Below the pieces are notes generated by a model. That model saw only the letters and a program-made list of their open reading frames with translations, was not told the origin of the DNA and did not search any database. From Candidatus Thorarchaeota archaeon (lineage in GTDB: Archaea; Asgardarchaeota; Thorarchaeia; Thorarchaeales; Thorarchaeaceae), in the NCBI GenBank assembly GCA_029855935.1, contig JAGSHN010000012.1:248001-312000 (forward strand): a stretch of DNA of 64,000 bases, given 5' to 3'. Shown one piece after another: positions 1 through 64,000 of the stretch; within the stretch, counting starts at the first letter, position 1, and each line of letters opens with the position of its first letter. Made by a program: the position numbers and the translations under genes.

Positions 1-2154
1 ACCGAGAACGGTTGGTACGACGAGCGAATACCCAACCGATACGCGATGGAGCTCTCCGCCACCACCTTCAAAGACTTTCTCGATGGCCGGAATGCGTACA
101 ATGAGAGTGAACCTCAGTCGGTCGTCATTCTCTCGCCTGTTGATGTGATCAAGCCGAGCTTTGATCGCTCTCTTCAGAGTCACTTCTCGCCTGGTCGAAT
201 CCCGGCCACGACCGCAGCACTGGCCACCGTGATGGTGGCGCGTGCGGCACTCCACCGTTTTCTGTTTCTTATCGCCGACTCTGCTGAAGACGCACTGGTG
301 ACTATGTATGCCTACACTCAGGACGCTGGCTTCGTGGATAACAACTTCAACTACTACGTAGTCGACCAGTACGAGAACTCGACACGTATCATTCAGGAGT
401 CCGGTCTCACCGCTCTGTCGCACATTGGCGTGGATGAGGTGTTCTCAGCAATTGCTTCGCAGGTGTCACTGTGGACAATCAGTACGCACGGGACACTGAC
501 TAGATATCCTACGGATCCGCCTGAGCGGCCAGGCGGCACGGGCCTCTTCTCTCTGCGTGATGTTGATGCGCCCTATGGTATGGAGACATCCTCCGAACGT
601 GACGCGAATGGCGACCATCTCGTCAATCCAGTTCTCTTCGATCCCGAGGCCTCGCATCACGTCATCAAGAACACCGACGACCTTGAGGGTGCTGTGGACA
701 ACATCGGTTCTCCCATTGTGATCATCACTGCCTGCCTGCTGGGCGGTTCCCGGCTACCGCTGATGCTCATGGAGCACGGTGCAGTCGGCGTTGTCGCCTC
801 TCCGCGTACCGTCTATTTCCAGCCTGCTGCAATGCTGTCCCTCTTCTTGATGGACCGCCTGAGGGAGGATGCTCCCATTGGTCAGGCGCTCAGCTATGCC
901 GTACGAATGGTCTCAATCGACTATACGGACCCGTTGCCCTCAGGCGACCCACGCGACTACGCCAATCAGCATATTCTCTATGGAGACCCTGGGGTCAGGC
1001 TGTTCGCCCCTTCGACCGACCCGCACGTGCCCGCTGTCGACGCCAACACTCTGGATATCAGTGGTCACAGACCGGGGCGTGGTCTACCACTTGTGGCGGC
1101 GGTCGCTGACAATACGACCCTTCCCACGCTGCTGGAGGGTCAGTCCGTGGATCACATCACCTACACCTCGTCGAACATCTCAGCTCTCTCACCGTGGATG
1201 TTCCTCCATCGCGCTGTCATCATCGAGCCTGACTACTCTGCCGCGCTTGCAGGCAGTCTCCAAGCGATGTCCGTGTCGCTGCACGAGTATGTCCGCGGAG
1301 GAGGCGCGCTCGTTGTGATGGGAGTCACACCCGAGTCGACGTGGATACCCTGGCCTGTCTCATATGATGGTTCCCAGACGGGTGAGATCATATCGATTGA
1401 CGATCCTGGCCATCCTCTTGTCTCTCTACCGAACAGCATCCCCGAGAGTACTCCGTATGCGGGTGTTCTCACAGGCCTGTGGGAGAACTTCACAGTCGTG
1501 GCATCCACTTCAGACGGCCAGGGCGCAGTGATGGTGGCTGGAGTGATGGGTCACGGCAAGATTGCCCTGATGACCCTCAGGCCCACTGGGGACGCGCTGG
1601 CAGCACTAGCTCAGAATGTTGCAACATGGTATGTCCGGCCGTCAATCTTTCTCTCCTCTCTGTCCCTCAGCGAATACATCATCTGGGGTGGTGACAGAGT
1701 CTCGGTGCTGATTCACCTCCTTGATGGTGAGGGTCGTGGAGTGACGGGCGCCAGTATTCGTGCATCGATAAACTCCTCAGATGTCAGTGCCTACGTATCG
1801 GAGACTGGCGACGGCTACTATCAGATACTGTTGGACGAGGGGTGGACAACTGCGCACCCAGGTGTCCTCACAATTCGTATTGAGGCCTCCAAGGAGGGCT
1901 ATGACACTCTTACAGCCATCATTCCCGGCTTCATGTACATTCGTCCCTCGCCGTGGCTGGCCATAGGGATTGTCGGCGCCGTCTTTGCCGGAATCATGGT
2001 CCTGTACGTATATCGGAAGCGGAAGAGGGGCGAGAGGGTCCTGCCGTCTCTTCGTCGCGGAAAGAAGTCGAGGCATAGGCCACCGAGAGAGGGCAAGAAG
2101 CGTCCCGAGAAGGCGGAGAAGGAGGAGGACTTGAAAGAGTTCTTTGGGGTGTGA
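1..2154 (+). CDS. Secreted, membrane-anchored gingipain-like (C25, clan CD) cysteine peptidase, 5' truncated
   Basis: The frame is open to base 1, so the true start and signal peptide lie outside the window; the first internal ATG is at 46. Counting from that ATG, a catalytic-type His is at about residue 148 (STHGTL) and a Cys at about 230 (ITACLLGG). They are followed by a GAVGVVASPRT stretch and a HILYGDPGVRLF stretch, the arrangement typical of C25 peptidases. A second alpha/beta region, an Ig-like region (about 540-630), one transmembrane helix (about 635-655) and a long Lys/Arg-rich cytoplasmic tail follow. The catalytic half should therefore lie outside the cell. The substrate is unknown. 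The fold call is good; activity is inferred from the His/Cys pair only. Confidence 0.75.
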   Translation, partial: TENGWYDERIPNRYAMELSATTFKDFLDGRNAYNESEPQSVVILSPVDVIKPSFDRSLQSHFSPGRIPATTAALATVMVARAALHRFLFLIADSAEDALVTMYAYTQDAGFVDNNFNYYVVDQYENSTRIIQESGLTALSHIGVDEVFSAIASQVSLWTISTHGTLTRYPTDPPERPGGTGLFSLRDVDAPYGMETSSERDANGDHLVNPVLFDPEASHHVIKNTDDLEGAVDNIGSPIVIITACLLGGSRLPLMLMEHGAVGVVASPRTVYFQPAAMLSLFLMDRLREDAPIGQALSYAVRMVSIDYTDPLPSGDPRDYANQHILYGDPGVRLFAPSTDPHVPAVDANTLDISGHRPGRGLPLVAAVADNTTLPTLLEGQSVDHITYTSSNISALSPWMFLHRAVIIEPDYSAALAGSLQAMSVSLHEYVRGGGALVVMGVTPESTWIPWPVSYDGSQTGEIISIDDPGHPLVSLPNSIPESTPYAGVLTGLWENFTVVASTSDGQGAVMVAGVMGHGKIALMTLRPTGDALAALAQNVATWYVRPSIFLSSLSLSEYIIWGGDRVSVLIHLLDGEGRGVTGASIRASINSSDVSAYVSETGDGYYQILLDEGWTTAHPGVLTIRIEASKEGYDTLTAIIPGFMYIRPSPWLAIGIVGAVFAGIMVLYVYRKRKRGERVLPSLRRGKKSRHRPPREGKKRPEKAEKEEDLKEFFGV

Positions 2155-2199
2155 AATGCGCAAAATGACCCTGTTCTGAGCATCTGGGGACAAGAAGAT

Positions 2200-2206
2200 T
2201 TTATAG
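2200..2206 (+). promoter_or_regulatory. TATA box of the roadblock gene
   Basis: The TTTATAG element lies 42-48 bases before the ATG at 2248. It makes the TTG at 2209 an unlikely start, because that codon would lie upstream of the expected transcription start near 2227. Confidence 0.55.
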
Positions 2207-2247
2207 CATTGCTCGTGGAGATTCCATCTGCTCCGAGAGGTATTGGT

Positions 2248-2610
2248 ATGACGAGTCGCGTCGAGAAGATCAATGCTGCAATCCGGGACTTCGACACTGT
2301 CCCAGGCGTGGAGGGCGCCGCCCTTGTCTCGCTCGATGGTCTAATGATTGCCTCAGCACTGCCCGAGAGTGAACAGGAGCGAGTGGCTGCAATCAGTGCA
2401 GCAATTCTCTCCCTTGGCGAGAAGGCGACAAAGGAGCTCTATCGTGGAACCCTTCAGGAGATATACGTGAAGGGGGACAAGGGCTACACCTTGATGACAT
2501 CTGTTGGCGATACGGCACTGCTTCTCGTTCTTGCCAAGGCCGACGCTCAAGTGGGACTGATATTCGTCGATATGAAGCGTCTCGCCTCCAGCTTGGTGGA
2601 GATTCTCTGA
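2248..2610 (+). CDS. Roadblock/LC7 domain protein
   Basis: A 120-residue protein made of a single roadblock/LC7 domain. It has an N-terminal helix, the strand VEGAALVSLDGLMIASALP, then AAILSLGEKATKEL, a GDTALLLVLA strand and a C-terminal helix. Such proteins dimerise and act as regulators or scaffolds of small GTPases (MglB and Ragulator relatives). The start was placed at the ATG because of the TATA box position. It follows the C25 peptidase by about 90 bases but has its own promoter. A second roadblock gene is at 53394. The GTPase partner is unknown; the window has three candidates. Confidence 0.85.
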   Translation: MTSRVEKINAAIRDFDTVPGVEGAALVSLDGLMIASALPESEQERVAAISAAILSLGEKATKELYRGTLQEIYVKGDKGYTLMTSVGDTALLLVLAKADAQVGLIFVDMKRLASSLVEIL

Positions 2611-2637
2611 GGGCCATCTCACAGGTGTGGGCCCGGA

Positions 2638-3876
2638 CTATGATCTCACTCTGCTGGTAATCTCGTCGACTATGCGACGCGCCACCTCTCTCTTGGGCGC
2701 AAGCTCGACCTTCTTGATCAGTCCCTCAGGGCCAACGATGACGACCTCGTTTGTGTCCGTGCCGAAGGCAACGCCTCTTCTTCTCTCATCGTTGGCCACC
2801 ATCAGGTCACACACGCCCGCGTCGATCTTTTGCTTGGCACGACTCACCAGTTCCTCATCGCTGACACCGGACTCGACCTTGAATCCCACAATGAACAGGT
2901 CCGGATGAGTGGACCGCACCTCATCGATGATCTTCTTTGTCGGTACAAGGACCACCTCGTAGGGCTCGCCTGAGGGGCGTTTCCTGTCCTCTCGCTCGCG
3001 AGGTGTGAAGTCCAAAACGGCAGCTGCAGACACGAAGAGTGAGGCCTCTGTTCTCTCAAGGGCATCCCTGACGGCGGAGAGCATCTCCTCTGGCGTGTCG
3101 ACCCTCACGGTCTCCACTGTGGCTGGCGGTTTCTCGCAGGTCGGGCCCAGCACCAACACCACCTCGCCACCACGCAGGGAGATCTCACGTGCTATCTCAA
3201 TCCCCATCTTCCCTGAGGACGGGTTTGTCACGAATCTGACCCTGTCTATCCAGCCACGTGTTGGTCCAGCAGTGACAACAGCTTTGACGCCCTGCATGTC
3301 GTTTGGCCCGAGTATGCGCAACACGTGTTCCAGTATTGTCTCGGTGTCCGGTATCTTTGCCTTGGCCTCCTCCATCCTTGGCGTCAGGACTGTGACACCG
3401 AAACGCCGCAGACGCTGGATGTTCTCGGTCACCGCTGGATGGTCATATAGCGACCTGTGCATAGCTGGGACGACAATGACAGGGATTCCAGCACCAATTG
3501 CTGAGGAGACGGTTGTGGTGACCGGTGTGTCGTCGATACCGTTAGCAATCTTGCCTATGGTGTTAGCAGTCGACGGCGAGACTATGACGAGGCTGGCTGC
3601 GTCATCGTGTTTGCCTGCGAGCGTGACATGTTCTATCTGTCCGGTCAGCTCCGTGACAACAGGATTGCCCGTCGCCCACTCCATCAGATAGGGGTGGATG
3701 ATCCTCTGGGCTGTGGGGCTCATCACAACGTGAACATCGGCTCCGTGGCGCATCAACAGCCTTGCAAGTGAGGGACATTCCACAGCTGCGACGCTGCCTG
3801 TCACGCAGAGAACAATCTTCTGACCATCAAGTGAATGGCTCAGTGTTGAGGTGATTAGTTTTGACGTGTGTTCCAT
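2638..3876 (-). CDS. coaBC: Bifunctional phosphopantothenoylcysteine decarboxylase / phosphopantothenate-cysteine ligase
   Basis: Joins cysteine to 4'-phosphopantothenate and decarboxylates the product to 4'-phosphopantetheine in CoA synthesis. The N-terminal flavoprotein (CoaC) half shows GSVAAVECPSLARLL, the FMN-binding PSTANTIGKIANGI (a variant of PASANT) and PAMHRSLY. The C-terminal CoaB half shows TAGPTRGWIDRVRFVTNPSSGKMG, the AAVLDF segment and KKI. The longer open frame runs to 3966, but the ATG at 3876 has a GAGGTG ribosome site and a TATA-like TTTATC at about 3911-3917 just upstream, and it matches the family start. The other archaeal CoA genes are at 5209-7930. Confidence 0.93.
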   Translation of the reverse strand: MEHTSKLITSTLSHSLDGQKIVLCVTGSVAAVECPSLARLLMRHGADVHVVMSPTAQRIIHPYLMEWATGNPVVTELTGQIEHVTLAGKHDDAASLVIVSPSTANTIGKIANGIDDTPVTTTVSSAIGAGIPVIVVPAMHRSLYDHPAVTENIQRLRRFGVTVLTPRMEEAKAKIPDTETILEHVLRILGPNDMQGVKAVVTAGPTRGWIDRVRFVTNPSSGKMGIEIAREISLRGGEVVLVLGPTCEKPPATVETVRVDTPEEMLSAVRDALERTEASLFVSAAAVLDFTPREREDRKRPSGEPYEVVLVPTKKIIDEVRSTHPDLFIVGFKVESGVSDEELVSRAKQKIDAGVCDLMVANDERRRGVAFGTDTNEVVIVGPEGLIKKVELAPKREVARRIVDEITSRVRS

Positions 3877-4203
3877 CCCACTCACACCTCTCTCTCTATC
3901 ACCGACCCTGATAAAGTGAGCCCACCTGTTGAGTTGGCCTGCCTCTCTCCTCTCGGAATCCTTCAACCACTATCACGTCATCTCACGTTTCTCTTAGACC
4001 TAGCACACGTGTTGGCAGGATCTCACACAATTCTTGGTGTTGGTCAGCTGGCGGTTAGCAAAGAATATATGCAGCTCAGATTCCTTGGCGATATGTTGTT
4101 GTGTCGCAATGTGTCCGCCCCAAGGCGTTTGATACCTCTCTATGTGTGCGGGGTGGGATAGTACAGCGACTGTCGTCAGGTGGGTGCACATACTTTGGCT
4201 AAT
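3877..4203. other. Intergenic region between coaBC and an unknown gene
   Basis: This divergent spacer holds the coaBC promoter (minus-strand TATA near 3911-3917) and a clear plus-strand TATA-like element, GAATATATGC, near 4060-4069, which would give the next gene a leader of over 100 bases. An 8-base palindrome, ACACGTGT, lies near 4006-4013. I see no RNA gene or credible small protein. Confidence 0.4.
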
Positions 4204-5028
4204 ATGCCTGTGGACTGGCATTCGATACTATCTCGGTTTCCGTCCGAGAAGCGTGCCCGTTTCCAGGCATATGCGAACACAATGGCCGAGATGGGTACTC
4301 CCACCCAGTCGCTCTTCATCCTTGACAGCGACAACGAGTTTGACACGTTCCTTCGTGACTTTGATGAGTTTCTGACAGTCATCGGCAACATGCCTGAGCG
4401 TGGGCGCCCATATCACGTTCTGAAGATTGGCTATGACGGGGACATGCTCGACGACCTGTTTCGCCTTGTTGTCTCGGAGGAGGCCAGTAGCTTCCATCCT
4501 GCAGAGCTCGATGCCAGTCTATTGTATTCGAAGCAGGCAATCTTCCAGCACCTATACCAAGTCGTTTCAAAGAGGAAATTCCTGATATTTCACATCACAG
4601 AGTTTCCGCTCGCCTATTACTTTGAGACGGCTGTGGCGGTGGACGTCGAGGAACTCAGTGATGTGATGGACCCTGCCACTCACGACCAGACAATCGTACG
4701 GTACCTCAATGACCTACGTACGAAGGGGGCCGAGGAACACCGCCGCACGTACAGCTTCTTCTACAGGATCAGCACGTCCCTACTTATGGAACTGTCCAAT
4801 GCCTTTCTTGTCGTTCCGACAGCAGGCATGTATCGCCACTTTGTTGTTTCAAGCTGGCGGACCCAGACGCTACTACTGGGCTTCAGTCCCCTCACGTGGA
4901 GCTCTGGAAGCTTCAATGTCTACGATCTCAGCGGCAGGGACATCGATGCCCGGTGGGCCTATCCTGCTCCTCTGACCGATGACCCCCGTGAGAAGGGCTA
5001 CACAAGCCTCGTTCCCATTGAGCGTTGA
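4204..5028 (+). CDS. Protein of unknown function in the CoA gene neighbourhood
   Basis: A 274-residue soluble protein, which I do not recognise. It begins MPVDWHSILSRFPSEKRARF, has no signal peptide or membrane helix, and shows alternating helices and strands (QSLFILDSDNEFDTFLRDFDEFL, KFLIFHITEFPLAYYF, NAFLVVPTAGMYRHFVV). An alternative GTG start at 4180 would add eight residues; the ATG was preferred, without decisive evidence. It sits between coaBC and the pantoate kinase operon and is transcribed in the same direction as the kinase, which has its own promoter. Position suggests, but does not show, a link to CoA metabolism. Confidence 0.7.
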   Translation: MPVDWHSILSRFPSEKRARFQAYANTMAEMGTPTQSLFILDSDNEFDTFLRDFDEFLTVIGNMPERGRPYHVLKIGYDGDMLDDLFRLVVSEEASSFHPAELDASLLYSKQAIFQHLYQVVSKRKFLIFHITEFPLAYYFETAVAVDVEELSDVMDPATHDQTIVRYLNDLRTKGAEEHRRTYSFFYRISTSLLMELSNAFLVVPTAGMYRHFVVSSWRTQTLLLGFSPLTWSSGSFNVYDLSGRDIDARWAYPAPLTDDPREKGYTSLVPIER

Positions 5029-5182
5029 GCTCTGCTGCATTGTTCTGTCTGTGCGAATCAGCCGGCCCGCCGCTCAGGCGGCTCTAGGTCCTCTCACTAC
5101 CGATGCGACGATGCGGTCCACACTGTCGCACCAGCTGATGTATATATATTATATATCCAGCGAGTCCTGTATGTAGAAAATC

Positions 5183-5189
5183 TATATAC
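5183..5189 (+). promoter_or_regulatory. TATA box of the pantoate kinase operon
   Basis: TATATAC is centred about 23 bases before the ATG at 5209, so the transcript should be leaderless or nearly so. A longer AT run (TATATATATTATATAT) lies at about 5141-5157. Confidence 0.6.
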
Positions 5190-5208
5190 CCGCCCTCACT
5201 GAGCAAGT

Positions 5209-6144
5209 ATGGAACAAGACTTGACCGGCACTATACTTCAGGCACAGGCGTTCGTCCCCGGTCATATCACGGGCATCTTCCGCATATTTGATGACTGCGC
5301 GGACCTGCTCCGTTGCGGATCGAGAGGCGGAGGCTTCTCGGTTGCCGTGGGGACGAGGACGACGGTCGTGCTTGAGCCTGAGGTCCCCAGCAAGATTGTG
5401 GTGCGATACAACGGAGAAGATGTTGACGCCCCGGTTACCACGACTGTGGTGAGGGAGATGTTGAAGGCCTACAATGTGGAGGCAAGGATTCGGGTAGATC
5501 ATGACTCTGACCTGCCCATAGGAGTCGGCTTTGGTGCCTCCGGCGCTGGGGCCCTCGGTACCGCTCTTGCTCTTGGTTCGCTTCTCGACAGCGACATTGA
5601 CATAGTCGCAGCCGGTCAGTACGCCCACAGAGCAGAGGTCGTCAATCACACGGGATTGGGCGATGTAATTGCCCAGACTGTCGGAGGGGTTGAGGTCCGG
5701 ACGGAGCCTGGAGCGCCAGGCGTCGGCAAGGTCACGAGGGTTTCATACCCGGAGGATCTACGCGTCGTGCTTGCTGGAGCTGAGGGGCTCTACACGAGGG
5801 ACGTGCTGACCAATCCCGAGAGCCGACAGAGAATCAACGATGTGGGCGACACGCTCCTGAGGTCACTTCTTCGACAGCCCACCTTTGAAGCACTCATAGA
5901 TGTGTCCAAGGAGTTCGCCCTGTCCACAGGGCTGATGACAGAACGCGTGAGGTCTGCGCTTGAGGAACTCTGGGACATAGGTCTCGACGCATCAAGTATG
6001 GTAATGCTCGGCGATTCTGTCTTCTGTGTCTGTGACCCGTCGGAGACGGAAGTGGCAGAGCGTGTCCTCTCAGAGCACTGGGACAGTTCCCTCATCGCAG
6101 TGACATCGATTGCTACGAATGGCGGAGGCCTGATTGGACCGTGA
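5209..6144 (+). CDS. Pantoate kinase (archaeal GHMP kinase)
   Basis: Phosphorylates pantoate to 4-phosphopantoate, the archaea-specific first half of the route that replaces bacterial pantothenate synthetase and kinase. The 311-residue GHMP kinase has the archaeal N-terminus AFVPGHITGIF, the glycine-rich ATP loop LPIGVGFGASGAGALGTALAL (about residues 103-123), the conserved GLGDVIAQTVGG segment and a C-terminal NGGGLI. It is the first gene of a three-gene operon; its stop overlaps the GTG start of the next gene. The start is fixed by the TATA box 20-26 bases upstream, so the message is practically leaderless. Confidence 0.93.
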   Translation: MEQDLTGTILQAQAFVPGHITGIFRIFDDCADLLRCGSRGGGFSVAVGTRTTVVLEPEVPSKIVVRYNGEDVDAPVTTTVVREMLKAYNVEARIRVDHDSDLPIGVGFGASGAGALGTALALGSLLDSDIDIVAAGQYAHRAEVVNHTGLGDVIAQTVGGVEVRTEPGAPGVGKVTRVSYPEDLRVVLAGAEGLYTRDVLTNPESRQRINDVGDTLLRSLLRQPTFEALIDVSKEFALSTGLMTERVRSALEELWDIGLDASSMVMLGDSVFCVCDPSETEVAERVLSEHWDSSLIAVTSIATNGGGLIGP

Positions 6145-6953
6145 GCGACATAGAGATTCCGGAAGACCACCCACGACGGGTGTCGCTTGAGATACGTCAC
6201 AAGATAATCCGCGGCCATGGGTTGAACATCGTCGCAACAGCGGGGCTTCTCGCTCACGGCCGGGGTGAGGCCTTCGACTACCTATTGGGAGAGCGGACGA
6301 CGGAGATTGCGAGGCGGGCTGCAGAGGTTGCCGTGGCCACTATACTTCTTGCGGAGCATCCTGTAATCAGTGTCAATGGAAATGTATGTGCGCTCGTGCC
6401 TGAGGAGATGGTCGAGCTCTCGCGTCTGACTGGGGCCCCGCTGGAGATCAATCTCTTCTACTATCGGCCTGAGCGGGAGAGGGCGATACGTGAGGCACTG
6501 CTGAGGGCGGGCGCCAGTGAGATTCTTGGTACTTCTGACCGGCCGTCCACCACGATTCCCGAACTCAGTAGCAATCGCAGAAAGGTAGATCCTGAGGGGA
6601 TTGGCAGTGCTGATGTTGTGCTTGTTCCGCTTGAGGACGGTGATCGGACGGAGGCCCTTCGCCGGATCGGGAAGCAGGTGATCACGATCGACCTCAACCC
6701 GATGAGTCGTACCGCGAGATACGCCAACATCTCGATTGTAGACAACATAGTCCGTGCCCTTCCACTGATGGTGGAGCTTGCTAGGGATATGCGTTCCCTG
6801 AGCCGCCAAGAGCTGGAATCGATAGTGGCTGGGTTCGACAATGGTCGCAACCTGCAGACTGCTGTGCGGACCATCCTGCAACATCTCAAGGAGCAGGCAG
6901 AGGCTGTGAGAAGTCCTCTCGAATTGGAGGTCCTAGAGGAGGTAGTGGATTGA
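6141..6953 (+). CDS. 4-phosphopantoate--beta-alanine ligase (phosphopantothenate synthetase)
   Basis: Condenses 4-phosphopantoate with beta-alanine using ATP, giving 4'-phosphopantothenate, the substrate of CoaBC. The 270-residue protein has family features: IPEDHPRRVSLEIRHKIIRG at the N-terminus, GLNIVATAGLLAHGRGEAFDYLLGE, the NLFYYRPERERAI segment and TIDLNPMSRTARYANI toward the C-terminus. The GTG start overlaps the stop of the pantoate kinase by four bases, and its own stop overlaps the start of the reductase by four, indicating translational coupling. Confidence 0.93.
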   Translation: MSDIEIPEDHPRRVSLEIRHKIIRGHGLNIVATAGLLAHGRGEAFDYLLGERTTEIARRAAEVAVATILLAEHPVISVNGNVCALVPEEMVELSRLTGAPLEINLFYYRPERERAIREALLRAGASEILGTSDRPSTTIPELSSNRRKVDPEGIGSADVVLVPLEDGDRTEALRRIGKQVITIDLNPMSRTARYANISIVDNIVRALPLMVELARDMRSLSRQELESIVAGFDNGRNLQTAVRTILQHLKEQAEAVRSPLELEVLEEVVD

Positions 6954-7930
6954 AGATTGTGATAATGGGTGCGGGCGCGATTGGAAGCCTCTATGGCGGT
7001 CTTCTCCGTCTTGCGGGTCACGATGTTATATTGATTGGGCGTCCCCCACACGTGAGTGCGATTCACGAGTCGGGGCTTCACATAGATGGTGTGATGGGAC
7101 GGCATGTTGTCCCCATACCCGCCTGTGACTGCGCTCGCGAGGTCACCGACGCAGACTTCGTGGTTATCACGACCAAGTCTTATGACACGGCCGAAGCAGC
7201 CTCTGAGGTGGCGCATATTGTAGATGGCGGTGCTACCGTAGTGGTGCTCCAGAATGGTCTGGGTACGGAACGTATTGTCGAGAAGGAGCTTGCCACCAAA
7301 CGAGTCCTGCGAGCCACGACCTGTATGGGGGCAGTTGTTTCCTCTCCGGGTCACGTAGTCGCGACTGGCAGTGGTCTGACCGAGGTCGGCACCCATCATA
7401 CTGAGAACGCTGAGGCTCTCTCTGTCTTTGTGAACATTCTTCGGGACGCAGGTTTCAATGTCCGGGCATCTGACAATGTCGACGGAGTGGTCTGGACAAA
7501 GGCCATTGTCAACTGCGGTATCAATCCTGTCGGCGCTCTCACGGGCCTGACGAACGGCGAGATCTACCGGAGTCGGCATCTCCGTCATGTTGTAATCGAG
7601 CTTGTCAATGAGGCTGTGTCTGTGGCTACGGCATTGGGCGTGTGCCTGACGACCGATGACCCGATTCGCTATACCCTTGGTACTGCAAAGGCGACAGCCG
7701 AGAACTTCAATTCGATGCTTATGGACATCCAGATGGGCAAGAGGACGGAGATTGACTATCTGACGGGAGCAGTGCTCCAGATTGGCGAACAGCTCGGGCT
7801 TGATCTCCCGGTAAGTGCGACGGTCTACGCGCTTGTGAAGGCCATCGAACGACGTGCCGTCGGAACGGAGGCTGAGGCTGCGGAGTTCTTCGCTCCACCA
7901 GAGCTTGTAGGACTCATATCGGGCCTGTGA
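6950..7930 (+). CDS. panE: 2-dehydropantoate 2-reductase (ketopantoate reductase)
   Basis: Reduces ketopantoate to pantoate, the substrate of the pantoate kinase two genes upstream. The 326-residue protein begins with a Rossmann dinucleotide motif (MGAGAIGSLYGGLLRLAGHDV), has ITTKSYDT and VVLQNGLGTE, the catalytic-lysine segment WTKAIVNCGINPVGALTG, and the C-terminal GKRTEIDYLTGAV that precedes the substrate-binding region. It starts at a TTG that overlaps the preceding stop. Its last 17 bases overlap the 3' end of the convergent hydrolase gene. Confidence 0.92.
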   Translation: MKIVIMGAGAIGSLYGGLLRLAGHDVILIGRPPHVSAIHESGLHIDGVMGRHVVPIPACDCAREVTDADFVVITTKSYDTAEAASEVAHIVDGGATVVVLQNGLGTERIVEKELATKRVLRATTCMGAVVSSPGHVVATGSGLTEVGTHHTENAEALSVFVNILRDAGFNVRASDNVDGVVWTKAIVNCGINPVGALTGLTNGEIYRSRHLRHVVIELVNEAVSVATALGVCLTTDDPIRYTLGTAKATAENFNSMLMDIQMGKRTEIDYLTGAVLQIGEQLGLDLPVSATVYALVKAIERRAVGTEAEAAEFFAPPELVGLISGL

Positions 7931-8600
7931 ACATCGACGCCGCCATCTTGTACGAGTGCATTGCTGAGATTCTTGCGTCCCTTGTTATGGCATTCATGTG
8001 TCCCGGCAGGGCGACTTGGAAATCAAGCTCTGAGATTCTTCTCAGCGACTCCACAAGGGCTCTCGGATTCCCTGTTGGGAAGTCCACCCGGCCAAAGCTC
8101 CCACCAGCGAACATCGTGTCGCCAGTGATGATCACTCCAAGATCTGGCTCAAGTAGGCATATTGAACCGATTGAGTGACCTGGGGTATGGTATACATGCA
8201 GGCTGATGCCACCGACGTCTATCATATCTCCCTCCTCAAGAGCATTGTGGACTCTCATCGGCGGAAGTCTGGCCCCAAACGTTGATGCGAGCGTGAGTGT
8301 CATATCGCCAGCGTTGATACGCTCGGCCTCCTCTCTATGCAGGTGTATCCTCGCATTCCCTCTCGCCGTGATTGCCGGTACTCCACCAATGTGGTCAATG
8401 TGACTATGGGTCAGAATGATGTCGGTGATATCATCGAACGAAGATCCGAGTTTCTCAAGGTCTTCGTTGAGACGCTCTGGCGTCATCCCTGTTCCGGTGT
8501 CCACCAAAACTCGCCTGTCATCACCATCGATATAGATCACATTGCTGTCCATCGACATAGACTCTCTGAAGTAGATTGGGCCAGCTATGTGTTCGAACAC
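7914..8600 (-). CDS. Metallo-beta-lactamase fold hydrolase
   Basis: A 228-residue glyoxalase II/MBL-type hydrolase. The zinc ligands are visible: THSHIDH at about residues 64-70, then HTPGHS, the bridging Asp in ITGDTMFAG, and a final His in ALPGHMN. The fold and metal site are secure, but the substrate cannot be told from sequence. Hydroxyacylglutathione-hydrolase-like annotations are common for such proteins but would be guesswork here. It lies just downstream of the class V aminotransferase on the same strand with a six-base gap, so the two are probably co-transcribed. Confidence 0.85.
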   Translation of the reverse strand: MFEHIAGPIYFRESMSMDSNVIYIDGDDRRVLVDTGTGMTPERLNEDLEKLGSSFDDITDIILTHSHIDHIGGVPAITARGNARIHLHREEAERINAGDMTLTLASTFGARLPPMRVHNALEEGDMIDVGGISLHVYHTPGHSIGSICLLEPDLGVIITGDTMFAGGSFGRVDFPTGNPRALVESLRRISELDFQVALPGHMNAITRDARISAMHSYKMAASMFTGPI

Positions 8601-8606
8601 AGTGGC

Positions 8607-9731
8607 TCACCTCAGGACCTCAACGAGATGGTCGATGTCCTCCGCCGTGTTGTAGAAGTGGGGCGATACACGTAGCCTTCCGTTCCGTACTGAACAATGG
8701 ATGTTCTTCTTCGTCAGACGGGCAGCCACATCCTCGACATCATCTGGCCTGCACGAGACAATTGGTGAGTTGTTCCTAGCACCGAAGTCATAGTACTCAA
8801 CCCCAATATCAGAGAGACGTTCCCTGAGGTAGTCGGCAACCTTCATCGCGGCTCTCTCTCGAGTCCCATTGGGAATCTCAAGGAGGGTCTCAAGCGAACT
8901 CAGAAGCCCCCCCTGGGAAACAGGTGACAGCGAACCGACATGAAACCTCCGTGCGTCCTCCAGCGGCTCCCTCTCAAAGTACGAGAAATTCTTCGTGTCC
9001 TTGACGCCCCACCATCCGAGGTATCTGGGTCTCACGACTTCAAGGGCCTGTCGACTCACATAGACGAAGCCTGCGCCTATCGGTCCCACCAACCACTTGG
9101 CAGCCTGTGCTGCAGCGAAGTCCACCTTGAGTGCCGGCAGGTCAATGTCAGCCCAACCTGCGGCTTGGATGATGTCGGCTACAAGCATCGCGTCTACGTC
9201 GTGGGCCGCCCGTGCCAGCTCTCTGATGTCTATCTTATATCCTGATGAGAACTGGACGAGGCTGACCGCCACAACTCTTGTCCGCTCATCAATTACCTGA
9301 GCAAAGTCCTCAGCAGATGCCCTGCCGTTTCTTGACTTGACAACGCGCAGCTCAACATCGTACCACCGACAGACATTCTGCCAGGGAACGTAGTTGGCTG
9401 GGAACTCCAGGTCGCATATTACTATGTTCGATCCAGGCTCGTACTCTAGGGCGTGCGCTGCTGCATTCAGCCCATGCGACGTACTCGCTGTCGGGGCATA
9501 GTTCTCCTCCCGACCGCCCAGCAGTCTTGCCAGAGTCTGCCTCAGGCCACGGAAGAAGTCGATGGTGTCATCGAGCGACCTCCCAGGGCGTGTCCTGCTC
9601 TCAATCTGCTCTCTCATGACCTCGATTGTCCTTCGCGGTGGGATTCCCGTTGAGGCCGTGTTCAGGTACACCATCGATGAGAGCGTTGGAAAGTTCTCCT
9701 CAATGAATGACCTGTCAATCAACCCACTCAT
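8607..9731 (-). CDS. Class V (cysteine desulfurase/NifS-like) PLP-dependent aminotransferase
   Basis: A 374-residue fold type I PLP enzyme. It shows VYLNTASTGIPP at the N-terminus, the TASTSHGLNAAA cofactor-phosphate region, VADIIQAAG with the PLP-pyridine Asp at about 186, and the Schiff-base lysine at about 212 in AAQAAKWLVGPIG. The sequence around the lysine and the lack of the mobile active-site Cys loop of true desulfurases place it nearer the isopenicillin-N-epimerase/selenocysteine-lyase-like members. The substrate is unknown. It is transcribed divergently from the MglA-like GTPase and together with the MBL hydrolase. Confidence 0.82.
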   Translation of the reverse strand: MSGLIDRSFIEENFPTLSSMVYLNTASTGIPPRRTIEVMREQIESRTRPGRSLDDTIDFFRGLRQTLARLLGGREENYAPTASTSHGLNAAAHALEYEPGSNIVICDLEFPANYVPWQNVCRWYDVELRVVKSRNGRASAEDFAQVIDERTRVVAVSLVQFSSGYKIDIRELARAAHDVDAMLVADIIQAAGWADIDLPALKVDFAAAQAAKWLVGPIGAGFVYVSRQALEVVRPRYLGWWGVKDTKNFSYFEREPLEDARRFHVGSLSPVSQGGLLSSLETLLEIPNGTRERAAMKVADYLRERLSDIGVEYYDFGARNNSPIVSCRPDDVEDVAARLTKKNIHCSVRNGRLRVSPHFYNTAEDIDHLVEVLR

Positions 9732-9829
9732 AGAGCAGACAGTTCACGCCTCACAGATAAAGGTCACTACGAAGACATTCTCCCGAAAACTTAAGTCGGC
9801 CCGCACTTGCTCTATGACTGGAGAGAGGT

Positions 9830-10741
9830 TTGTCGCGGCTGAGAAAACTCCTTGAGGCACTAAAGAAGGACAGAGAAAGGGTGATCAGCCGTGAATCTGT
9901 GTCCCGTCGTGGAGGAATCGCGCGAGCAACAAAGGCGGCGACAACGGCAACAACCTCGCCCGCTAGGGATGAGCGTGCCTCTCAACCCCGGACCGACGTC
10001 GCATCACGAGCGGCCTCTGGAGATCGCCCACTGACTGGCTATCACGCCCCTGCCCCGATGGGCACATTTATTGTATCCGCCTCCAAGGAAGAGGTTCAGG
10101 TCGAGGGCACCACACCAGTGCAGACAGCTGCAGCCCGCCTCGTCCCCGAACGCATGGACGAGATAGTGCCAGGCCGTGCCATTAAGCGCGACGAGCTGGG
10201 TCGCATCCACATCAAGATAGTCTTCTATGGACCGTCTCTCTCGGGGAAGACCACCGCCCTCCGATGGCTGTTCGCGAATGTCAAGGCACTCTCCAAGAAC
10301 CGTCTTGTCGAGATAGCTGACGAGCTAGGCCGTACGACATTCTTTGACTTTATACCAGTCACTGCGAGCAACAACATCGTGTTTGACGTGTTCACGGTTG
10401 CTGGTCAGAGGCGTCACGCCAAGAACCGCATCACCGTTCTTCGTGGTGCGGATGGTGTGATATTCATGGCGGACTCTCGTCCAGAGATGATGGCTGAGAA
10501 CCTGGCGTCTATTCGTGAGTTGGCAATCGCTCTCGGCACTGATATGATGGCAACTCTCCCCATCGTAGTTGCTCTCAACAAGCGGGACCTGCCCAATGCT
10601 CTGCCTGTAGACTATATGGTGAGCACCCTTGAGGTTCAGGCCTATCCTGTCTTTGAGACCATCGCCACTCAGGGAAAGAACCTGCTGCGGATGTTTCAAC
10701 GCATACTCCGTGATGCGCTCATATTCAAGATCGGTGGCTAG
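9830..10741 (+). CDS. MglA-like small GTPase with a long disordered N-terminus
   Basis: A Ras-superfamily GTPase of the MglA type. The GTPase core occupies about residues 127-303: P-loop GPSLSGKTT (134-142), switch I region GRTTFFDFIPV, G3 as TVAGQRRHAKN (the DxxG Asp is replaced, as in MglA proteins), and G4 NKRD. The first 120 residues are low-complexity, rich in Ala, Thr and Arg, beginning with a basic amphipathic stretch. The TTG start has GAGAGG immediately upstream, closer than usual, so the exact start is uncertain. MglA proteins work with roadblock partners, and two roadblock genes are in this window. Confidence 0.85.
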   Translation: MSRLRKLLEALKKDRERVISRESVSRRGGIARATKAATTATTSPARDERASQPRTDVASRAASGDRPLTGYHAPAPMGTFIVSASKEEVQVEGTTPVQTAAARLVPERMDEIVPGRAIKRDELGRIHIKIVFYGPSLSGKTTALRWLFANVKALSKNRLVEIADELGRTTFFDFIPVTASNNIVFDVFTVAGQRRHAKNRITVLRGADGVIFMADSRPEMMAENLASIRELAIALGTDMMATLPIVVALNKRDLPNALPVDYMVSTLEVQAYPVFETIATQGKNLLRMFQRILRDALIFKIGG

Positions 10742-11475
10742 ATCTCGTGGCGAATTGGTAGCTGGCCTCGCTCGAGCTCGTTGATCAGTGTGACAAGCTC
10801 TTCCTCCGCCTGCTCCATTATGGTGTGTCCCTTCTCTGGTGAGGCCGTGCGCGGGTCTCCATAGACCGCTGAGGGATACAGTTCCTCCCGGTAGGCAGCA
10901 GACACGACTGTATATCTGTGCAGTGTTCTGCTGCTGACAGCCTGGCTCATTTCCACAAGGTCTGGCCTCACGTGCATCATCTCGGACGTTTCATCCTCGG
11001 CGGCGTGTCCGTCGTAGGTTTCGATGACGCTCCGTCGGGCCCCCTCCGCAAGGTCCCTCCACCAGTTGACGATGATCACTACCCTCTCGCCGTTGTTCGT
11101 CGCCTCCTGAGCCGCCAATGTCAACGAACTGTAGTTTCCGCCGTGGCCGTTGATGACGACAATGTAGCGGAAGCCGTGACGGAACACAGACTCCATGACA
11201 TCACGGTAGAGGGAGATGAGCGTCTGTGGCTTCACCGACACCGTTCCCTCAAAGGTCTCGAAGGTCCAGCTGTTGCCAAATGGAATGGGTGGCAGGACGA
11301 GGGCGCGCGTTCTCTCTGCAACCCTCGACGCCAGATACTCCGGCAGTATCACGTCAGTTCCCAGAGGCAGGTGATTACCATGTGCCTCCACTGCGCCTAC
11401 CACAACCACTGCGACCTCTGTCTCATTGGCAGCAGCCACAAACTTGCTGTGAGTGAGTTCGTGCCAGTAGGGCAT
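10738..11475 (-). CDS. Creatininase-family amidohydrolase
   Basis: A 245-residue metal-dependent amidohydrolase of the creatininase/ArfB superfamily. The metal and catalytic motifs are present: GAVEAHGNHLPLGTD near the N-terminus, FGNSWTFETFEGTVS, VINGHGGN, and a Glu in AAEDETSEMM. In archaea, relatives act as formamide hydrolases in riboflavin/F420 synthesis (ArfB) or have unknown substrates; I cannot assign this one. The frame extends to a TTG at 11532, but the ATG at 11475 (MPYWHELTHSKF) matches the usual family start. It overlaps the GTPase 3' end by four bases. Confidence 0.82.
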   Translation of the reverse strand: MPYWHELTHSKFVAAANETEVAVVVVGAVEAHGNHLPLGTDVILPEYLASRVAERTRALVLPPIPFGNSWTFETFEGTVSVKPQTLISLYRDVMESVFRHGFRYIVVINGHGGNYSSLTLAAQEATNNGERVVIIVNWWRDLAEGARRSVIETYDGHAAEDETSEMMHVRPDLVEMSQAVSSRTLHRYTVVSAAYREELYPSAVYGDPRTASPEKGHTIMEQAEEELVTLINELERGQLPIRHEI

Positions 11476-11563
11476 CTCTGTTCGGGTGACAGCGCGTACC
11501 TCCTGACACTTAACTCTTAGCTCCCTCCACAACTGGCTGGGCGCCGTTCTCTGAGAGCGAAAA

Positions 11564-11573
11564 GGTAAAAAGC
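11564..11573 (+). promoter_or_regulatory. TATA box of tRNA-Gln
   Basis: GGTAAAAAGC lies about 26-35 bases before the tRNA 5' end, a normal spacing for an archaeal tRNA promoter. The reverse strand of the same element (CTTTTTACC) could serve the divergent amidohydrolase gene. Confidence 0.5.
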
Positions 11574-11598
11574 TGTTCAGTTGTCCGGTGTCTGCGGA

Positions 11599-11674
11599 AG
11601 CCCCGTGGTGTAGTGGTCCAGCATCGGGGACTCTGGATCCTCGGACCCAGGTTCGAGTCCTGGCGGGGCTACCA
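11599..11674 (+). tRNA. tRNA-Gln (anticodon CUG)
   Basis: Cloverleaf read directly from the sequence. The acceptor AGCCCCG pairs with CGGGGCT. The anticodon stem GGGGA/TCCTC encloses a seven-base loop CTCTGGA with anticodon CTG. The T arm is CCAGG-TTCGAGT-CCTGG. The CCA end is encoded in the genome. The A-U first pair is typical of archaeal tRNA-Gln. No intron is present. Confidence 0.92.
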
Positions 11675-11885
11675 TCTCTCTTTCTGCCTCAGCCTCATGG
11701 ATTATGCATGACGAGTCCATGGCCTCTCTCATAACTCCTCTCATATCATCTTATTTCATTATTTTACAGCCTGCAACATCTCGAAACATCGATACGGCCT
11801 CCATATCACCTCTTCTCCAAAATTGGGTTCTATGCACGTCAATCGATTTTTCGCACATCCTAACGGTTTAGTTGAAAAAGCGAGG

Positions 11886-11893
11886 ATTTATAG
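11886..11893 (+). promoter_or_regulatory. TATA box upstream of a candidate structured RNA
   Basis: ATTTATAG is a strong archaeal TATA match. It lies about 25 bases before base 11917, where an extended inverted repeat begins, and no convincing protein start follows it. Confidence 0.5.
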
Positions 11894-11916
11894 GCCGATA
11901 TGCAAAACTATTCAAT

Positions 11917-12017
11917 GGAGAGATGAACCCGTATCAGATGCTCATCTGAAGGAGTTTCCTGTTGCTGAGTCTGCGTCCCTCCCGGCGGAGATCAACAGGA
12001 TACGGGTCATCTCCCTC
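11917..12017 (+). ncRNA. Candidate structured non-coding RNA, three-way junction
   Basis: An outer stem pairs GAGATGA-A-CCCGTATC (ending at 11935) with GATACGGG-TCATCTC (11999-12013), about 15 base pairs with one bulged A. Inside are a hairpin CAGATG-CT-CATCTG (11935-11948) and a second arm TCCTGTTG/CAACAGGA (11957-12000) capped by CTCC-CGGC-GGAG. A TATA box sits 25 bases upstream, and a pyrimidine-rich stretch (CTCTTCCTATTCTTG) follows immediately, as in archaeal terminators. It does not match tRNA, 5S, SRP or RNase P RNA by eye. A short open frame over it looks spurious. Existence as a transcript is inferred. Confidence 0.45.
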
Positions 12018-12114
12018 TTCCTATTCTTGCCGCAGGTCACCCGTGGCATCGCTCGATATCCATGACAATGTTCTTATCCACCGTGTGGCATCTGTGTCTA
12101 GGTGAACCGGAGTC

Positions 12115-12894
12115 ATGGAGATTGTCGAGCGCGGCTGGAATGACTTCTGGGCCGTGGTCTTTCGTGTCAAACACCGTCGTTCCATTCCCGGGATTCACGA
12201 ATATGACAGAATGGTCGTCGACTTCTGTGTCGAGGTCCTCGGACTCAAAGAGGGCGATGAGGTACTGGACATAGCGTGTGGCGCTGGGGATCACAGCATC
12301 CTTCTTGCCAAGCGTGGGATGAAGGTCACAGCCTTCGACATTGCCGAGAGCCTCATCCGGGTGGCACTGGAAGGAGCTGCCGAGGAGGGCGTGGAGGTCG
12401 ACTTCTACACAGGCGACATGCGGGAGATCAACTTCGTCCAGCGCTTCAAGGGTGCTGTGATGCTAAGCCACAGTTTCGGATTCTTTGACCACGAGGAGAA
12501 CATGCGCGTCCTTGAGGGGGCGTACAACGCGCTGCTTGAGGGAGGGTCACTATTGCTTGATCTGATGAACCCCTACAACCTCCCGAGGTTTCAGAAGACG
12601 TGGACGAGGCTCGACGGTGGCTATCTGCTCAGTGAGCCTCACGTGATTGACGCCCCTGCAGGAATGCTGCGTGGACGTCCTGCCACATTCATCGACACTG
12701 AGGGCGACCGTATTGTCTTGGCCAACGAGGACGCCCTCTCAAACAACGACATTCGTATGTACACTGCTCTGGAAATCCGCGCGATGCTGGAGGACGTGGG
12801 TTTCAAGAGGGTCGAGTTCTATGGGGCCAACAAGCTCCCGCGAACACCCTACACAGCCAGGTCGGAAAGGATGGTGGTAGTGGCAACACGTTAG
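12115..12894 (+). CDS. SAM-dependent class I methyltransferase
   Basis: A 259-residue Rossmann-fold methyltransferase. Motif I is VLDIACGAGDHSILLAKRG (about residues 51-69), followed by VTAFDIAESLIRVA, an acidic motif II region FYTGDMREI, and SHSFGFFDHEENMRVL. The C-terminal region is a beta-rich insertion typical of small-molecule methyltransferases. The substrate is unknown. A TATA-like TTCTTATCC at about 12070-12078 lies some 40 bases before the ATG. The gene stands alone between the candidate RNA and the EF-2 gene. Confidence 0.85.
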   Translation: MEIVERGWNDFWAVVFRVKHRRSIPGIHEYDRMVVDFCVEVLGLKEGDEVLDIACGAGDHSILLAKRGMKVTAFDIAESLIRVALEGAAEEGVEVDFYTGDMREINFVQRFKGAVMLSHSFGFFDHEENMRVLEGAYNALLEGGSLLLDLMNPYNLPRFQKTWTRLDGGYLLSEPHVIDAPAGMLRGRPATFIDTEGDRIVLANEDALSNNDIRMYTALEIRAMLEDVGFKRVEFYGANKLPRTPYTARSERMVVVATR

Positions 12895-12929
12895 GCGCTC
12901 ACTCTGCTATCGTGTTGTCAATTCATTAG

Positions 12930-12937
12930 GTTTTTAA
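12930..12937 (+). promoter_or_regulatory. TATA box of the EF-2 gene at 12988
   Basis: GTTTTTAA, within the inverted AGGTTTTTAACC, is centred about 54 bases before the TTG start. The transcript would have a leader of about 25-30 bases carrying a GGTGGT ribosome site. Confidence 0.55.
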
Positions 12938-12987
12938 CCAGACCGCCTCGTCAACTCGCAGTCCAGTTCAGTTGGTGGTATGAACAA

Positions 12988-15201
12988 TTGGTCAAGATTA
13001 AGGATCCTGACGCAATCCGGCGACTAATCAAATCAGATGACTACGAGCACAAGAGGATCATCTCCATCTCGGCGCACATCGATCACGGCAAGACGACAAC
13101 GACAGACTACCTGCTCAGAAGAGCAGGACTGATGAGTGATGCTGCAGCTGGCCAGGCCCTAGCTACCGACTCCGACGAGGAGGAGCAGGAGCGTGGCATC
13201 ACAATCTTCACGTCGGTGGTCCTGCTTAACTTCGAGGTGGATGGCGAAGAGTATCTCGTACAGCTCTCGGACACCCCCGGTCACCTCTCCTTCACAGGCG
13301 AGGTTTCGCGGGCTCTACGTGCCAGCGACGGTGTCGTCATCCTCGTCGATGCTCTCGAAGGAGTCATGACACAGACCGAGACTAACATCCGTCTCGCGGT
13401 CGGTGGTGAGGCCTGCAAGCCGGTGCTGTTTGTCAACAAGGTGGACAGGCTCATCAATGAGCTGAAGCTCCCGCCGAAGAAGGTCTATGAGCGGATAGAC
13501 ATCATAATCGCGAAAGTGAACGAGCTCATCATGAAGGTCGCCCCTCCGGGTCTGGGGAAGAAGTGGCGGGTCAGCTTCGAGCAGGGAAGCGTGGCCATCG
13601 GCTCCGCAAAGACTGGCTGGGCCTTCACAATGACCACGCTCAAGAAGAAGGGGATTCGGCCCGATGTTGTCTTCCAGAAGTATGGGGAGGGCGATGAGAA
13701 GTGGCTGCGCGAGAATCTCCCGCTCGACGATGCGTTGCTTGAGATGATAGTGAAGCACCTCCCGAGTCCTCGAGAGGCCCAGAAGCTCAAGATTCCCCGA
13801 ATCTGGCCTGGTGACCTTGAGAGCGAGGCTGGAAAGGCCCTTCTGAACTGTGACCCCAACGGTCCCCTCCTGGGGATGATCACAAAGATATTCATTGACC
13901 CGAAGAGCAAGAGGCCGACACTCATAGGCCGCGTCTTCTCGGGCACGCTGAAGGCGGGCCAGGAGATTCGGCTTGTGAACATGAGGCAGAATGCCCGTGT
14001 GCGCCGGCTGGGTGTACAGGAGATCACTGACATTCTCGACATGGACGAGATTCCTGCGGGCAACCTGTTCTCTGTCTTCGGATTTATGTGTCCGTCGGGA
14101 GAGTCCTTTGTCGAGCCCGGCTCTGATATGCCCGGCTTCGAGGCGATAGAGTATGTCAGCGAGCCTGTGGTGAGCCGCAGTATTCGTCCTGTCGATCCGC
14201 AGGACATCGCCAAGCTCGGCGAGGTCGTTTCCAAGTGGATAATGGCTGACCCGACAGCCCGCTTCGTACACGACAAGGAGTCCGGTGAGTATCGGCTTGA
14301 TGGTATCGACCCGCTCCAGATTGAGATTCTGACGAAGCGTATCAATGAGCAGGTCAGAATCAAGGTCTCAGAGCCAATCATCGTGTACCGCGAGAAGATC
14401 ACGGAGCGCGGCCAGGAGTTCCACACAAAGTCTCCGAACGGTCACAACCGAATCAGAATATACCTCGAGCCCCTTGACGAGAAGACTGTTGATCTCATCA
14501 AGAGGAAGAAGATCACCACGGATCAGAATGCCCGTGAGCGCGCGCAGATACTGAGGGATGAGGCTGGTTGGGACGCCAAGGAGGCCCGGAAGATTCTCGA
14601 CATCTACGAAACTTCTATACTCGTTGACGCGATGACTGGTGTGCAGAGATTCGATCGTATCCTGTCATATGTGGTGACGACGTTCAGGGAGTTCATCGAT
14701 GCTGGTCCCCTGGCTCACGAGCCCGTGATGGGCGTCAAGGCTGTGATAACTGATGCCACTGTCCACACCGATCCCGCTCACACGGGCTATAATGAGGTGG
14801 CGACGATGACCAGTGCTGCTCTGAATATGAGCTTCCTCACCGGGAAGCCCGCACTCTTTGAGCCGGTGCTGAACGTCGACATCAAGACGCCTGCAGATAC
14901 ACAGGGCGCAGTCATCCGGGTGCTGACCGCACACCGTGGTCAGATTCTGACAATCGAGACTGAGGGTGACTCGGTCACAGTGAAGGGCACTCTGCCCACA
15001 GCTGAGACGATTGGTATTGCCGACGAGTTCCGCAGTGCGACCGCTGGTCGTTCGTTCTTCGGCTACGAGTTCCGTGGCTTTGAGCCGCTTCCCGCAGCCT
15101 TGCAGGAGGAGAAGATCCTTGAGATCCGCAAGCGGAAGGGTATGCCGGAGGAGATGCCAAGCATCAACTCGTGGGCACGCTGGATCTACAAACGTCAGTA
15201 A
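12988..15201 (+). CDS. Translation elongation factor 2 (first copy), altered diphthamide loop
   Basis: Ribosomal translocation GTPase, 737 residues. G motifs are AHIDHGKTT, RGITIFTS, DTPGH and NKVD, with the aEF-2-specific GSAKTGWAF. The domain IV tip reads VHTDPAHTGYNEV: the diphthamide-position His is kept (about residue 598), but the usual HRGGGQ context is changed to HTGYNE. The C-terminus has a further basic extension, ending WARWIYKRQ. The start is TTG, supported by a GGTGGT ribosome site eight bases upstream; an ATG at 12980 is out of frame and opens only 15 codons. A strong terminator follows. A second, more divergent copy is at 57984. Confidence 0.95.
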   Translation: MVKIKDPDAIRRLIKSDDYEHKRIISISAHIDHGKTTTTDYLLRRAGLMSDAAAGQALATDSDEEEQERGITIFTSVVLLNFEVDGEEYLVQLSDTPGHLSFTGEVSRALRASDGVVILVDALEGVMTQTETNIRLAVGGEACKPVLFVNKVDRLINELKLPPKKVYERIDIIIAKVNELIMKVAPPGLGKKWRVSFEQGSVAIGSAKTGWAFTMTTLKKKGIRPDVVFQKYGEGDEKWLRENLPLDDALLEMIVKHLPSPREAQKLKIPRIWPGDLESEAGKALLNCDPNGPLLGMITKIFIDPKSKRPTLIGRVFSGTLKAGQEIRLVNMRQNARVRRLGVQEITDILDMDEIPAGNLFSVFGFMCPSGESFVEPGSDMPGFEAIEYVSEPVVSRSIRPVDPQDIAKLGEVVSKWIMADPTARFVHDKESGEYRLDGIDPLQIEILTKRINEQVRIKVSEPIIVYREKITERGQEFHTKSPNGHNRIRIYLEPLDEKTVDLIKRKKITTDQNARERAQILRDEAGWDAKEARKILDIYETSILVDAMTGVQRFDRILSYVVTTFREFIDAGPLAHEPVMGVKAVITDATVHTDPAHTGYNEVATMTSAALNMSFLTGKPALFEPVLNVDIKTPADTQGAVIRVLTAHRGQILTIETEGDSVTVKGTLPTAETIGIADEFRSATAGRSFFGYEFRGFEPLPAALQEEKILEIRKRKGMPEEMPSINSWARWIYKRQ

Positions 15202-15210
15202 TCACTGCGC

Positions 15211-15252
15211 GAGTGACGCCTCAATGGCGTCGCTCCCCCTTCCTCTTTTTCC
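15211..15252 (+). terminator. Hairpin and T-run after EF-2
   Basis: GAGTGACGCC pairs with GGCGTCGCTC around a five-base loop (ten pairs, one G-T), followed by a C/T-rich run with TTTTT. Confidence 0.7.
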
Positions 15253-15316
15253 GGCCCACCCTCCCCTGATACCTAGCTTTTTCACGGGGTAGTGTCACTG
15301 CAGATGCTGACCTCTG

Positions 15317-16660
15317 ATGCCACTTGATCATCGAGAACTACTTCGTCAACTCATTGCCTTCAACACAGTGAGTGATCGCGGCCGCGGACTTGCTCCCACT
15401 GCTGAGGCACCCGAGTACCTCCAAGGCATACTACAGAATCTGGGGCTAATGGCTGAGATTATGGAGCACAATGATGTCTTCACGGTTCTCGCCCGGCACG
15501 GAACAGGGCGCCCCGTCGTTCTCTTCCTTGCACACTTTGATACGGTCCCGCCCGGTACTGGCTGGAAGACCGATCCCTTCGAGATGAAGGTGGAGGGCGA
15601 CCGCGCTTATGGCCGTGGCACCTGCGATGACAAGGGCAATGTGGTCGCACTTCTTCTGCTGGCAGAGCGGCTCTCTCAAGCGGCGCCCGACTGTACAGTC
15701 CTGATAGCCGCGACTGGAGACGAGGAGGTCGGTGGCGCGAATGGCGCTGGCCACCTCAGGCGTCTTCTCTCCGAGCGAGATCTCCTGCCTGACTACGTGA
15801 TTGTGGCGGATGCCATACGTGAGGTCATCATTCATCGACGGCGCAACATCCTACCGACGGTGGTGAAGGCACATGCGTCCAAGTCCACACTGCGTGGCCG
15901 TCTGAACACCGTTCGCTTCGAGACCGACATCTTTGCGTCCGAGTCCCGTCACTCGGCATACTTGCGTCCCGGTGTCGATAGGCACTGCCTGCTTGCTGCC
16001 TCAAAGTACCTTGACATCCATCCGGAGGTCGTGGTTGCTGATGTCCGTGGAGCATTCGTCAAGTCGAACGTGATTCCCGAGTATGTGGAGCTGGACCTGA
16101 TCACACCTGACGATGCTGGCGAGGAGCTGAAGTATGACGAAACTCTGACACGTATCATACAATCGTTGCTCCCCCTGAGTCGGGCCTCATTTCCAACCAA
16201 GTTCTCGGACAAGGGGACTGTGATCTGTCCAAATCTGTTGTCACTGGATGATGAGACTGGTGTCTGGACAGTATATCTCGATGTCCGTGCGATGACGAAT
16301 GATAGCGATGCCGTCCGAGACGCATTCTCAAAGGTCTTGGGAGTCTCGGACAGTCTTGAGTCACTGACCGTCTACAGTGGTGCCGGGTATGTTGACAGCC
16401 CTGTAGACTCTCCTCTCATAGGGGCCGCACGCAGCGCGCTGGTCCAAGTTGGGATTCCTGTGCGTCTTGCCGAGGGGTTTGGTGCCTCCGACTCGCGTCA
16501 TTTCGCGACCTCGGGCGCTCAGATCTTCGACTTCGGTCCGATGGGCGATAATCTCCACGGCCCCAACGAGTGGGTCTCTTTGTCATCAATAGTCCGGACG
16601 AGTCGGTTCTACTACGAGCTTGTCCGGATGCTGTGCTCCCAATCGGGGTTGAACGATTGA
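15317..16660 (+). CDS. M20-family metallopeptidase/deacylase
   Basis: A 447-residue dizinc hydrolase of the M20 family (ArgE/DapE/carboxypeptidase type). It shows AHFDTVPPGTGW with the first zinc-ligand His, GRGTCDDKGN with the bridging Asp, and GDEEVGG with the catalytic and ligand Glu pair. A lid domain is in the middle, and the C-terminal FGASDSRHFATSGAQIFDFGPMGDNLHGPNEW carries the last His ligand. It could act on acylated amino acids or dipeptides; sequence alone does not choose. It has its own TATA-like AGCTTTTTCA at about 15273-15282. The gene ends exactly where the convergent ileS ends. Confidence 0.87.
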   Translation: MPLDHRELLRQLIAFNTVSDRGRGLAPTAEAPEYLQGILQNLGLMAEIMEHNDVFTVLARHGTGRPVVLFLAHFDTVPPGTGWKTDPFEMKVEGDRAYGRGTCDDKGNVVALLLLAERLSQAAPDCTVLIAATGDEEVGGANGAGHLRRLLSERDLLPDYVIVADAIREVIIHRRRNILPTVVKAHASKSTLRGRLNTVRFETDIFASESRHSAYLRPGVDRHCLLAASKYLDIHPEVVVADVRGAFVKSNVIPEYVELDLITPDDAGEELKYDETLTRIIQSLLPLSRASFPTKFSDKGTVICPNLLSLDDETGVWTVYLDVRAMTNDSDAVRDAFSKVLGVSDSLESLTVYSGAGYVDSPVDSPLIGAARSALVQVGIPVRLAEGFGASDSRHFATSGAQIFDFGPMGDNLHGPNEWVSLSSIVRTSRFYYELVRMLCSQSGLND

Positions 16661-19600
16661 TCAGAGAGGTGTCATCCCTATCTTGACCTTCAGGTCGTCA
16701 ATCTCCCACTCCTTCACGTACTTGTAGTCTTTCCACTTCGGCCTTCCCTTCGGTCCAAGCAGCTGGAGTCTGCTTGCCCTCGTCTCAGACTCGAGGTGAC
16801 CCCTGAACATCTCTGCCAGCTCGCGTGACTCATCCTCCGAGAACCGTATGACGAGGTCAATGTTCTGTTCCACGTTGAGGTCCAGCTCCTTGCGCATGAC
16901 CTGAACCCTTCTCGTCACATCACGAACCAAGCCCTCGGCCTCAAGCTCTCTCGTTCTTGTCACATCGACGAAGACGCGCCCAATTCTGCTCTCGGCAGAG
17001 CTCAGATGATCTGGCAGGGACTCCTCGAATATCACGTCCTCAGGAAATATCTCCACCTTTGTGCCGTCGACGTCGATCTCAGCACGGCCCTTCGCTAGCT
17101 CTGCTCGCAGCGCAGCAGCATCGATTCTCTCCAGTGCGGCGACCAATGCCTTCATCTTGTCCTTCACTCTTGGGCCTAGGGTCTTGTAGTTGGGTCGTAC
17201 ACTGAGGCTGACGAACTCATCCGTCACATCGTCTGACAATACCTCGAATTGTCGCGTGTTCAGGTCGTGAAGCAGGATGTCATGTAGGCTCCGAGCCCTC
17301 TCGGCAACGTCCTCGTTGAACGGCACGAAGACGACCTTGGCCACCGGGTGACGGAGTTTGACACCCTTCTTGTTCCTCGCGTGACTTGTCGCACGGCGCA
17401 GCTCCTCCAGAACGTCGAAAGTGGCCTCCATCTCCTCATCGCGCAGCTCCTTCTCGACATCCGGCATATCTGTCATGTTTATCGACTCTGGGAGCCCCTT
17501 GGCGTACTTCATCAGGAACTCGCGATGGAGCTTCTCACATAGGAACGGCGTGAAGACATTGAGGCACCGGAGCAGGGTCTGCAGAGTGTAGTACATCACG
17601 TCGTACGCCATCAGTTTGCGCGGGTTCTCGCTGTCAAGCCAGACCCTCTTCTTGACCAGTGGGAGATAGATCCTGCTGAGGTCCTCGCTTATGAACTCAA
17701 GCAGTGCCCTGCTTGCGTGATGATACAGATACTCACCCATGGCATTGTGGAACTCCGCAACCACACTCTGAACTCGTGAGACGAGCCACCGGTCCTCAAG
17801 GTCTGCATCAGCGAGATTCCTCCGCATCCTCTTCTCATCGTACTCGAACTTGTCGAGGTCCATGTACGTGTCAGCAAAGAGGACCACATTCCAGAGGATG
17901 TCTAGGTTACGCCTTGTGAGCTCTATCTCCTTGGGACTGTAGTTCGTCCTGGTCCATGGTGCAGAGCGGCTTAGCATGTATATCCTGAACGGGTCGGCCC
18001 CTATCGTTTCAAAGGTGTCAGCTGCCCACACAACGTTGCCCTTGGACTTACTCATCTTCCCGCCGTCCTCATCGAGAACGTGACCTTGACTGACGCAGGC
18101 CTTGAAGGGTGCCCTGTCGTGCAGGACGACGGATGTGTACAGCAGACTATAGAACCATCCGCGAGACTGGTCCACCGCCTCTGTGATGAAGTCGTAGGGG
18201 AAGAGCTCATTGAAGAGCGACGGATCCTTGAGATACTCCACGCTCGCCGTGTGGGCCATCCCCGAGTCGAGCCAGCAGTCGAGGACGAACGGTTCTCTCC
18301 TCATCATGGATCCGCATTTCTCACATCTGAGGACTACGCGGTCAACCCAGGGCCTGTGCATCTCGAACGTCGGCGGAAAGTCGAGAGCTTTCTCCCGTAG
18401 CTCCTCTCTTGAACCTATGACGACCTCGTAGCCACACTCGTCACAGACCCAGACCGGGAGAGGAGACCCCCATATCCGCGACCGGGATATGCACCAATCG
18501 TCTGCGTTGGCCAGCCAGTCGCCGAACCTTCCGCTTCCGGCCCACTCTGGTGTCCAGTCTATCTCGCGGTTGCGCTCGACTAGTTTCTCGCGGACGCCCT
18601 CCATCTTCAGGAACCACTGGGACCTGTCTGCGAGGTAAATGAGTGGCGTGTCGCAGCGCCAGCAATGCGGGTACTCGTGGATGATGGTCTCCTCGTGGAC
18701 CAGTAGACGCTTCTCTCTGAGGATCTTGGGAACTTCTGGATTCGCCTCAAAGACCGATTTGCCCTCGAACATTGGCACCTCCCGCGTGAATATGCCGCGA
18801 TTGGTGACCGGGCAGAATACCGGCACGCCGTACTCACGGCCGACCTCAAAGTCCTCGGGACCGAATCCGGGGGCTGTGTGTACGAGACCTGTGCCGTCCA
18901 TTACGGTCACGTGGGTGCCGGTCACGACGGCGTGCATATACTTCTCATTATGCTCTTGGTGCCACGGGATGTCCTTGAGGAACGGATGTATGTACTTCCA
19001 CCCGAGCATGTCGGACCCCTTGACCCGTTTCTCAACCTCGTAGTCCTCTATGCCCGCCTTAGACATCACGGTCTCGACGAGGTCCTCAACTATCCACCAC
19101 TTCTCCTTGCCCACATCCACGAGCACGTACGTATAGTCCGGATGCACAGACACCATCTCGTTGGATAGTAGGGTGAAAGGCGTTGTTGTCCAAATGACCA
19201 AGTACTCGCCCTTCCTGTCTTTGAGCTTGAACTTGACATAGATTGATGGGTCTTCTTTGGTCTTGTAGCCCTGCGAGACCTCGTGCGCGGAGAGTGCAGT
19301 GACACACCGAGGACAGGTTGGTGTAACGCGGTAGCCCCGTCCCAGAAGGCCCTTCTCACTGGCGACTTTCAGGAAGTACCACACGTGTTCTATGTAGTCG
19401 TCTCTTCGCGTCTGATATGCCGAGTCATAGTCAAGCCACAGTCCCAGCCTCACGGAGTCCCGCACCCACCGGTCAAGGTAGAAGTCCACAAGTTCCTTAC
19501 ATTTCTTTACGAAGAGATCGAGGCCCAGGGTCTGCTCTATCTGCCCCTTCTCAGCGATGCCCTCTTTTCTCTCAACCTCAAGCTCTACGGGGAGGCCCTG

Positions 19601-19861
19601 CATGTCCCAGCCGCCCCGCCTCCACACATTGTAGCCCCTCATAGTCATATAGCGGATCTGCGCGTCCTTCATTGCCCTGCCGCGGGCGTGACCGACATGC
19701 ATGAACCCGTTGGTCGTGGGGGGGCCCTCAAGGAAGTTCCACCTCGGGCCGTTCTCTCTGAGTTTCACGGTCTTGGTGTAGATGTCATTCTTCTGCCAGA
19801 ATTTGAGTATCTCCGTTTCTACGGCGACCGGGTCGTATCTCTTTGCCAGTCGATTCATCAT
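16661..19861 (-). CDS. ileS: Isoleucyl-tRNA synthetase
   Basis: Class Ia synthetase charging tRNA-Ile, 1066 residues, of the archaeal/eukaryal length and type. The HIGH motif appears as HVGH (about residues 55-58) and the KMSKS motif as KMSKSKGN (about 601-608). The CP1 editing domain lies between them, including WTTTPFTLLSNEM. Cys pairs (CDECGYE, CEKCGS) lie in the insertion before KMSKS. The anticodon-binding and C-terminal domains are complete. Two adjacent ATGs (19861, 19858) follow a GAGGAG site; the second has the better spacing. The stop directly abuts the stop of the convergent M20 gene with no bases between. Confidence 0.96.
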   Translation of the reverse strand: MMNRLAKRYDPVAVETEILKFWQKNDIYTKTVKLRENGPRWNFLEGPPTTNGFMHVGHARGRAMKDAQIRYMTMRGYNVWRRGGWDMQGLPVELEVERKEGIAEKGQIEQTLGLDLFVKKCKELVDFYLDRWVRDSVRLGLWLDYDSAYQTRRDDYIEHVWYFLKVASEKGLLGRGYRVTPTCPRCVTALSAHEVSQGYKTKEDPSIYVKFKLKDRKGEYLVIWTTTPFTLLSNEMVSVHPDYTYVLVDVGKEKWWIVEDLVETVMSKAGIEDYEVEKRVKGSDMLGWKYIHPFLKDIPWHQEHNEKYMHAVVTGTHVTVMDGTGLVHTAPGFGPEDFEVGREYGVPVFCPVTNRGIFTREVPMFEGKSVFEANPEVPKILREKRLLVHEETIIHEYPHCWRCDTPLIYLADRSQWFLKMEGVREKLVERNREIDWTPEWAGSGRFGDWLANADDWCISRSRIWGSPLPVWVCDECGYEVVIGSREELREKALDFPPTFEMHRPWVDRVVLRCEKCGSMMRREPFVLDCWLDSGMAHTASVEYLKDPSLFNELFPYDFITEAVDQSRGWFYSLLYTSVVLHDRAPFKACVSQGHVLDEDGGKMSKSKGNVVWAADTFETIGADPFRIYMLSRSAPWTRTNYSPKEIELTRRNLDILWNVVLFADTYMDLDKFEYDEKRMRRNLADADLEDRWLVSRVQSVVAEFHNAMGEYLYHHASRALLEFISEDLSRIYLPLVKKRVWLDSENPRKLMAYDVMYYTLQTLLRCLNVFTPFLCEKLHREFLMKYAKGLPESINMTDMPDVEKELRDEEMEATFDVLEELRRATSHARNKKGVKLRHPVAKVVFVPFNEDVAERARSLHDILLHDLNTRQFEVLSDDVTDEFVSLSVRPNYKTLGPRVKDKMKALVAALERIDAAALRAELAKGRAEIDVDGTKVEIFPEDVIFEESLPDHLSSAESRIGRVFVDVTRTRELEAEGLVRDVTRRVQVMRKELDLNVEQNIDLVIRFSEDESRELAEMFRGHLESETRASRLQLLGPKGRPKWKDYKYVKEWEIDDLKVKIGMTPL

Positions 19862-20187
19862 AGACTCCTCGCTCCAGATCTGCTACGGGACCCACAGTGA
19901 GTATAGAGATGACACAGAAACAACGTGGGCGAGACTGTGGACTGAGAATGTGCTCGTCCTGAGGATTCATCTTCGAGAGTGAATTTGGCAATCCATCCTG
20001 TCTCACCTATGGGTCCTGCTCCTCCACGCGACTTTCATCTTAAAAAGGGTTAGGCTAGGTGTGGTTGACCAGCACTACTGTGGTGGGTCAGGGCGAGAGC
20101 CCAGTCATCTCGAAAAGGTTTTATCGTGTCGGCTTTCTGTTGGTATTTATCCTTCAACGGGAACGCGGACGGAGGATTGAAACGAGT
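19862..20187. other. Divergent intergenic region with tandem promoters and small hairpins
   Basis: It holds the ileS promoter (minus-strand TCTATACTC near 19900) and two plus-strand TATA-like elements: CTTAAAAAG at about 20039-20047 and GGTTTTATC at about 20117-20125. Between the two are GACC..CAC-TACT-GTG..GGTC (20067-20089) and a perfect GGGC-GAGA-GCCC hairpin with a GNRA loop (20091-20102). No protein gene is credible here. Confidence 0.45.
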
Positions 20188-21210
20188 ATGAATATGAAAG
20201 TGGCACTCAAGCGTGCACTAGCGGTTGCACTCATTGCAGCCATGCTATCGCCTCTCATCATCGGTACCGCACCCGTTGTAGCCCAAGCGAACAAGACTAT
20301 AGTCTTCGATATGTCTCACGGCCAAGGCAACCCTGCCACCTGGGACATCGATCAGGATCTGGCCAACAATCTCACTCAACTGGGCTACACTGTGGTGTGG
20401 GCTTACGGAGGAATCAATGACTCGATACTTGCCAATGCTGATGGCCTTGTGATTGGCTCATTGTATGGCGAGTCGAACACCTTCACCTCCTCTGAGGTGT
20501 CCGCAATCGCTGACTGGTTCAACTCAGGCGACAAGTTCCTCTGGGTTGCATATGACTCAGACTACAGTGGTGCCTACATAAACGACAACATGACACTGAT
20601 CCTCGAGGCTGTCGGTTCTCACGTCTACGGTGAGCCGACCTCTATTGAGGATCCCGACTCGAATTGCGGTGCCGGCTACAGACCGGTGGCCAACACGACG
20701 AGCGATGATCCGTTTGTCGCTGACATCGTGGAGGGCACCTCCAAGGTCCTGATGCATGGACCGACACTCCTCTACGGCAGCAACAGCGACAATCCGGGCG
20801 AGAACGTCAACCCGGTCGCGCTTGAGACCGAGAGCATCGAGAACGTCTACCCTGTTCTGTACTACGGCGCGTCGGCCACGATAGTGGACCATGACCTGAT
20901 TGCACCGTACGCTCACGACGAGGGCGACACCGGCTCATTTGTAGCCATGACCGTTGAGGTCAATGCTGGCGAGACTGGTGACGGTGTCATTGTGGTCTCC
21001 GGTGCATCGCCCTACGGCGACTACAGGCCGATGTCCGCCTGGGAATACAAGAATGTCACTCTTGATGGCTACAATCTTGTGAAGAACGCGATTCACTTCG
21101 GCATGGAGTACCCACCTCCGGCCGGAATCAGTCCGATGCTCCTCTATGGCGGCATTGGCGCTGTAGTCATCATTGTGATAGTGGTGGCTCTCGTCGTCAA
21201 GAGGCGGTAG
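20188..21210 (+). CDS. Secreted membrane-anchored protein with a glutamine-amidotransferase-like (ThuA/GIFT-like) domain
   Basis: A 340-residue surface protein. It has an N-terminal signal peptide (about residues 1-33, LKRALAVALIAAMLSP core), an alpha/beta domain beginning KTIVFDMSHGQGNP and running through DGLVIGSLYGESNTFTSSEVSAIADWF, and a C-terminal transmembrane helix followed by KRR. The alpha/beta domain resembles the class I glutamine-amidotransferase-like domains that carry no catalytic Cys and are found on archaeal cell surfaces. Similar domains occur in the proteins at 21400 and 26685. GGAGG precedes the ATG by 12 bases. The role is unknown; sugar or polymer binding is possible. Confidence 0.75.
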   Translation: MNMKVALKRALAVALIAAMLSPLIIGTAPVVAQANKTIVFDMSHGQGNPATWDIDQDLANNLTQLGYTVVWAYGGINDSILANADGLVIGSLYGESNTFTSSEVSAIADWFNSGDKFLWVAYDSDYSGAYINDNMTLILEAVGSHVYGEPTSIEDPDSNCGAGYRPVANTTSDDPFVADIVEGTSKVLMHGPTLLYGSNSDNPGENVNPVALETESIENVYPVLYYGASATIVDHDLIAPYAHDEGDTGSFVAMTVEVNAGETGDGVIVVSGASPYGDYRPMSAWEYKNVTLDGYNLVKNAIHFGMEYPPPAGISPMLLYGGIGAVVIIVIVVALVVKRR

Positions 21211-21218
21211 TAGATTGA

Positions 21219-21252
21219 AGAGGCCTCAAAGGCCTCTCCCCTCTCTTTTTCT
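21219..21252 (+). terminator. Hairpin and T-run terminator
   Basis: A perfect eight-pair stem, AGAGGCCT/AGGCCTCT, with a CAA loop is followed by CCCCTCTCTTTTT. It separates the surface protein gene from the next promoter. Confidence 0.75.
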
Positions 21253-21367
21253 TGTCACTGAACTGGCTGTTTCGTTCATCGGGAGAATCTGTCACTAGCG
21301 CTATCCCCTCTGAAACGCGGGAATGAAAGCAGGAGATATTCTTTCCCAAGAGGTCCCTGTGACGTTT

Positions 21368-21377
21368 CACTTAATAG
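21368..21377 (+). promoter_or_regulatory. TATA box of a leaderless gene
   Basis: CACTTAATAG is centred 27 bases before the ATG at 21400, so transcription should begin at or next to the start codon. Confidence 0.6.
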
Positions 21378-21399
21378 TTAGTGAGCTCCCTAGACCACT

Positions 21400-23322
21400 A
21401 TGACACGAGCATCGCTAGTTCTCCTGATACTCGTACTGATCACACCATTTCTAGTAGTATCCCCCACTGTCACTCCAGCCAGGGCGTGGGGAACTGCAAC
21501 TCACAACTACATCGACACGGCGGCAATCAACGCACTCTCCAACGATAGCTGGCGCGCGGCCTTTGACTACTATTCCCCAGAGGTGATCACCGGAGGAGCT
21601 ATTCCTGACCAGTGGCAGGACTGGGACAACCACCTGTACTATCCCGAGACTGGCGAGCACAATGCCCCTGCAGCAGCCGCCCATTGGTTCGAGATGGCGA
21701 GAGCAAACTTCACCTTGGGGAACTGGGAGGAAGGATTCTTTGCCGCAGGGGTGATGAGCCACTACGCTGTAGATCCGTGCATTCCGGTACACACTGACGA
21801 ATGGTGGGAGGGTCATCCGGCCTATGAGCACGACATCAACAATCACCTACAGGACTTCGTGTTACCATCACCTGCCGAGAGAGAGGTGACAAACGTCTCC
21901 CAGCTTGTGGTCGACAACGCTACGTACGCTCACCAGTACTACGACATAGTGTACGACGCCTACCCGACATCCGAGTCGACGGCGCTTGACACGAACTCGA
22001 CAATCTGGGATCTGACGGTGGACTGCCTGTCAATGGCAGTGAACGCCTGCACCAGCCTGTTCTACACCCTGACTATTGGACTTGACGCACCAGACGTGAC
22101 ATCAATACTCGACAAGGTCGCGGTCATTGACTATGCTCATTCCAACGACTACACCACTGACAAGCTCACAGAGATTGAGGACACCCTCAACCGACATGGG
22201 TTCGAGGTGCGTCATCAGGATAGTGCATTCACTGCAGCGGATCTTGCAGACGTTGACCTCATCATTGCCACATGCGGACTGGATGAATACACAACTGCCG
22301 AGCTTCAGGCTATCTCGGACTGGGCCGCATCGGACGACAAGGGAATGTTGCTCGCTGGACGCGGCGACTACTCGACCTATCAGGATGTTGCCAGGCCCAA
22401 CCAGATACTCGAAGCAATTGGTTCCAACATTCGTTTCAATGATGACAACGTCTACATGGAAGGAACCTACAACCCATGGTATATAGACCTCTACGAGATT
22501 CCTGCGCCATCCGAGACCCTCAACCTCACCTTTGGCGTTGAGAGTATGACATTCTTCTCGCCCGCAAGTCTATACTTTCTTGATGAGCGCCCGGTACTCC
22601 CACTGATCTTCTGTGACCCGACTGGGTATCAGACCGATCAGAATCCGCCAGCTCCTGTCCGTGTGTACGATGACACCCAAGACGGCGAGAACGGCGTTCA
22701 AATACCTGTTGCTGCGGTCGAAGAGATTGGTGGACTGCGACTTCTTGTCACAGGTACCACAATCTTCAGCAACTATGACTACTCGAAGGACTTCGACAAT
22801 ATCCAGTTCGTGGAGAACTTCCTTGACTGGGTTCGTGACAGCCGCTTTGTGCATAATATCTCTACTGATGTTGATGAGATAGGGCCATGGATTCGGAACA
22901 TGCAGTGGACACCGAGCCCGGCTGCTCATGACTCGCCGATAACCGTCACGGCGACCGTCAGCGATGTGAGCGGAGTTGGTGGTGTCAACCTGACCTACAC
23001 TGTCGACGGCACTTCCGCGACCCTTGTGATGTCAAACACTGGAGACAACACGTACTCTGCAGAGATTCCTGACCAAGAGGCTTTGTCGTCTGTCGTCATC
23101 AGCATCACGGCAGTAGACGGCGTCGGTAACGTGGCAATCCGTGCCTCATACACGATTGAGATTGGGGCGGCTACCACTGGCACGACTGGCACGAACACCA
23201 CTACAACGGAAACTTCGCCTGGAGGAGGTCCTGCCTTCGGCTCACAGGCCATCCTCATTGGGTCGATTGGCGCAGTCCTCCTTGTCCTTGCACTGGTCCT
23301 CCTGCTCAGAAGGAGAGGATGA
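21400..23322 (+). CDS. Surface protein with zinc phospholipase C/S1-P1-nuclease-like domain, GATase-like domain and Ig-like domain
   Basis: A 640-residue secreted protein. After the signal peptide (about 1-28) comes RAWGTATHNYIDTAA, in which a mature N-terminal-region Trp and the His match the zinc PLC/S1-P1 nuclease family. Further likely zinc ligands are AHWFEMA, SHYAVDPCIPVHTD and EHDINNH. A glutamine-amidotransferase-like domain follows (about 230-350, VAVIDYAHSNDYTTDKL), then an Ig-like domain (WTPSPAAHDSPITVTATV), a Thr/Gly-rich linker, a transmembrane helix and RRRG. It could be a surface phosphodiesterase; the substrate is unknown. A hairpin terminator follows. Confidence 0.78.
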   Translation: MTRASLVLLILVLITPFLVVSPTVTPARAWGTATHNYIDTAAINALSNDSWRAAFDYYSPEVITGGAIPDQWQDWDNHLYYPETGEHNAPAAAAHWFEMARANFTLGNWEEGFFAAGVMSHYAVDPCIPVHTDEWWEGHPAYEHDINNHLQDFVLPSPAEREVTNVSQLVVDNATYAHQYYDIVYDAYPTSESTALDTNSTIWDLTVDCLSMAVNACTSLFYTLTIGLDAPDVTSILDKVAVIDYAHSNDYTTDKLTEIEDTLNRHGFEVRHQDSAFTAADLADVDLIIATCGLDEYTTAELQAISDWAASDDKGMLLAGRGDYSTYQDVARPNQILEAIGSNIRFNDDNVYMEGTYNPWYIDLYEIPAPSETLNLTFGVESMTFFSPASLYFLDERPVLPLIFCDPTGYQTDQNPPAPVRVYDDTQDGENGVQIPVAAVEEIGGLRLLVTGTTIFSNYDYSKDFDNIQFVENFLDWVRDSRFVHNISTDVDEIGPWIRNMQWTPSPAAHDSPITVTATVSDVSGVGGVNLTYTVDGTSATLVMSNTGDNTYSAEIPDQEALSSVVISITAVDGVGNVAIRASYTIEIGAATTGTTGTNTTTTETSPGGGPAFGSQAILIGSIGAVLLVLALVLLLRRRG

Positions 23323-23327
23323 TTGAC

Positions 23328-23374
23328 GGAACGGTTGGGGCAGTCTGTCCCCCGTTCTATCCATTTCTTTTTCT
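23328..23374 (+). terminator. Hairpin and T-run terminator
   Basis: GAACG/CGTTC and GGGG/CCCC form an interrupted stem, followed by ATTTCTTTTTC. Confidence 0.6.
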
Positions 23375-23506
23375 TGCCAGTCCCGTTGTCGTACGAGCGA
23401 AAATCCGACCGTCTATTACATAAATCGAGGGCGAATCGGTTCATCAAGATTCATAAGCATTCTCGCATATGCATTCTATGGAGAAGTAACTGGAGAGTAG
23501 CGGAGA

Positions 23507-24109
23507 ATGACCGAGGCCGCAGAGCGAGATGTCCGCGATATGGAGATCTATTCGGACATCCTGCGCGCATTTGGGTGGGCCATTGTTGAGTTTGAGGACA
23601 CACTCTATAGAAAGTACTTGATGATGTCATCACGTCACTCTCTCACACCTCGGGAAGAGTTCAACAGGCATCTCCTCCGGATGCATGCCAGAGGTTACAT
23701 CTCGCCGCTGAAACTACACGGCCACAAGGCGTGGAAGAAACTCGTGGTCGAGGACCGTTCAGATGACTCCCTTGTCGGGAGGAAGATTGAGACAGTCCCT
23801 GAAGCACCTGAGAAGAAACCCCCACACCGCAGATATGTAGTGAGCGACTCGATGATACTTGCGGATGACATCCTTCGAATGATGAAGACAAAGATGTACC
23901 CCGAGAGAGACATCGAACTCGTACGCGACATCCTTCGCCAGCACGCCTCGGAGATGCGTCGTGCACTATGCAAGTCGCCAGAGTCCCTACTGAGGTACGT
24001 TGATGCCCACGTACCATCGTTGAGGAAGACAATCGAGACAATCCTCCGTTCGAAGGGCGAGGATGTTCTCATGCTCAGTCTGCGCCTGATTGAAACGCGA
24101 GCAGTGTAG
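23507..24109 (+). CDS. Protein of unknown function, helical
   Basis: A 200-residue soluble protein that I do not recognise. The N-terminal part (MEIYSDILRAFGWAIVEFEDTLYRKYLMMSS) and the stretch FNRHLLRMHARGYISPLKLHGHKAWKKL look like a winged-helix-sized helical unit. A charged linker rich in Pro (EAPEKKPPHRR) joins it to a C-terminal helical half (DSMILADDILRMMK to the end). Upstream, TATTACATAAA at about 23415-23425 and TTCATAAG at about 23449-23456 are TATA-like. A nucleic-acid-binding role is possible from the basic composition but unproven. It ends tail-to-tail with GGPP synthase. Confidence 0.7.
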   Translation: MTEAAERDVRDMEIYSDILRAFGWAIVEFEDTLYRKYLMMSSRHSLTPREEFNRHLLRMHARGYISPLKLHGHKAWKKLVVEDRSDDSLVGRKIETVPEAPEKKPPHRRYVVSDSMILADDILRMMKTKMYPERDIELVRDILRQHASEMRRALCKSPESLLRYVDAHVPSLRKTIETILRSKGEDVLMLSLRLIETRAV

Positions 24110-24159
24110 TCACTTTGACCCGGTCTCAGGTGGCCCATATCTGAGTGGTTGTCAGCCAG

Positions 24160-25242
24160 CTAGTAAGACCTGTTCACAAGCATCTCTGACAGGTCCAGCA
24201 AGAACTGCTTGTACATCTCATTGAGCGGCGGGTCTGCTCTCTCAAGTGCGTTCTGTCCCCTCTGCAACAGGTTTCTCATGATCTCCGCTGTCGCGTCCAG
24301 AGCACCGCTCTCTCGGAAGACCTCTCTCACCCTGTCGACTTCCTCCGATGTCATACCACGCTTACCGAGCAGCGCGTCAAGAGTGGCACAGTGTTGCTTG
24401 TTTCCGAGGCGGTATGCCTGGATGACCAGCATTGTCTTCTTGCCCTCCCGGATGTCTCCCTCAGCGGACTTTCCAGTGACCTTCTCTTCCCCAAAGCTTC
24501 CGAGAATGTCATCCCTAATCTGGAAGGCCTGGCCCACAGTGATGCCGAACTCCGAGAGCGCGGCCTTCTGCTCTGCGGATGCGCCTCCTATTGTGGCCCC
24601 CATCAGGAGAGACCTCTCGAAGAGAACTGCAGTCTTGAGCCTGATCATCTCAAGATATGTTTCCGCTGTGGCGGACGGATCATTGACCATATTCATCTCA
24701 AGGAGGACACCATCGGCGAGCTCCTGGTATGCGGTGTGATATAGTTTCATGCACTCAAACGCCACTTCTGGAGGAAGTTCCGAGGCGGTGATGACCTGAG
24801 GGCCCATATTGAGTAGAGAGTCGCCACCTAGAACTGCCATGGCCATTCCAAAGTCGACAGCCCTCTCGGGATCGTCCCTGGCATTCTTCAGGTACCACTC
24901 TCGGTACAGAGCATGGAAGGTGGGTCCGCCCCTTCTGACCTCATCGTGGTCAATCAGGTCGTCGTGCAGGAGTGACCCGTTGTGCAGCATCTCCATTGCA
25001 CACGCAGCCCTGTACAGATGCTTCATGTCCACTCCCTCTCGCACCGCCTTGTAGGCGCTGACAACCATCACAGGACGGAGTCGCTTTCCGCCGCGCATCA
25101 GGTACTCTCGTATGTTTGAGTAGTATAGGGCATGTACCGGACTGAGCCTCTTGGCCTCTTCTATACGCATCGTGAGGTACTCATCAAGTGCACTGTTCAC
25201 CCGCTCAATCTCGCTCTTCATCAGGCTGTCGAAATCCGCCAA
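24160..25242 (-). CDS. Geranylgeranyl/polyprenyl diphosphate synthase
   Basis: Makes the C20 (possibly longer) isoprenyl diphosphate for archaeal ether lipids by adding isopentenyl diphosphate units. The 360-residue trans-prenyltransferase has GGKRLRPVM, the first Asp-rich motif DDLID (about residues 94-98), the second Asp-rich motif in IRDDILG, and KKTMLVIQA. It is slightly longer than typical (about 320-330). Product length cannot be fixed from sequence alone. A TATA element (GGCTAAAAAAGG on the minus strand, 25287-25298) precedes it. The Tes-like radical SAM enzyme at 30352 may act on lipids built from its product. Confidence 0.92.
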   Translation of the reverse strand: MADFDSLMKSEIERVNSALDEYLTMRIEEAKRLSPVHALYYSNIREYLMRGGKRLRPVMVVSAYKAVREGVDMKHLYRAACAMEMLHNGSLLHDDLIDHDEVRRGGPTFHALYREWYLKNARDDPERAVDFGMAMAVLGGDSLLNMGPQVITASELPPEVAFECMKLYHTAYQELADGVLLEMNMVNDPSATAETYLEMIRLKTAVLFERSLLMGATIGGASAEQKAALSEFGITVGQAFQIRDDILGSFGEEKVTGKSAEGDIREGKKTMLVIQAYRLGNKQHCATLDALLGKRGMTSEEVDRVREVFRESGALDATAEIMRNLLQRGQNALERADPPLNEMYKQFLLDLSEMLVNRSY

Positions 25243-25286
25243 ATCGTAACCTCACTTCTTTCTACAAGCCACCAGCAGCCTTGCCA

Positions 25287-25298
25287 CCTTTTTTAGCC
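25287..25298 (-). promoter_or_regulatory. TATA box of GGPP synthase
   Basis: GGCTAAAAAAGG on the minus strand, about 45-56 bases before the ATG. Confidence 0.5.
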
Positions 25299-25363
25299 TT
25301 TCGAGGAATGTCGAACAATAGTTCACAAAGGAACGATTGGCGGCTACCGGTCCTCAGGGTCAC

Positions 25364-26278
25364 TCAGACGTAGAGCGTGCCTCTGAGCATGACTACACCC
25401 GTCCCGCTGACCTTCACCTGCTTTATCTCGCTTGAGTCGCCTTGGACCTCCACATAGATCTTGCCCGGCCTCTGGACGAAGTGGCCCTGTTCAACCACTA
25501 TGCTCGTCACTGGTATAGTGACATCGAAGAGGCCGTACTTGATGAGATAGGCGCCCATGCTCCCCGCCGCAGACCCTGTGACAGGGTCCTCATTGATTCC
25601 AAGTGTCGGGGCAAAGTGTCTGACGTGGACATCAGATGTTGGCTCAAGAGTTTCTCTTGTGAAGACCTGTACGGAGACCCAGTCTGCATCCTTTTGCAGC
25701 TCAACAAGCCGCGGCCAGTCCGGCCGTACGCGTTCGAGCGCCTTCATAGTGCTGACAGGCACCATGAGCTGTGGTGTTCCTGTGCTCACAGTCTGCACAG
25801 GATAGGGCGACATTATGTCCGCTAGGGTGAGACCAAGTGACTCTGCGACGTCCTTGGGGTCATAAGTTCTCAAGAACTTCGGACTCTCGTGCGTGACCTG
25901 AACTTCGTGCAGGCCTGATGTTTCATTCTTGATGACCTCTACCTCGAGAACGCCCGCGAGGGTTTCAAGGGTGTACAGGTTGACATCCCTGACTACCTCG
26001 ATGAAGCCCTCGTGTGCCAGTGCGGTGAACCCGGCGACCGTGAGGTGCCCCGAGAACGGGACCTCTCCGCTGGGTGCCATGAACCTGAACATATAGTCTG
26101 CTATCTCGGAGTTGTATACGAACACGCACTCCTCAGCTGGTGTTTCTTGGACAATCTTCTCAATTGCAGAGCTCCTCAGCCTCTCAGCTCCAAGTACCAC
26201 GAACCCTGGGTTTCCCCCAAAGGGCCGATCCGTATACGCGTCCACCTGCAGGACAGTTATCTCCTGTCGATATCTCAT
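25364..26278 (-). CDS. PhzF-family isomerase/epimerase-like protein
   Basis: A 304-residue protein of the PhzF/diaminopimelate-epimerase fold. It shows VDAYTDRPFGGNPGFVV at the N-terminus, the general-acid Glu region QETPAEECVFV, APSGEVPFSGHLTVAG, and the second-half signature GINEDPVTGSAAGSMGAYL. Family members isomerise small aromatic or amino-acid-derived substrates, but most archaeal ones have no known substrate. No phenazine genes are nearby, so the name describes the fold only. The promoter is probably TGTTAATTAG on the minus strand near 26317-26326. Confidence 0.88.
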   Translation of the reverse strand: MRYRQEITVLQVDAYTDRPFGGNPGFVVLGAERLRSSAIEKIVQETPAEECVFVYNSEIADYMFRFMAPSGEVPFSGHLTVAGFTALAHEGFIEVVRDVNLYTLETLAGVLEVEVIKNETSGLHEVQVTHESPKFLRTYDPKDVAESLGLTLADIMSPYPVQTVSTGTPQLMVPVSTMKALERVRPDWPRLVELQKDADWVSVQVFTRETLEPTSDVHVRHFAPTLGINEDPVTGSAAGSMGAYLIKYGLFDVTIPVTSIVVEQGHFVQRPGKIYVEVQGDSSEIKQVKVSGTGVVMLRGTLYV

Positions 26279-26684
26279 TCCTCTTGTCGCCGAGTCTAGC
26301 TGTGGTGCCCCTGGCTAATTAACACTCGCCATGGACCTCAAACCAGCGACCATATGAGCGGACGGAGGATTCGGACATCGAATCAAAACGGAGATGAGGG
26401 AAAAGGTGGCGGGTCGTGGGTAATCGGTAGGAGGGGGAGTTTCGTAATTGAGGGCATGTAACGAAAAACTAGCCCACGCACCCGCCTTTCTTAGGCCGCA
26501 TTTCTCTCTTTTTCACTCACCCTCTCGTTTTCTCTTACCATCATAATGTCTACTTTTTCCTACTTAAGGCTACCGCACTGCCTTCTTTGTTGCAATAATG
26601 GCGACAGTGCAGCCTCGTAGGACCTGTTGTGCATCAACAATCTTTATGTCCTGCCGAGCGGCGAGGGGGCGTGCTGGTGCACAT
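26279..26684. other. Divergent intergenic region with a long imperfect inverted repeat
   Basis: This 406-base spacer separates phzF from the PHP surface protein. It carries the phzF promoter (near 26317-26326), a 79-base hairpin at 26408-26486 listed separately, and plus-strand TATA-like elements CCTACTTAAGG (near 26558-26568) and TCTTTATGTC (near 26641-26650). The frame upstream of 26685 is open to 26598 but has no signal-peptide-like start. Confidence 0.45.
26408..26486 (+). ncRNA. Candidate structured RNA or large hairpin
   Basis: GGCGGGT-CGTGGG (26408-26420) pairs with CCCACG-C-ACCCGCC (26473-26486), thirteen pairs with one bulged base. An inner stem TTTCGT/ACGAAA (26440-26445 with 26461-26466) carries a 15-base loop. 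T-rich sequence (TTTCTTAGG, then TTTCTCTCTTTTTC) follows on the plus strand. No strong TATA box is placed for a start near 26400, so direction and transcription are uncertain. It does not resemble a known RNA family by eye. Confidence 0.35.
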
Positions 26685-29108
26685 ATGTCGCGTCGAACTA
26701 TGCTGGTTCTGTCCTGGATAGTTTCAGGCCTGCTCATTGTCACGATGGTCATGCCGACGCAGCAGGCGGCACAGGTGGGGCTGCAACCTCCCCTCGCCAA
26801 CATCATGATGACATCATCCTTCGAACCCGCAAGGATTCTGTTTGATGAGAGTCACACTGCCAATGCCAGTAGTCTCTGGGCGCCAGGCAACGCCTCGCTA
26901 TTCAGCTGGATGTTGGGCGTCAACGGTTACAACTCGTCGACTAACTTTGACGAACCTCTGGACTCTGGCATCTTGGCATCGTACGATGTCCTTGTCATCT
27001 TCTTCCCGATGAGGCCACTGTCTTCCAGTGAGATCTCGGCTGTGCACTCGTTTGTCGAGAACGGCGGTGGTCTTCTTATGGTCGGGGTTGACGGACAGAA
27101 CTGGTGGGGCTTCTCCTCGACTAATCTCAATCCTCTGGCACAGGACTATGGGATACAGTTCAACATGGATCAGATAACGGTTGAGACGACGGACTTCGAG
27201 GACCACAACATCACGACTGACGTCTCGACGCTCTCTCTTGACGCCGACCAGCTCTGGGGTTGCTCTCTCGACGTGTCCTCACCTGCTCAGGTGGTTGTCC
27301 GGGCAGACGGGAAGCCCGTGGTTGCGGTCTCTGGGTCAGGACTGGGGCGTGTCGTAGCTGTTGGCTCCCCCGCACCGTTCCTTATGTACCGAAAGGGGGC
27401 GAGCAGCGTTGGCCCCTCACACTTCCAGTTCAGCCTCAACGTGATCGACTGGTTGGCAGGCAATCCACAGCGAGAGGCTGAGGTACCAGAGATCGCCACA
27501 ATAATAGTGGGAGACGGTCCATCACTCACGGCAGAGGAGATTGAGGAGTACCACGCCTTTGTGGGGCTCTACCACGATCACACAACGCACAGTGATGGCC
27601 AGAACACCGTCGAGGAGATGCTTGAGGCTGGTCTGAACAAGGCTCTCGATTTTATGATACTCACCGACCACTCCTATGACAAACCTGCTCCGAAGGGTGG
27701 AATGACCGGCGGTGCTGCCGCGAGGGCCATTGCAAACCGCTATGGTCTGGACATCGTGGAGATCCCGGGTGCCGAACTCTCATCTGTCCTTCACACCACG
27801 GGATGGCCGCTGCAGCACAACGTCTACACCTCCGACCAGCAAGAGGCTGTCGATGGCATCCATACCCAAGGCGCTCTGGCCACATTCGCTCATCCTACGA
27901 TTGATCCTAGATATGCGGCGGGCTATGTGAGATATTACGACTATGGTTTCGATGCAATCGAGGTTGACAACTCGGGCTTCTTCTACGGAGATGGTGAGGA
28001 TGGCTACTCGAAGAACTTCCTAGGTGCAAGTGACGGTCATCGGGCGTCACTTGTTGGCCTCATGATGAATGTGGCCTTTGTAAAGAATCCAACAGGTCCT
28101 CACGGTACGGTGACGGCCGCAGACCTGATGGACGCAGTCCGGAACAGACGCATTGTCATTCTCGACCGCTTCAACAACCTCGTCTATGGCCAGCGTGTCT
28201 GGGTCGAACGCTATCTCGAGATGACGGATGAGGCGGCCTCAGCAATTGGGTCTACGGAGTCGCTGTTGACCTCTCTTGAGGACAACGGAGTCTCGGTGGG
28301 GCTGTCAAGGTACTATCTTGAGGCAGCCAGAAATGCCCTCGACTCGTGGAATCCGGCACGTGCGCTGAGGTACATCGCCAACGCCACATCGGAGATTGCA
28401 CTCAATCTTGACCTAAGCTTTGCCATTCCCAACTACGTGGAACCGAACAGCAACTTTGAGCTCACAATCTCGCTTGAGAACAATCTCACAAGCACAGTGT
28501 CCATCAACACGACAGTCTTCGCCATGTCGAGCGTGACCCCTGACCCTGTGAACCAAGTCGCCACAGTCGAGGCAAAGTCGTCGACCTCCATCGTGCGTCA
28601 GTGCATGACCGACTCCTCAGGCATTGCGACATTCTGGCTGAATGTCCCATCAATCGATGCTGGCGCCTATCTGATGCCGGTGCTCCTCCGCAAGCGCCTG
28701 CCGATAGACAACGTCACGTGGACTCTTCGCAGCGACGACGACGGGTATAGGGTCGAGATTCGATGGTATTCGGACTCGGAGGCCAAGACTATGGTCCAGA
28801 ACGCATACATCCACTACAATGACGGCTCTGGAAACACCAGTCAAAAGATGGAGCGCGACTGGAACTGGTTCACGGCTGTTCTCGGCCCGTATCCTGTGTC
28901 CACAGAGATAGTATTCCACATTGAGATCGTGGACTTCACAGGTCAGTCGACCAATCTACCTGAGTACAATATGACAGTTGGCCCCACCACCTCGGGCCCA
29001 CCATCCGGCCTGCTCGGCACTCTGTCGAATCCTCTGGTCCTCGGGGGAATCGGTGCCGCAGTGGTGGTGTTAGTCGCAATGGTAGTCATCGTGAAACGGA
29101 AGCATTGA
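26685..29108 (+). CDS. Surface protein with GATase-like domain and extracellular PHP phosphoesterase domain
   Basis: A 807-residue secreted protein from the ATG at 26685, whose signal peptide is MLVLSWIVSGLLIVTMVMP. A glutamine-amidotransferase-like domain (about 35-270, ARILFDESHTANA) is followed by a PHP domain with a full metal set: YHDHTTHSDG (about 297-306), LTDHS, PGAELSS, TFAHPTIDP and GASDGH. Beta-rich regions, then a transmembrane helix and KRKH, complete it. PHP enzymes are metal-dependent phosphoesterases, mostly cytoplasmic, so an external one is unusual. The last part shares architecture with the proteins at 20188 and 21400. Confidence 0.8.
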   Translation: MSRRTMLVLSWIVSGLLIVTMVMPTQQAAQVGLQPPLANIMMTSSFEPARILFDESHTANASSLWAPGNASLFSWMLGVNGYNSSTNFDEPLDSGILASYDVLVIFFPMRPLSSSEISAVHSFVENGGGLLMVGVDGQNWWGFSSTNLNPLAQDYGIQFNMDQITVETTDFEDHNITTDVSTLSLDADQLWGCSLDVSSPAQVVVRADGKPVVAVSGSGLGRVVAVGSPAPFLMYRKGASSVGPSHFQFSLNVIDWLAGNPQREAEVPEIATIIVGDGPSLTAEEIEEYHAFVGLYHDHTTHSDGQNTVEEMLEAGLNKALDFMILTDHSYDKPAPKGGMTGGAAARAIANRYGLDIVEIPGAELSSVLHTTGWPLQHNVYTSDQQEAVDGIHTQGALATFAHPTIDPRYAAGYVRYYDYGFDAIEVDNSGFFYGDGEDGYSKNFLGASDGHRASLVGLMMNVAFVKNPTGPHGTVTAADLMDAVRNRRIVILDRFNNLVYGQRVWVERYLEMTDEAASAIGSTESLLTSLEDNGVSVGLSRYYLEAARNALDSWNPARALRYIANATSEIALNLDLSFAIPNYVEPNSNFELTISLENNLTSTVSINTTVFAMSSVTPDPVNQVATVEAKSSTSIVRQCMTDSSGIATFWLNVPSIDAGAYLMPVLLRKRLPIDNVTWTLRSDDDGYRVEIRWYSDSEAKTMVQNAYIHYNDGSGNTSQKMERDWNWFTAVLGPYPVSTEIVFHIEIVDFTGQSTNLPEYNMTVGPTTSGPPSGLLGTLSNPLVLGGIGAAVVVLVAMVVIVKRKH

Positions 29109-29120
29109 GCAAGCTGTGAG

Positions 29121-29150
29121 TGACCGGACGCATGGAGATGCGTTCGGTCA
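29121..29150 (+). repeat. Thirteen-pair inverted repeat between terminator and promoter positions
   Basis: TGACCGGACGCAT and ATGCGTTCGGTCA pair over 13 positions (one G-T) around a GGAG loop. No T-run follows. Instead the TATA-like CTTAATTTATGC of the next gene begins three bases later. It may be a terminator of the surface-protein gene or an operator for the next gene. Confidence 0.6.
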
Positions 29151-29205
29151 ACACTTAATTTATGCGAGCGCCATCAATAGGCCATAGACCGCGACCGAGG
29201 GATAT

Positions 29206-29883
29206 GTGTTGAGTACTCTGGATGAGAGACCATTGGGCAAGCTCTTTGACCTTGTGCTCCAGGTCCTGTGGCAGGATCAGCTCCAGGTCTGGCAGGAAAT
29301 ACGCAAGCGGCTCGACTCGGAGGGCACCGACGCTGTGCGCTCAGCCTTCGAGGAGGCCCGAGGCCGGCTGCTGAACGACGTACTAGAGGATCACATCGAG
29401 GTACGGTGGGGGATGAACCTCTGTCCCCTGTGCAATGACAGCAATGTAGAGAAGAACGGTATCGCCTATGTTGCGCCCAACGGTGATGGCCTTGAGTTCA
29501 ATCAATGTCTGAACTGTAGGATTGGCATACTCTATGCGCTCGTTTCTGCAAATGCGACAATGGACACCTACACAATAGGTCTTGGTGCTCCCGACCAGTT
29601 CAATGGCATGAGTTTCTACTGGGACGCTGTTGTCCCCACCGAACTGGGACAGTTTTGGCCGCTCTACGAGATTATCCAACAGGGCCAATGGCTTGGTACG
29701 GTGTCCTTTGACGAGAGCGTGAGTCCGAGATATCTCCCCTTCTCCTCGATGAAGCATGGAGTACCTCGTGGGTCCGCTGATCCTTGGACCACTGACATCC
29801 CGGATGACGTGAGAGCAGCGATTGACGAGTTTCTGGTTGCAGCGCGTCATCAGGTGGAAGTGGCACTGGCCCTTCGGCCATAG
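29206..29883 (+). CDS. Zinc-ribbon protein of unknown function
   Basis: A 225-residue protein. A helical N-terminus (LGKLFDLVLQVLWQDQLQVWQEIRKRL) leads to a likely zinc ribbon with CPLC at about residues 73-76 and CLNC at about 103-106. The rest is a mixed region rich in aromatic residues (FWPLYEIIQQGQW). I do not recognise the family. The GTG start follows GAGGGATAT; an in-frame TTG directly after is equally possible. The TATA element at about 29153-29164 and the 11-base gap to the pyrophosphohydrolase gene suggest a two-gene operon. Confidence 0.7.
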   Translation: MLSTLDERPLGKLFDLVLQVLWQDQLQVWQEIRKRLDSEGTDAVRSAFEEARGRLLNDVLEDHIEVRWGMNLCPLCNDSNVEKNGIAYVAPNGDGLEFNQCLNCRIGILYALVSANATMDTYTIGLGAPDQFNGMSFYWDAVVPTELGQFWPLYEIIQQGQWLGTVSFDESVSPRYLPFSSMKHGVPRGSADPWTTDIPDDVRAAIDEFLVAARHQVEVALALRP

Positions 29884-29894
29884 TCTGTCTGCTG

Positions 29895-30221
29895 GTGAGG
29901 CTGTTGCCATCGGAGAAGCTGGTCAGGGATCGAATACCGGACATCATTAGACGCAATGGTGACCAGCCTGTCGTACGGAGGGCCCGCCCTGAGGAACTGG
30001 ACCTTCTGCTGCGAGAGAAGATTGTCGAGGAGGCCCAGGAACTACTCGCATCAGGTGCGAACGAAGAGATTGCAGACATCCTAGAGGCCCTCTATGCTCT
30101 GCTGGAGCACAGAGGCGTCACGCGGGCGGAGGTCGAGACGCTGCGCCTCAACAAGGAGCGAGCACGTGGAGGCTTTCGGGAGGGATACGTGCTGGAGATG
30201 CCCGACGAGAGTGAGATCTGA
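29895..30221 (+). CDS. MazG-like house-cleaning nucleotide pyrophosphohydrolase
   Basis: A 108-residue all-alpha NTP pyrophosphohydrolase of the phosphoribosyl-ATP pyrophosphohydrolase-like group. It shows KLVRDRIPDIIRRNG at the N-terminus and the metal-binding helices REKIVEEAQELL and EEIADILEALYALLEHRG, which supply the EExxE and ExxD acidic residues. Members hydrolyse non-canonical nucleoside triphosphates. It is too short and lacks partners to be HisE of histidine synthesis, and no his genes are near. The GTG start lies 11 bases after the preceding gene. Confidence 0.82.
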   Translation: MRLLPSEKLVRDRIPDIIRRNGDQPVVRRARPEELDLLLREKIVEEAQELLASGANEEIADILEALYALLEHRGVTRAEVETLRLNKERARGGFREGYVLEMPDESEI

Positions 30222-30351
30222 CTTTCCCCTCACATCACTTATCATACTCTGAATCATCGGACAAAGGTTATATCCTGTCACGGCCCGTGTTGTGACAGTT
30301 ACCACTCCGTTCAGTGGTGGTATTGTATAACGATTGTGGAGAGTCACAAGC

Positions 30352-32001
30352 ATGGAGATCAAACTCGAACCAATTCCTCCGCAGCCGCTCTCACACACCT
30401 ATGGCGGCAAACCCATCTCGAGATATAAGATACAGAGGTACGAACCGCATACCCTGCCCTACACCACTCAGTCGATATGTCCTGAATGTCTCATGACTGA
30501 GGACAGTGTCCACGTGATTGACGCTCTCATCTATGAGGAAGACGGCAAGGTGATGATGAAAAAGACCTGCGAGAAGCATGGGGAGTTCATCGATGTATAT
30601 TGGGGCGATGTCGAGATGTGGCGGAGGGCCCAGAAGTACTGGTTCAAGTCAGTGGGCCTCGACAACCCGCGTACGGAGACCGTCAACGGCTGTCCGAATG
30701 ACTGCGGGCAGTGTCCCGAGCACAAGTCGCACACAGCACTGGCCCTACTAGATGTCACAAATAGGTGTAACCTGCGTTGCCCAATCTGTTTCGCCCACGC
30801 TGCGGAGTCAGGAACCGTCTATGAGCCGACTCCCGAGGAGGTCATAGAGATGTTGAAGAACCTCCGCAGCAACCTGCCAGTTCCGGCTCCTGCCATCCAG
30901 TTCGCGGGCGGTGAGCCGACCGTGAGCAAGTATCTTCCACAATACATTCGCTGGGCCAAGCAGGTTGGCTTCCGTCACGTGCAGATTGCAAGCAACGCCA
31001 TCCGACTTGGTCGGAGCCTGGAGTACACAAGAGAGCTCAGGGAGGCAGGACTATCGACCGTCTACATGCAGTTTGACGGAGTCACCCCTGAGCCGTATCT
31101 TGCAGCCAGAGGCACAAACCTGCTGCCAGTCAAGCTTCAGGCCATCGAGAACTGTCGCCAAGTCGGGCTTGACTCACTTGTCCTCGTACCCACTGTGGTT
31201 CGAGGTGTCAACGATGACCAGCTTGGCAGAATCATCGAGTTTGCTGTGGAGAATCACGATGTCATCAGATGTGTCAATTTCCAGCCTGTCAGCATTACTG
31301 GTCGAATCGACTATTCGCAGCGTCGTGAGATGAGAATCACAATCCCAGACTGCATCCATCTCATTGAGGAGCAGACTGGTGGCAAGATTCCCGCATCTGC
31401 TTGGTACCCCGTTCCCTCAATGATGCCGGTCGGTCGTGCGATTGGCCTGATGAAAGGCTCCCCGCAGCTTGAGCTCAGCTCGCACTTTGCCTGCGGGATG
31501 TCGACCTTCCTCTGGGTCAACGAAGACGGTACGTACGAGCCGATAACGAACCTGATCAACGTTGACAAGTTCATCGAGATACTGTCCGACATTGCAGATC
31601 TCTTCGCCGAGGGCAAGAGGGCTGCCAGTGCGCGAGCGAAGGCCAAACTGGCGGGTAGCGTGCGGCACATCAAGCGTAAGGGTCTCATCAAGGACCTGTT
31701 GAACGCGTTCCTCTCACGCGGCGACTATGACTCGTTGTCGAAGTTTATGGAGCGCGTCATTATGATTGGTATGATGCACTTTATGGATCCATACAACTTC
31801 GACCTCGAACGTGTCCAGCATTGCGACATCAACTACTCGGTGCCGGATGGCAGGATAATCCCATTCTGCACAATGAACACGATTCACCGTTCGAGAATTG
31901 AGAAGAAGTTCGCCGTGACCATAGACGAGTGGCGCGCACGGCACAGACCCGACAAAGTTGAGGAGGACAGCATCTCCAACCCATTCCAGGGTGTCGAGTG
32001 A
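30352..32001 (+). CDS. Radical SAM protein of the tetraether lipid synthase (Tes)/MJ0619 family
   Basis: A 549-residue radical SAM enzyme. An N-terminal Cys region (SICPECL, KKTCEKHGEF, YWGDVEMWRRAQKYW) and a second cluster region (GCPNDCGQCPEH) precede the canonical CNLRCPIC motif at about residues 139-146. GGEPT and a TIM-barrel core follow, and more Cys (FACGMS, QHCDIN, IPFCTMN) lie in the C-terminal half. This is the layout of Tes, which couples archaeol chains to make membrane-spanning tetraethers. A related methylase function is the main alternative. The leader has a hairpin ACCACT-CCGTTC-AGTGGT at 30301-30318 downstream of TATA-like GGTTATATCC. Confidence 0.8.
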   Translation: MEIKLEPIPPQPLSHTYGGKPISRYKIQRYEPHTLPYTTQSICPECLMTEDSVHVIDALIYEEDGKVMMKKTCEKHGEFIDVYWGDVEMWRRAQKYWFKSVGLDNPRTETVNGCPNDCGQCPEHKSHTALALLDVTNRCNLRCPICFAHAAESGTVYEPTPEEVIEMLKNLRSNLPVPAPAIQFAGGEPTVSKYLPQYIRWAKQVGFRHVQIASNAIRLGRSLEYTRELREAGLSTVYMQFDGVTPEPYLAARGTNLLPVKLQAIENCRQVGLDSLVLVPTVVRGVNDDQLGRIIEFAVENHDVIRCVNFQPVSITGRIDYSQRREMRITIPDCIHLIEEQTGGKIPASAWYPVPSMMPVGRAIGLMKGSPQLELSSHFACGMSTFLWVNEDGTYEPITNLINVDKFIEILSDIADLFAEGKRAASARAKAKLAGSVRHIKRKGLIKDLLNAFLSRGDYDSLSKFMERVIMIGMMHFMDPYNFDLERVQHCDINYSVPDGRIIPFCTMNTIHRSRIEKKFAVTIDEWRARHRPDKVEEDSISNPFQGVE

Positions 32002-32336
32002 TCGTCATTCCTCTCCCTCTTCTTTCTTTGTGTGAGCCAGCTTGAGGGATATGTTACGCCGCATGCCTCACACGTTCTTGTGCGTGGCTTGTCCCTCTAC
32101 TACTCCCTTCAGACACTTCACTCTCCGTCTAGCTGGCGGTGAAGATGGTGTACCATATCCAGCGCAGCAGTGATTCTCAAGCAGCTCCGTGAGAGCGAAC
32201 GCCGCCCCGCGTGGTAACAAGACTCCTCTTCAGGCCCACGTTGGTCTTGCTCTGTTCTCGCGCAATCCTTAATTACTGCGGTGAGTCCACACTCCACGTT
32301 CACCATCACTGTTGAGTCCGAGCAGGGGCATAAGAA
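32002..32336 (+). other. Intergenic region before an ABC importer operon
   Basis: It begins with a T-rich run (CTCTTCTTTCTTTG) that probably ends the Tes-like transcript. It also holds a TATA-like CCTTAATTAC at about 32267-32276, giving a leader of about 40 bases for the binding-protein gene. Nothing else is recognisable. Confidence 0.4.
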
Positions 32337-33788
32337 ATGAGCGAGTTTGAGCCTGTCAAGAATACCAGGAACATAATCCTGGCAGTTGTTGTGATTGCCG
32401 TCATCGGCGTGGCCGGTGTTGGCTTCATCTTCTTTGGTGGACTTGGTGGCCCGACCACAACCACCAGCACCGAAGAGGAAGGGAATGTTCTTACGATTCT
32501 GACCAGGCACGAAGTTGCCATCCACAGAATATACGAACGGGCATTCCTAGCCACCGACTATGCCCAGGAACACGGAATCACTGACATAGTGTGGAAGACA
32601 CCCTCTCCCGAGTACTGGGATGACCTCATTGATGCGGGTCAGATTGACGTCTGTTGGGGTGGCGGCCCTACGCTCTTTGACCAGCTAATGCGTGACAATC
32701 GTCTTGCTCCTCTGACCAGCGATCTGATGCAGCAGGCTGCAAGTCGTGTCAACGACTCCATAGCAGGCGCTGACATGAAACGATACGACTCACAGGGGCG
32801 CCTTATGTGGATTGCAGCTGCAATCTCATCGTTCGGGTTCACTGTCAACCACAAGTTCCTTGATGATCACAGTCTGCCTGTGCCTCACACGTGGACCGAC
32901 CTTGCGGACCCGGTCTATGGGAGTCTCCTGCCCACTGTACCGACCATAGCTATGGGCAACGCACCCGACACCACATCCAACACTCGAATCTACGAGATCA
33001 TCACTCAGGGACTGGGCTGGGACACCGGATGGGTCACGCTTGCCCGGATGGCGGGGAGCGCACGGATCTATCTCGGCTCTGTCGAGACGCAGTCGGCTGC
33101 AGAGACTGGACAGGTTGGAGTGTCTATGTCCATCGATTTCTACGGTTATACTACGCAGGCAAAGAATCCCGACTGTGAGTACATCCTTCCTGAGGGCCAG
33201 ACCATAGTCAACGGTGACCCGGTCGCCATTGCAGCTACCACCTCTCACCAGGACTGGGCAGAAGGCTTCGTCGACTGGCTGCTCACACCGTACGCTCAGT
33301 CGCTGTGGCTGAACGAGGAGATCCTCCGAATGCCCGTTATGCGCGAGGCGTTTGACACACCTCTCGGCCAGCAGAATCTGCAGATGTATGCGACATTCAA
33401 CAAGACCGTGAAGAATGTCGGAATCGACTTCAACGACACTCTGTCACTTGAGACCAATGCAGCGTTTGTGAAGTACTTCGAGTCTGTTTTCACCGATGCT
33501 CACACCGAGCTTGTGGACTGCTGGACCACGATAGTCCAGGCCTACTATGACGGCCATCTGAACGAGTCGGAGCTGGACTACTATGCTGGCCTGATGGGCA
33601 ATCCCGTGACCGTGCAGGATCCAGACACAGGAGAGTTCCATCAGTTCACAATCGAGTACGCGACATCGATAAACAACAAGATGATCTACGACAGCGTCTT
33701 CGCGTCGGAGATCCATGCACGGTGGACAGCCGCAGCAAAGGTCCAGTATCAGAATGTGATGCAGCAAGTTCAGGCATTGATATCATAG
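32337..33788 (+). CDS. ABC importer substrate-binding protein (iron/thiamine/polyamine type)
   Basis: A 483-residue extracellular binding protein tethered by an N-terminal transmembrane helix (about residues 12-34) and a short Thr/Glu linker. The ligand-binding core has TILTRHEVAIHRIYERAF, DVCWGGGPTLFDQL, SSFGFTVNHKFL, PHTWTDLADPVYG and a QVGVSMSIDFYGYTTQA hinge region, resembling AfuA/FbpA-like and thiamine-binding proteins. The first gene of a three-gene operon with a fused permease and an ATPase. Ligand cannot be named with confidence; ferric iron or a small organic cation is most likely by family. Confidence 0.82.
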   Translation: MSEFEPVKNTRNIILAVVVIAVIGVAGVGFIFFGGLGGPTTTTSTEEEGNVLTILTRHEVAIHRIYERAFLATDYAQEHGITDIVWKTPSPEYWDDLIDAGQIDVCWGGGPTLFDQLMRDNRLAPLTSDLMQQAASRVNDSIAGADMKRYDSQGRLMWIAAAISSFGFTVNHKFLDDHSLPVPHTWTDLADPVYGSLLPTVPTIAMGNAPDTTSNTRIYEIITQGLGWDTGWVTLARMAGSARIYLGSVETQSAAETGQVGVSMSIDFYGYTTQAKNPDCEYILPEGQTIVNGDPVAIAATTSHQDWAEGFVDWLLTPYAQSLWLNEEILRMPVMREAFDTPLGQQNLQMYATFNKTVKNVGIDFNDTLSLETNAAFVKYFESVFTDAHTELVDCWTTIVQAYYDGHLNESELDYYAGLMGNPVTVQDPDTGEFHQFTIEYATSINNKMIYDSVFASEIHARWTAAAKVQYQNVMQQVQALIS

Positions 33789-33825
33789 GAAGTGCGACCT
33801 GTATTGAGCTATTGAGGAACAGCCA

Positions 33826-35895
33826 ATGACAACCGGCGAACAGCTCCAGTCGGAGGAACTCGTGGAGTCTGAGGACCTCATACCCGACACTCTGAGCACT
33901 CGCGTTCGAGAGGCACTTCTAGCCCTGCCCGGTGTCGTGGCCCGCAGGGCGAGAAGCTTCGTGGGGCGAGTCGGAGCTGCTCTCCTGCGTGGGCTACGTG
34001 GCCTTGTCGCAATCCTCAGGGACCCCCGGGCTGCCGTATCACGCGCTAGGGAGCGTCTTCATGCCTCCGTACGTTCTCTGAGGCAGGAGCTGGACACGAT
34101 GTCAATTGCCCAGTTGGTGGGTGTCGTCGGAGTCTTTGGCCTGTTCCTCGTGGCCCCTCTTTTGAGCGTCGTGCACTTCTCATTCACCGACCCTCATACG
34201 GGGTCCCCCACCCTCGCGCATTTTGTGCGTCTCTTCAGTGACACCAACATCTGGCCCTGGTACTATGATGCCGTCAACCAACGATGGGAGTTCTTCATAG
34301 ACCTACGGACTGTCCAGTTCGCACACGGTGTTCTCACGATTCAGGGCTGGGACTTTGGAGCCATCATCAACTCCATCTATGTGGCAATCATTGTGACTAT
34401 ATTCTCTGTCCTGCTCGGCGTATTCTTCGCCTTTGTCATCGCCAGATATGACTTTCCGGGCAAGTCAGTTGTACGCACCGTTCTCATCTTTCCGATTCTC
34501 GCGACACCCTTCGTTGGTGCAATCGGAGTGAGATATTTCCTTGGTCTCAATGGCTTCTTCAACAACCTGTTCTACACTCATCTCGGATGGTGGCCCTTTG
34601 CCATCGAGCTTCGTGGGCTGGCCGCGATCATATTCATTCAGTCCCTCTCTTTCTTCTCTCTCGTATACCTTAATGCCTACTCGTCATTCATGAGTATTGA
34701 TCCTTCACTAGAGGAGCAGGCCGAGAACCTGGGGGCAAGAGGGTTCAAGCTGTTCCGAACTATCACCCTTCCTCTTGCGATGCCCGGAATCCAGGCTGGC
34801 GCAATACTGACGTTCATCCTCAGCATCGAGGACCTAGGAACGCCTCTCGTCTACTACGACGACCCACAGGCACGGAAGACACTTGCCTTTCAGGTCTTCT
34901 CTAGCATCGCAACACAGTCCGGCACAATAGACCCGAAGGGGCCTGCCATAGGGATAATCCTGCTGGTCTTCGCCCTCATCGGTTTCCTCGTGATTCGCAA
35001 GTACGCATCTCTGCGTTCATACGAGGCCGGTACCAAGGGTGGTCAGTGGAATCCACGTACTCGTCCTCTGAGTATCCCGGCCACGGTCCTGCTCTACGTC
35101 CTGCTCATCCCATCACTCTTCCTCGCTCTCATACCACAGATTAGCGTCATAGTCCTGTCTCTTGCGAAGGAATGGCCCACAACATCGCCACTGCCCTCTG
35201 TCTGGACACTAGACAACTATCAAGTATTGTGGGCCTATCAGGATGTCACCCGGTCAATCACACTGACGCTACTGTACGGTGCCGTGGCCACGGTAATCAT
35301 CGTGCTACTGGGCACCAGTGCCGCGTATCTCATCGCACGTACGGACATCCCTGGAAAGACCGCGCTTGACCTGCTTGTCACATCACCAATCGCCCTTCCA
35401 GGTATTGTGATTGCCACCGGGTATTTCACACTCTTCTACAACTCAATCTTCTTCCCACCTGGTGCTCCCGCATTCCTCATAACGATGTCATATACGGTGC
35501 GTAAGTTCCCGTTCACTGTGAGGGCAGCGTACGCAGGGCTTCTGTCGACACCTGTGGTGTTGGAGGAGGCCTCTATGAACCTTGGCGCCACCAAGAATCA
35601 GACGTTCTTCAAGATTACTATGCCCCTGATTGGTGTGAGTGTTCTTGCTGGCTCTCTGCTGTCATTTGTCTATTCTGTCAGCGAGGTCAGCACTAGCCTG
35701 ATACTCGGCAGCGTGGGCCGTGAGCAGGCACCTATGACGTTCTGGACATACGAGGTATTGCGTCTTGGTGGGACAATGGGCGGCTACTTCCACGCAGCCT
35801 GTCTGGGCGTCCTGATGATGGCGCTACAGATGGCGGTAATTACAATTACCAACAAGATACTTGGTGCAAGATCCTCAGCAATCACTGGCATATGA
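33826..35895 (+). CDS. ABC importer permease, two fused MetI-like domains
   Basis: A 689-residue membrane protein with two consecutive permease domains, as in FbpB/AfuB-type iron transporters. Both EAA loops that contact the ATPase are visible: LEEQAENLGARGFKLFRTITLP (first half) and LEEASMNLGATKNQTFFKITMP (second half). Around 12 transmembrane helices are expected. The first 85 residues form an unusual hydrophilic, Arg-rich cytoplasmic extension before the first membrane helix (about 90-115). The gene lies 37 bases after the binding protein, and its stop overlaps the ribosome site of the ATPase gene. Confidence 0.9.
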   Translation: MTTGEQLQSEELVESEDLIPDTLSTRVREALLALPGVVARRARSFVGRVGAALLRGLRGLVAILRDPRAAVSRARERLHASVRSLRQELDTMSIAQLVGVVGVFGLFLVAPLLSVVHFSFTDPHTGSPTLAHFVRLFSDTNIWPWYYDAVNQRWEFFIDLRTVQFAHGVLTIQGWDFGAIINSIYVAIIVTIFSVLLGVFFAFVIARYDFPGKSVVRTVLIFPILATPFVGAIGVRYFLGLNGFFNNLFYTHLGWWPFAIELRGLAAIIFIQSLSFFSLVYLNAYSSFMSIDPSLEEQAENLGARGFKLFRTITLPLAMPGIQAGAILTFILSIEDLGTPLVYYDDPQARKTLAFQVFSSIATQSGTIDPKGPAIGIILLVFALIGFLVIRKYASLRSYEAGTKGGQWNPRTRPLSIPATVLLYVLLIPSLFLALIPQISVIVLSLAKEWPTTSPLPSVWTLDNYQVLWAYQDVTRSITLTLLYGAVATVIIVLLGTSAAYLIARTDIPGKTALDLLVTSPIALPGIVIATGYFTLFYNSIFFPPGAPAFLITMSYTVRKFPFTVRAAYAGLLSTPVVLEEASMNLGATKNQTFFKITMPLIGVSVLAGSLLSFVYSVSEVSTSLILGSVGREQAPMTFWTYEVLRLGGTMGGYFHAACLGVLMMALQMAVITITNKILGARSSAITGI

Positions 35896-35905
35896 GGTGT
35901 TAATC

Positions 35906-37066
35906 TTGGTTGAGATACGGCTGGAGAACCTTCGAAAGACCTTTGGAGATGTTGTGGCGACGGACCAGGTCAACATAGTCCTAGCAGAGGGTGAGCTCTC
36001 GACGCTCCTTGGTCCCTCGGGCTGTGGGAAGACCACCCTTCTGCGTCTGATTGCAGGTTTCTACAAGCCAGACTCAGGGCGGATATACTTTGACGACCGC
36101 GATGTGACCAATCTCCCCCCATACAGGCGCAACACAGGCATGTGCTTCCAGAACTATGCACTCTGGCCTCATATGTCAGTGTACGACAACATCGCCTACG
36201 GTCTGAGACTAAAACGCATCAACGGTATGAAGTACACAAAGGCTGCGATTGACAGGCGTGTCAAGGAGGTCGTCGAGCTTGTGCGCCTCAAGGGTCTGGA
36301 GGACAGACACATCCATCAGCTCTCGGGTGGCCAGCAGCAGCGTGTCGCTCTAGCCCGGGCGCTTGTTGTCGAGCCCGACGTGCTACTCCTCGACGAACCA
36401 CTTTCGAACCTCGATGCAAAGCTGAGGATGGAGATGCGTGAAGAGATCATTCGCATCCAGAAGGAGCTACGCATCACGACCGTGTACGTCACCCATGACC
36501 AGCACGAGGCATTGAGCATCTCTGACAAGGTGGCCGTGATGGACCACGGCTACATTCAGCAGTTCGGCCCGCCCCGAGAGATCTACGCTAACCCACAGAC
36601 GATCTTTGTTGCAGACTTCATCGGCCGGTGCACGTTCATCGACGGAGTCATCAAGTCAATCGGTTCCCACATCGAGGTCAGACTTCCGAATGGCCAGACT
36701 GCTCACGGCAGGGCCACGATCCAGGGTTATCCGTTTGAGATTGGTGAGAAGGTGAAGTGTGCCATCCGTCCGGAGTCCCTTCATCTGCAGAGACACACCC
36801 CTGAGGACAACGAGATTACGGGCACCGTTGTCCGTACAATCTATGTCGGTACTGCTGTTGAGGTCTACTTCCAGATCGGTGAGATTCACGCTGAGGCGCT
36901 TCTGGGACCAGACACAGATGTGTCGCCGGGGGAAGAGATCACATTGTATGCACGACCGACTGAGGTCATGGTGCTGCCACTGGGCGGTGTGGAGGCACTC
37001 AAGAAAGTACCTGGCCATCCGCTCTTCAGATCATCAACCTCTACTGCGACGGCTGTGAGTGCCTGA
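35906..37066 (+). CDS. ABC importer ATPase (Fbp/Pot type)
   Basis: A 386-residue ATPase powering the importer. Walker A is GPSGCGKTT, the Q-loop is CFQNYALWPHM, the signature is LSGGQQQR, Walker B is DVLLLDEPLSNLD, and the switch His is in VYVTHDQHEA. A C-terminal TOBE-like domain follows (EVRLPNGQTAHGRA through VMVLPLGG). The start is a TTG with GAGGTG six bases upstream; the longer open frame to 35861 lies inside the permease gene and is not used. The last 26 bases overlap the 3' end of the convergent tgtA. Confidence 0.93.
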   Translation: MVEIRLENLRKTFGDVVATDQVNIVLAEGELSTLLGPSGCGKTTLLRLIAGFYKPDSGRIYFDDRDVTNLPPYRRNTGMCFQNYALWPHMSVYDNIAYGLRLKRINGMKYTKAAIDRRVKEVVELVRLKGLEDRHIHQLSGGQQQRVALARALVVEPDVLLLDEPLSNLDAKLRMEMREEIIRIQKELRITTVYVTHDQHEALSISDKVAVMDHGYIQQFGPPREIYANPQTIFVADFIGRCTFIDGVIKSIGSHIEVRLPNGQTAHGRATIQGYPFEIGEKVKCAIRPESLHLQRHTPEDNEITGTVVRTIYVGTAVEVYFQIGEIHAEALLGPDTDVSPGEEITLYARPTEVMVLPLGGVEALKKVPGHPLFRSSTSTATAVSA

Positions 37067-39080
37067 TCGTCACAGCGACTCCCCGGTCGAGCGTCAGCAT
37101 CTCCTCCCCTGTAAGCAGGGCACGTCCCACAGCAAGTATAGTACCTCCCTCGTCCGTGACGAGGACCTCCTCCCCTGCCCTTAGTTCTGGGCTCGCGTTC
37201 TTCACGAACTTGGCGAGGGCCGACCTGCCCTCTGCGACGAAGGGAGCCGCCTCATCATTCACGGCTACATAGTATCTCTCCGGGAGTCCCATATCCTCCA
37301 GCGCCAACCCCCCCTCGTACGTGGGGATCAGCAGTCCTGTCATAGGCATCATTGTGAAGAGGATGTCCTCCCCCTCCCTGATGTAGCGAATCTTTCCCGT
37401 TGCTCGCGACAGTTCAACGTTCCACTGTTCGAGCCTGCCGGTGTCACTGATGCCCCATTGATACGTGAATAGCGCACGGAGCTTTCTGAGTGTCCATGCT
37501 CTGTGCCGTACTCCGGAGGCGGTCTTGGTCACGTGTTCTGTGACCTCCGCCGCAGTTTCCAGGGGCGTCATGGTCAGCACCTCCGATACAGCCTCGAAGA
37601 GAACCTGGGTCGGAGCGCTTCTTGCGAACCACACTACCTCGTCCGCCTCGATGGTTGTCAGGACCTCAAGGGCTCTCTCGCGTACCGTGTTCAGCGTGTC
37701 CGCGTCAAGGTATCTTGGGAAGACCGACTGCTGGACGGGATGAACATGTTCGAACTCCCACGGTACTGCGCCAAAGGGTGTCAGGTAGACGACAATGAGG
37801 CGCTCTGGGGTGGTACGCTTGACGAGGTCAACAACCGTGGGAGTAGTCTCCGCAAAGGGTGTATCTGCGAGGTGCGGCACAACTATGACGGTCTCTGTTC
37901 TCCTATAGGGGTAGGATGTCATTATCCTGTCGTGTAGCCGATAGTACACTGGAAGATGTGCTGTTTCCGGGCCAGTATAGAACACTGATGTCGTTGTTCC
38001 CACAGGATGAGACCTCTCAATCTGATCAGCACGGTGCAGTAGTGTCTGGAGCGCATCGTATAGGCTTGGATGCGATCTTGCCCGTGCCGAAGCGAGCTGC
38101 AACAACTCCCCCTCAGCGATTGCCTGCCGGATGCGTCGCATCTCGGCACTTGTGACGTAGAGGTTGTGTCTCATGATTGCTGAGCGTCTCTCGCTCTTGT
38201 TCGTTCGTTTCAGCTCTTCTACGGTGGTCGAGCTACAGACTGGACAGTCACACGGAAGCTCCCGCAGGTCTTTGAGATGAACTGTTCCGCTGGTTAGCAT
38301 CAATCTATCGTCATCGGCGAACTTGGCATAAGACGCTGAGTCAAACAGATCGCATCCGAGCGCCGTCGCCAGCGCGAGAAACATCGGATGCCCACACCCG
38401 AAGAGATGCACTGGCCGGTCTGGTGGGAGGTGCCTCTTTGCTGCAAGTGTCACCCTGACAACATCGGAGTATCGATACTGCTCCATCAGAGGCACCACGC
38501 CCCCGATTGGATGGACGTCAAAGTCGAGCTGGGCGAGCCGCCTCGCCGACATCTCCCTAAGGTCTGTATAGACCCCTCCCTGGACGGTACCTGCAAGAAG
38601 CATATCGCCCTTCTCCGGTACGGACATCTCTCCGCGTTTCAGGGATGTGAGCACGTCGTGCTCGACCTGCTGGCGTCCCACGTCTGGTGCCGAGAACACG
38701 TCAAGGATGGTGCCCACATCAGAGCCAATGTCGCGCTGAAAACGCACGATCTCCAGCGGGTCTATCTCCTCTGACGGGAGGTCGTGAAAGTACATCTGGA
38801 AGGTCCCCGAGTCCGTCATGACGGGTCCCTCGAAGTCGAGCAGACCGTGGACACCTCTCTTCAGCGCGGTCTCGCGCAGCTCCTCTCGCCGACTGATGAT
38901 GTACGAGTTTGTTATCACCATCTGGAAACCGAACTCGGATACCAGCTCCGCGGGTGCTATCTCTGAGCGACCGGGGTGAATGACGGGCATTAGTAATGGT
39001 GTAGTGACTGTCCCGTGTCGCGTCCTGAACTTCCCTATCCTTGCGAGTCCGTCTTTGGTCTTTATCTCAAAGTCGCTCAT
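37041..39080 (-). CDS. tgtA: Archaeosine tRNA-guanine transglycosylase
   Basis: Exchanges guanine-15 of archaeal tRNAs for the 7-deazaguanine preQ0, the step toward archaeosine. The 679-residue protein has the catalytic domain with TDSGTFQMYFHD (Asp nucleophile region), DVFSAPD, GTVQGGVYTDLRE, GGVVPLMEQYRY, FGCGHPMFLALATALGCDLFDSASYAKFADDDR, and a zinc site (CDCPVC with a following Cys-less region and His). Middle domains follow, then a C-terminal PUA domain (PELRAGEEVLVTDEGGTILAVGRAL). Full archaeal length. It is transcribed on its own, opposite to hflX. Confidence 0.94.
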   Translation of the reverse strand: MSDFEIKTKDGLARIGKFRTRHGTVTTPLLMPVIHPGRSEIAPAELVSEFGFQMVITNSYIISRREELRETALKRGVHGLLDFEGPVMTDSGTFQMYFHDLPSEEIDPLEIVRFQRDIGSDVGTILDVFSAPDVGRQQVEHDVLTSLKRGEMSVPEKGDMLLAGTVQGGVYTDLREMSARRLAQLDFDVHPIGGVVPLMEQYRYSDVVRVTLAAKRHLPPDRPVHLFGCGHPMFLALATALGCDLFDSASYAKFADDDRLMLTSGTVHLKDLRELPCDCPVCSSTTVEELKRTNKSERRSAIMRHNLYVTSAEMRRIRQAIAEGELLQLASARARSHPSLYDALQTLLHRADQIERSHPVGTTTSVFYTGPETAHLPVYYRLHDRIMTSYPYRRTETVIVVPHLADTPFAETTPTVVDLVKRTTPERLIVVYLTPFGAVPWEFEHVHPVQQSVFPRYLDADTLNTVRERALEVLTTIEADEVVWFARSAPTQVLFEAVSEVLTMTPLETAAEVTEHVTKTASGVRHRAWTLRKLRALFTYQWGISDTGRLEQWNVELSRATGKIRYIREGEDILFTMMPMTGLLIPTYEGGLALEDMGLPERYYVAVNDEAAPFVAEGRSALAKFVKNASPELRAGEEVLVTDEGGTILAVGRALLTGEEMLTLDRGVAVTIRHSQPSQ

Positions 39081-39156
39081 TCACGGCACCTCTACGTCGT
39101 GGCGGACCGAGCAGGCTGGATAGTTGAGCGTTGTCAGTGTGTTCACTAATCGAACT

Positions 39157-39164
39157 CCTTAAGA
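39157..39164 (+). promoter_or_regulatory. TATA box of hflX
   Basis: CCTTAAGA lies about 26-33 bases before the ATG at 39190, but only five bases before the ATG at 39169, favouring the inner start and an almost leaderless message. Confidence 0.5.
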
Positions 39165-39189
39165 CAGTATGCCTCGTCGTGGGTCTTTG

Positions 39190-40494
39190 ATGAACGGAGA
39201 GCGAGCACTTCTTGTGCAGAGTCGTGGTCCATCCGATCCGGACCTGATGGACGAGTTTGTGGCTCTCGCAGAGAGTGCTGGGTACTCCGTTATCGGGACA
39301 ATCGACGTGGTCGGATCCGGATCCGCCCGTTTCGGTATCAGTCGCGGCAAGGTTGAGGAGATTGGCCTGTGGATCGAGGTCAACTCCCCGGACGTGGTAC
39401 TGTTCTCTCCCGTTCTGAAGTCAAGTCAGATGTATCGTCTGATGGAGGCCTGGGACATTGAGGTCCGCGACCGCACTCAGGTCATTCTTGAGATATTTGA
39501 CCGACACGCGAGGACGCTGCAGGCAAAGTTGCAGATTGAGGAGGCTCGTCTGCGGTACGAGCTGCCATTCATACGCCATCAGCTAAGGATGCGTCTGCAA
39601 CGTGAGCACACGGGGGCCCGGCCTGTGGGTGAGCAGATTGGCGCGGGAGAGGACCTGCTGAATCTTCGAGTGATGGAGATTCGCCGTAGGATAGCCAGGA
39701 TTCGCTCGAAGCTCGACAAGATAGAGAGGGCACAACAGCTGAAGAAGAAGAGTAGGTCGAAGAGCGGGTTCCTCGAGGTCGCCCTTGCCGGATACACCAA
39801 TGCGGGGAAGAGCACTCTGCACCGTGCGCTGACAGGCTCATCTGTCGAGGTGGCCGACAAGCTCTTCACGACGTTGGGCACAAAGGCGGCACTGCTCAGA
39901 GGACTTGACAGACCTGTTGTCCTCAACGACTCTGTTGGATTCATAAGTGACCTGCCGCCGTCGCTGCTCAAGGCATTCAACACGACCCTGATGGAGATTG
40001 CAGATGCCGACGTGGTCGTGCTGGTCATAGATGGCTCTGACCCAGTTGATGAGGTACGGAGAAAGACCGTGACCTGTCTCGACACCTTCCGAGAGATCGG
40101 GGCCAACGGAATTCCGATTGTCGGGGCGCTCAACAAGGTTGACCTCGTGACGCAGGACGAGGCCGATGCAAAGACTAGGGCTCTTGATGACCTGATCGAC
40201 ACCCTCGTGCCAATCTCCGCCAAGACCCGTCTGGGCCTAGAGCAGCTGCTCAAAGAAGTCGAGGCACATCTGCCGCCTGTGACACGCTACCGTGTCCTCC
40301 TACCCTACGGTCACGAGGGGATGTCTCTACTATCGTGGGTCCACGACAACGCACGAGTTGTCTCCGAGCAGTTCAACAGTGGCGGGATTGAGATAGAGGT
40401 CGACCTCTCCTACGACCTCGCGCGACGTCTGCTCAAGACATTGCCAGTGGGATCTCTCCAGAGAGTAGACAGTGAAATTCAGCCAATTGACTGA
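39190..40494 (+). CDS. hflX: GTPase HflX
   Basis: A ribosome-associated GTPase implicated in recycling or rescue of stalled ribosomes. The N-terminal HflX domain shows ARFGISRGKVEEIGLWIE, the DRTQVILEIFDRHARTLQAKLQIE segment, and the glycine-rich linker; a coiled-coil region follows (RRRIARIRSKLDKIERAQQLKKK). The G domain has AGYTNAGKST (G1), NDSVGFISDLPPSLLKAFNTTL (G3 and the HflX-specific follow-on), NKVD (G4) and SAKT (G5). The start at 39190 is chosen from the TATA position; starting at 39169 would add seven residues. Confidence 0.92.
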   Translation: MNGERALLVQSRGPSDPDLMDEFVALAESAGYSVIGTIDVVGSGSARFGISRGKVEEIGLWIEVNSPDVVLFSPVLKSSQMYRLMEAWDIEVRDRTQVILEIFDRHARTLQAKLQIEEARLRYELPFIRHQLRMRLQREHTGARPVGEQIGAGEDLLNLRVMEIRRRIARIRSKLDKIERAQQLKKKSRSKSGFLEVALAGYTNAGKSTLHRALTGSSVEVADKLFTTLGTKAALLRGLDRPVVLNDSVGFISDLPPSLLKAFNTTLMEIADADVVVLVIDGSDPVDEVRRKTVTCLDTFREIGANGIPIVGALNKVDLVTQDEADAKTRALDDLIDTLVPISAKTRLGLEQLLKEVEAHLPPVTRYRVLLPYGHEGMSLLSWVHDNARVVSEQFNSGGIEIEVDLSYDLARRLLKTLPVGSLQRVDSEIQPID

Positions 40495-40589
40495 GTGACG
40501 CGCTCTCTTCATCCCACCCTATCAGCAATATTCAATCGGAAACACATAAAGCAAGGGCACTCCGACCGAGGACAGGACTGCAAAGGAGT

Positions 40590-41533
40590 ATGAGACTCTG
40601 CCGACCAGCCAACTGGAACAACTGCTAGAGAGTGGACACTTCGTCATCACATGCGAGGTCCCCGCACCACGCGGATGCAACGTTGACACGTTTCTCTCTC
40701 GAGTCCGGTTGGTCCAACCCTACTGTCACGCCATCAACGTCACGGACAATGTCGGTGCCACTCCATCGATGGACGCACTCGCTGCAGCCCATCTTGTTCT
40801 TGATGCGGGTGTCGAGCCCATCCTTCAGATCTCCGGTCGTGACCGCAACAGAATCGCCCTTCAGAGTCTGCTCTATGGTGCCGCGGCGCTCGGTGTGCGT
40901 AACTTGCTATTCATCACTGGCGACTATCCGGATCTCGCCACGCATCCGCACGCGAAGCCTGTCTTCGACTACGACTCCGTGGAGGCTCTGAGGATTGCAT
41001 CGACGCTGATGGGCGGGGTGGACATCAGCGGTGCTGAGATTGATGGCGCACCACAGTTCTTTCTTGGCTCCACCTTCAATCCCTGCGGCGAGCCGTACGA
41101 CCTTCACCTCATGCGGCTCAGGATGAAGTATGAGACTGGAGCGCGATTCTTCCAGACTCAGGCAATCTTTGACATCAAGAGGTTTGCAGACTTCATGACC
41201 CATGTTCGTCCGCTTGATGTCTGGGTAATAGCAGGTGCAATGTTTCTCCGCAGCCTGGAGGTGGCTGAGGCGCTCGCAGCGTTCCCGGGAGTCCGTATCC
41301 CCCGGGAGGTCATCTACCGACTTGGAAGGGCAGGTCGGGGCATTGACGACGAGGAGGAGCGACTGGCGGCCGAGGCCGAGGAGGGGATGCGGATTGCTGT
41401 GGAAACCGTCAGAGCGCTGGCAGAAGTCCCAGGTGTCAGTGGCATTCATATCATGAGTGTTGGCTGGGTAGATGCAATCCCCGATGTCCTCTCGGAGGCC
41501 GGCCTCGTGTCCGCGGTGACAAACAGGAGGTGA
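40590..41533 (+). CDS. MetF-like 5,10-methylene-tetrahydrofolate/tetrahydromethanopterin reductase; start codon disrupted
   Basis: Reduces a methylene-pterin to the methyl-pterin. The flavoprotein TIM barrel shows INVTDNVGATPSMD, GVEPILQISGRDRNRIALQS, LGVRNLLFITGDYPDL, FFLGSTFNPCGEP and TGARFFQTQAIFD. The conserved first strand (ESGHFVITCEVPAPRG) is encoded upstream of the first usable in-frame start (TTG 40709), in a frame open back to 40550 without any ATG, GTG or TTG. An ATG at 40590 with GGAG just before it and TATA-like CACATAAAGC about 45 bases earlier is one base out of frame. A missing base after that ATG, or a non-standard start, is likely. It heads the MtrH/MtrA cluster. Confidence 0.8.
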
Positions 41534-41537
41534 AACG

Positions 41538-42455
41538 GTGTTCATATTTCGGCAGAAGCAGCAAGTCTTCGACTTTGGCGGGATCCGGATTGGTGGGCAG
41601 CCTGGCGAGAACCCGACGGTGCTGATAGGAGGGCTGTTCTTCAAGGGCCAAGAGGTGGTGGAGAACACACGGGAGGGCCGGTTTGACGCCGCCCTAGCTG
41701 CTCAGTGGTTGTCGCAGGCGCAGGAGATGTCCGAGAGAACCGGTCATCCCCTGATGATACAGATCTATGGACGCACACCCATAGCGATGGAGCGTCATCT
41801 CTCGTGGCTGGCCGACAACTTTGATGGACCATTCCTCTTCGAATCAATCAATGCGCGTGCGAGGATCTATGGGATAGAGTATTGTGATGAGAGGGGCCTT
41901 GTAGACCGCGCGGTCTACAACAGTGTCAATCTCTCTATGACCTCCGAGGAACGTGAAAGACTGTCCGAGTCGTCCATCGACAAGGCTGTCGTCTTGGGAT
42001 GGTCCCCTCGGGCGACCTCTCTTGCAGAGCGGATGGAGACAGTCGAGTCAATGGTGAGTGAGGCACGGCGACTGGGTATGAAAAAGATTCTTGTTGACCC
42101 GGGGACGCTCCCGGTCGGGGCTGGCTACGGTCTCGAATACCGTACCGTGCTTGCCATAAAGTCCGAACTCGGACTACCCACTAGCCTTGGACCACACAAT
42201 GCTCCGGCCTCGTGGAGGTTCATCCGTCAGCAGGCCCTAGACACGGAGGTGATCAGGCTGACGACCAGTGTTGCAGCCACCGTGGTGGCTCAGGTACTGG
42301 CCACCGATGCCCTAATGTACGGTTCTCTCGCGAACAGCAGAGCCGTGTTCGCATCTGTGGCACTGGTGGGAAACGCCATTGCTGCAGCTGCGGCAGAGGC
42401 CCACTATGCAGCTGGACTGGACACATCACTCTTTGAACCACCAACATATGACTAG
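41538..42455 (+). CDS. mtrH: MtrH-like methyl-tetrahydropterin:corrinoid methyltransferase (first copy)
   Basis: A 305-residue protein closely resembling subunit H of tetrahydromethanopterin S-methyltransferase, which carries the methyl group from methyl-H4MPT to the corrinoid on MtrA. Family features: KQQVFDFGGIRIGGQPGENPTVLIGGLFF at the N-terminus, the YNSVNLSMTSEE segment, VDPGTLPVGAGYGLEYRTVLAIKSELGLPTSLGPHNAPASW, a TIM-barrel pterin-binding layout. Four bases after the MetF-like gene and five before mtrA, clearly one operon. No membrane subunits of the Mtr complex are in the window. Confidence 0.9.
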   Translation: MFIFRQKQQVFDFGGIRIGGQPGENPTVLIGGLFFKGQEVVENTREGRFDAALAAQWLSQAQEMSERTGHPLMIQIYGRTPIAMERHLSWLADNFDGPFLFESINARARIYGIEYCDERGLVDRAVYNSVNLSMTSEERERLSESSIDKAVVLGWSPRATSLAERMETVESMVSEARRLGMKKILVDPGTLPVGAGYGLEYRTVLAIKSELGLPTSLGPHNAPASWRFIRQQALDTEVIRLTTSVAATVVAQVLATDALMYGSLANSRAVFASVALVGNAIAAAAAEAHYAAGLDTSLFEPPTYD

Positions 42456-42460
42456 GAGGA

Positions 42461-43171
42461 ATGCGAGCACTCTTGAGCAGAGAATCAGGACCAGAGCGTC
42501 AGTGGCCACCCGCCCCCGGAGACTATGAGGTCGGCGATCCACTGCTCCCCGTGGCGATATGTACACTGGGCAAGAAGATCTCTGTGCCCTCGAAGTATGC
42601 CATCATTGGGACCTGCAAGACAGAGAACATAGGTATCGAGAGAGTGATAGTCAACATAGTCTCCAACCCGAACATTCGCTATCTGATTCTCGCGGGGCCT
42701 GAGGTCCCGGGTCACAGAACTGGCTCAACACTGAGGAGCCTGTATGACCACGGTGTCGACCCCCACACACGGAGAGTTCTGAATGCACCCGGTGCGATAC
42801 CATATGTAGAGAACGTTCCTCTTGAGGCCGTCGAACGCTTCAGGGAGCAGATTGAGCTGGTTGATATGATGAACGTGTCAGACCCAGAACGTATCGCTCG
42901 ACAGGCGGAGGATCTTCTCTCGAGAGGCGCGGAGCCCTTCCCCAAGCCACCCATCTGGGTCGACTTTGGCCATGCGAAACGGGAGCGTCGCGGCAAACAG
43001 CCGAGCGGAGATGTCTGGGTCATCCCGGAATACGGTGTGTCAATCGATCCCGCGACCTCTGTCATAGGACGTGGAGCACCGTCTGCGACCGTCCCTGTCG
43101 GCAAGGGTCATGTCGTCGTCGAGGTGATCTCCGAAGACGGGGGAACAGTACTCTTCACGAGGGAGGAATGA
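42461..43171 (+). CDS. mtrA: MtrA-like corrinoid protein, soluble form
   Basis: A 236-residue homologue of subunit A of the methanogen Mtr complex, the corrinoid carrier. It shows WPPAPGDYEVGDPLLPVAICTLGKK, IIGTCKTENIGIERVIVNIVSNPNIRYLILAGPEVPGHRTGSTL (with the His that coordinates cobalt in MtrA), and GAIPYVENVPLEAVERFREQIELVD. The C-terminal membrane helix of methanogen MtrA is missing; instead a soluble domain (about 165-236, WVDFGHAKRERRG onward) is present, so it should be cytoplasmic. GGAGG precedes the ATG. It lies between two mtrH genes. Confidence 0.9.
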   Translation: MRALLSRESGPERQWPPAPGDYEVGDPLLPVAICTLGKKISVPSKYAIIGTCKTENIGIERVIVNIVSNPNIRYLILAGPEVPGHRTGSTLRSLYDHGVDPHTRRVLNAPGAIPYVENVPLEAVERFREQIELVDMMNVSDPERIARQAEDLLSRGAEPFPKPPIWVDFGHAKRERRGKQPSGDVWVIPEYGVSIDPATSVIGRGAPSATVPVGKGHVVVEVISEDGGTVLFTREE

Positions 43172-43174
43172 CGG

Positions 43175-44110
43175 TTGTTTCTCTTTGACAAGGAACAGGC
43201 AGTGTTTGACGTCAGAGGTGTACGCTTTGGTGGCTCGCCAGGCGAGTTTCCCACGGTTCTCGCAGGGTCGATATTCTATGATGGTGACAAGATAGTGGAG
43301 GATGCCTCCCGAGGAACGTTCGACAGGGCTGCCGCCGAACGATTGATCAGCCTCCAGGATGAGATGTCGGACACCACGGGGAATCCCTGTGTGGTGCAGA
43401 TAGTATCCTCTTCTACAGAGGCGATTGAGAGGTATATCGACTTTGTTGCCGATGTCACCGATGCCCCTATCATCATCGACTCGACCTCCCATGAGGTACG
43501 CATCCGGGGGCTTCGCCATGCTGAGGAGGTGGGCCTGTTCGATGGCGTGATCTACAACTCGCTAAATGTGTCCATCACGAGGGAGGAGATTGAGGCGCTC
43601 TCTGAGATCCCGCCCGAGGCCGCTATTGTTCTTGCCTTCAATCCTCAAGATTCCTCGATGGCCGGTCGTCGTGCTGTTCTCGAACAGGGCGTCCATCGAC
43701 TTGAGAGTGGACTGCTCCAGATGGCCGAGCAACTTGGTGTTCAGAAGCCGCTGATCGACACCGCTATCACATCAATCGGAGCAGGTGCTGGCTCCTCTGT
43801 CGCCTTCATCTTTGTCGCAAAGGCCGCCTACGGCCTGCCCACGGGCGCTGGGATCCACAACGCGCCCGCATCGTGGCCGTGGTTGATCAGCTATCGCAAG
43901 AAGGACCGCGAGGCATTCAAGACCTGTGACGTTTCCTCAAGTCTGATGGTCCAGATGATGGGTGGAGACTTTGTTCTATATGGTCCAATCAAGAACGCGC
44001 CGCGCGTCTTTCCCGTGGCCGCAATGGGTGATGTCATTGCAGCTGAGATGGCTCAAACGGAGTTGGGAATAGAGCCAGCTGAGGGTCATCCTCTGTTTCG
44101 GCTCACATAG
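43175..44110 (+). CDS. mtrH: MtrH-like methyltransferase (second copy)
   Basis: A 311-residue second MtrH homologue, clearly diverged from the first (GVRFGGSPGEFPTVLAGSIFYDGDKIVED; IYNSLNVSITREE; DTAITSIGAGAGSSVAFIFVAKAAYGLPTGAGIHNAPASW). It starts at TTG with GGAGG eight bases upstream, three bases after mtrA. Two MtrH proteins flanking one MtrA suggest two methyl donors or acceptors sharing one corrinoid protein, for example methyl-H4MPT and methyl-H4F or another methylated compound. That division of labour is inference. Confidence 0.88.
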   Translation: MFLFDKEQAVFDVRGVRFGGSPGEFPTVLAGSIFYDGDKIVEDASRGTFDRAAAERLISLQDEMSDTTGNPCVVQIVSSSTEAIERYIDFVADVTDAPIIIDSTSHEVRIRGLRHAEEVGLFDGVIYNSLNVSITREEIEALSEIPPEAAIVLAFNPQDSSMAGRRAVLEQGVHRLESGLLQMAEQLGVQKPLIDTAITSIGAGAGSSVAFIFVAKAAYGLPTGAGIHNAPASWPWLISYRKKDREAFKTCDVSSSLMVQMMGGDFVLYGPIKNAPRVFPVAAMGDVIAAEMAQTELGIEPAEGHPLFRLT

Positions 44111-44116
44111 GAGGCG

Positions 44117-45550
44117 ATGATTGGCATGCCCTTTCGTTTCATCCGGCCACGCGGTCTGAGCACCGCGTCCTTGCGAAGGGGACCCTTCTACGTTGTTGCA
44201 TCTGTGGAGCTGGGTAACACCACGACCAAGTGCATAATCGTGGCCACGGACCTCCGCAATGGCCGGATGTACGAGCTCGCCAAGGTGGTACGTCCAACGC
44301 GCGACGTCCGTCCCCCAGCACCAGACGAAGAGGTGTTCGGCCGCACAGTGGTCGGTGTTCCTCTCACGCGAGAGTCTGTCAGCGAGTTCGTCCGTGACGT
44401 ACTACTTGCAACTGTCGATCGTGCCCGACTCGACCTGTCACACGACCTACACTTTGTCGTCCGTTCAACAGGTGTGACTGCAGGATTTGCGCGTCCCGAG
44501 GAGGTCGGAGAGATGGTGAAGGCCCTTGCCGACGGGTGCCTCTCTGCTGGTATCTCACCACGCCTGATGACCGCCTCGCTGACCCCTGAGAACCTCCCTC
44601 CGGGCATCCGGGACTTCACTTGGCTCAGGAAGGTATACTTCGATGGCGCTATCGCAGGTTGTCTGCCGCCCGCTGACACGGGCGTAGTGGCCAACGAGAT
44701 GGAGGGCGAGCTCGTCACTGCCGGAATCAAGGGCGCCGCTCGGTCTGCTGGGGTGGACTTCCGCAGCCCAGTGATCACATTGGACTTCGGAACGACTCTT
44801 GCAGGGCGGGTCACAGATGCCTCCCTTCCTTATGCAAAGACCGTGGGTTCTTTTGCGGGTCTTGCTGGCGCGATTCCCGATGCTCTGGCACGAGGATCCG
44901 ACCTGGTCGACCCCGAGACTGGTACGGCGCTCGAGCTACCAAGGCCCTCCGGGACCCTAGACGATGGTACCAGTGGTATCGAGGAGGATGTGGAACGGGT
45001 GCACGGGTTGATCCGCGTGCAGCGGGTGGCCAAAGGCAGAACTCGATTCGGTACGGTCCCTGTTGATCCCCGTGCTGCAGAGGAGGCTGGACTCGTTCTC
45101 GTGGGTGTCGATGTGGGTGACAACGGTTCTGGCCTCGCTGTCCTCACAGAGATTGGTCGCGAGGTCTATGACCGTGGCGGTGTCCGCCTCCTGACCCTTC
45201 TTATTGACCTCGTACAGGTAGGACTTGTCGAGCGCATCATGAAAGTGGTGGATGCAAGTGGCCTTCTCCTGAGAGGGACATCACTTGGCCTGACAGGACG
45301 TGCCATCCTCACGGGACAGAAGCCACGCCTCTTGGCGCAACGACTGAGGGCACCTGACGGGTCTCTGTGGGCTGACACCCGTCTCCTTGTTCTTGTCGAG
45401 GACGGTCTTGCTATGGGTGCTGGCGTCGCCGCGAGATGTATGAACTCACTCGGGACGCCTAGGAATCCGATTGGTGGCCGCAGAGGTGACGGCTGCATCA
45501 TGGCCCAGCGTATGAGGCTACAGGGCGAGAGGCGTGGGAACGGCGGCTGA
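44117..45550 (+). CDS. Methanogenesis marker protein 14-like
   Basis: A 477-residue protein matching methanogenesis marker 14: PFYVVASVELGNTTTKCIIVATDL, VRPPAPDEEVFGRTVVGVPLTRESVSEFVRD, HFVVRSTGVTAGFARPEEVGEMVKALADGCL, and NEMEGELVTAGIKGAARSAGVDFRSPVITLDFGTTLAGR. The VASVELGNTTTK and ITLDFGTTLAG stretches look like the two phosphate loops of an ASKHA (actin/hexokinase-like) ATPase, so a corrinoid-reactivating role like RamA/ASKHA activases is a reasonable hypothesis next to MtrA. It is otherwise described from methanogens, with no proven function. It follows the second mtrH by six bases. Confidence 0.82.
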   Translation: MIGMPFRFIRPRGLSTASLRRGPFYVVASVELGNTTTKCIIVATDLRNGRMYELAKVVRPTRDVRPPAPDEEVFGRTVVGVPLTRESVSEFVRDVLLATVDRARLDLSHDLHFVVRSTGVTAGFARPEEVGEMVKALADGCLSAGISPRLMTASLTPENLPPGIRDFTWLRKVYFDGAIAGCLPPADTGVVANEMEGELVTAGIKGAARSAGVDFRSPVITLDFGTTLAGRVTDASLPYAKTVGSFAGLAGAIPDALARGSDLVDPETGTALELPRPSGTLDDGTSGIEEDVERVHGLIRVQRVAKGRTRFGTVPVDPRAAEEAGLVLVGVDVGDNGSGLAVLTEIGREVYDRGGVRLLTLLIDLVQVGLVERIMKVVDASGLLLRGTSLGLTGRAILTGQKPRLLAQRLRAPDGSLWADTRLLVLVEDGLAMGAGVAARCMNSLGTPRNPIGGRRGDGCIMAQRMRLQGERRGNGG

Positions 45551-46403
45551 TGGTCGTCCCCAGGCTGCGGCGTTCGCAGGCCTTATGAGAATGGTCGTGG
45601 CCCTCTCACGCGAGGTATGTGTTCCCTTGCTTGTCATCCCGATAAAGACCCGTATGATCACTCCCGAGGACGACCTCCTGACGGTGATTGCCGAGGGGAT
45701 GGAGCATGCTGGCCAAGTCTTTGAGGACCGCGACATCTTGGGGGTGGCCGAGACGCCCCTGGGAACCACCGAGGGAAGAGTCGTCAGGCTTGCGGATGTC
45801 GAGGTGTCCCCGGAGGCCAAGCGTCTCGCTGATGAGTACGACCTGCTCCCAGAGGTGGCACAGCTCGTTATGGATGAGGCAGACGAGATCCTTGGTGGTA
45901 TTCCTCACGTCCTCCTGACGATAAAGAACAACACGCTGATGGCCAATGCGGGTGTCGACAAGTCGAATGTGCCACCAGGGTATGCCTCGCTCCTGCCTAA
46001 GGACCCACGGGCGAGCGCAGAGCGCATCCGTCGCGAGGTGAGAAGGCGATTCGGGAAAGACGTAGGGGTCGTAGTCATTGACAGTCGCACTCAACCTCTG
46101 CGACTGGGAAACATCGGGATGGCGTTGGGAGTCGCTGGCTTCAGACCCGTCGTTGATGAGAGGGGAAAGAAGGATCTCTTCGGCAATGTGTTGAGGGTGA
46201 CGCGGAGGGCTGTGGCAGATAACCTTGCCTCAGCGTGCACACTCGTGATGGGAGAGTCAAGCGAGTCCGTGCCCGCTGCTCTGGTCAGAGGAGCGCCAGT
46301 GGAGTTCGTCGATTCCTCCTTTGACTCTGCCGAGATGTGGATTCCCCCGGACGAGTGCATGTATATGGCCATCTTCAACAGGTGGAGAAACGCCGAGAGC
46401 TAG
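45534..46403 (+). CDS. CofE-like F420-0:gamma-glutamyl ligase
   Basis: A 289-residue ligase of the CofE family, which adds glutamate to coenzyme F420 using GTP. It shows VIPIKTRMITPEDDLLTVIAEGM, DILGVAETPLGTTEGRVV, NNTLMANAGVDKSNVPPGY, VVVIDSRTQPLRLGNIGMALGVAGF and RAVADNLASACTLVMGES. The GTG at 45534 has GAGAGG before it and overlaps the previous gene by 17 bases; an ATG at 45585 also fits the family N-terminus, so the first 17 residues are doubtful. Its place in a corrinoid/pterin operon could mean a paralogue that glutamylates another cofactor. Confidence 0.85.
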   Translation: MGTAADGRPQAAAFAGLMRMVVALSREVCVPLLVIPIKTRMITPEDDLLTVIAEGMEHAGQVFEDRDILGVAETPLGTTEGRVVRLADVEVSPEAKRLADEYDLLPEVAQLVMDEADEILGGIPHVLLTIKNNTLMANAGVDKSNVPPGYASLLPKDPRASAERIRREVRRRFGKDVGVVVIDSRTQPLRLGNIGMALGVAGFRPVVDERGKKDLFGNVLRVTRRAVADNLASACTLVMGESSESVPAALVRGAPVEFVDSSFDSAEMWIPPDECMYMAIFNRWRNAES

Positions 46404-46412
46404 CTATTTAAG
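46404..46412 (+). promoter_or_regulatory. TATA box of larC
   Basis: CTATTTAAG begins at the stop codon of the CofE-like gene and would start a transcript near 46434, giving larC a leader of about 75 bases. Confidence 0.55.
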
Positions 46413-46444
46413 ATAGGTCATATGCCTGATTCCGCGTAGCGAGA

Positions 46445-46497
46445 GTGGGCCGCGGTCGGGTGTGACCACCGGCCGGGGCACAGCCTCGAGTTGTGAG
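46445..46497 (+). promoter_or_regulatory. Structured 5' leader of larC
   Basis: GGCCG-C-GGTC pairs with GACC-AC-CGGCC (46448-46474) around a GGGTGT loop: nine pairs, mostly G-C, with a small internal loop. A weaker second hairpin, CCTC-GAGTTGT-GAGG, lies at about 46484-46498, just before the ATG at 46509. A nickel, corrinoid or SAM-responsive element would suit the neighbours, but no known riboswitch core is recognised. Confidence 0.35.
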
Positions 46498-46508
46498 GAC
46501 CGAACGAT

Positions 46509-47858
46509 ATGAGTGAGAGAGTAGTGCTACTGGATGTCAGATCAGCAGGTGCCTCAGGGGACATGTTCCTCTCCGCGCTCCTTGACCTTCTTGGTGATCA
46601 AGAGGCCCTTATGAGAGTGGCTGCCAGTCTGTTGATCTACGACCCCTCCATAAGGGTAAAGGTCGAAGAGGTTTCGGCAGACGGTCTGAGGGGTCTGCGC
46701 GTGGATATTCATACCGACAAAGGAATACGCCTGTCCCCAGAGTCGCTGCGAGAGGTGATAAAGGGAGTTGCCGACGAGATTCAGCTCTCGGACATTGCCA
46801 CCAAGTTCTCATATCGTGTTCTTGACAGGCTGCTTGAGGCGGAGTCCAAGGCCCATGGCACGCCAATTGACCAGCTCCATCTCCATGAAACAGGCTCTGT
46901 GGATACTGTCCTTGATATCGTAGGAACCGCCTATCTGCTAGAGCGTTTCGGTCTCCTGGGAAAGGTGCGCTTCCTCTCCACTCCGGTCGCTGTCGGAGAC
47001 GGGACAATTGAGACAGAGCACGGCGAGATGGAGGTCCCCGTCCCAGCTGTCGCAGAAATACTGGTCAGTCACGACGTACCCTACGTCACGGGAGAGGCCA
47101 CCACCGAGGCCTTGACTCCGACTGGCGCTGCGATTCTCGTCACGCTTGTCGACGAGTTCGTGGAGTCGACAGTAGACATCGAGATAGTGAAGGAGGGTGT
47201 GGGATTTGGCTCACGTGACCTGGGGAGGGTGCCGAATGTGATGAAGATTGGGATTGGCAATCGTCCCGAGGCTGCCGAGGCTGCTCCTGTTGCCGACCGC
47301 GTAACCACCACGACCCGCGCGAGAGCTCCCACGGCCAAGCCAGTCACAACAACGGGCAAGAAATCCTCGGCGCCCACGGGGGTGGGCGTCTGGGAGACCG
47401 ACCAGGTCCTTGTCATAGAGACCACGGTCGACGACGTAGATGGTGAGGCTATCGGGTCAATCTTCGACACGCTGCTCTCCAGTGGTGACGCCTATGACGT
47501 CATAATGATACCTGCCTTTGGTAAGAAGAACCGTCCGTGTTATGTCATCAAGGTGTTGGCTCCCGAGTCCAGCCTTATGACCGTGGCTGAGACCCTTGTC
47601 CGGCATCTCGGCTCTCTTGGTGTGCGGTATACTACGTGGGATCGGCTCAAGGCTGTCCGTGAGATAATCGTGTGCCGCTTGGAGATAGATGGCAAGGAAT
47701 ACATGGTCCGGGTGAAGGTCTCGCGTTCACCGGATGGCAGCATCATCAATATCAAGCCCGAGGCTGATGACCTGATGAAGGTGTCTGCTGAGACTGGTAT
47801 GCCTGTGCGCGAGCTCAAGCCGCGTGTGGCGCTCCAAGCCTATGCAGTCACCGACTGA
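46509..47858 (+). CDS. larC: LarC-like nickel-insertion protein (nickel-pincer cofactor synthesis)
   Basis: A 449-residue LarC/DUF111 family protein. LarC is the CTP-dependent cyclometallase that inserts nickel into the pyridinium dithiocarboxylate pincer cofactor. Evidence: RSAGASGDMFLSALLDLLG at the N-terminus, LHLHETGSVDTVLDIVGTAYLLE, TPVAVGDGTIETEHGEMEVPVPAV, TPTGAAILVTLV, KEGVGFGSRDLGRVPN, then a low-complexity Thr/Ala/Lys linker (about 260-295) and the C-terminal domain ETTVDDVDGEAIG. LarB, LarE and a LarA racemase are not in the window. The gene has its own TATA box and structured leader. It overlaps polB tail-to-tail by 11 bases. Confidence 0.88.
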   Translation: MSERVVLLDVRSAGASGDMFLSALLDLLGDQEALMRVAASLLIYDPSIRVKVEEVSADGLRGLRVDIHTDKGIRLSPESLREVIKGVADEIQLSDIATKFSYRVLDRLLEAESKAHGTPIDQLHLHETGSVDTVLDIVGTAYLLERFGLLGKVRFLSTPVAVGDGTIETEHGEMEVPVPAVAEILVSHDVPYVTGEATTEALTPTGAAILVTLVDEFVESTVDIEIVKEGVGFGSRDLGRVPNVMKIGIGNRPEAAEAAPVADRVTTTTRARAPTAKPVTTTGKKSSAPTGVGVWETDQVLVIETTVDDVDGEAIGSIFDTLLSSGDAYDVIMIPAFGKKNRPCYVIKVLAPESSLMTVAETLVRHLGSLGVRYTTWDRLKAVREIIVCRLEIDGKEYMVRVKVSRSPDGSIINIKPEADDLMKVSAETGMPVRELKPRVALQAYAVTD

Positions 47859-50124
47859 CGTCTGCAAGTTGTGGTTGCATCGGCTCTAGATACTGTGCAG
47901 GAATCAGCTCCTCGAAGGCCCGAATGCACAGCTGAGCGTACGCCTCTGCGTCATAGCCTGTATCACGGTCCATCAGCTCTACCGCACGTACTCTCTGCTC
48001 AGGGATACGGGCGTCCGCATCGACTATCACATATCCCACACGCTGTCCAGCGTGAATACTTCTCCCAGCGCTCTTCAACTGATGGGCAACTATTGAGGTT
48101 CGTGTGGGAGCGCGATACTCGTCGGGGCTCCGGCTCAGACGTGAGTGTATGACGAGATCCCGCGCATCGACGTTCCCGACGAAGAGTTTCCTGACAAAGC
48201 GTCTGCACACGGCATGGGCCTCTGGAATGAATCTGACAAACTCCTCGCGATTCCTCGCACGCGCGAGAGTTCTCATCATCTCCATCTGACAGTCGCGTAC
48301 ATAGAGGCATGAGTCCCTCCTGCGTGTGGCGAGTCCCCGAACCTTTATCGCACCGTTTCGATACACCCCGTAGTAGCGGTTCAGAGGGGCTATTCTACGA
48401 TGCATTCTCGATGATGGTATCGTGAGCCAGCGATAGACCCCCTTCAGTGACATCTCTATACCTGTTTCCTCAGTCACCCGTCTGCAGAACTCCTGTATTG
48501 TCTCATAGTCCACGGGCCCTCTCATCCTGAGCCAGACGGAGTCGACAATCCCGTGGATGAGATCCAGTCCCATCCGTTCACCAATCTCTCTCGTCCGGAG
48601 CAGCGTCTTTCGGGCAAAGGCGGTCACTGCGGTATGGGCCTCCACCCTACCAAATCTCGCATTCTTAAAGCCAAGGTATCCGAAACAGGAGACCAGCACA
48701 CCCTTGAGCGTGTTCTGCATCAGCTGATATCTGGTTGTGTCCCGCCCCTGCTTGATGAGGCGCTTGAACTCTCTTCTCCTCCTTATGACGAGCTCGAGCG
48801 CCTCAGCCACAATCCCCTTTCTCCGTTGACAGACGCGGTATGGCAGCTCTGGTACATCACGACAGTATCGGCCTCCATACCTACACTGTTCGGGTTTCTG
48901 TGTACAGATTGTCTCAGGACTGATATTGTTCCTCACCATCAGTGTCGGATACATTGACGAGAAGTCGCATTCGACCACATCCTCATAGACATCGGGTGTG
49001 GGCTGAAAGATCAGTCCTCCACGGTCGATGAGTGCGAGGACGTTTAGTGACTTCAGAAACTCGGGGTTCCTCTTCACTGGTGGAATGAGTAGCCCCCTCT
49101 TGAGGGCGTGATAGTACTGTATTGCTGCATTGACGCTTCCTATGGACATCCGTGCCACTCGTTGAGGTGGCGTCATCGCGATCCTGCATCCCTCAACTAT
49201 CCCATCTAGCCCACGTGGCGAGTAGTAGAGACTTCGACTGGTATCGATATGTATTCGCCCATTGAACATCACCTGATTGCCGGGCCGGAAAACGACATGA
49301 TTGTATTGCCAGAACGATGATGGTTGTCGTTCTCTGACGTTGAGAGGCGTCCCGTCCCGCGAGAGAGTCAGGATGATGTTGTTGGCTCGCGCCCTGATGG
49401 TGAGATAGTGAAAGAGATACTCGTCTCCGCCATTGGTCACTATGATATCGGGGTCTATCTCGTCAATGGCATGCTGAAGGCATCTGAGGGTCTCCCGCTC
49501 GGTCTGTTCTCCGATGACGAGGACTCGCCCATTATCATGCTCTATTGTCACATGATGTAGAGGATCGCTGAGATGCGGGAAGAGTCTCTGAGAGTCAGCA
49601 AAGACCTCCAGTCGTATGATATTCAGTGGTGGAATCTCGTACTCTACATCGTCACGGTCGTCAATGGAGCGTACTCTTGAGATGGTCATCTCATCTCCCG
49701 ACCTGTCGAACTCCACCCGCCCGAAGGGGAAGACATCCTCCTCGATGAAGAACTGCTGTACGGGATCGAGGTCCGCGTGGTATACGACTGCGTCAGGGAT
49801 CTGATGAAGGTCACGTGCCACCACATACAGTGCAGCCGGTCCTGTCCTGACCCGGATGACTGGTGACCTGTCCTCATCGTAGACGCTGAGGAATCTATGT
49901 ATGATCTCGGTCTGGTCAACAAGTGGATGTTCCTCAATGGCTCTGCTGACCTGCTCCAGTGTCCGCTCGCTATCTCCCTCGATGTGGACGAAGAGTGACG
50001 GTCTGAACCCACGATAGATGTATCCGCTTGTGGTCGTGCCCTGTTTTATCCACAGGCGGAGCGCGTTATGCGCGTGGTCCACGGTGGCGTCAAGTATCCA
50101 CCCCCGTTCAGTCGTCCCCGTCAT
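47848..50124 (-). CDS. Family B DNA polymerase with degenerate exonuclease motifs (PolB2-like)
   Basis: A 758-residue family B polymerase. Motif A is DFSSMYPT (about residues 387-394), motif B QNTLKGVLVSCFGYLGF (about 470-486). Motif C reads HGIVDSVW (about 524-531) instead of YGDTDS, keeping only the second Asp. The exonuclease motifs are degenerate: RLEVFAD where DIE is expected, NGGDEYLFHYL for Exo II, YYSPRG for the YxxxD of Exo III. Four Cys (about 407, 414, 421, 432) follow motif A and may bind zinc. Such features match archaeal PolB2. The ATG at 50124 has GGAAGG upstream and overlaps the preceding gene by 17 bases. Confidence 0.85.
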   Translation of the reverse strand: MTGTTERGWILDATVDHAHNALRLWIKQGTTTSGYIYRGFRPSLFVHIEGDSERTLEQVSRAIEEHPLVDQTEIIHRFLSVYDEDRSPVIRVRTGPAALYVVARDLHQIPDAVVYHADLDPVQQFFIEEDVFPFGRVEFDRSGDEMTISRVRSIDDRDDVEYEIPPLNIIRLEVFADSQRLFPHLSDPLHHVTIEHDNGRVLVIGEQTERETLRCLQHAIDEIDPDIIVTNGGDEYLFHYLTIRARANNIILTLSRDGTPLNVRERQPSSFWQYNHVVFRPGNQVMFNGRIHIDTSRSLYYSPRGLDGIVEGCRIAMTPPQRVARMSIGSVNAAIQYYHALKRGLLIPPVKRNPEFLKSLNVLALIDRGGLIFQPTPDVYEDVVECDFSSMYPTLMVRNNISPETICTQKPEQCRYGGRYCRDVPELPYRVCQRRKGIVAEALELVIRRRREFKRLIKQGRDTTRYQLMQNTLKGVLVSCFGYLGFKNARFGRVEAHTAVTAFARKTLLRTREIGERMGLDLIHGIVDSVWLRMRGPVDYETIQEFCRRVTEETGIEMSLKGVYRWLTIPSSRMHRRIAPLNRYYGVYRNGAIKVRGLATRRRDSCLYVRDCQMEMMRTLARARNREEFVRFIPEAHAVCRRFVRKLFVGNVDARDLVIHSRLSRSPDEYRAPTRTSIVAHQLKSAGRSIHAGQRVGYVIVDADARIPEQRVRAVELMDRDTGYDAEAYAQLCIRAFEELIPAQYLEPMQPQLADVSR

Positions 50125-50401
50125 TTTCCTTCCCACAACGCTCTGTTCTCTTCTCAAGCTCCGTCAGTCGCTCTTCCAGATGTCTGACGGTACCGAGGAG
50201 GTCAATCAGCGCACTGATGAGAACCACCTCGATGGGCCGGGGGGTGACAATCATTGTCCCGGCATCCGCGTGGGCGCGAGCGCTGTCGAATATGGCATCA
50301 AGCATCGACCTGTCAAGAGGTCGCAGAGTGCGTCGGAAATTATGCCATCGCTCCTCCTCTCTCTCCACCATGTCGCGGAAGGTCTGTACAGTTCGGCCCA
50401 T
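50108..50401 (-). CDS. Small conserved protein resembling haloarchaeal MGRT-starting proteins (DUF8156-like), upstream of polB
   Basis: A 97-residue protein beginning MGRTVQTFRDMVEREEERWHNFRRTLR, then DAIFDSARAHADAGTM, a short linker and a C-terminal coiled-coil-like helix (LIDLLGTVRHLEERLTELEKRTE). The opening MGRT-x-T-(F/Y)RD and the ARAHADA block resemble small uncharacterised haloarchaeal proteins. The ATG at 50401 has GGTGATT five bases upstream. Its stop lies 17 bases inside the polymerase gene, so the two should be translated together, suggesting a polymerase accessory protein. Function is unknown. Confidence 0.68.
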   Translation of the reverse strand: MGRTVQTFRDMVEREEERWHNFRRTLRPLDRSMLDAIFDSARAHADAGTMIVTPRPIEVVLISALIDLLGTVRHLEERLTELEKRTERCGKENDGDD

Positions 50402-50799
50402 CTCAATCACCGAGCCTGCCCGCTGTCTGCTCGTTCGCGTCCAGTCTGTGAACGGCCGTCGGCATCCTCTACCATCGTGTCAGACGGTATCTGTCTTATT
50501 GCCACTGGGTGTCTATTCGATATGACATTGTCCTCCTAGACTGATGGCCGAAAGTAAGCAGGCGTGGTTCGCCTAGTCCCTCTGGGTATACAGGCTGGCG
50601 ACAGACCCCCAGTACTCAACGGTCCTCGGCCCAGCAAGAATCGGTCTTCTGATGCATCTGGCCTCAAAAGTGTGGCCCACCAGAGTGCCATACCGCAGGA
50701 CAAGTTTCTTATTACCCATTCGCACAACACCACAGGACTAGAACGGATGACTGGTAAGCAGTTCTTCCCGTGCTCACAAATCCGTCTGGTGGTCACGCA
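50402..50799. other. Divergent intergenic region between the polB operon and a GTPase gene
   Basis: It contains a plus-strand TATA-like TTCTTATTACC at about 50707-50717, suitable for the GTPase, and a possible minus-strand TATA (GCAATAAGAC) near 50495-50505. A short AGGCG-TGGTT-CGCCT hairpin lies near 50559-50573. No credible gene was found. Confidence 0.4.
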
Positions 50800-51366
50800 A
50801 TGGTTACGGCACTATTCAAGGTCGTTCTGATGGGCGATGGCTCAGTCGGCAAGACAAGTCTTCGCAGGGCCTACATGGGCGAGGGATTCCGTGCCTCCTA
50901 TATGATCACAATCGGGGCAGACTTTGCTGTCAAGAAGATGGTGCTCGAGGGCGGTCACGAGGTCAGCATTCAGATCTGGGACCTCGCCGGTCAGGAACAC
51001 TTCAAGAACGTCCGTTCTACCTTCTACAAGGGCGCCCAGGGGGCCCTTGCTGTCTATTCAACTGTCGAGCGCTCCTCATTTGAGAACTTGCCCAACTGGA
51101 TTCAGGAGTGCTGGCATAATGCCGGAAAGAAGATTCCCATTGTTGTCATCGGCAACAAGATTGACCTGAGACAACAGTTCGAGGGCAATCCTGCCATGCG
51201 GCACAACATCGTGACCACGGAGGAGGGTCGAAGGCTCGCAGAGGAGCTGGCCAAACAGGGAGTCCATACGTCATTTCTGGAGACATCGGCCAAGACTGGC
51301 GAGAACGTCGAGGCAGCATTCCTTGAGCTTGCAATAAAGATTCTTGAGGCTGGTGGGTTGGGATAG
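50800..51366 (+). CDS. Rab/Ras-like small GTPase
   Basis: A 188-residue eukaryote-like small GTPase. P-loop GDGSVGKTS (about residues 12-20), switch I TIGADFAVKK with the conserved Thr, G3 WDLAGQE, G4 NKID, G5 ETSAKTGENV. The layout is Rab-like (YMITIGADF, WDLAGQEHFKNVRSTFYKGAQGALAVYS). No C-terminal prenylation Cys is present, as in other archaeal members, so membrane attachment would need another mechanism. GGTGGT precedes the ATG by six bases. It lies 100 bases upstream of the WD40 gene on the same strand; a WD40 effector or scaffold is a natural partner. Confidence 0.93.
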   Translation: MVTALFKVVLMGDGSVGKTSLRRAYMGEGFRASYMITIGADFAVKKMVLEGGHEVSIQIWDLAGQEHFKNVRSTFYKGAQGALAVYSTVERSSFENLPNWIQECWHNAGKKIPIVVIGNKIDLRQQFEGNPAMRHNIVTTEEGRRLAEELAKQGVHTSFLETSAKTGENVEAAFLELAIKILEAGGLG

Positions 51367-51466
51367 AGGTCTGTCGCCAACAGATTTGCTTGTTCATCTT
51401 GCGCCTCTTTTTTCACAACACTTTTAGCGGTCCCGCCGCGCTTGACAGCCATCATAGAGTGACCGG

Positions 51467-52606
51467 ATGCGACATCTGATGAGTACAGAGGACCTGTCAC
51501 TATTCCTCAGACCAAAGACGTTGAAGGCTCCGGCAGAACACGGCTCAGAGATCACCCGCAGGCTTGCCATAAACAGGGTTGGACGGATGTACGCAGCTGC
51601 AATGCAAGACCGCACAATCCGTCTCTTTGATGTTCGGAACGGCGAGGAGGTGCAGGTCTTTGAGGATAACTTTCTCTGCACGAGTATCGCATTCAGTCCA
51701 CATGGTGATATCATTGCCTCTGGCGGTGTCGACCGCGTGATCAAGCTGTGGGACATCAGAACAGGAGAGCATCTTGCCACTCTTGAGGGTCACAGCTATC
51801 CGGTCTTGAGCCTCTCGTTCTCTCCCGATGGTGACAGACTCGTCTCAGGCGGTGGCGATGCCACTCTGATGATATGGGATATTGGCAATCGCTCTCAGAT
51901 CCGACAGCTGAAGGGTCACTCACTCTACGTCGTCACCTGTCAATGGGACCCCAACGGCGGGCGCATAGTGTCGGGCAGCGTGGACTCCTTCATCGGTGTG
52001 TGGGATCCCGATTCGGGCAAGCGTCTTGCTTGGCTACAGGAACATCACACTGCAGTGCACGCCGTCCGCTTCACGAATGACGGTCAGACGCTTGCGTCTG
52101 GCTCATCCGATCAGACAATAAAGATCTGGGACGCCTCGGTGCCGACGCTGAGGCTGAAACAGACGCTCCGGCGGCACTCTGCCGAGGTACGCTGTCTTGC
52201 CTTTTCATCCGATGGCCGCTATCTTGCGTCCGGGTCAAGTGACAGGGAGCTCTATGTCTGGCTCACAGATGGGTACGTCAAAGCAGGCGAGGGTTCCACG
52301 CTCAGCGAGATTGATGGCATTGAGTGGCTTCCTGAGAGGTCGGCATTTCTCACCGCGGATGGCTCAGGTGCAGTCATCCGCTGGGAGGTAGAGGATCTCG
52401 AAACGGTTCTTGCACCCTTCAAGGCGCTGTTGTCTGAAATCGAGGCCGACACAACGCACTCCCGGCGCGAGGAGCTAATTCAGAAGTTCGAGACCCTGAA
52501 GTCCCAGTACGATCCTGAAGTGCTGCGTGACAAGAGGGTGTTCTATGCTGTCTGGCAATGCAAGAGAGGTCTTGGACTGCTGAAGGGCACTCCGGCGAGA
52601 CAGTGA
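51467..52606 (+). CDS. WD40 repeat beta-propeller protein
   Basis: A 379-residue protein with about seven WD40 repeats between residues 28 and 310. Repeats end in variants of WD: IRLFDVRNG, IKLWDIRTG, LMIWDIGNR, IGVWDPDSG, IKIWDASVP, LYVWLTDG, IRWEVED. Most have the GH dipeptide (LEGHSYPV, LKGHSLYV). A C-terminal helical tail (about 315-379, FKALLSEIEADTTHSRREELIQKF) follows the propeller and is predicted to be an interaction segment. WD40 propellers of this regularity are uncommon in archaea and are typical scaffold proteins. TATA-like CACTTTTAGC is at about 51419-51428. It converges on the second GTPase gene with 19 bases between. Confidence 0.9.
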   Translation: MRHLMSTEDLSLFLRPKTLKAPAEHGSEITRRLAINRVGRMYAAAMQDRTIRLFDVRNGEEVQVFEDNFLCTSIAFSPHGDIIASGGVDRVIKLWDIRTGEHLATLEGHSYPVLSLSFSPDGDRLVSGGGDATLMIWDIGNRSQIRQLKGHSLYVVTCQWDPNGGRIVSGSVDSFIGVWDPDSGKRLAWLQEHHTAVHAVRFTNDGQTLASGSSDQTIKIWDASVPTLRLKQTLRRHSAEVRCLAFSSDGRYLASGSSDRELYVWLTDGYVKAGEGSTLSEIDGIEWLPERSAFLTADGSGAVIRWEVEDLETVLAPFKALLSEIEADTTHSRREELIQKFETLKSQYDPEVLRDKRVFYAVWQCKRGLGLLKGTPARQ

Positions 52607-52625
52607 GTTGTTCATACCCTTCGCA

Positions 52626-53183
52626 CTAGAAACTCCTGCCGGAACGCTTCTTGGTCGCGTTGTCTATCATGACCTCACACAGCTCAAGGAAGGCCCGTTC
52701 GACGTTCTCGCCTGTTAGCGCACTGGACTCGACGTAGAGTGACCCAATCTTGTCAGCGTAGGCCTTGCCCTCCTCCGTAGAGACCACTCGAATGTCCTCA
52801 AGGTCTATCTTGTTGGCAACGACGATCATTGGAATCACTCGGCCTGTGCTGTTGAATGCCTCCTCTCTCCAGCGGTCAAGATTGAGAAACGTGCGCCTTC
52901 TTGTGACATCATAGACCAGGAGGCCTCCCCGTGCGCCCCTATAGAATGACTGCCTGACGACCTCAAACCTCTGCTGGCCTGCGAGATCCCATACCTGCAG
53001 TGTGACCTTTGCATCTCGACTGGGCACCTGAACTCTTTTGATTGCAAAGTCACTTCCGATGGTCCGCTTGTAGTCAGACTCGAAATGGTCTTGGGTGAAC
53101 CTGACCGTCAGCGCAGTCTTTCCCACGGCGCCATCACCGAGCATGACCACTTTGAACCTGTACTCTGCAGGCACAGGGCTCAC
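52626..53183 (-). CDS. Rab/Ras-like small GTPase (second)
   Basis: A 185-residue small GTPase. P-loop GDGAVGKTA, switch I TIGSDFAIKRV, G3 WDLAGQQRF (Gln in place of the usual Glu after AGQ), G4 NKID, G5 ESSALTGENV. The frame continues to 53303, but a TATA element (TTTTAAG on the minus strand, 53211-53217) lies just upstream of the GTG at 53183, giving MSPVPAEYRFKVV as a near-leaderless start; a second GTG at 53174 is possible. It has a basic C-terminal tail (KKRSGRSF) without Cys. It is divergent from the roadblock gene, a probable regulator. Confidence 0.92.
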   Translation of the reverse strand: MSPVPAEYRFKVVMLGDGAVGKTALTVRFTQDHFESDYKRTIGSDFAIKRVQVPSRDAKVTLQVWDLAGQQRFEVVRQSFYRGARGGLLVYDVTRRRTFLNLDRWREEAFNSTGRVIPMIVVANKIDLEDIRVVSTEEGKAYADKIGSLYVESSALTGENVERAFLELCEVMIDNATKKRSGRSF

Positions 53184-53210
53184 ATCCTCGTATCGCCATT
53201 GTGCTGGCGC

Positions 53211-53217
53211 CTTAAAA
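53211..53217 (-). promoter_or_regulatory. TATA box of the second GTPase gene
   Basis: TTTTAAG on the minus strand, about 28-34 bases before the GTG start at 53183. Confidence 0.5.
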
Positions 53218-53393
53218 CACTTGCCGACTCGTATACCCTCCAATCCGCCTCTGACGGACGGATTTCGGCGGTTGTGACGTAAGTGTAGGATCGTCTTCCT
53301 CATTATGATTTAGTGATCAGGTCCCCAAAATGCACACATCATTTAATAAGAGAATGCGCAATTCGAGCTTGATTTCCGCCGAGATGATTCGTG

Positions 53394-53771
53394 ATGAAGC
53401 GCCCTGACTACGCGGAGCTTGCAAGGATACTTGAAGAGATGAACGAGGAGGGTGGGTACTATGCATCCATCCTTGCACGCGACGACGGGCTACTGATAGC
53501 CTCTGCTGCTAACGCATCGACAAACCGCGAGATAGTCGCCGCGATGGCAGGCTATGTTGCATCGACTGTCGAGAGGATGCGCAATGAGCTCCATCTCGGA
53601 GAGCTGACCGAGATATCGGTCCGGTGCACCGAGGGAAAGGCTGTATTCCGTAAGATTCTGCGTGGGAAGGATCAGGCGCTGATACTTGCAGCAGTGATGC
53701 CGCGTCACATCCGGTATCACTCCCGTGCTCTCGGAAAGGGAGCAACACGGATACGAAAACTGCTTAAGTGA
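53394..53771 (+). CDS. Roadblock/LC7 domain protein (second)
   Basis: A 125-residue single-domain roadblock protein: LARILEEMNEEGGYYASILARDDGLLIASAAN, then REIVAAMAGYVASTVERMRNEL, TEISVRCTEGKAVFRKIL, DQALILAAVM and a C-terminal basic helix. GTG at 53391 directly precedes the ATG. TATA-like CATTTAATAAG at about 53341-53351 serves it. It is divergent from a Rab-like GTPase and heads a run of same-strand genes ending with a large helical-repeat protein, so it is a candidate regulator of a GTPase-based module. It differs clearly from the roadblock protein at 2248. Confidence 0.85.
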   Translation: MKRPDYAELARILEEMNEEGGYYASILARDDGLLIASAANASTNREIVAAMAGYVASTVERMRNELHLGELTEISVRCTEGKAVFRKILRGKDQALILAAVMPRHIRYHSRALGKGATRIRKLLK

Positions 53772-53838
53772 GCCGCACGAATTCACAGGTGTACATCTTC
53801 ACCGTTCGGCAACTCCAACGCTTGAGGAGACGGAACAC

Positions 53839-54162
53839 TTGACAGACACGGATGCCGACTCGAACAGTGATGACGTCGGGGAGGACACCTCGGACAAGAT
53901 CGAGGTCCTCTTCTTCAAGTCGGACACGTGTGCATTCTGTCCCAGGGCGGAGGAGGTGCTTCGCGAAACCCTTGAAGAGTTCGGAGCAGACATGTTCAAA
54001 GTGATTGTCTATAACGTATCAGAAGACCCCGAGAAGGCAGAGGAATACGGGATATTCGCCCTGCCTGCGATAATCATCGGCGGGATGTCGGTAACAGGCA
54101 TACCTGAGCCGGAGATAATAATGAAGATGATACTAGGGTCCAAACTCGGTACGAGGAGTTGA
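53839..54162 (+). CDS. Thioredoxin/glutaredoxin-like protein
   Basis: A 107-residue redoxin. After an acidic leader (TDTDADSNSDDVGEDTSD) comes the thioredoxin fold with KIEVLFFKSDTCAFCPRAEEVL carrying a CxxC active site, VYNVSEDPEKAEEYGIFALPAIIIGG with the cis-Pro, and a final helix. The TTG start at 53839 is chosen for its GAGGAG site nine bases upstream; the frame is open further into the roadblock gene. It lies eight bases before the first KaiC-like gene, probably co-transcribed. A second redoxin at 62298 is linked to ribonucleotide reductase, while this one sits in a signalling cluster. Confidence 0.8.
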   Translation: MTDTDADSNSDDVGEDTSDKIEVLFFKSDTCAFCPRAEEVLRETLEEFGADMFKVIVYNVSEDPEKAEEYGIFALPAIIIGGMSVTGIPEPEIIMKMILGSKLGTRS

Positions 54163-54169
54163 GTCGACA

Positions 54170-54913
54170 ATGAGTCAGTATCAGATTGATAGGGTCAAGA
54201 CCGGGATACCCGGCCTCGACGAGCTAATAGAGGGTGGATTTCCCCGAGGGGACACCATTCTGATTGCCGGAAAGGCGGGCACCGGGAAGAGCATTCTCGC
54301 CACCCAGTTTCTCTACAGAGGCGCTGTGGACTACAATGAGCCGGGTGTGCTGGTCACCCTGGAGGAGCCGCCTCGTCTCATCAAGCGGAACATGATGCGG
54401 TTCGGAATGGACCTTGACAAGCTCGAGCGCGAGGGGATGCTCTCAATAGTTGATCTCTCGCCCGCACGGGACACTCCACTGAACATAAGCGAGTATCCGT
54501 CATTCGACCTCTCGGGCCTCGAGGCCATCATAATGCATCACATCAAGAAGGTAAATGCCCAGCGTGTTGTCATCGACACAATCTCCATCCTCGCGTACAA
54601 ATTCAAGGCGCGGGACATTCTTCGTGAGGAACTGTTCAAACTGTGTGCCCACATCACCAGCACTGGTTGTACGCTGTTGCTCACAAGCGAGATTCCGGCT
54701 CAGGACACTGGCCTTGGCGTCTTTGACATTGAGGCGTTCCTCGCATCGGGCGTCATAGTGCTCTACAACGAGAAGATCAGTGACACCTCCCGCTCAAGGT
54801 CCATAGAGGTTCTGAAACTGAGGGGCTCGAAACACAGCTCTCGCATTCACTCGATGCGTATTACTGACGAGGGGATACGCGTCTGGCCTGGTGAGATTAG
54901 TCCCGGAACGTGA
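54170..54913 (+). CDS. KaiC/RAD55-like RecA-fold ATPase (first)
   Basis: A 247-residue single-domain RecA-superfamily ATPase. It begins VKTGIPGLDELIEGGFPRGDTILIAG, has Walker A GKAGTGKS (about residues 34-41), the paired glutamates VTLEEPP typical of KaiC-type ATPases, Walker B RVVIDTIS, and LLLTSEIPAQD. Archaeal members of this group serve as signalling or regulatory ATPases (KaiC, ArlH, GvpD relatives) rather than recombinases. It is followed after 15 bases by a second, different family member. Confidence 0.88.
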   Translation: MSQYQIDRVKTGIPGLDELIEGGFPRGDTILIAGKAGTGKSILATQFLYRGAVDYNEPGVLVTLEEPPRLIKRNMMRFGMDLDKLEREGMLSIVDLSPARDTPLNISEYPSFDLSGLEAIIMHHIKKVNAQRVVIDTISILAYKFKARDILREELFKLCAHITSTGCTLLLTSEIPAQDTGLGVFDIEAFLASGVIVLYNEKISDTSRSRSIEVLKLRGSKHSSRIHSMRITDEGIRVWPGEISPGT

Positions 54914-54928
54914 TAGGAGGCGAGAGAC

Positions 54929-55648
54929 GTGAGTAGTAGCGACGATCCCGCCGAGGTACCACCGCCGACTCTTGCGCGACCGATGCTGGGCGATCTCGTT
55001 CAGTTCGGTCAGCTGACACAGGTCTCAATCATGCTTGTCGGCCCTCTGGGGTCAGGCAAGACGACCTATGCTGAAGCATTCCTTGCAGAGGGACTGCGTC
55101 TGGGCTTTCCGGCGGTCTTCGTCACGACCGATGTGTCACCTCGCGTCATACGCAACGACATGGCCCGTCACGGATGGCCAGTGGACGAATACGAGAAGGC
55201 AGGGCAGTTCGTCTTCATTGACGGCTATTCGGAGAGAATGGGCGCGCCGAGGAGCAGCACTGCTTACTCACTCTCGAAGGTGGACGACATAACGGAGCTT
55301 GGCATAGTCCTGTCGGAGGTGCTCGACGACCTTGTAGTGGCACGGATAGTTGTGGACAGTCTCTCAACACTCATTCTCCACTCCAATCCGGCGACGATGC
55401 CGCGGGCCGTGCAGCGTCTGAGTGGACGACTCACTCAGAGCTCCCACAGCATTATGTACATACTTGAAGAAGGGGTCCACGATGAGAAGACCTACGCCAC
55501 CTTCTCCTACTTGGCTGACGCTGTCCTGCGCTTCAAGGTGGACGAGTCTGGGCCCGAGCCGAGGCACTACGTCCGGATGGAACGGATGCGTGGCACAGAG
55601 ACCACCCGGGCGTGGATGGAGTTCGTCCTCGAGCGACCAGAAACCTAA
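54929..55648 (+). CDS. KaiC/RAD55-like RecA-fold ATPase (second, divergent)
   Basis: A 239-residue RecA-fold protein. The first 20 residues are Pro-rich, then QVSIMLVGPLGSGKTTYAEAFLAEGL (Walker A GPLGSGKTT at about residues 38-46), VFVTTDVSPRVI, where Asp stands in place of the paired catalytic Glu of the first copy, and Walker B RIVVDSLS. SIMYILEEGVHDEKTYATFSYLADAVLRF follows. GTG start with GGAGG ten bases upstream. The altered Glu pair suggests weak or absent hydrolysis, so the two ATPases may form an asymmetric pair. That is inference. Confidence 0.82.
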   Translation: MSSSDDPAEVPPPTLARPMLGDLVQFGQLTQVSIMLVGPLGSGKTTYAEAFLAEGLRLGFPAVFVTTDVSPRVIRNDMARHGWPVDEYEKAGQFVFIDGYSERMGAPRSSTAYSLSKVDDITELGIVLSEVLDDLVVARIVVDSLSTLILHSNPATMPRAVQRLSGRLTQSSHSIMYILEEGVHDEKTYATFSYLADAVLRFKVDESGPEPRHYVRMERMRGTETTRAWMEFVLERPET

Positions 55649-55677
55649 TAGAGCCAGTCTCCAGTTCCGGAGTCGAG

Positions 55678-57999
55678 ATGCCCCTCCTGGAATCACCAAT
55701 CCTCTCCGTCATGCGGGATGTGCTCTGTGGTTCTATGTCCCTTGAGGACGGTCTGTCCGCTCTTCAGACTCTTGGCAGGACCCATCCCAGTGAGGTCGAT
55801 CTGGCCTTTGAGATCGCAAGGGCCATTGAGGAGGTGATTCTGAGGAGGCCGGTCCTTGCGAGCGCGAAGCTCACGGAGCTGATGGTCCGTCACTCCTTCT
55901 CGGAGAACAGGTCACTACCTCTGCTACTCATGCTGATGGAGACACGGTATACGAACTCTTTCAGGAGAAACGAGGCAGAGCTGCTTCCTGACAAGGAGGC
56001 ACTCCCTCGTCTGCTGGACATCCTTGGTGAACTTGCACAGTCGGTTGGCGTTGCACTGGAGCTCAATCTACGACCTCTTCTGCCATTTCTCGCCGATGAG
56101 ACACTGCTCACCCTTGACGCGATCTATGCACGAGGTCATAGGCCCTCGATTCGTCTGTCCCTCCGCGAGGCGCACTACCTCGCAAGTCTTCTCATCGATC
56201 AGGGGCTGTCTGAGTGCGCAGAGGCCCTTCTCCACCGCGTGCTGCATCTCTCTCGTGATGTGGAGATGTACGACCTTGCCTACGAGGTCTTGCTTGATGA
56301 GGCCTATGTCCTCACTGAACTGGGTCTCTATGACGATTGCCGTGCACTCCTTGCCCCAGCAATCGAGGAGGCGGAGAGGACAAAAAATCTTGAACGACTG
56401 GCCTCGCTGACACTCTGTCTCGTCGTCAATGAGACACGTGACGACGCTGTCGACCATGTCAGAGCAAGGACGATGGGTGATCGTGCTGTGTCCCTGTTTG
56501 CAGAGGCGGTATCTCAGTCGCTACTCCCGCGGACAGAGCTTGCCATGGCCTACCTCGTGATTGGGTCGAGCATTCTCGGCACGGGCTGGCGAGAGGGCGT
56601 CCGAGAGGCCATCGAGAGGTTTGAGTCGGCTCTGCATGTTCTTGACGACATTCAGGATGGAGAAATCACGGTCTCTATGATGCTGTTCAAATGTTTCGCC
56701 GGGCTGGGCTTTGCACACGCTCTGAGCGGAGGTTATGAGAATACAGAACTGGCGATTGACCATCTGAATCGGGCCCTGGCAATCCTCCGCCAGCTGGAAC
56801 GCAACGGCGAGGACTTGCGTGCTGAGCGTGCCCGTTGCCATCACGCAATCGGGTGGGCGGCACTGCTCTCCGAGTCCGACGAGTTCTGGGAGAGGGGTAT
56901 CAGTGCATTCAGAGAGGCCACCAGACTCAGGAAGGTGCTACAGGAGGAGAGGCGCATTCCTCCAATTGAGACTCTTGGTAGCCAACTTGGTCTGACTCTG
57001 TCGGAGCTGAGGACTGTCGAGTCTATTGACGACTCGATGTACACGTCACTTCGCGATGTCCTACTGCAGTACGTCCCCCTCTTTCCAACGGACTCGAGGT
57101 CATATGTAGAGGTTGCCATTGCAGTGTATGATGTGGCGTGGACAATCCATCGTCACGGCCTTGAGATATCGCCACGCATACTTCGACTCTTCGACGACAT
57201 TGTCAGAATGCTCGACGAGAGCAAGGTTGTTGAGGGACGGTCCTTCGTGGCCGGGGCCCAGCTCGTTGTACCCTGCCTCGCCCGGGAGTGGAACCAGCTG
57301 GAGCGCTTGGCGTCTGTTGTGGCCGCCGAGGAAGAGTCCCTCGACGTCGGGCTCCGAAGTGTCGCTCGTCTAATGGGAGCCCTGGCTGTGGCAAAGATGA
57401 ATATTGAGGGACTCGACTCGCTTGGCCCTGAGGAGGTGCGTGATCCGGTCTCTCCTGAGGTGCAGGAGGCAGACCCGCTCCTGGCTGGCTATTGGGCGGC
57501 CCAAGCGGCAATCATCCGCTGTGTATCCACATTTCGAGCGGACGGAAGCCTTGAGAACTTCGCCTCTGGACTTGAGCAGGCCGCACAGCTCTGCGATAGG
57601 ATTCCCTCTGACCCAGCTGGCTATGAGCTCTCGGAATTTGTCCGGGCGACATCCGCTTCACTTGGCTCGGTTCTGTATCAGTTTGCCAGCGTACTGAAGT
57701 CCAGGCTGTCCGATCAGGACGTGAGGATCACAGACCACACTCGGACGGAGTCGCTCGGGACGAGCGAGCCCGTCTCTATGATTCTCTCGGAGGACTGGCT
57801 TGGGCTCATAAAGATCACAAGTGCCTACCTACAGATGATTGAGCGGGATCCTGACCTAGATCTTGAGCCGTATCTGCGTGCAATCCAGTCTAACCTCTTG
57901 CGGGCTGTGAGGGTGATGGACCGTACGGCCATGATTGAGAGACGCCTTCTCTCCAGACTCGGTCTTGAGATGAATCGCCGTTACTATATGCGGCGCTGA
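55678..57999 (+). CDS. Large helical-repeat (TPR-like) protein
   Basis: A 773-residue soluble, almost wholly alpha-helical protein. Several segments read as tetratricopeptide-like helix pairs, for example ECAEALLHRVLHLSRDVEMYDLAYEVLLDEAYVLTELGLYDDCRALL, and AIERFESALHVLDDI, ENTELAIDHLNRALAILRQLE, RGISAFREATRLRKVL. No membrane helix or catalytic motif is apparent. The ATG has GGAG five bases upstream, 29 bases after the KaiC-like gene, so it is probably the last gene of the roadblock-redoxin-ATPase operon. A scaffold or sensor role is likely. Its last 16 bases overlap the convergent EF-2 paralogue. Confidence 0.75.
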   Translation: MPLLESPILSVMRDVLCGSMSLEDGLSALQTLGRTHPSEVDLAFEIARAIEEVILRRPVLASAKLTELMVRHSFSENRSLPLLLMLMETRYTNSFRRNEAELLPDKEALPRLLDILGELAQSVGVALELNLRPLLPFLADETLLTLDAIYARGHRPSIRLSLREAHYLASLLIDQGLSECAEALLHRVLHLSRDVEMYDLAYEVLLDEAYVLTELGLYDDCRALLAPAIEEAERTKNLERLASLTLCLVVNETRDDAVDHVRARTMGDRAVSLFAEAVSQSLLPRTELAMAYLVIGSSILGTGWREGVREAIERFESALHVLDDIQDGEITVSMMLFKCFAGLGFAHALSGGYENTELAIDHLNRALAILRQLERNGEDLRAERARCHHAIGWAALLSESDEFWERGISAFREATRLRKVLQEERRIPPIETLGSQLGLTLSELRTVESIDDSMYTSLRDVLLQYVPLFPTDSRSYVEVAIAVYDVAWTIHRHGLEISPRILRLFDDIVRMLDESKVVEGRSFVAGAQLVVPCLAREWNQLERLASVVAAEEESLDVGLRSVARLMGALAVAKMNIEGLDSLGPEEVRDPVSPEVQEADPLLAGYWAAQAAIIRCVSTFRADGSLENFASGLEQAAQLCDRIPSDPAGYELSEFVRATSASLGSVLYQFASVLKSRLSDQDVRITDHTRTESLGTSEPVSMILSEDWLGLIKITSAYLQMIERDPDLDLEPYLRAIQSNLLRAVRVMDRTAMIERRLLSRLGLEMNRRYYMRR

Positions 58000-60083
58000 C
58001 TCTCCGAGTGTGTCACTGGTCTGTACTCACCGGGCCGCGCACCCCACGTTGCCCATCCTGACGTGGCTGTTCTGAGCTCATTTGCAAGGCCGAACGACTC
58101 TCTGACAGGAATCTCTGCCTCGACCTTGTACAATCCGCGCTCCGTCTCAATGCTCAGGACACGCCCCTTTCTGCGGGCGAGGACGGAGGTGACCTCTCCG
58201 ACATACTCCTCTGGCATGGTTATCTCCAGATGCATCCACGGCTCCAACAGGACGGGCTCGCCGGTGATCACACTCTCACGGGCTGCGTCCAGCAGCGGCT
58301 GTGTGACATCTCTCCAAGACGTCTCGGGGCCGGCGGCCCTGATGTCTGCCCTCAGTATCTCAATGGTGACCCTTCGCATGCGTTCTCCAGCTACCGGACC
58401 ATTCCGGATGAGCGCAGAGAAAGCCTCTCTGATCCATTGTGCCTCCTCGGAGTGAGGATTGACTGTTCTAGTCCTATCAATCAGGTAGTTGAGAGAGTGT
58501 CTCTGTGCTGCAAGCACGACATCCTCAGCATCTGGGAGGTAGTCCTCAGGTGTTAGTATGGCACGAGCAGTAAACTCGCTGGCTGGCGGCCCACCACGTG
58601 TGACCGCCTCCCCGTCGTGTGTCATCTGTTCCTTCAACAACACCATAGGCCTTCCCAGAACGACGTCGACCCCCTGATGGGAGAGCTTCTCCACTGCTAT
58701 CTCGACATGCAACTCGCCAGCACCAGAGAGGAGCATCTCTCCAGTCTCGGGGTTGACGCTGAACTCAAGAGCAGGGTCACAGGCCGCAAACTCTGCAATT
58801 GGCTGCTGAATCTTGCTGAGGTCCTTGAGCACCCTCGGCTCGACGGTATACGTCACAACAGGTTCGGTGGGATACTGCAGCCCCATCATCGGAGCCGCTC
58901 TCTCGACCGACGCATCCACGAGTGTGTCCCCGATGGCGATGTCTTTGAGGCCGGTGAGGAATGCAAGACTACCGCAGGGGACTGTGTCGAGGGCGACACG
59001 AATCTTCGACATCGTGATGCCCACCTGCAGTGTCTTCGACACTCGTCCTGTGCGCAGGTTTCTCAATGGCGCTGCTCTGTTCAACGTTCCACTGAACACC
59101 CGGCCAGTGCTGACGGTACCAGCGTGACGGTCAGGTCGGACATCCGCCACAACAACGACGCATGGTCCTGCGGGATTGCAAGTCCTGAGCGCTGCATACA
59201 CACTCTCGTCACACTCGGGGCTCCAGAACCGAGGAACTCTATAGGACTGTGCCTCTACTGGGCTTGGCGTTGTCCTGACAAGAGAGTTGAGCACAACGGG
59301 CGCGATAGGAAACCTGTCCTGCAGTCGCCGCTCGTCCCCAGCATAGTATGCGGAGAGGATATCGTCTAGAACTGAGAGGAACGCCTCCGCGAGATCTCTC
59401 GGACTGTCTCTGCCATCAGTCCTCTGGAGGAGAGTCTCGATGCCTATCCCCCACTTATCGAGAGCGGAACCAATGGTCAGCGACCCCCTCCTGAAGGAGA
59501 TCTCCCATCTGTCAAGGAGGTCGGCCTCAAGGTACTTTCCGAGCATTGCGTTGAACTCGCGCACGACTCTCTGCACCTCTGAGGCCACCTTGTCCCGACG
59601 CAGACGCCTCTCTGTGATCAGCCGGTCTACCTTGTTGACGAACAGACATGGTCGGACGAGTTCGTAAGCTGCCTGCCTCGTCACCGTTTCGGTCTGGACC
59701 ATTATGCCCTCTATTGCATCCACCACGACCAGTGCGCCATCGGTGAGTCTCAGCCCTCTCGTCACATGGCTTGAGAAGTCGATATGTCCTGGAGTATCGA
59801 TGAGGTGCACAAGATATTCCTCTTCATTCATCGAGTGGATGAGGGATATGCTCGACGCCTTGATGGTGATGCCTCTCTCCTGCTCTATGAGGTCATAGTC
59901 CATTAGACGCGCTCTTGCTGCGACGTCTTTGGACAGCAGGCCGGATGCAGCTATCAGCGAGTCTGTGAGTGTGGTCTTCCCGTGGTCTATGTGGGCAATC
60001 ACGGTGCAGAGCCTGATTCGCTCTGGCGAGTCGACTAGTTTGCTCACCCGTTCGGTGACGAACTTCTTGTAGAGCCTCGACAC
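57984..60083 (-). CDS. EF-2 paralogue (second copy), diphthamide residue missing
   Basis: A 699-residue EF-2-like GTPase. G motifs are intact: AHIDHGKTT, RGITIKASS, DTPGH, NKVD, with the EF-2-specific GSALDKWGIG and GELHVEIAVEKLS. The domain IV tip reads LRADIRAAGPETSW, where LHADAIHRGGGQ-type sequence is expected, so both histidines are absent and diphthamide cannot form. Several positions throughout are unlike the first copy at 12988. Similar paralogues are known in Asgard and some other archaea without a proven function. It follows the acetyltransferase gene by 10 bases on the same strand. Confidence 0.92.
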   Translation of the reverse strand: MSRLYKKFVTERVSKLVDSPERIRLCTVIAHIDHGKTTLTDSLIAASGLLSKDVAARARLMDYDLIEQERGITIKASSISLIHSMNEEEYLVHLIDTPGHIDFSSHVTRGLRLTDGALVVVDAIEGIMVQTETVTRQAAYELVRPCLFVNKVDRLITERRLRRDKVASEVQRVVREFNAMLGKYLEADLLDRWEISFRRGSLTIGSALDKWGIGIETLLQRTDGRDSPRDLAEAFLSVLDDILSAYYAGDERRLQDRFPIAPVVLNSLVRTTPSPVEAQSYRVPRFWSPECDESVYAALRTCNPAGPCVVVVADVRPDRHAGTVSTGRVFSGTLNRAAPLRNLRTGRVSKTLQVGITMSKIRVALDTVPCGSLAFLTGLKDIAIGDTLVDASVERAAPMMGLQYPTEPVVTYTVEPRVLKDLSKIQQPIAEFAACDPALEFSVNPETGEMLLSGAGELHVEIAVEKLSHQGVDVVLGRPMVLLKEQMTHDGEAVTRGGPPASEFTARAILTPEDYLPDAEDVVLAAQRHSLNYLIDRTRTVNPHSEEAQWIREAFSALIRNGPVAGERMRRVTIEILRADIRAAGPETSWRDVTQPLLDAARESVITGEPVLLEPWMHLEITMPEEYVGEVTSVLARRKGRVLSIETERGLYKVEAEIPVRESFGLANELRTATSGWATWGARPGEYRPVTHSESQRRI

Positions 60084-60093
60084 TCGCCCTACC

Positions 60094-60684
60094 CTACCCT
60101 ATCATCTCGTAGTCCGACTTGGGGATGACGACTGCTGCTCCACAACTGGAGCATCTGAAGTGGACGTTCTGGCCACTCGCCTCAGGAGTTCCGCGTAGGG
60201 GTCTGCCACACTTACAGACGAACCCTATGAGCCGCGCGGGATTGCCAACGACAAGGCCGTGAGCGGGAACGTCTCTCGTGACCACTGCACCACTGCCCAC
60301 CATACAGTACTCGCCCAAGACGGTGTCGCACACTATCGTGGCGTGTGCGCCTATAGAGGCCCCCCTCTTCACAAGAGTCTTTGATACCTTCCAGTCCTGC
60401 GAGAATGCCCTGGGATACAGATCATTGGTGAACGTCATATGGGGCCCGCAGAACACGTCATCCTCGATTGTCACACCGTGGTAGACGGAGACACCATTCT
60501 GAATCTTGACCCTGTTGCCAATCACGACATCGGCGTCGATATACACATCCTTACCTATGATGCAGTCCTCGCCAATCGTCGCTGTTCCTCTGACGTGCGC
60601 AAAGTGCCAGATCTTTGTTCCACGGCCAATCTTTGCGCCCTCGTCGACAACGGCCAGTGGGTGAATGAACACATCATTGTTCAT
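60094..60684 (-). CDS. Hexapeptide-repeat N-acetyltransferase with C-terminal zinc ribbon
   Basis: A 196-residue left-handed beta-helix acyltransferase, close to WbpD/WlbB enzymes that acetylate UDP-amino sugars. Repeats begin IHPLAVVDEGAKIGRGTKIWHFAHV and continue through IGEDCIIGKDVYIDADVVIG. The catalytic-loop region FCGPHMTFTNDLYPRAFS and the closing GLVVGNPARLIGFV are typical. An unusual C-terminal extension carries CKCG and CSSCG, a probable zinc ribbon. It may contribute to N-glycan or surface sugar synthesis. It is co-oriented with the EF-2 paralogue, without evident functional link. Confidence 0.85.
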   Translation of the reverse strand: MNNDVFIHPLAVVDEGAKIGRGTKIWHFAHVRGTATIGEDCIIGKDVYIDADVVIGNRVKIQNGVSVYHGVTIEDDVFCGPHMTFTNDLYPRAFSQDWKVSKTLVKRGASIGAHATIVCDTVLGEYCMVGSGAVVTRDVPAHGLVVGNPARLIGFVCKCGRPLRGTPEASGQNVHFRCSSCGAAVVIPKSDYEMIG

Positions 60685-60718
60685 CTTACATCACGGACAG
60701 CTGCACATACCGTGTCTG

Positions 60719-61339
60719 TTAACTCTTTTTCCCGACTCTCCTTCTCGGTCGGGTCTTGGGCGATGCCCACAGCGTGCCCTTGTAGAATGACGTGGGAGGA
60801 CAGCCAACACACTTCTCCGCGACATAGCGTTTGCACTCCCCGCAGTTTCTTCCACAAGGTGCCGTGGTCTTGTCCTCGCAGGTCGGCGATAGATCCAGTG
60901 GGAGGTGTGTCGGCACCAGTGGGGCATTTCCAAACCAGGTCTCCGATCTGCGGACTCCCGGTTCCGTGCGAAGACTGCATGTCCCCATAGTTGACTCAAG
61001 GCTCCACGTGTCCTCGGCGACCATCACTGCAAAGAGATTGTATCTGCCCGTCACGGGTGCTAGCATGATGAGGCGGGGGCAATCATGATACTTCTCAAGA
61101 ATCTGTTCTGCGACCTCCGTGTTCTCGGTCTCGATGGCCATAAACAGCATCTTGATGTCCAGTTTCTCAGCATTGACCGCTGCTGTCACGCGCAGTATCC
61201 CGTCCCTGACCATCTTGTCCATTCTCTTTCCCACTGCAACGTGTGACATCCCAAGCTCTCGACCAATCTCTGACAGGCTCTTTCTTCCGTCCCGCAACAA
61301 AGTTGAGATGAGCTTCTTGTCAATATTGTCGAGTCCCAT
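60719..61339 (-). CDS. Lrp/AsnC-family regulator with C-terminal Cys cluster
   Basis: A 206-residue protein. The N-terminal winged helix-turn-helix is LDNIDKKLISTLLRDGRKSLSEIGRELGMSHVAVGKRMDKMVRDGIL. A RAM-like ligand domain follows (AVNAEKLDIKMLFMAIE to NLFAVMVAE), then a Cys-rich tail, CEDK..CGRNCGECKRYVAEKCVGCPP, resembling DUF3795-type CGxxCxxC..CxGC motifs and likely to bind metal. This fusion suggests a metal- or redox-sensing transcription factor. Start at the ATG 61339 rather than 61354 because of TATA-like AACTTTAGAAG on the minus strand near 61373-61383. Confidence 0.82.
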   Translation of the reverse strand: MGLDNIDKKLISTLLRDGRKSLSEIGRELGMSHVAVGKRMDKMVRDGILRVTAAVNAEKLDIKMLFMAIETENTEVAEQILEKYHDCPRLIMLAPVTGRYNLFAVMVAEDTWSLESTMGTCSLRTEPGVRRSETWFGNAPLVPTHLPLDLSPTCEDKTTAPCGRNCGECKRYVAEKCVGCPPTSFYKGTLWASPKTRPRRRVGKKS

Positions 61340-61439
61340 CGTCAGACCCACCACGGTGTGACCCTCACTCCTTCTAAAGTTTCCTCCTGAAACCCCTCGG
61401 GTCGAAGATCACGGATCGCGCAGGTGCCAGCGACCTGTT

Positions 61440-62063
61440 TCATACCATTGATGCGCGTTCCCAGTCATGCTCGTAGATGTGCGCATTGACAGACAGAGTG
61501 GTCACTGTTCCCCTGTCGAGACCCGTTTCTGTTGCAACGCGGCTGAGGAGTTCTCCGAGAGCAAAGACGTTTGCTGGCCAGGCCCCGTACATGTCGTTTG
61601 ACCTAATCATCACACTGAGGTCCACGGCACCATCCCGGACCATGAAGACGAAGTGGTTCAGGCAAGGCACCTCGTCGTTTACAGTGTCCCGCCTTGGATC
61701 CCAAGTTGTCGCTACCGCCCTCCTGCTATTGGGACTCTGGCTCAACTTCCGAATGACATAGTCAATCTGGTCTATTGCCTCTTGCCCCCATGACATAAGT
61801 CGTTCCCCGTACGTATAATCGAATCCCATCGGGTTGGGGTCCAGTATCTGTGTTGCATACCGCTCGCGGAGGACACGCTCGCTAAAGGGGTACCCCTCCG
61901 GCACTCGTTCGGTGAAGGGGTCTCTGACACAGACCATCAGGTTGTCGAGCCATCGTGTGAGGAGCCCACGTTCGTCAACGCGCTCTCTCCCGTGGCCCAT
62001 GATGTATCTAACAACTCTTTTCCACCCGTCTGCTGGTGTCGCTGCCCTGATAAAGAACGCCAA
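61440..62063 (-). CDS. thyA: Thymidylate synthase, short archaeal ThyA form
   Basis: Methylates dUMP to dTMP. The 207-residue protein carries the catalytic Cys at about residue 134 in EVPCLNHFVF, the substrate-binding RSNDMYGAWPANVFAL, SRRAVATTWDPRRD, and HIYEHDW near the C-terminus. It is shorter than bacterial ThyA, as in other archaea. The start is TTG 62063, with no in-frame ATG nearby. A TATA element (ACTATTTAACC, minus strand, 62123-62133) lies upstream. Divergent from the glutaredoxin-nrdD pair, so DNA precursor genes are grouped here. Confidence 0.87.
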   Translation of the reverse strand: MAFFIRAATPADGWKRVVRYIMGHGRERVDERGLLTRWLDNLMVCVRDPFTERVPEGYPFSERVLRERYATQILDPNPMGFDYTYGERLMSWGQEAIDQIDYVIRKLSQSPNSRRAVATTWDPRRDTVNDEVPCLNHFVFMVRDGAVDLSVMIRSNDMYGAWPANVFALGELLSRVATETGLDRGTVTTLSVNAHIYEHDWERASMV

Positions 62064-62222
62064 GACATCATCCCTTCTGTCAGCTGCTCTGTTGGAGTCC
62101 AGCCCGGTGGCGCCGCTTGGGGGTTAAATAGTTTGGTCAGACAGTCTAGTGCGGCGGTGCCATTGTCCTGCGGGTACGAGATGTCTTGCGGTAGGTCGAT
62201 TGTGCATACTCCTTTGGGACAA

Positions 62223-62232
62223 GATTTTAATG
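62223..62232 (+). promoter_or_regulatory. TATA box of the glutaredoxin-nrdD operon
   Basis: GATTTTAATG, with expected transcription start near 62255 and the ATG at 62298. Confidence 0.5.
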
Positions 62233-62297
62233 TCGCGGCTACAAAGTGCATCAGGCCCCTCATTGGGGCAGGGAAGCGTCCGCCGGGAGAGAGAGCG

Positions 62298-62576
62298 ATG
62301 ACTACCGTAGTATATGTCTTCACTCAAGAGAATTGCCCAAACTGCCCCGCGGCCAAGCGGGTCGTAAGGGAGGCACTCGACGGCTCTGGAATCGACGTCG
62401 AGTTTGTTGACATTCACAGTATGGATTCCGATCTTGAGTTCCGTCTTCTTGAGGAGCAGGTCTTCATTGCATCAACGCCGAGCATAGTCCTTGAGAATGA
62501 CGGCTCTCTCCGCCTCCTGTACAGTGGCGAGGTCCCCACTGTAGAAGACATTCGTTCAATAGTAGTAGGGGAATGA
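62298..62576 (+). CDS. Glutaredoxin/NrdH-like redoxin
   Basis: A 92-residue redoxin with the active site CPNC in VYVFTQENCPNCPAAKRVV, the cis-Pro in IASTPSIVL, and a terminal helix. Four bases separate it from the anaerobic ribonucleotide reductase, so it is probably its electron donor. Some class III reductases use thioredoxin or NrdH-like proteins rather than formate. The ATG is preceded by GGGAGAGAGAGCG. The frame extends upstream to 61992, but only this ATG gives a redoxin-sized protein downstream of the TATA box. Confidence 0.85.
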   Translation: MTTVVYVFTQENCPNCPAAKRVVREALDGSGIDVEFVDIHSMDSDLEFRLLEEQVFIASTPSIVLENDGSLRLLYSGEVPTVEDIRSIVVGE

Positions 62577-62580
62577 TTCT

Positions 62581-64000
62581 ATGACAGACATTAGAGAGTC
62601 TCTGATTAGTGACGCAGACATCTGCGCGAGGGAGAAGAAGCTACCGCACGTTCGAACGACCAAGGGGACCCTTGAACCATTCAAGGGCCAACGTATCGTC
62701 GACAGCCTTGTTCGGGAGGCTGGACTGAGTGTGGGCGACGCACAGTTCGTTGCGGCAAAGGTAATGGACAGGATTGCAGCCTCAGGAATCCGGTTTCTGT
62801 CAGGGCCGCTCATTCGTGAGATGTGCAACAGCGTATTGGCCGAGATGGGCTTTGAGAGAGAGCGCATCCGGTATACCCGCGTTGGTGTGCCGATGTATGA
62901 TCTTGACCAGCTTATCATGCATCCCAACAGGCATACCTCTAACGCGAACCTGATGAGGAATCCTGAAACAATCGCCAAGCTCGTCCATGACCAAGTTATG
63001 GAACAGCACACATTCCTGACAATCCCTCCGCATCTTGCCGATGCTCATCTCCGTGGAGACATCTACATCAAGGACCGCGAGTACTTCTCCACACGAGACT
63101 ACTGCGCCACCTGGGACCTCCGCCAAGTCTTTCTGCTCGGAATTGCTCCAGATGGTCTTGGAGGTGTTCACTCTTCTGCTGCGGGGCCTGCCAAACATCT
63201 CCCTGTGGCAATCAATCATGCGGCAATCTGGCTTGCGGCTGCTCAGAGCTCTTTCGCTGGGGGTCAGGGCTTTTTCTACTTCAACACGTTCATCGCTCCA
63301 TTCCTTCAGGACAAAAGCTACGACGAGGTCAAGCAATCGGCCCAGCAACTGATATTCACGCTCACCCAGCAGTACGTTGCCCGTGGTGGTCAGGTAATAT
63401 TCTCAAGTGTCGACCTGACTCCCGGGATACCCAAGATCATGCGCGATGTCCCGGCGGTTCTCCCGGGCGGTAGAACGACCTCTCTGACATATGCCGACTT
63501 TGAGGAAGAGGCCAACCGCTTCTTCAACGCCTTCATGGAGGTTATGATTGAGGGCGACGCCAAGGGGAAGGCATTCAACTTTCCGAAGCCAAATGTTGTT
63601 CTCAGGAAAGAGTTCATGCGCCCAGAGTACGACGACTCCTGGCACTTGGTCGCCGAGCTCACTGCCAAGTTCGGCACACCGTACTTCGAGAACTATCTGA
63701 ACTGGCGCTCGTCCATTGAGGCGGGCTGCAGCAGCTGCTGTTCTCATCTGTGGACAGCAAGCAGCGAGGAGGAGTTGGAGGAGTTCCTCAGCGGCAACAT
63801 GGTCTTTGGCGCCTCACAGATGGTGACTCCCAACTTTGGCCGTGCGGCGTGGTTGGGCCGATCAGACGAGGACCGCTTCTTCGAGAAGCTCGACCACTAT
63901 CTAGAACTGTCCAAAGAGGTGATTCTGGAGAAGAAGCGTCTGATGGACAAGTTGATTGCGAGTGGTAGTGTTCCCTTCTACACACAGCCCAAGCCAAATG
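62581..64000 (+). CDS. nrdD: Anaerobic (class III) ribonucleoside-triphosphate reductase, 3' truncated
   Basis: Reduces ribonucleotides to deoxyribonucleotides using a glycyl radical. The window covers 473 codons. The N-terminal ATP-cone regulatory domain (about 15-105, LEPFKGQRIVDSLVREAGLS) is followed by the barrel with VHSSAAGPAKHLPVAINHAA, AAQSSFAGGQGFFYFNTFIAPFL, and ARGGQVIFSSVDLTPGIP. Cys residues in EAGCSSCCSHLW lie where an active-site Cys is expected. The glycyl radical region at the C-terminus lies beyond the window, as would any activase gene (nrdG). Co-transcribed with the upstream redoxin. Confidence 0.93.
   Translation, partial: MTDIRESLISDADICAREKKLPHVRTTKGTLEPFKGQRIVDSLVREAGLSVGDAQFVAAKVMDRIAASGIRFLSGPLIREMCNSVLAEMGFERERIRYTRVGVPMYDLDQLIMHPNRHTSNANLMRNPETIAKLVHDQVMEQHTFLTIPPHLADAHLRGDIYIKDREYFSTRDYCATWDLRQVFLLGIAPDGLGGVHSSAAGPAKHLPVAINHAAIWLAAAQSSFAGGQGFFYFNTFIAPFLQDKSYDEVKQSAQQLIFTLTQQYVARGGQVIFSSVDLTPGIPKIMRDVPAVLPGGRTTSLTYADFEEEANRFFNAFMEVMIEGDAKGKAFNFPKPNVVLRKEFMRPEYDDSWHLVAELTAKFGTPYFENYLNWRSSIEAGCSSCCSHLWTASSEEELEEFLSGNMVFGASQMVTPNFGRAAWLGRSDEDRFFEKLDHYLELSKEVILEKKRLMDKLIASGSVPFYTQPKPN

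Follow-up and report, generated by a model that had tools for sequence, protein, structure and literature searches.

We identified, at 40.6-45.6 kb of a 64,000-nucleotide window (the whole stretch of DNA analysed) from a Thorarchaeia (Asgard) genome, a cluster of genes in the order MetF-MtrH1-MtrA-MtrH2-MM14 with CofE next, where MM14 is methanogenesis marker 14 (Table 1). We propose that it encodes a soluble, non-pumping methyl shuttle between folate and methanopterin carriers in which MM14 reactivates MtrA, a reading to which we give about an even chance. Profile matches place all of these genes where the initial annotation had put them, so the cluster as first described is confirmed, and the interpretation that came with it is partly supported overall.

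Table 1. Features of the methyl-transfer cluster and its downstream neighbours (coordinates refer to the window)
Feature	Coordinates	Strand	Evidence or remark
MetF-like methylenetetrahydrofolate reductase	40598..41533	+	PF02219 (MTHFR) E 2.8e-29
MtrH1, divergent MtrH paralogue	41538..42455	+	PF02007 237 bits; below TIGR01114 cut-off
MtrA, soluble corrinoid protein, 236 aa	42461..43171	+	PF04208 174 bits
Codon of His85, cobalt ligand	42713..42715	+	aligned to M. marburgensis His84
MtrB-like arm, MtrA C-terminus, DVWVIPEYGVSIDPATSVIGRG	43010..43075	+	in place of membrane anchor
MtrH2, canonical MtrH	43175..44110	+	PF02007 385 bits; TIGR01114 394 bits vs cut-off 271.4
Methanogenesis marker 14 (DUF2114; PF09887/TIGR03285), candidate MtrA reactivase	44117..45550	+	TIGR03285 583.9 bits vs cut-off 274
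CofE, F420-0:L-glutamate ligase	45534..46403	+	TIGR01916 205 bits; in-frame start farther inside possible
LarC-like nickel-insertion protein	46509..47858	+	PF01969, TIGR00299; synteny

Each of the 28 Thorarchaeial loci retrieved shows the order H1-A-H2-MM14-CofE with MetF upstream, up to the ends of its contig (CofE follows MM14 wherever the contig reaches that far), and gene order kept on 28 contigs takes the cluster far beyond chance. H1-A-H2 and MM14-CofE are also found in a genome of a second Asgard lineage (G179). LarC is a conserved neighbour that does not clearly belong to the pathway. Thorarchaeial MtrA/H with an Mtr-linked marker have already been published (Adam 2022; Borrel 2014). 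Adam et al. 2022 (PMC9635834) describe MtrAH unaccompanied by the remaining subunits, together with a marker tied to Mtr, m26, which we infer to be marker 14; these remnants are almost certainly the same genes as ours. In their passages on these genes we found no mention of the H1-A-H2 arrangement, of the operonic MetF, of an arm like that of MtrB or of the partition of residues described below.

The host genome (completeness 97%) contains no McrA, extending to the whole genome an absence first claimed for the window, and no MtrA or MtrH besides the one MtrA and two MtrH of the cluster. Of the Na+-translocating subunits MtrCDE, MtrE was searched for and is absent from the host and from all 227 Asgard genomes searched, and no complete mtr operon, a finding that would have spoken against the initial annotation, turned up elsewhere in the genome. 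The gene content itself implies a corrinoid methyl transfer that pumps no sodium. An external methylated substrate, also suggested at first, is unsupported, as no methylamine- or methanol-type methyltransferase was found in the cluster.

MtrA has a corrinoid-binding domain with a His cobalt ligand (fold matches: 5laa at 46% identity, 5l8x and 9qtr). The ligand, whose loss had been named as a possible objection, is kept as H85 in the motif GPEVPGH and is invariant in 27 Thorarchaeial MtrA relatives. According to hydropathy and alignment, the protein has no membrane anchor helix, as originally claimed: its best 19-residue hydropathy is 1.08, as compared to 2.2-2.8 in three methanogen MtrA. New here is that the MtrA tail is homologous to the MtrB N-terminal arm and replaces the lost anchor; in M. 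mazei Mtr, that arm docks the MtrH dimer (PMC12774963). Glu190 of the MtrA arm aligns with MtrB Glu9, hhalign matches the arm to MtrB (E 1.4e-5), and MtrB is its sole PDB match. Single scores for this link are modest, except for the BLASTP match between the G179 MtrA tail and the MtrB arm (E 4e-8). When the MtrB arm was searched over 2,001 ORFs, the best 11 were all MtrA; among 200 shuffled arms, an MtrA ORF came top in 4, and no shuffle gave a best E as good as that of the real arm. MtrA ranked top only with the Methanobacteriaceae arm and did not do so with a three-sequence MtrB profile, two rows of which are the divergent MtrB of L039 and L043; because this mixed profile failed, the link to MtrB rests on the Methanobacteria arms, the Pfam model and G179.

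The two MtrH did not arise by recent duplication, which the tree rules out: MtrH1 forms its own clade (support 100/100) with a stem branch of 1.29, and MtrH2 groups with a methanogen MtrH. Using M. mazei numbering, in which the pterin residues are D103, N129, D196 and N230, we find all four kept in 27-28 of 28 MtrH2. In MtrH1, N129, D196 and N230, together with H229, are invariant (25/25), and D103 is replaced by E in all 25. A folate preference does not explain this substitution, since the folate-specific MtgA retains Asp at D103. Positions K242 and K243, which form the H4MPT-tail patch, hold K/R in all 28 MtrH2, and both are lost in 24 of the 25 MtrH1; 8z9u (substrate unchecked) also lacks this patch, so its absence is not unique to folate enzymes. 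Conversely, the docking Arg R211 is present in every MtrH1 (25/25) and in no MtrH2 (0/28). Ancestral features have been split between the two MtrH, with MtrH2 keeping the methanopterin-tail lysines and MtrH1 the arm-docking Arg, a partition that is new here.

MetF adjoins MtrH1 in 22 Thorarchaeial loci. As a correction to the first description, the ATG at 40591 is in the wrong frame for MetF, and we found no in-frame ATG, GTG or TTG upstream of the conserved MetF N-terminus; the start is possibly CTG 40598, or there may instead be an indel or sequence error. A profile search found no MetV (PF12225) in the host genome, which sets this MetF apart from the acetogen-type MetF/MetV methylene-H4F reductase and counts against the proposed shuttle; 8 of 22 relatives do have MetV next to MetF. 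MetF has been proposed as a stand-in for Mer in ANME-1. Such a replacement is ruled out in the host, where Mer is found with a score over the cut-off. The host also has a folate branch (Fhs, FolD, FtcD and MetF), and with Mer and Fhs/FolD/FtcD in one genome both carriers are therefore predicted there. In the proposed shuttle, MetF would produce or consume methyl-H4F, and the MtrB-like arm, fused at the MtrA C-terminus, would hold both MtrH on MtrA. MtrH1 and MtrH2 would probably pair with active sites facing opposite ways (we regard a heterodimer as a balanced proposition), and the one corrinoid domain of MtrA would swing between the two barrels. MtrA oxidised by accident would be brought back to Co(I) by MM14, acting as an ASKHA ATPase. 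The earlier idea of a methyl-H4MPT/methyl-H4F link draws support from Mer together with Fhs/FolD/FtcD/MetF and from the diverging MtrH residues; the substrate of MtrH1 itself we place on the methyl-H4F side with a slight preference, and the direction of methyl flux is a matter of inference. The more specific proposal of a folate:methanopterin trans-methylase, i.e. a neofunctionalised MtrH heterodimer on an MtrA-MtrB-arm fusion, without energy coupling and with MM14 as the Mtr reactivase that has long been sought, is tentative and falls somewhat short of an even chance.

For MM14, a confident AF2 model (pLDDT 91.9) predicts an ASKHA-fold ATPase, which is new here and agrees with the ATPase fold first suggested. 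The model matches dehydratase activators, EutJ and RACo, and its best structural matches also include sugar kinases (AnmK) and the pantothenate kinase CoaX; no credible relative was found in the PDB by sequence. Since the ASKHA fold includes kinases too, the activase role suggested alongside the fold is kept here as a candidate function, one that we favour with some confidence. The alternative that MM14 acts as a kinase on small molecules or proteins draws on AnmK and CoaX, touches one step only and is compatible with the shuttle; we consider it rather unlikely, as the activators match too and a maintenance role agrees better with the genomic tie between MM14 and MtrA/H in organisms that lack Mcr and MtrE. 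This co-occurrence with MtrA in Asgard genomes lacking MtrE or Mcr is a new observation. Several methanogen orders are known to have marker 14 close to mtr, and the Mtr-less Methanomassiliicoccales lack it (PMC4153887); of 52 methanogen loci, only 3 had it close to mtr within the flanks examined. DUF2114 is its sole detected domain, with no ferredoxin-like iron-sulfur domain as in RACo, and its invariant cysteines (C141, C441 and C460) could be metal ligands.

Other fates of the methyl group have to be weighed against the shuttle. MtrA may pass it to homocysteine (via a core methionine synthase) or to CoM, with MtrH1 and MtrH2 merely loading an anabolic donor and forming no bridge. MtrA is indeed predicted to be the methyl donor of MesA in methanogens (Price et al. 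2021, PMC7857596), CoM synthesis is predicted in Freyarchaeia (PMC11291895), and methyl-H4MPT has no ACS user in the host. Yet MesA is reported from methanogens only (PMC7857596), we recognised neither a methionine synthase nor a CoM enzyme in the conserved neighbourhood, and the retention of two diverged MtrH would go unexplained, so we hold this to be improbable. Slightly less probable still is that MtrH1 is a non-catalytic or regulatory dock for the MtrA arm through R211, leaving the chemistry to MtrH2 and the methyl group to some other acceptor: the exclusive R211, the Glu in place of D103 and the long stem branch suit such a role, but the invariance of N129, D196, N230 and H229 does not, in contrast to degenerate Asgard paralogues, which have lost several of these residues.

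Supply of methyl groups to CODH/ACS, for an acetogenic or mixotrophic Wood-Ljungdahl metabolism, is the least probable of these alternatives and is disfavoured as the core function in the host. Although 18 of the 47 family members carry CdhC and Thorarchaeia are described by Adam et al. as mixotrophs around the WLP (PMC9635834), CdhC is absent from the host and 28 other members, nine of which have a completeness of 95% or more and keep both MtrA and MM14, and the host has no CdhD/CdhE, only an HgcA-like protein. A host without ACS that nevertheless has Mer and a folate branch is a new observation.

As compared to the MtrABCDEFGH methyl-H4MPT:coenzyme M methyltransferase of methanogens, the Thorarchaeial cluster shares the MtrA corrinoid domain with its His, the MtrH TIM-barrel with pterin residues, the MtrB-type MtrH-docking arm and the marker 14 association; it differs in having no MtrE and no membrane anchor, in the fusion of the arm to MtrA, and in two diverged MtrH instead of a single one. 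Three-component corrinoid methyltransferases such as MtgB/MtgC/MtgA also have two methyltransferases per corrinoid protein, and MtgA is an MtrH relative, but the Thorarchaeial cluster has MtrH-type enzymes on both sides and uses MtrA as its corrinoid protein in place of an MtgC/MtaC type. Freyarchaeia and Atabeyarchaeia likewise combine MtrA and MtrH in non-methanogenic Asgard, as a fused polypeptide of ~500 aa (PMC11291895), whereas the Thorarchaeial proteins are separate; among Asgard genomes with fusion-length frames, marker 14 is found in G179 only, which also has the separate H1-A-H2. With RACo/RamA activases and BadF/HgdC-type activators, MM14 shares the predicted ASKHA fold (RACo and HgdC type) and the proposed ATP-dependent reduction to Co(I).

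A non-methanogenic Asgard archaeon thus keeps a soluble piece of the methanogen methyl-transfer machine, with two different methyltransferases around one B12 protein. The MtrA-MtrB-arm fusion shows how a membrane sodium pump can be reduced to a cytosolic enzyme that retains its docking element. Being soluble and minimal, with only MtrA, two MtrH and MM14, the system also allows a direct test of which protein brings the oxidised Mtr cobamide back to Co(I), a question from methanogenesis research. Folate and methanopterin C1 pathways are both present in Thorarchaeia, and the operon offers a concrete candidate bridge for the exchange of carbon between the two pools. A trans-methylase, if confirmed, would join bacterial-type and archaeal-type C1 pathways within one Asgard cell.

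The MtrA-containing cluster encodes a variant Mtr system (Mtr being the methanogen methyl-H4MPT:coenzyme M methyltransferase) and does not belong to the sodium-pumping complex, which requires MtrC–E and a membrane anchor. The initial annotation, which had described two MtrH paralogues (MtrH1 and MtrH2) flanking MtrA between MetF and methanogenesis marker 14 (MM14), followed by CofE, was borne out. The window is part of contig 21 of a genome of 2.97 Mb (97.3% complete); the first five cluster genes are separated by 3–6 bases, and the start of CofE overlaps MM14. MetF has no in-frame ATG, GTG or TTG ahead of its conserved N-terminus in the start region, so that it may start at CTG or carry a single-base error. 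Across 28 Thorarchaeial contigs, the order MetF-MtrH1-MtrA-MtrH2-MM14-CofE-LarC is kept to the contig limits, often with TgtA and HflX upstream. MetV (PF12225) adjoins MetF in 8/22 relatives and was not found in the window's genome.

Locations of the cluster and of associated features (L-numbers are genomic loci outside the window)
Feature	Location	Remark
MetF, MtrH1, MtrA, MtrH2, MM14, CofE (in order)	window 40.6–46.4 kb	
MetF start region	window 40553–40709	
ATG	window 40591	out of frame with MetF
TgtA-type protein	window 37041–39080	upstream of the cluster in many relatives; archaeosine synthase ArcS also matches its C-terminal two-thirds, at 187 bits against a cut-off of 440
Solute-binding protein	L010:2270–4348	between HflX/MetV and MetF in several relatives; SBP_bac_5
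Solute-binding protein	L007:2585–4405	same place; similar by eye
Solute-binding protein	L013:2052–4394	same place; similar by eye
Ferredoxin-MtrA fusion	L170:3110–4135	genome G198
HgcA-like protein	L174:10384–11679	window's genome, contig 13, 72.4–73.7 kb

MtrA was initially described as lacking its membrane helix, which is C-terminal in methanogen MtrA, and its hydropathy maximum is indeed 1.08, as compared to 2.2–2.8 in methanogen MtrA; its corrinoid domain is intact, and the cobalt-ligand His, the loss of which was considered at that stage, is present. A conserved beta-rich tail (predicted structure, pLDDT about 76) occupies the helix position, and its first part is, judging from sequence, an N-terminal arm of MtrB (DVWVIPEYGVSIDPATSVIG in window MtrA, IKVVPEFNYSLDPSTGIIG in Methanobacteriaceae MtrB). 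The MtrA tail from G179, a second Asgard lineage, matched MtrB over 30 residues (BLASTP, 47% identity, E 4e-8 in a single comparison), hhalign of the tail with MtrB gave E 1.4e-5 (probability 80), the Pfam MtrB model matches two MtrA tails (best E 0.0035), and the sole match of the tail profile at E<=10 among 177,635 PDB sequences, at a weak E of 0.15, was MtrB (8q3v_B). With the MtrB arm as query on 2,001 Thorarchaeial ORFs, ranks 1–11 were all MtrA, which are mutual orthologues and so not 11 independent tests; none of 200 shuffled arms matched the real arm's score, and a profile with two divergent MtrB added did not rank MtrA first. MtrB residues 1–23 dock the MtrH dimer in M. mazei Mtr, with salt bridges MtrB R5-MtrH D5 and MtrB E9-MtrH R211 (PMC12774963). 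The PE-motif Glu, invariant in 27 Thorarchaeial MtrA (window Glu190), is putatively equated with E9.

The two MtrH copies proved different by phylogeny: MtrH1 forms a separate clade (100/100) on a stem of 1.29 changes per site, and MtrH2 joins a methanogen MtrH (94/77), which rules out a recent duplication as their source. Among 28 MtrH2 and 25 MtrH1 (M. mazei numbering), both keep N129, D196 and N230. MtrH2 has D103 (27/28) and K or R at positions 242/243 (28/28), and lacks R211 (28/28); MtrH1 has R211 (25/25), Glu at 103 (25/25) and mostly Gly and Phe/Leu at 242/243. At position 5, MtrH1 carries Lys or Arg, and most MtrH2 carry an acidic residue. The positive charge of K242/K243 is proposed to hold the anionic H4MPT/H4SPT tail (PMC12774963). 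The simplest reading of these residues is a division of labour, in which MtrH2 would use methanopterin and MtrH1 would use a tail-less carrier and dock the arm. Two features make folate the foremost candidate for this carrier: the operon partner is MetF, and the two lysines are missing from the folate-specific MtgA as well. The caveats are that MtgA has Asp at 103, unlike MtrH1, and that 8z9u, whatever its substrate, likewise lacks K242/K243. Several MtrH paralogues at other Asgard loci (L160, L161, L162, L168, L172) no longer have all pterin residues (N or Y replaces D103, G or R replaces N230), which suggests other functions for these MtrH-fold proteins.

The initial annotation saw no MtrB–G in the window; MtrE was found in 0/227 Asgard genomes, the window's own included. 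Among the 47 Thorarchaeial family members in this set, 43 have MM14 and 40 have MtrA; outside the family MM14 occurs in G179 only. The remaining Asgard MtrA lie mostly within ~500-aa open frames, the single one inspected (L171) being an MtrA-MtrH fusion. G179 alone among genomes with such frames has MM14, and it also has separate copies (MtrH1-MtrA-MtrH2 on one contig, MM14-CofE on another). Genome G198 encodes, apart from canonical MtrA, a protein in which an N-terminal ferredoxin domain with two [4Fe-4S] clusters is followed by an MtrA-like domain; it may be mis-binned (MAG contamination 9%).

THMPT- and THF-type pathways are both present in Thorarchaeota, as cited in PMC6737245. The window's genome contains Mer (396 bits, cut-off 349), and its formate-H4F ligase, FolD and FtcD-cyclohydrolase protein share one neighbourhood. 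CdhC and CdhD/E were not found in this genome, whose sole PF03599 match is an HgcA-like corrinoid membrane protein. CdhC is missing in 29/47 family members; ten of these, including the window's genome, are >=95% complete and all have MtrA and MM14, so the cluster persists without ACS. The HgcA-like protein scores 181 bits with NF040863, under the cut-off of 275, and has the motif NVWCAARG (the canonical one being NVWCAAGK). Its gene adjoins that of a small ferredoxin which, with two clusters and a Cys-rich tail, resembles HgcB, so that the two may form an hgcAB-like pair.

Window MM14 shares 58–63% identity with MM14 of Thorarchaeota MAGs, which places the window's genome in the Asgard class Thorarchaeia. 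Its predicted structure (mean pLDDT 91.9) matches the ASKHA proteins AnmK, FtsA, CoaX and EutJ as well as benzoyl-CoA-reductase-type and dehydratase activators (Z 15–17.5), and Foldseek matches included RACo from the corrinoid-protein complex 4c1n. The phosphate loops (ELGNTTTK, DFGTTLAG), which the initial annotation had pointed out, are largely invariant, and C141, C441 and C460 are invariant. The modelled fold by itself does not separate the ATP-dependent activase proposed initially from a kinase. For the reductive activation of Mtr, an ATP-dependent enzyme of the RACo type, as yet uncharacterised, has been postulated (PMC12774963). In several methanogen orders marker 14 is encoded close to the mtr operon, and it is absent from the Mtr-less Methanomassiliicoccales, and therefore probably serves Mtr (Borrel et al. 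2014, PMC4153887). Adam et al. 2022 (PMC9635834) report MtrA and MtrH without other Mtr subunits, together with the Mtr-linked marker m26, in Thorarchaeia; we infer that m26 is marker 14. That MM14 is retained with MtrA and MtrH alone suggests one of these two as the target.

The initial interpretation, corrinoid methyl transfer without sodium pumping, had the right direction, and its substrates stay putative. As compared to the literature, the MtrB-arm fusion in MtrA, the residue partition of MtrH1 and MtrH2, and the case for a putative folate-methanopterin methyl bridge are apparently new.
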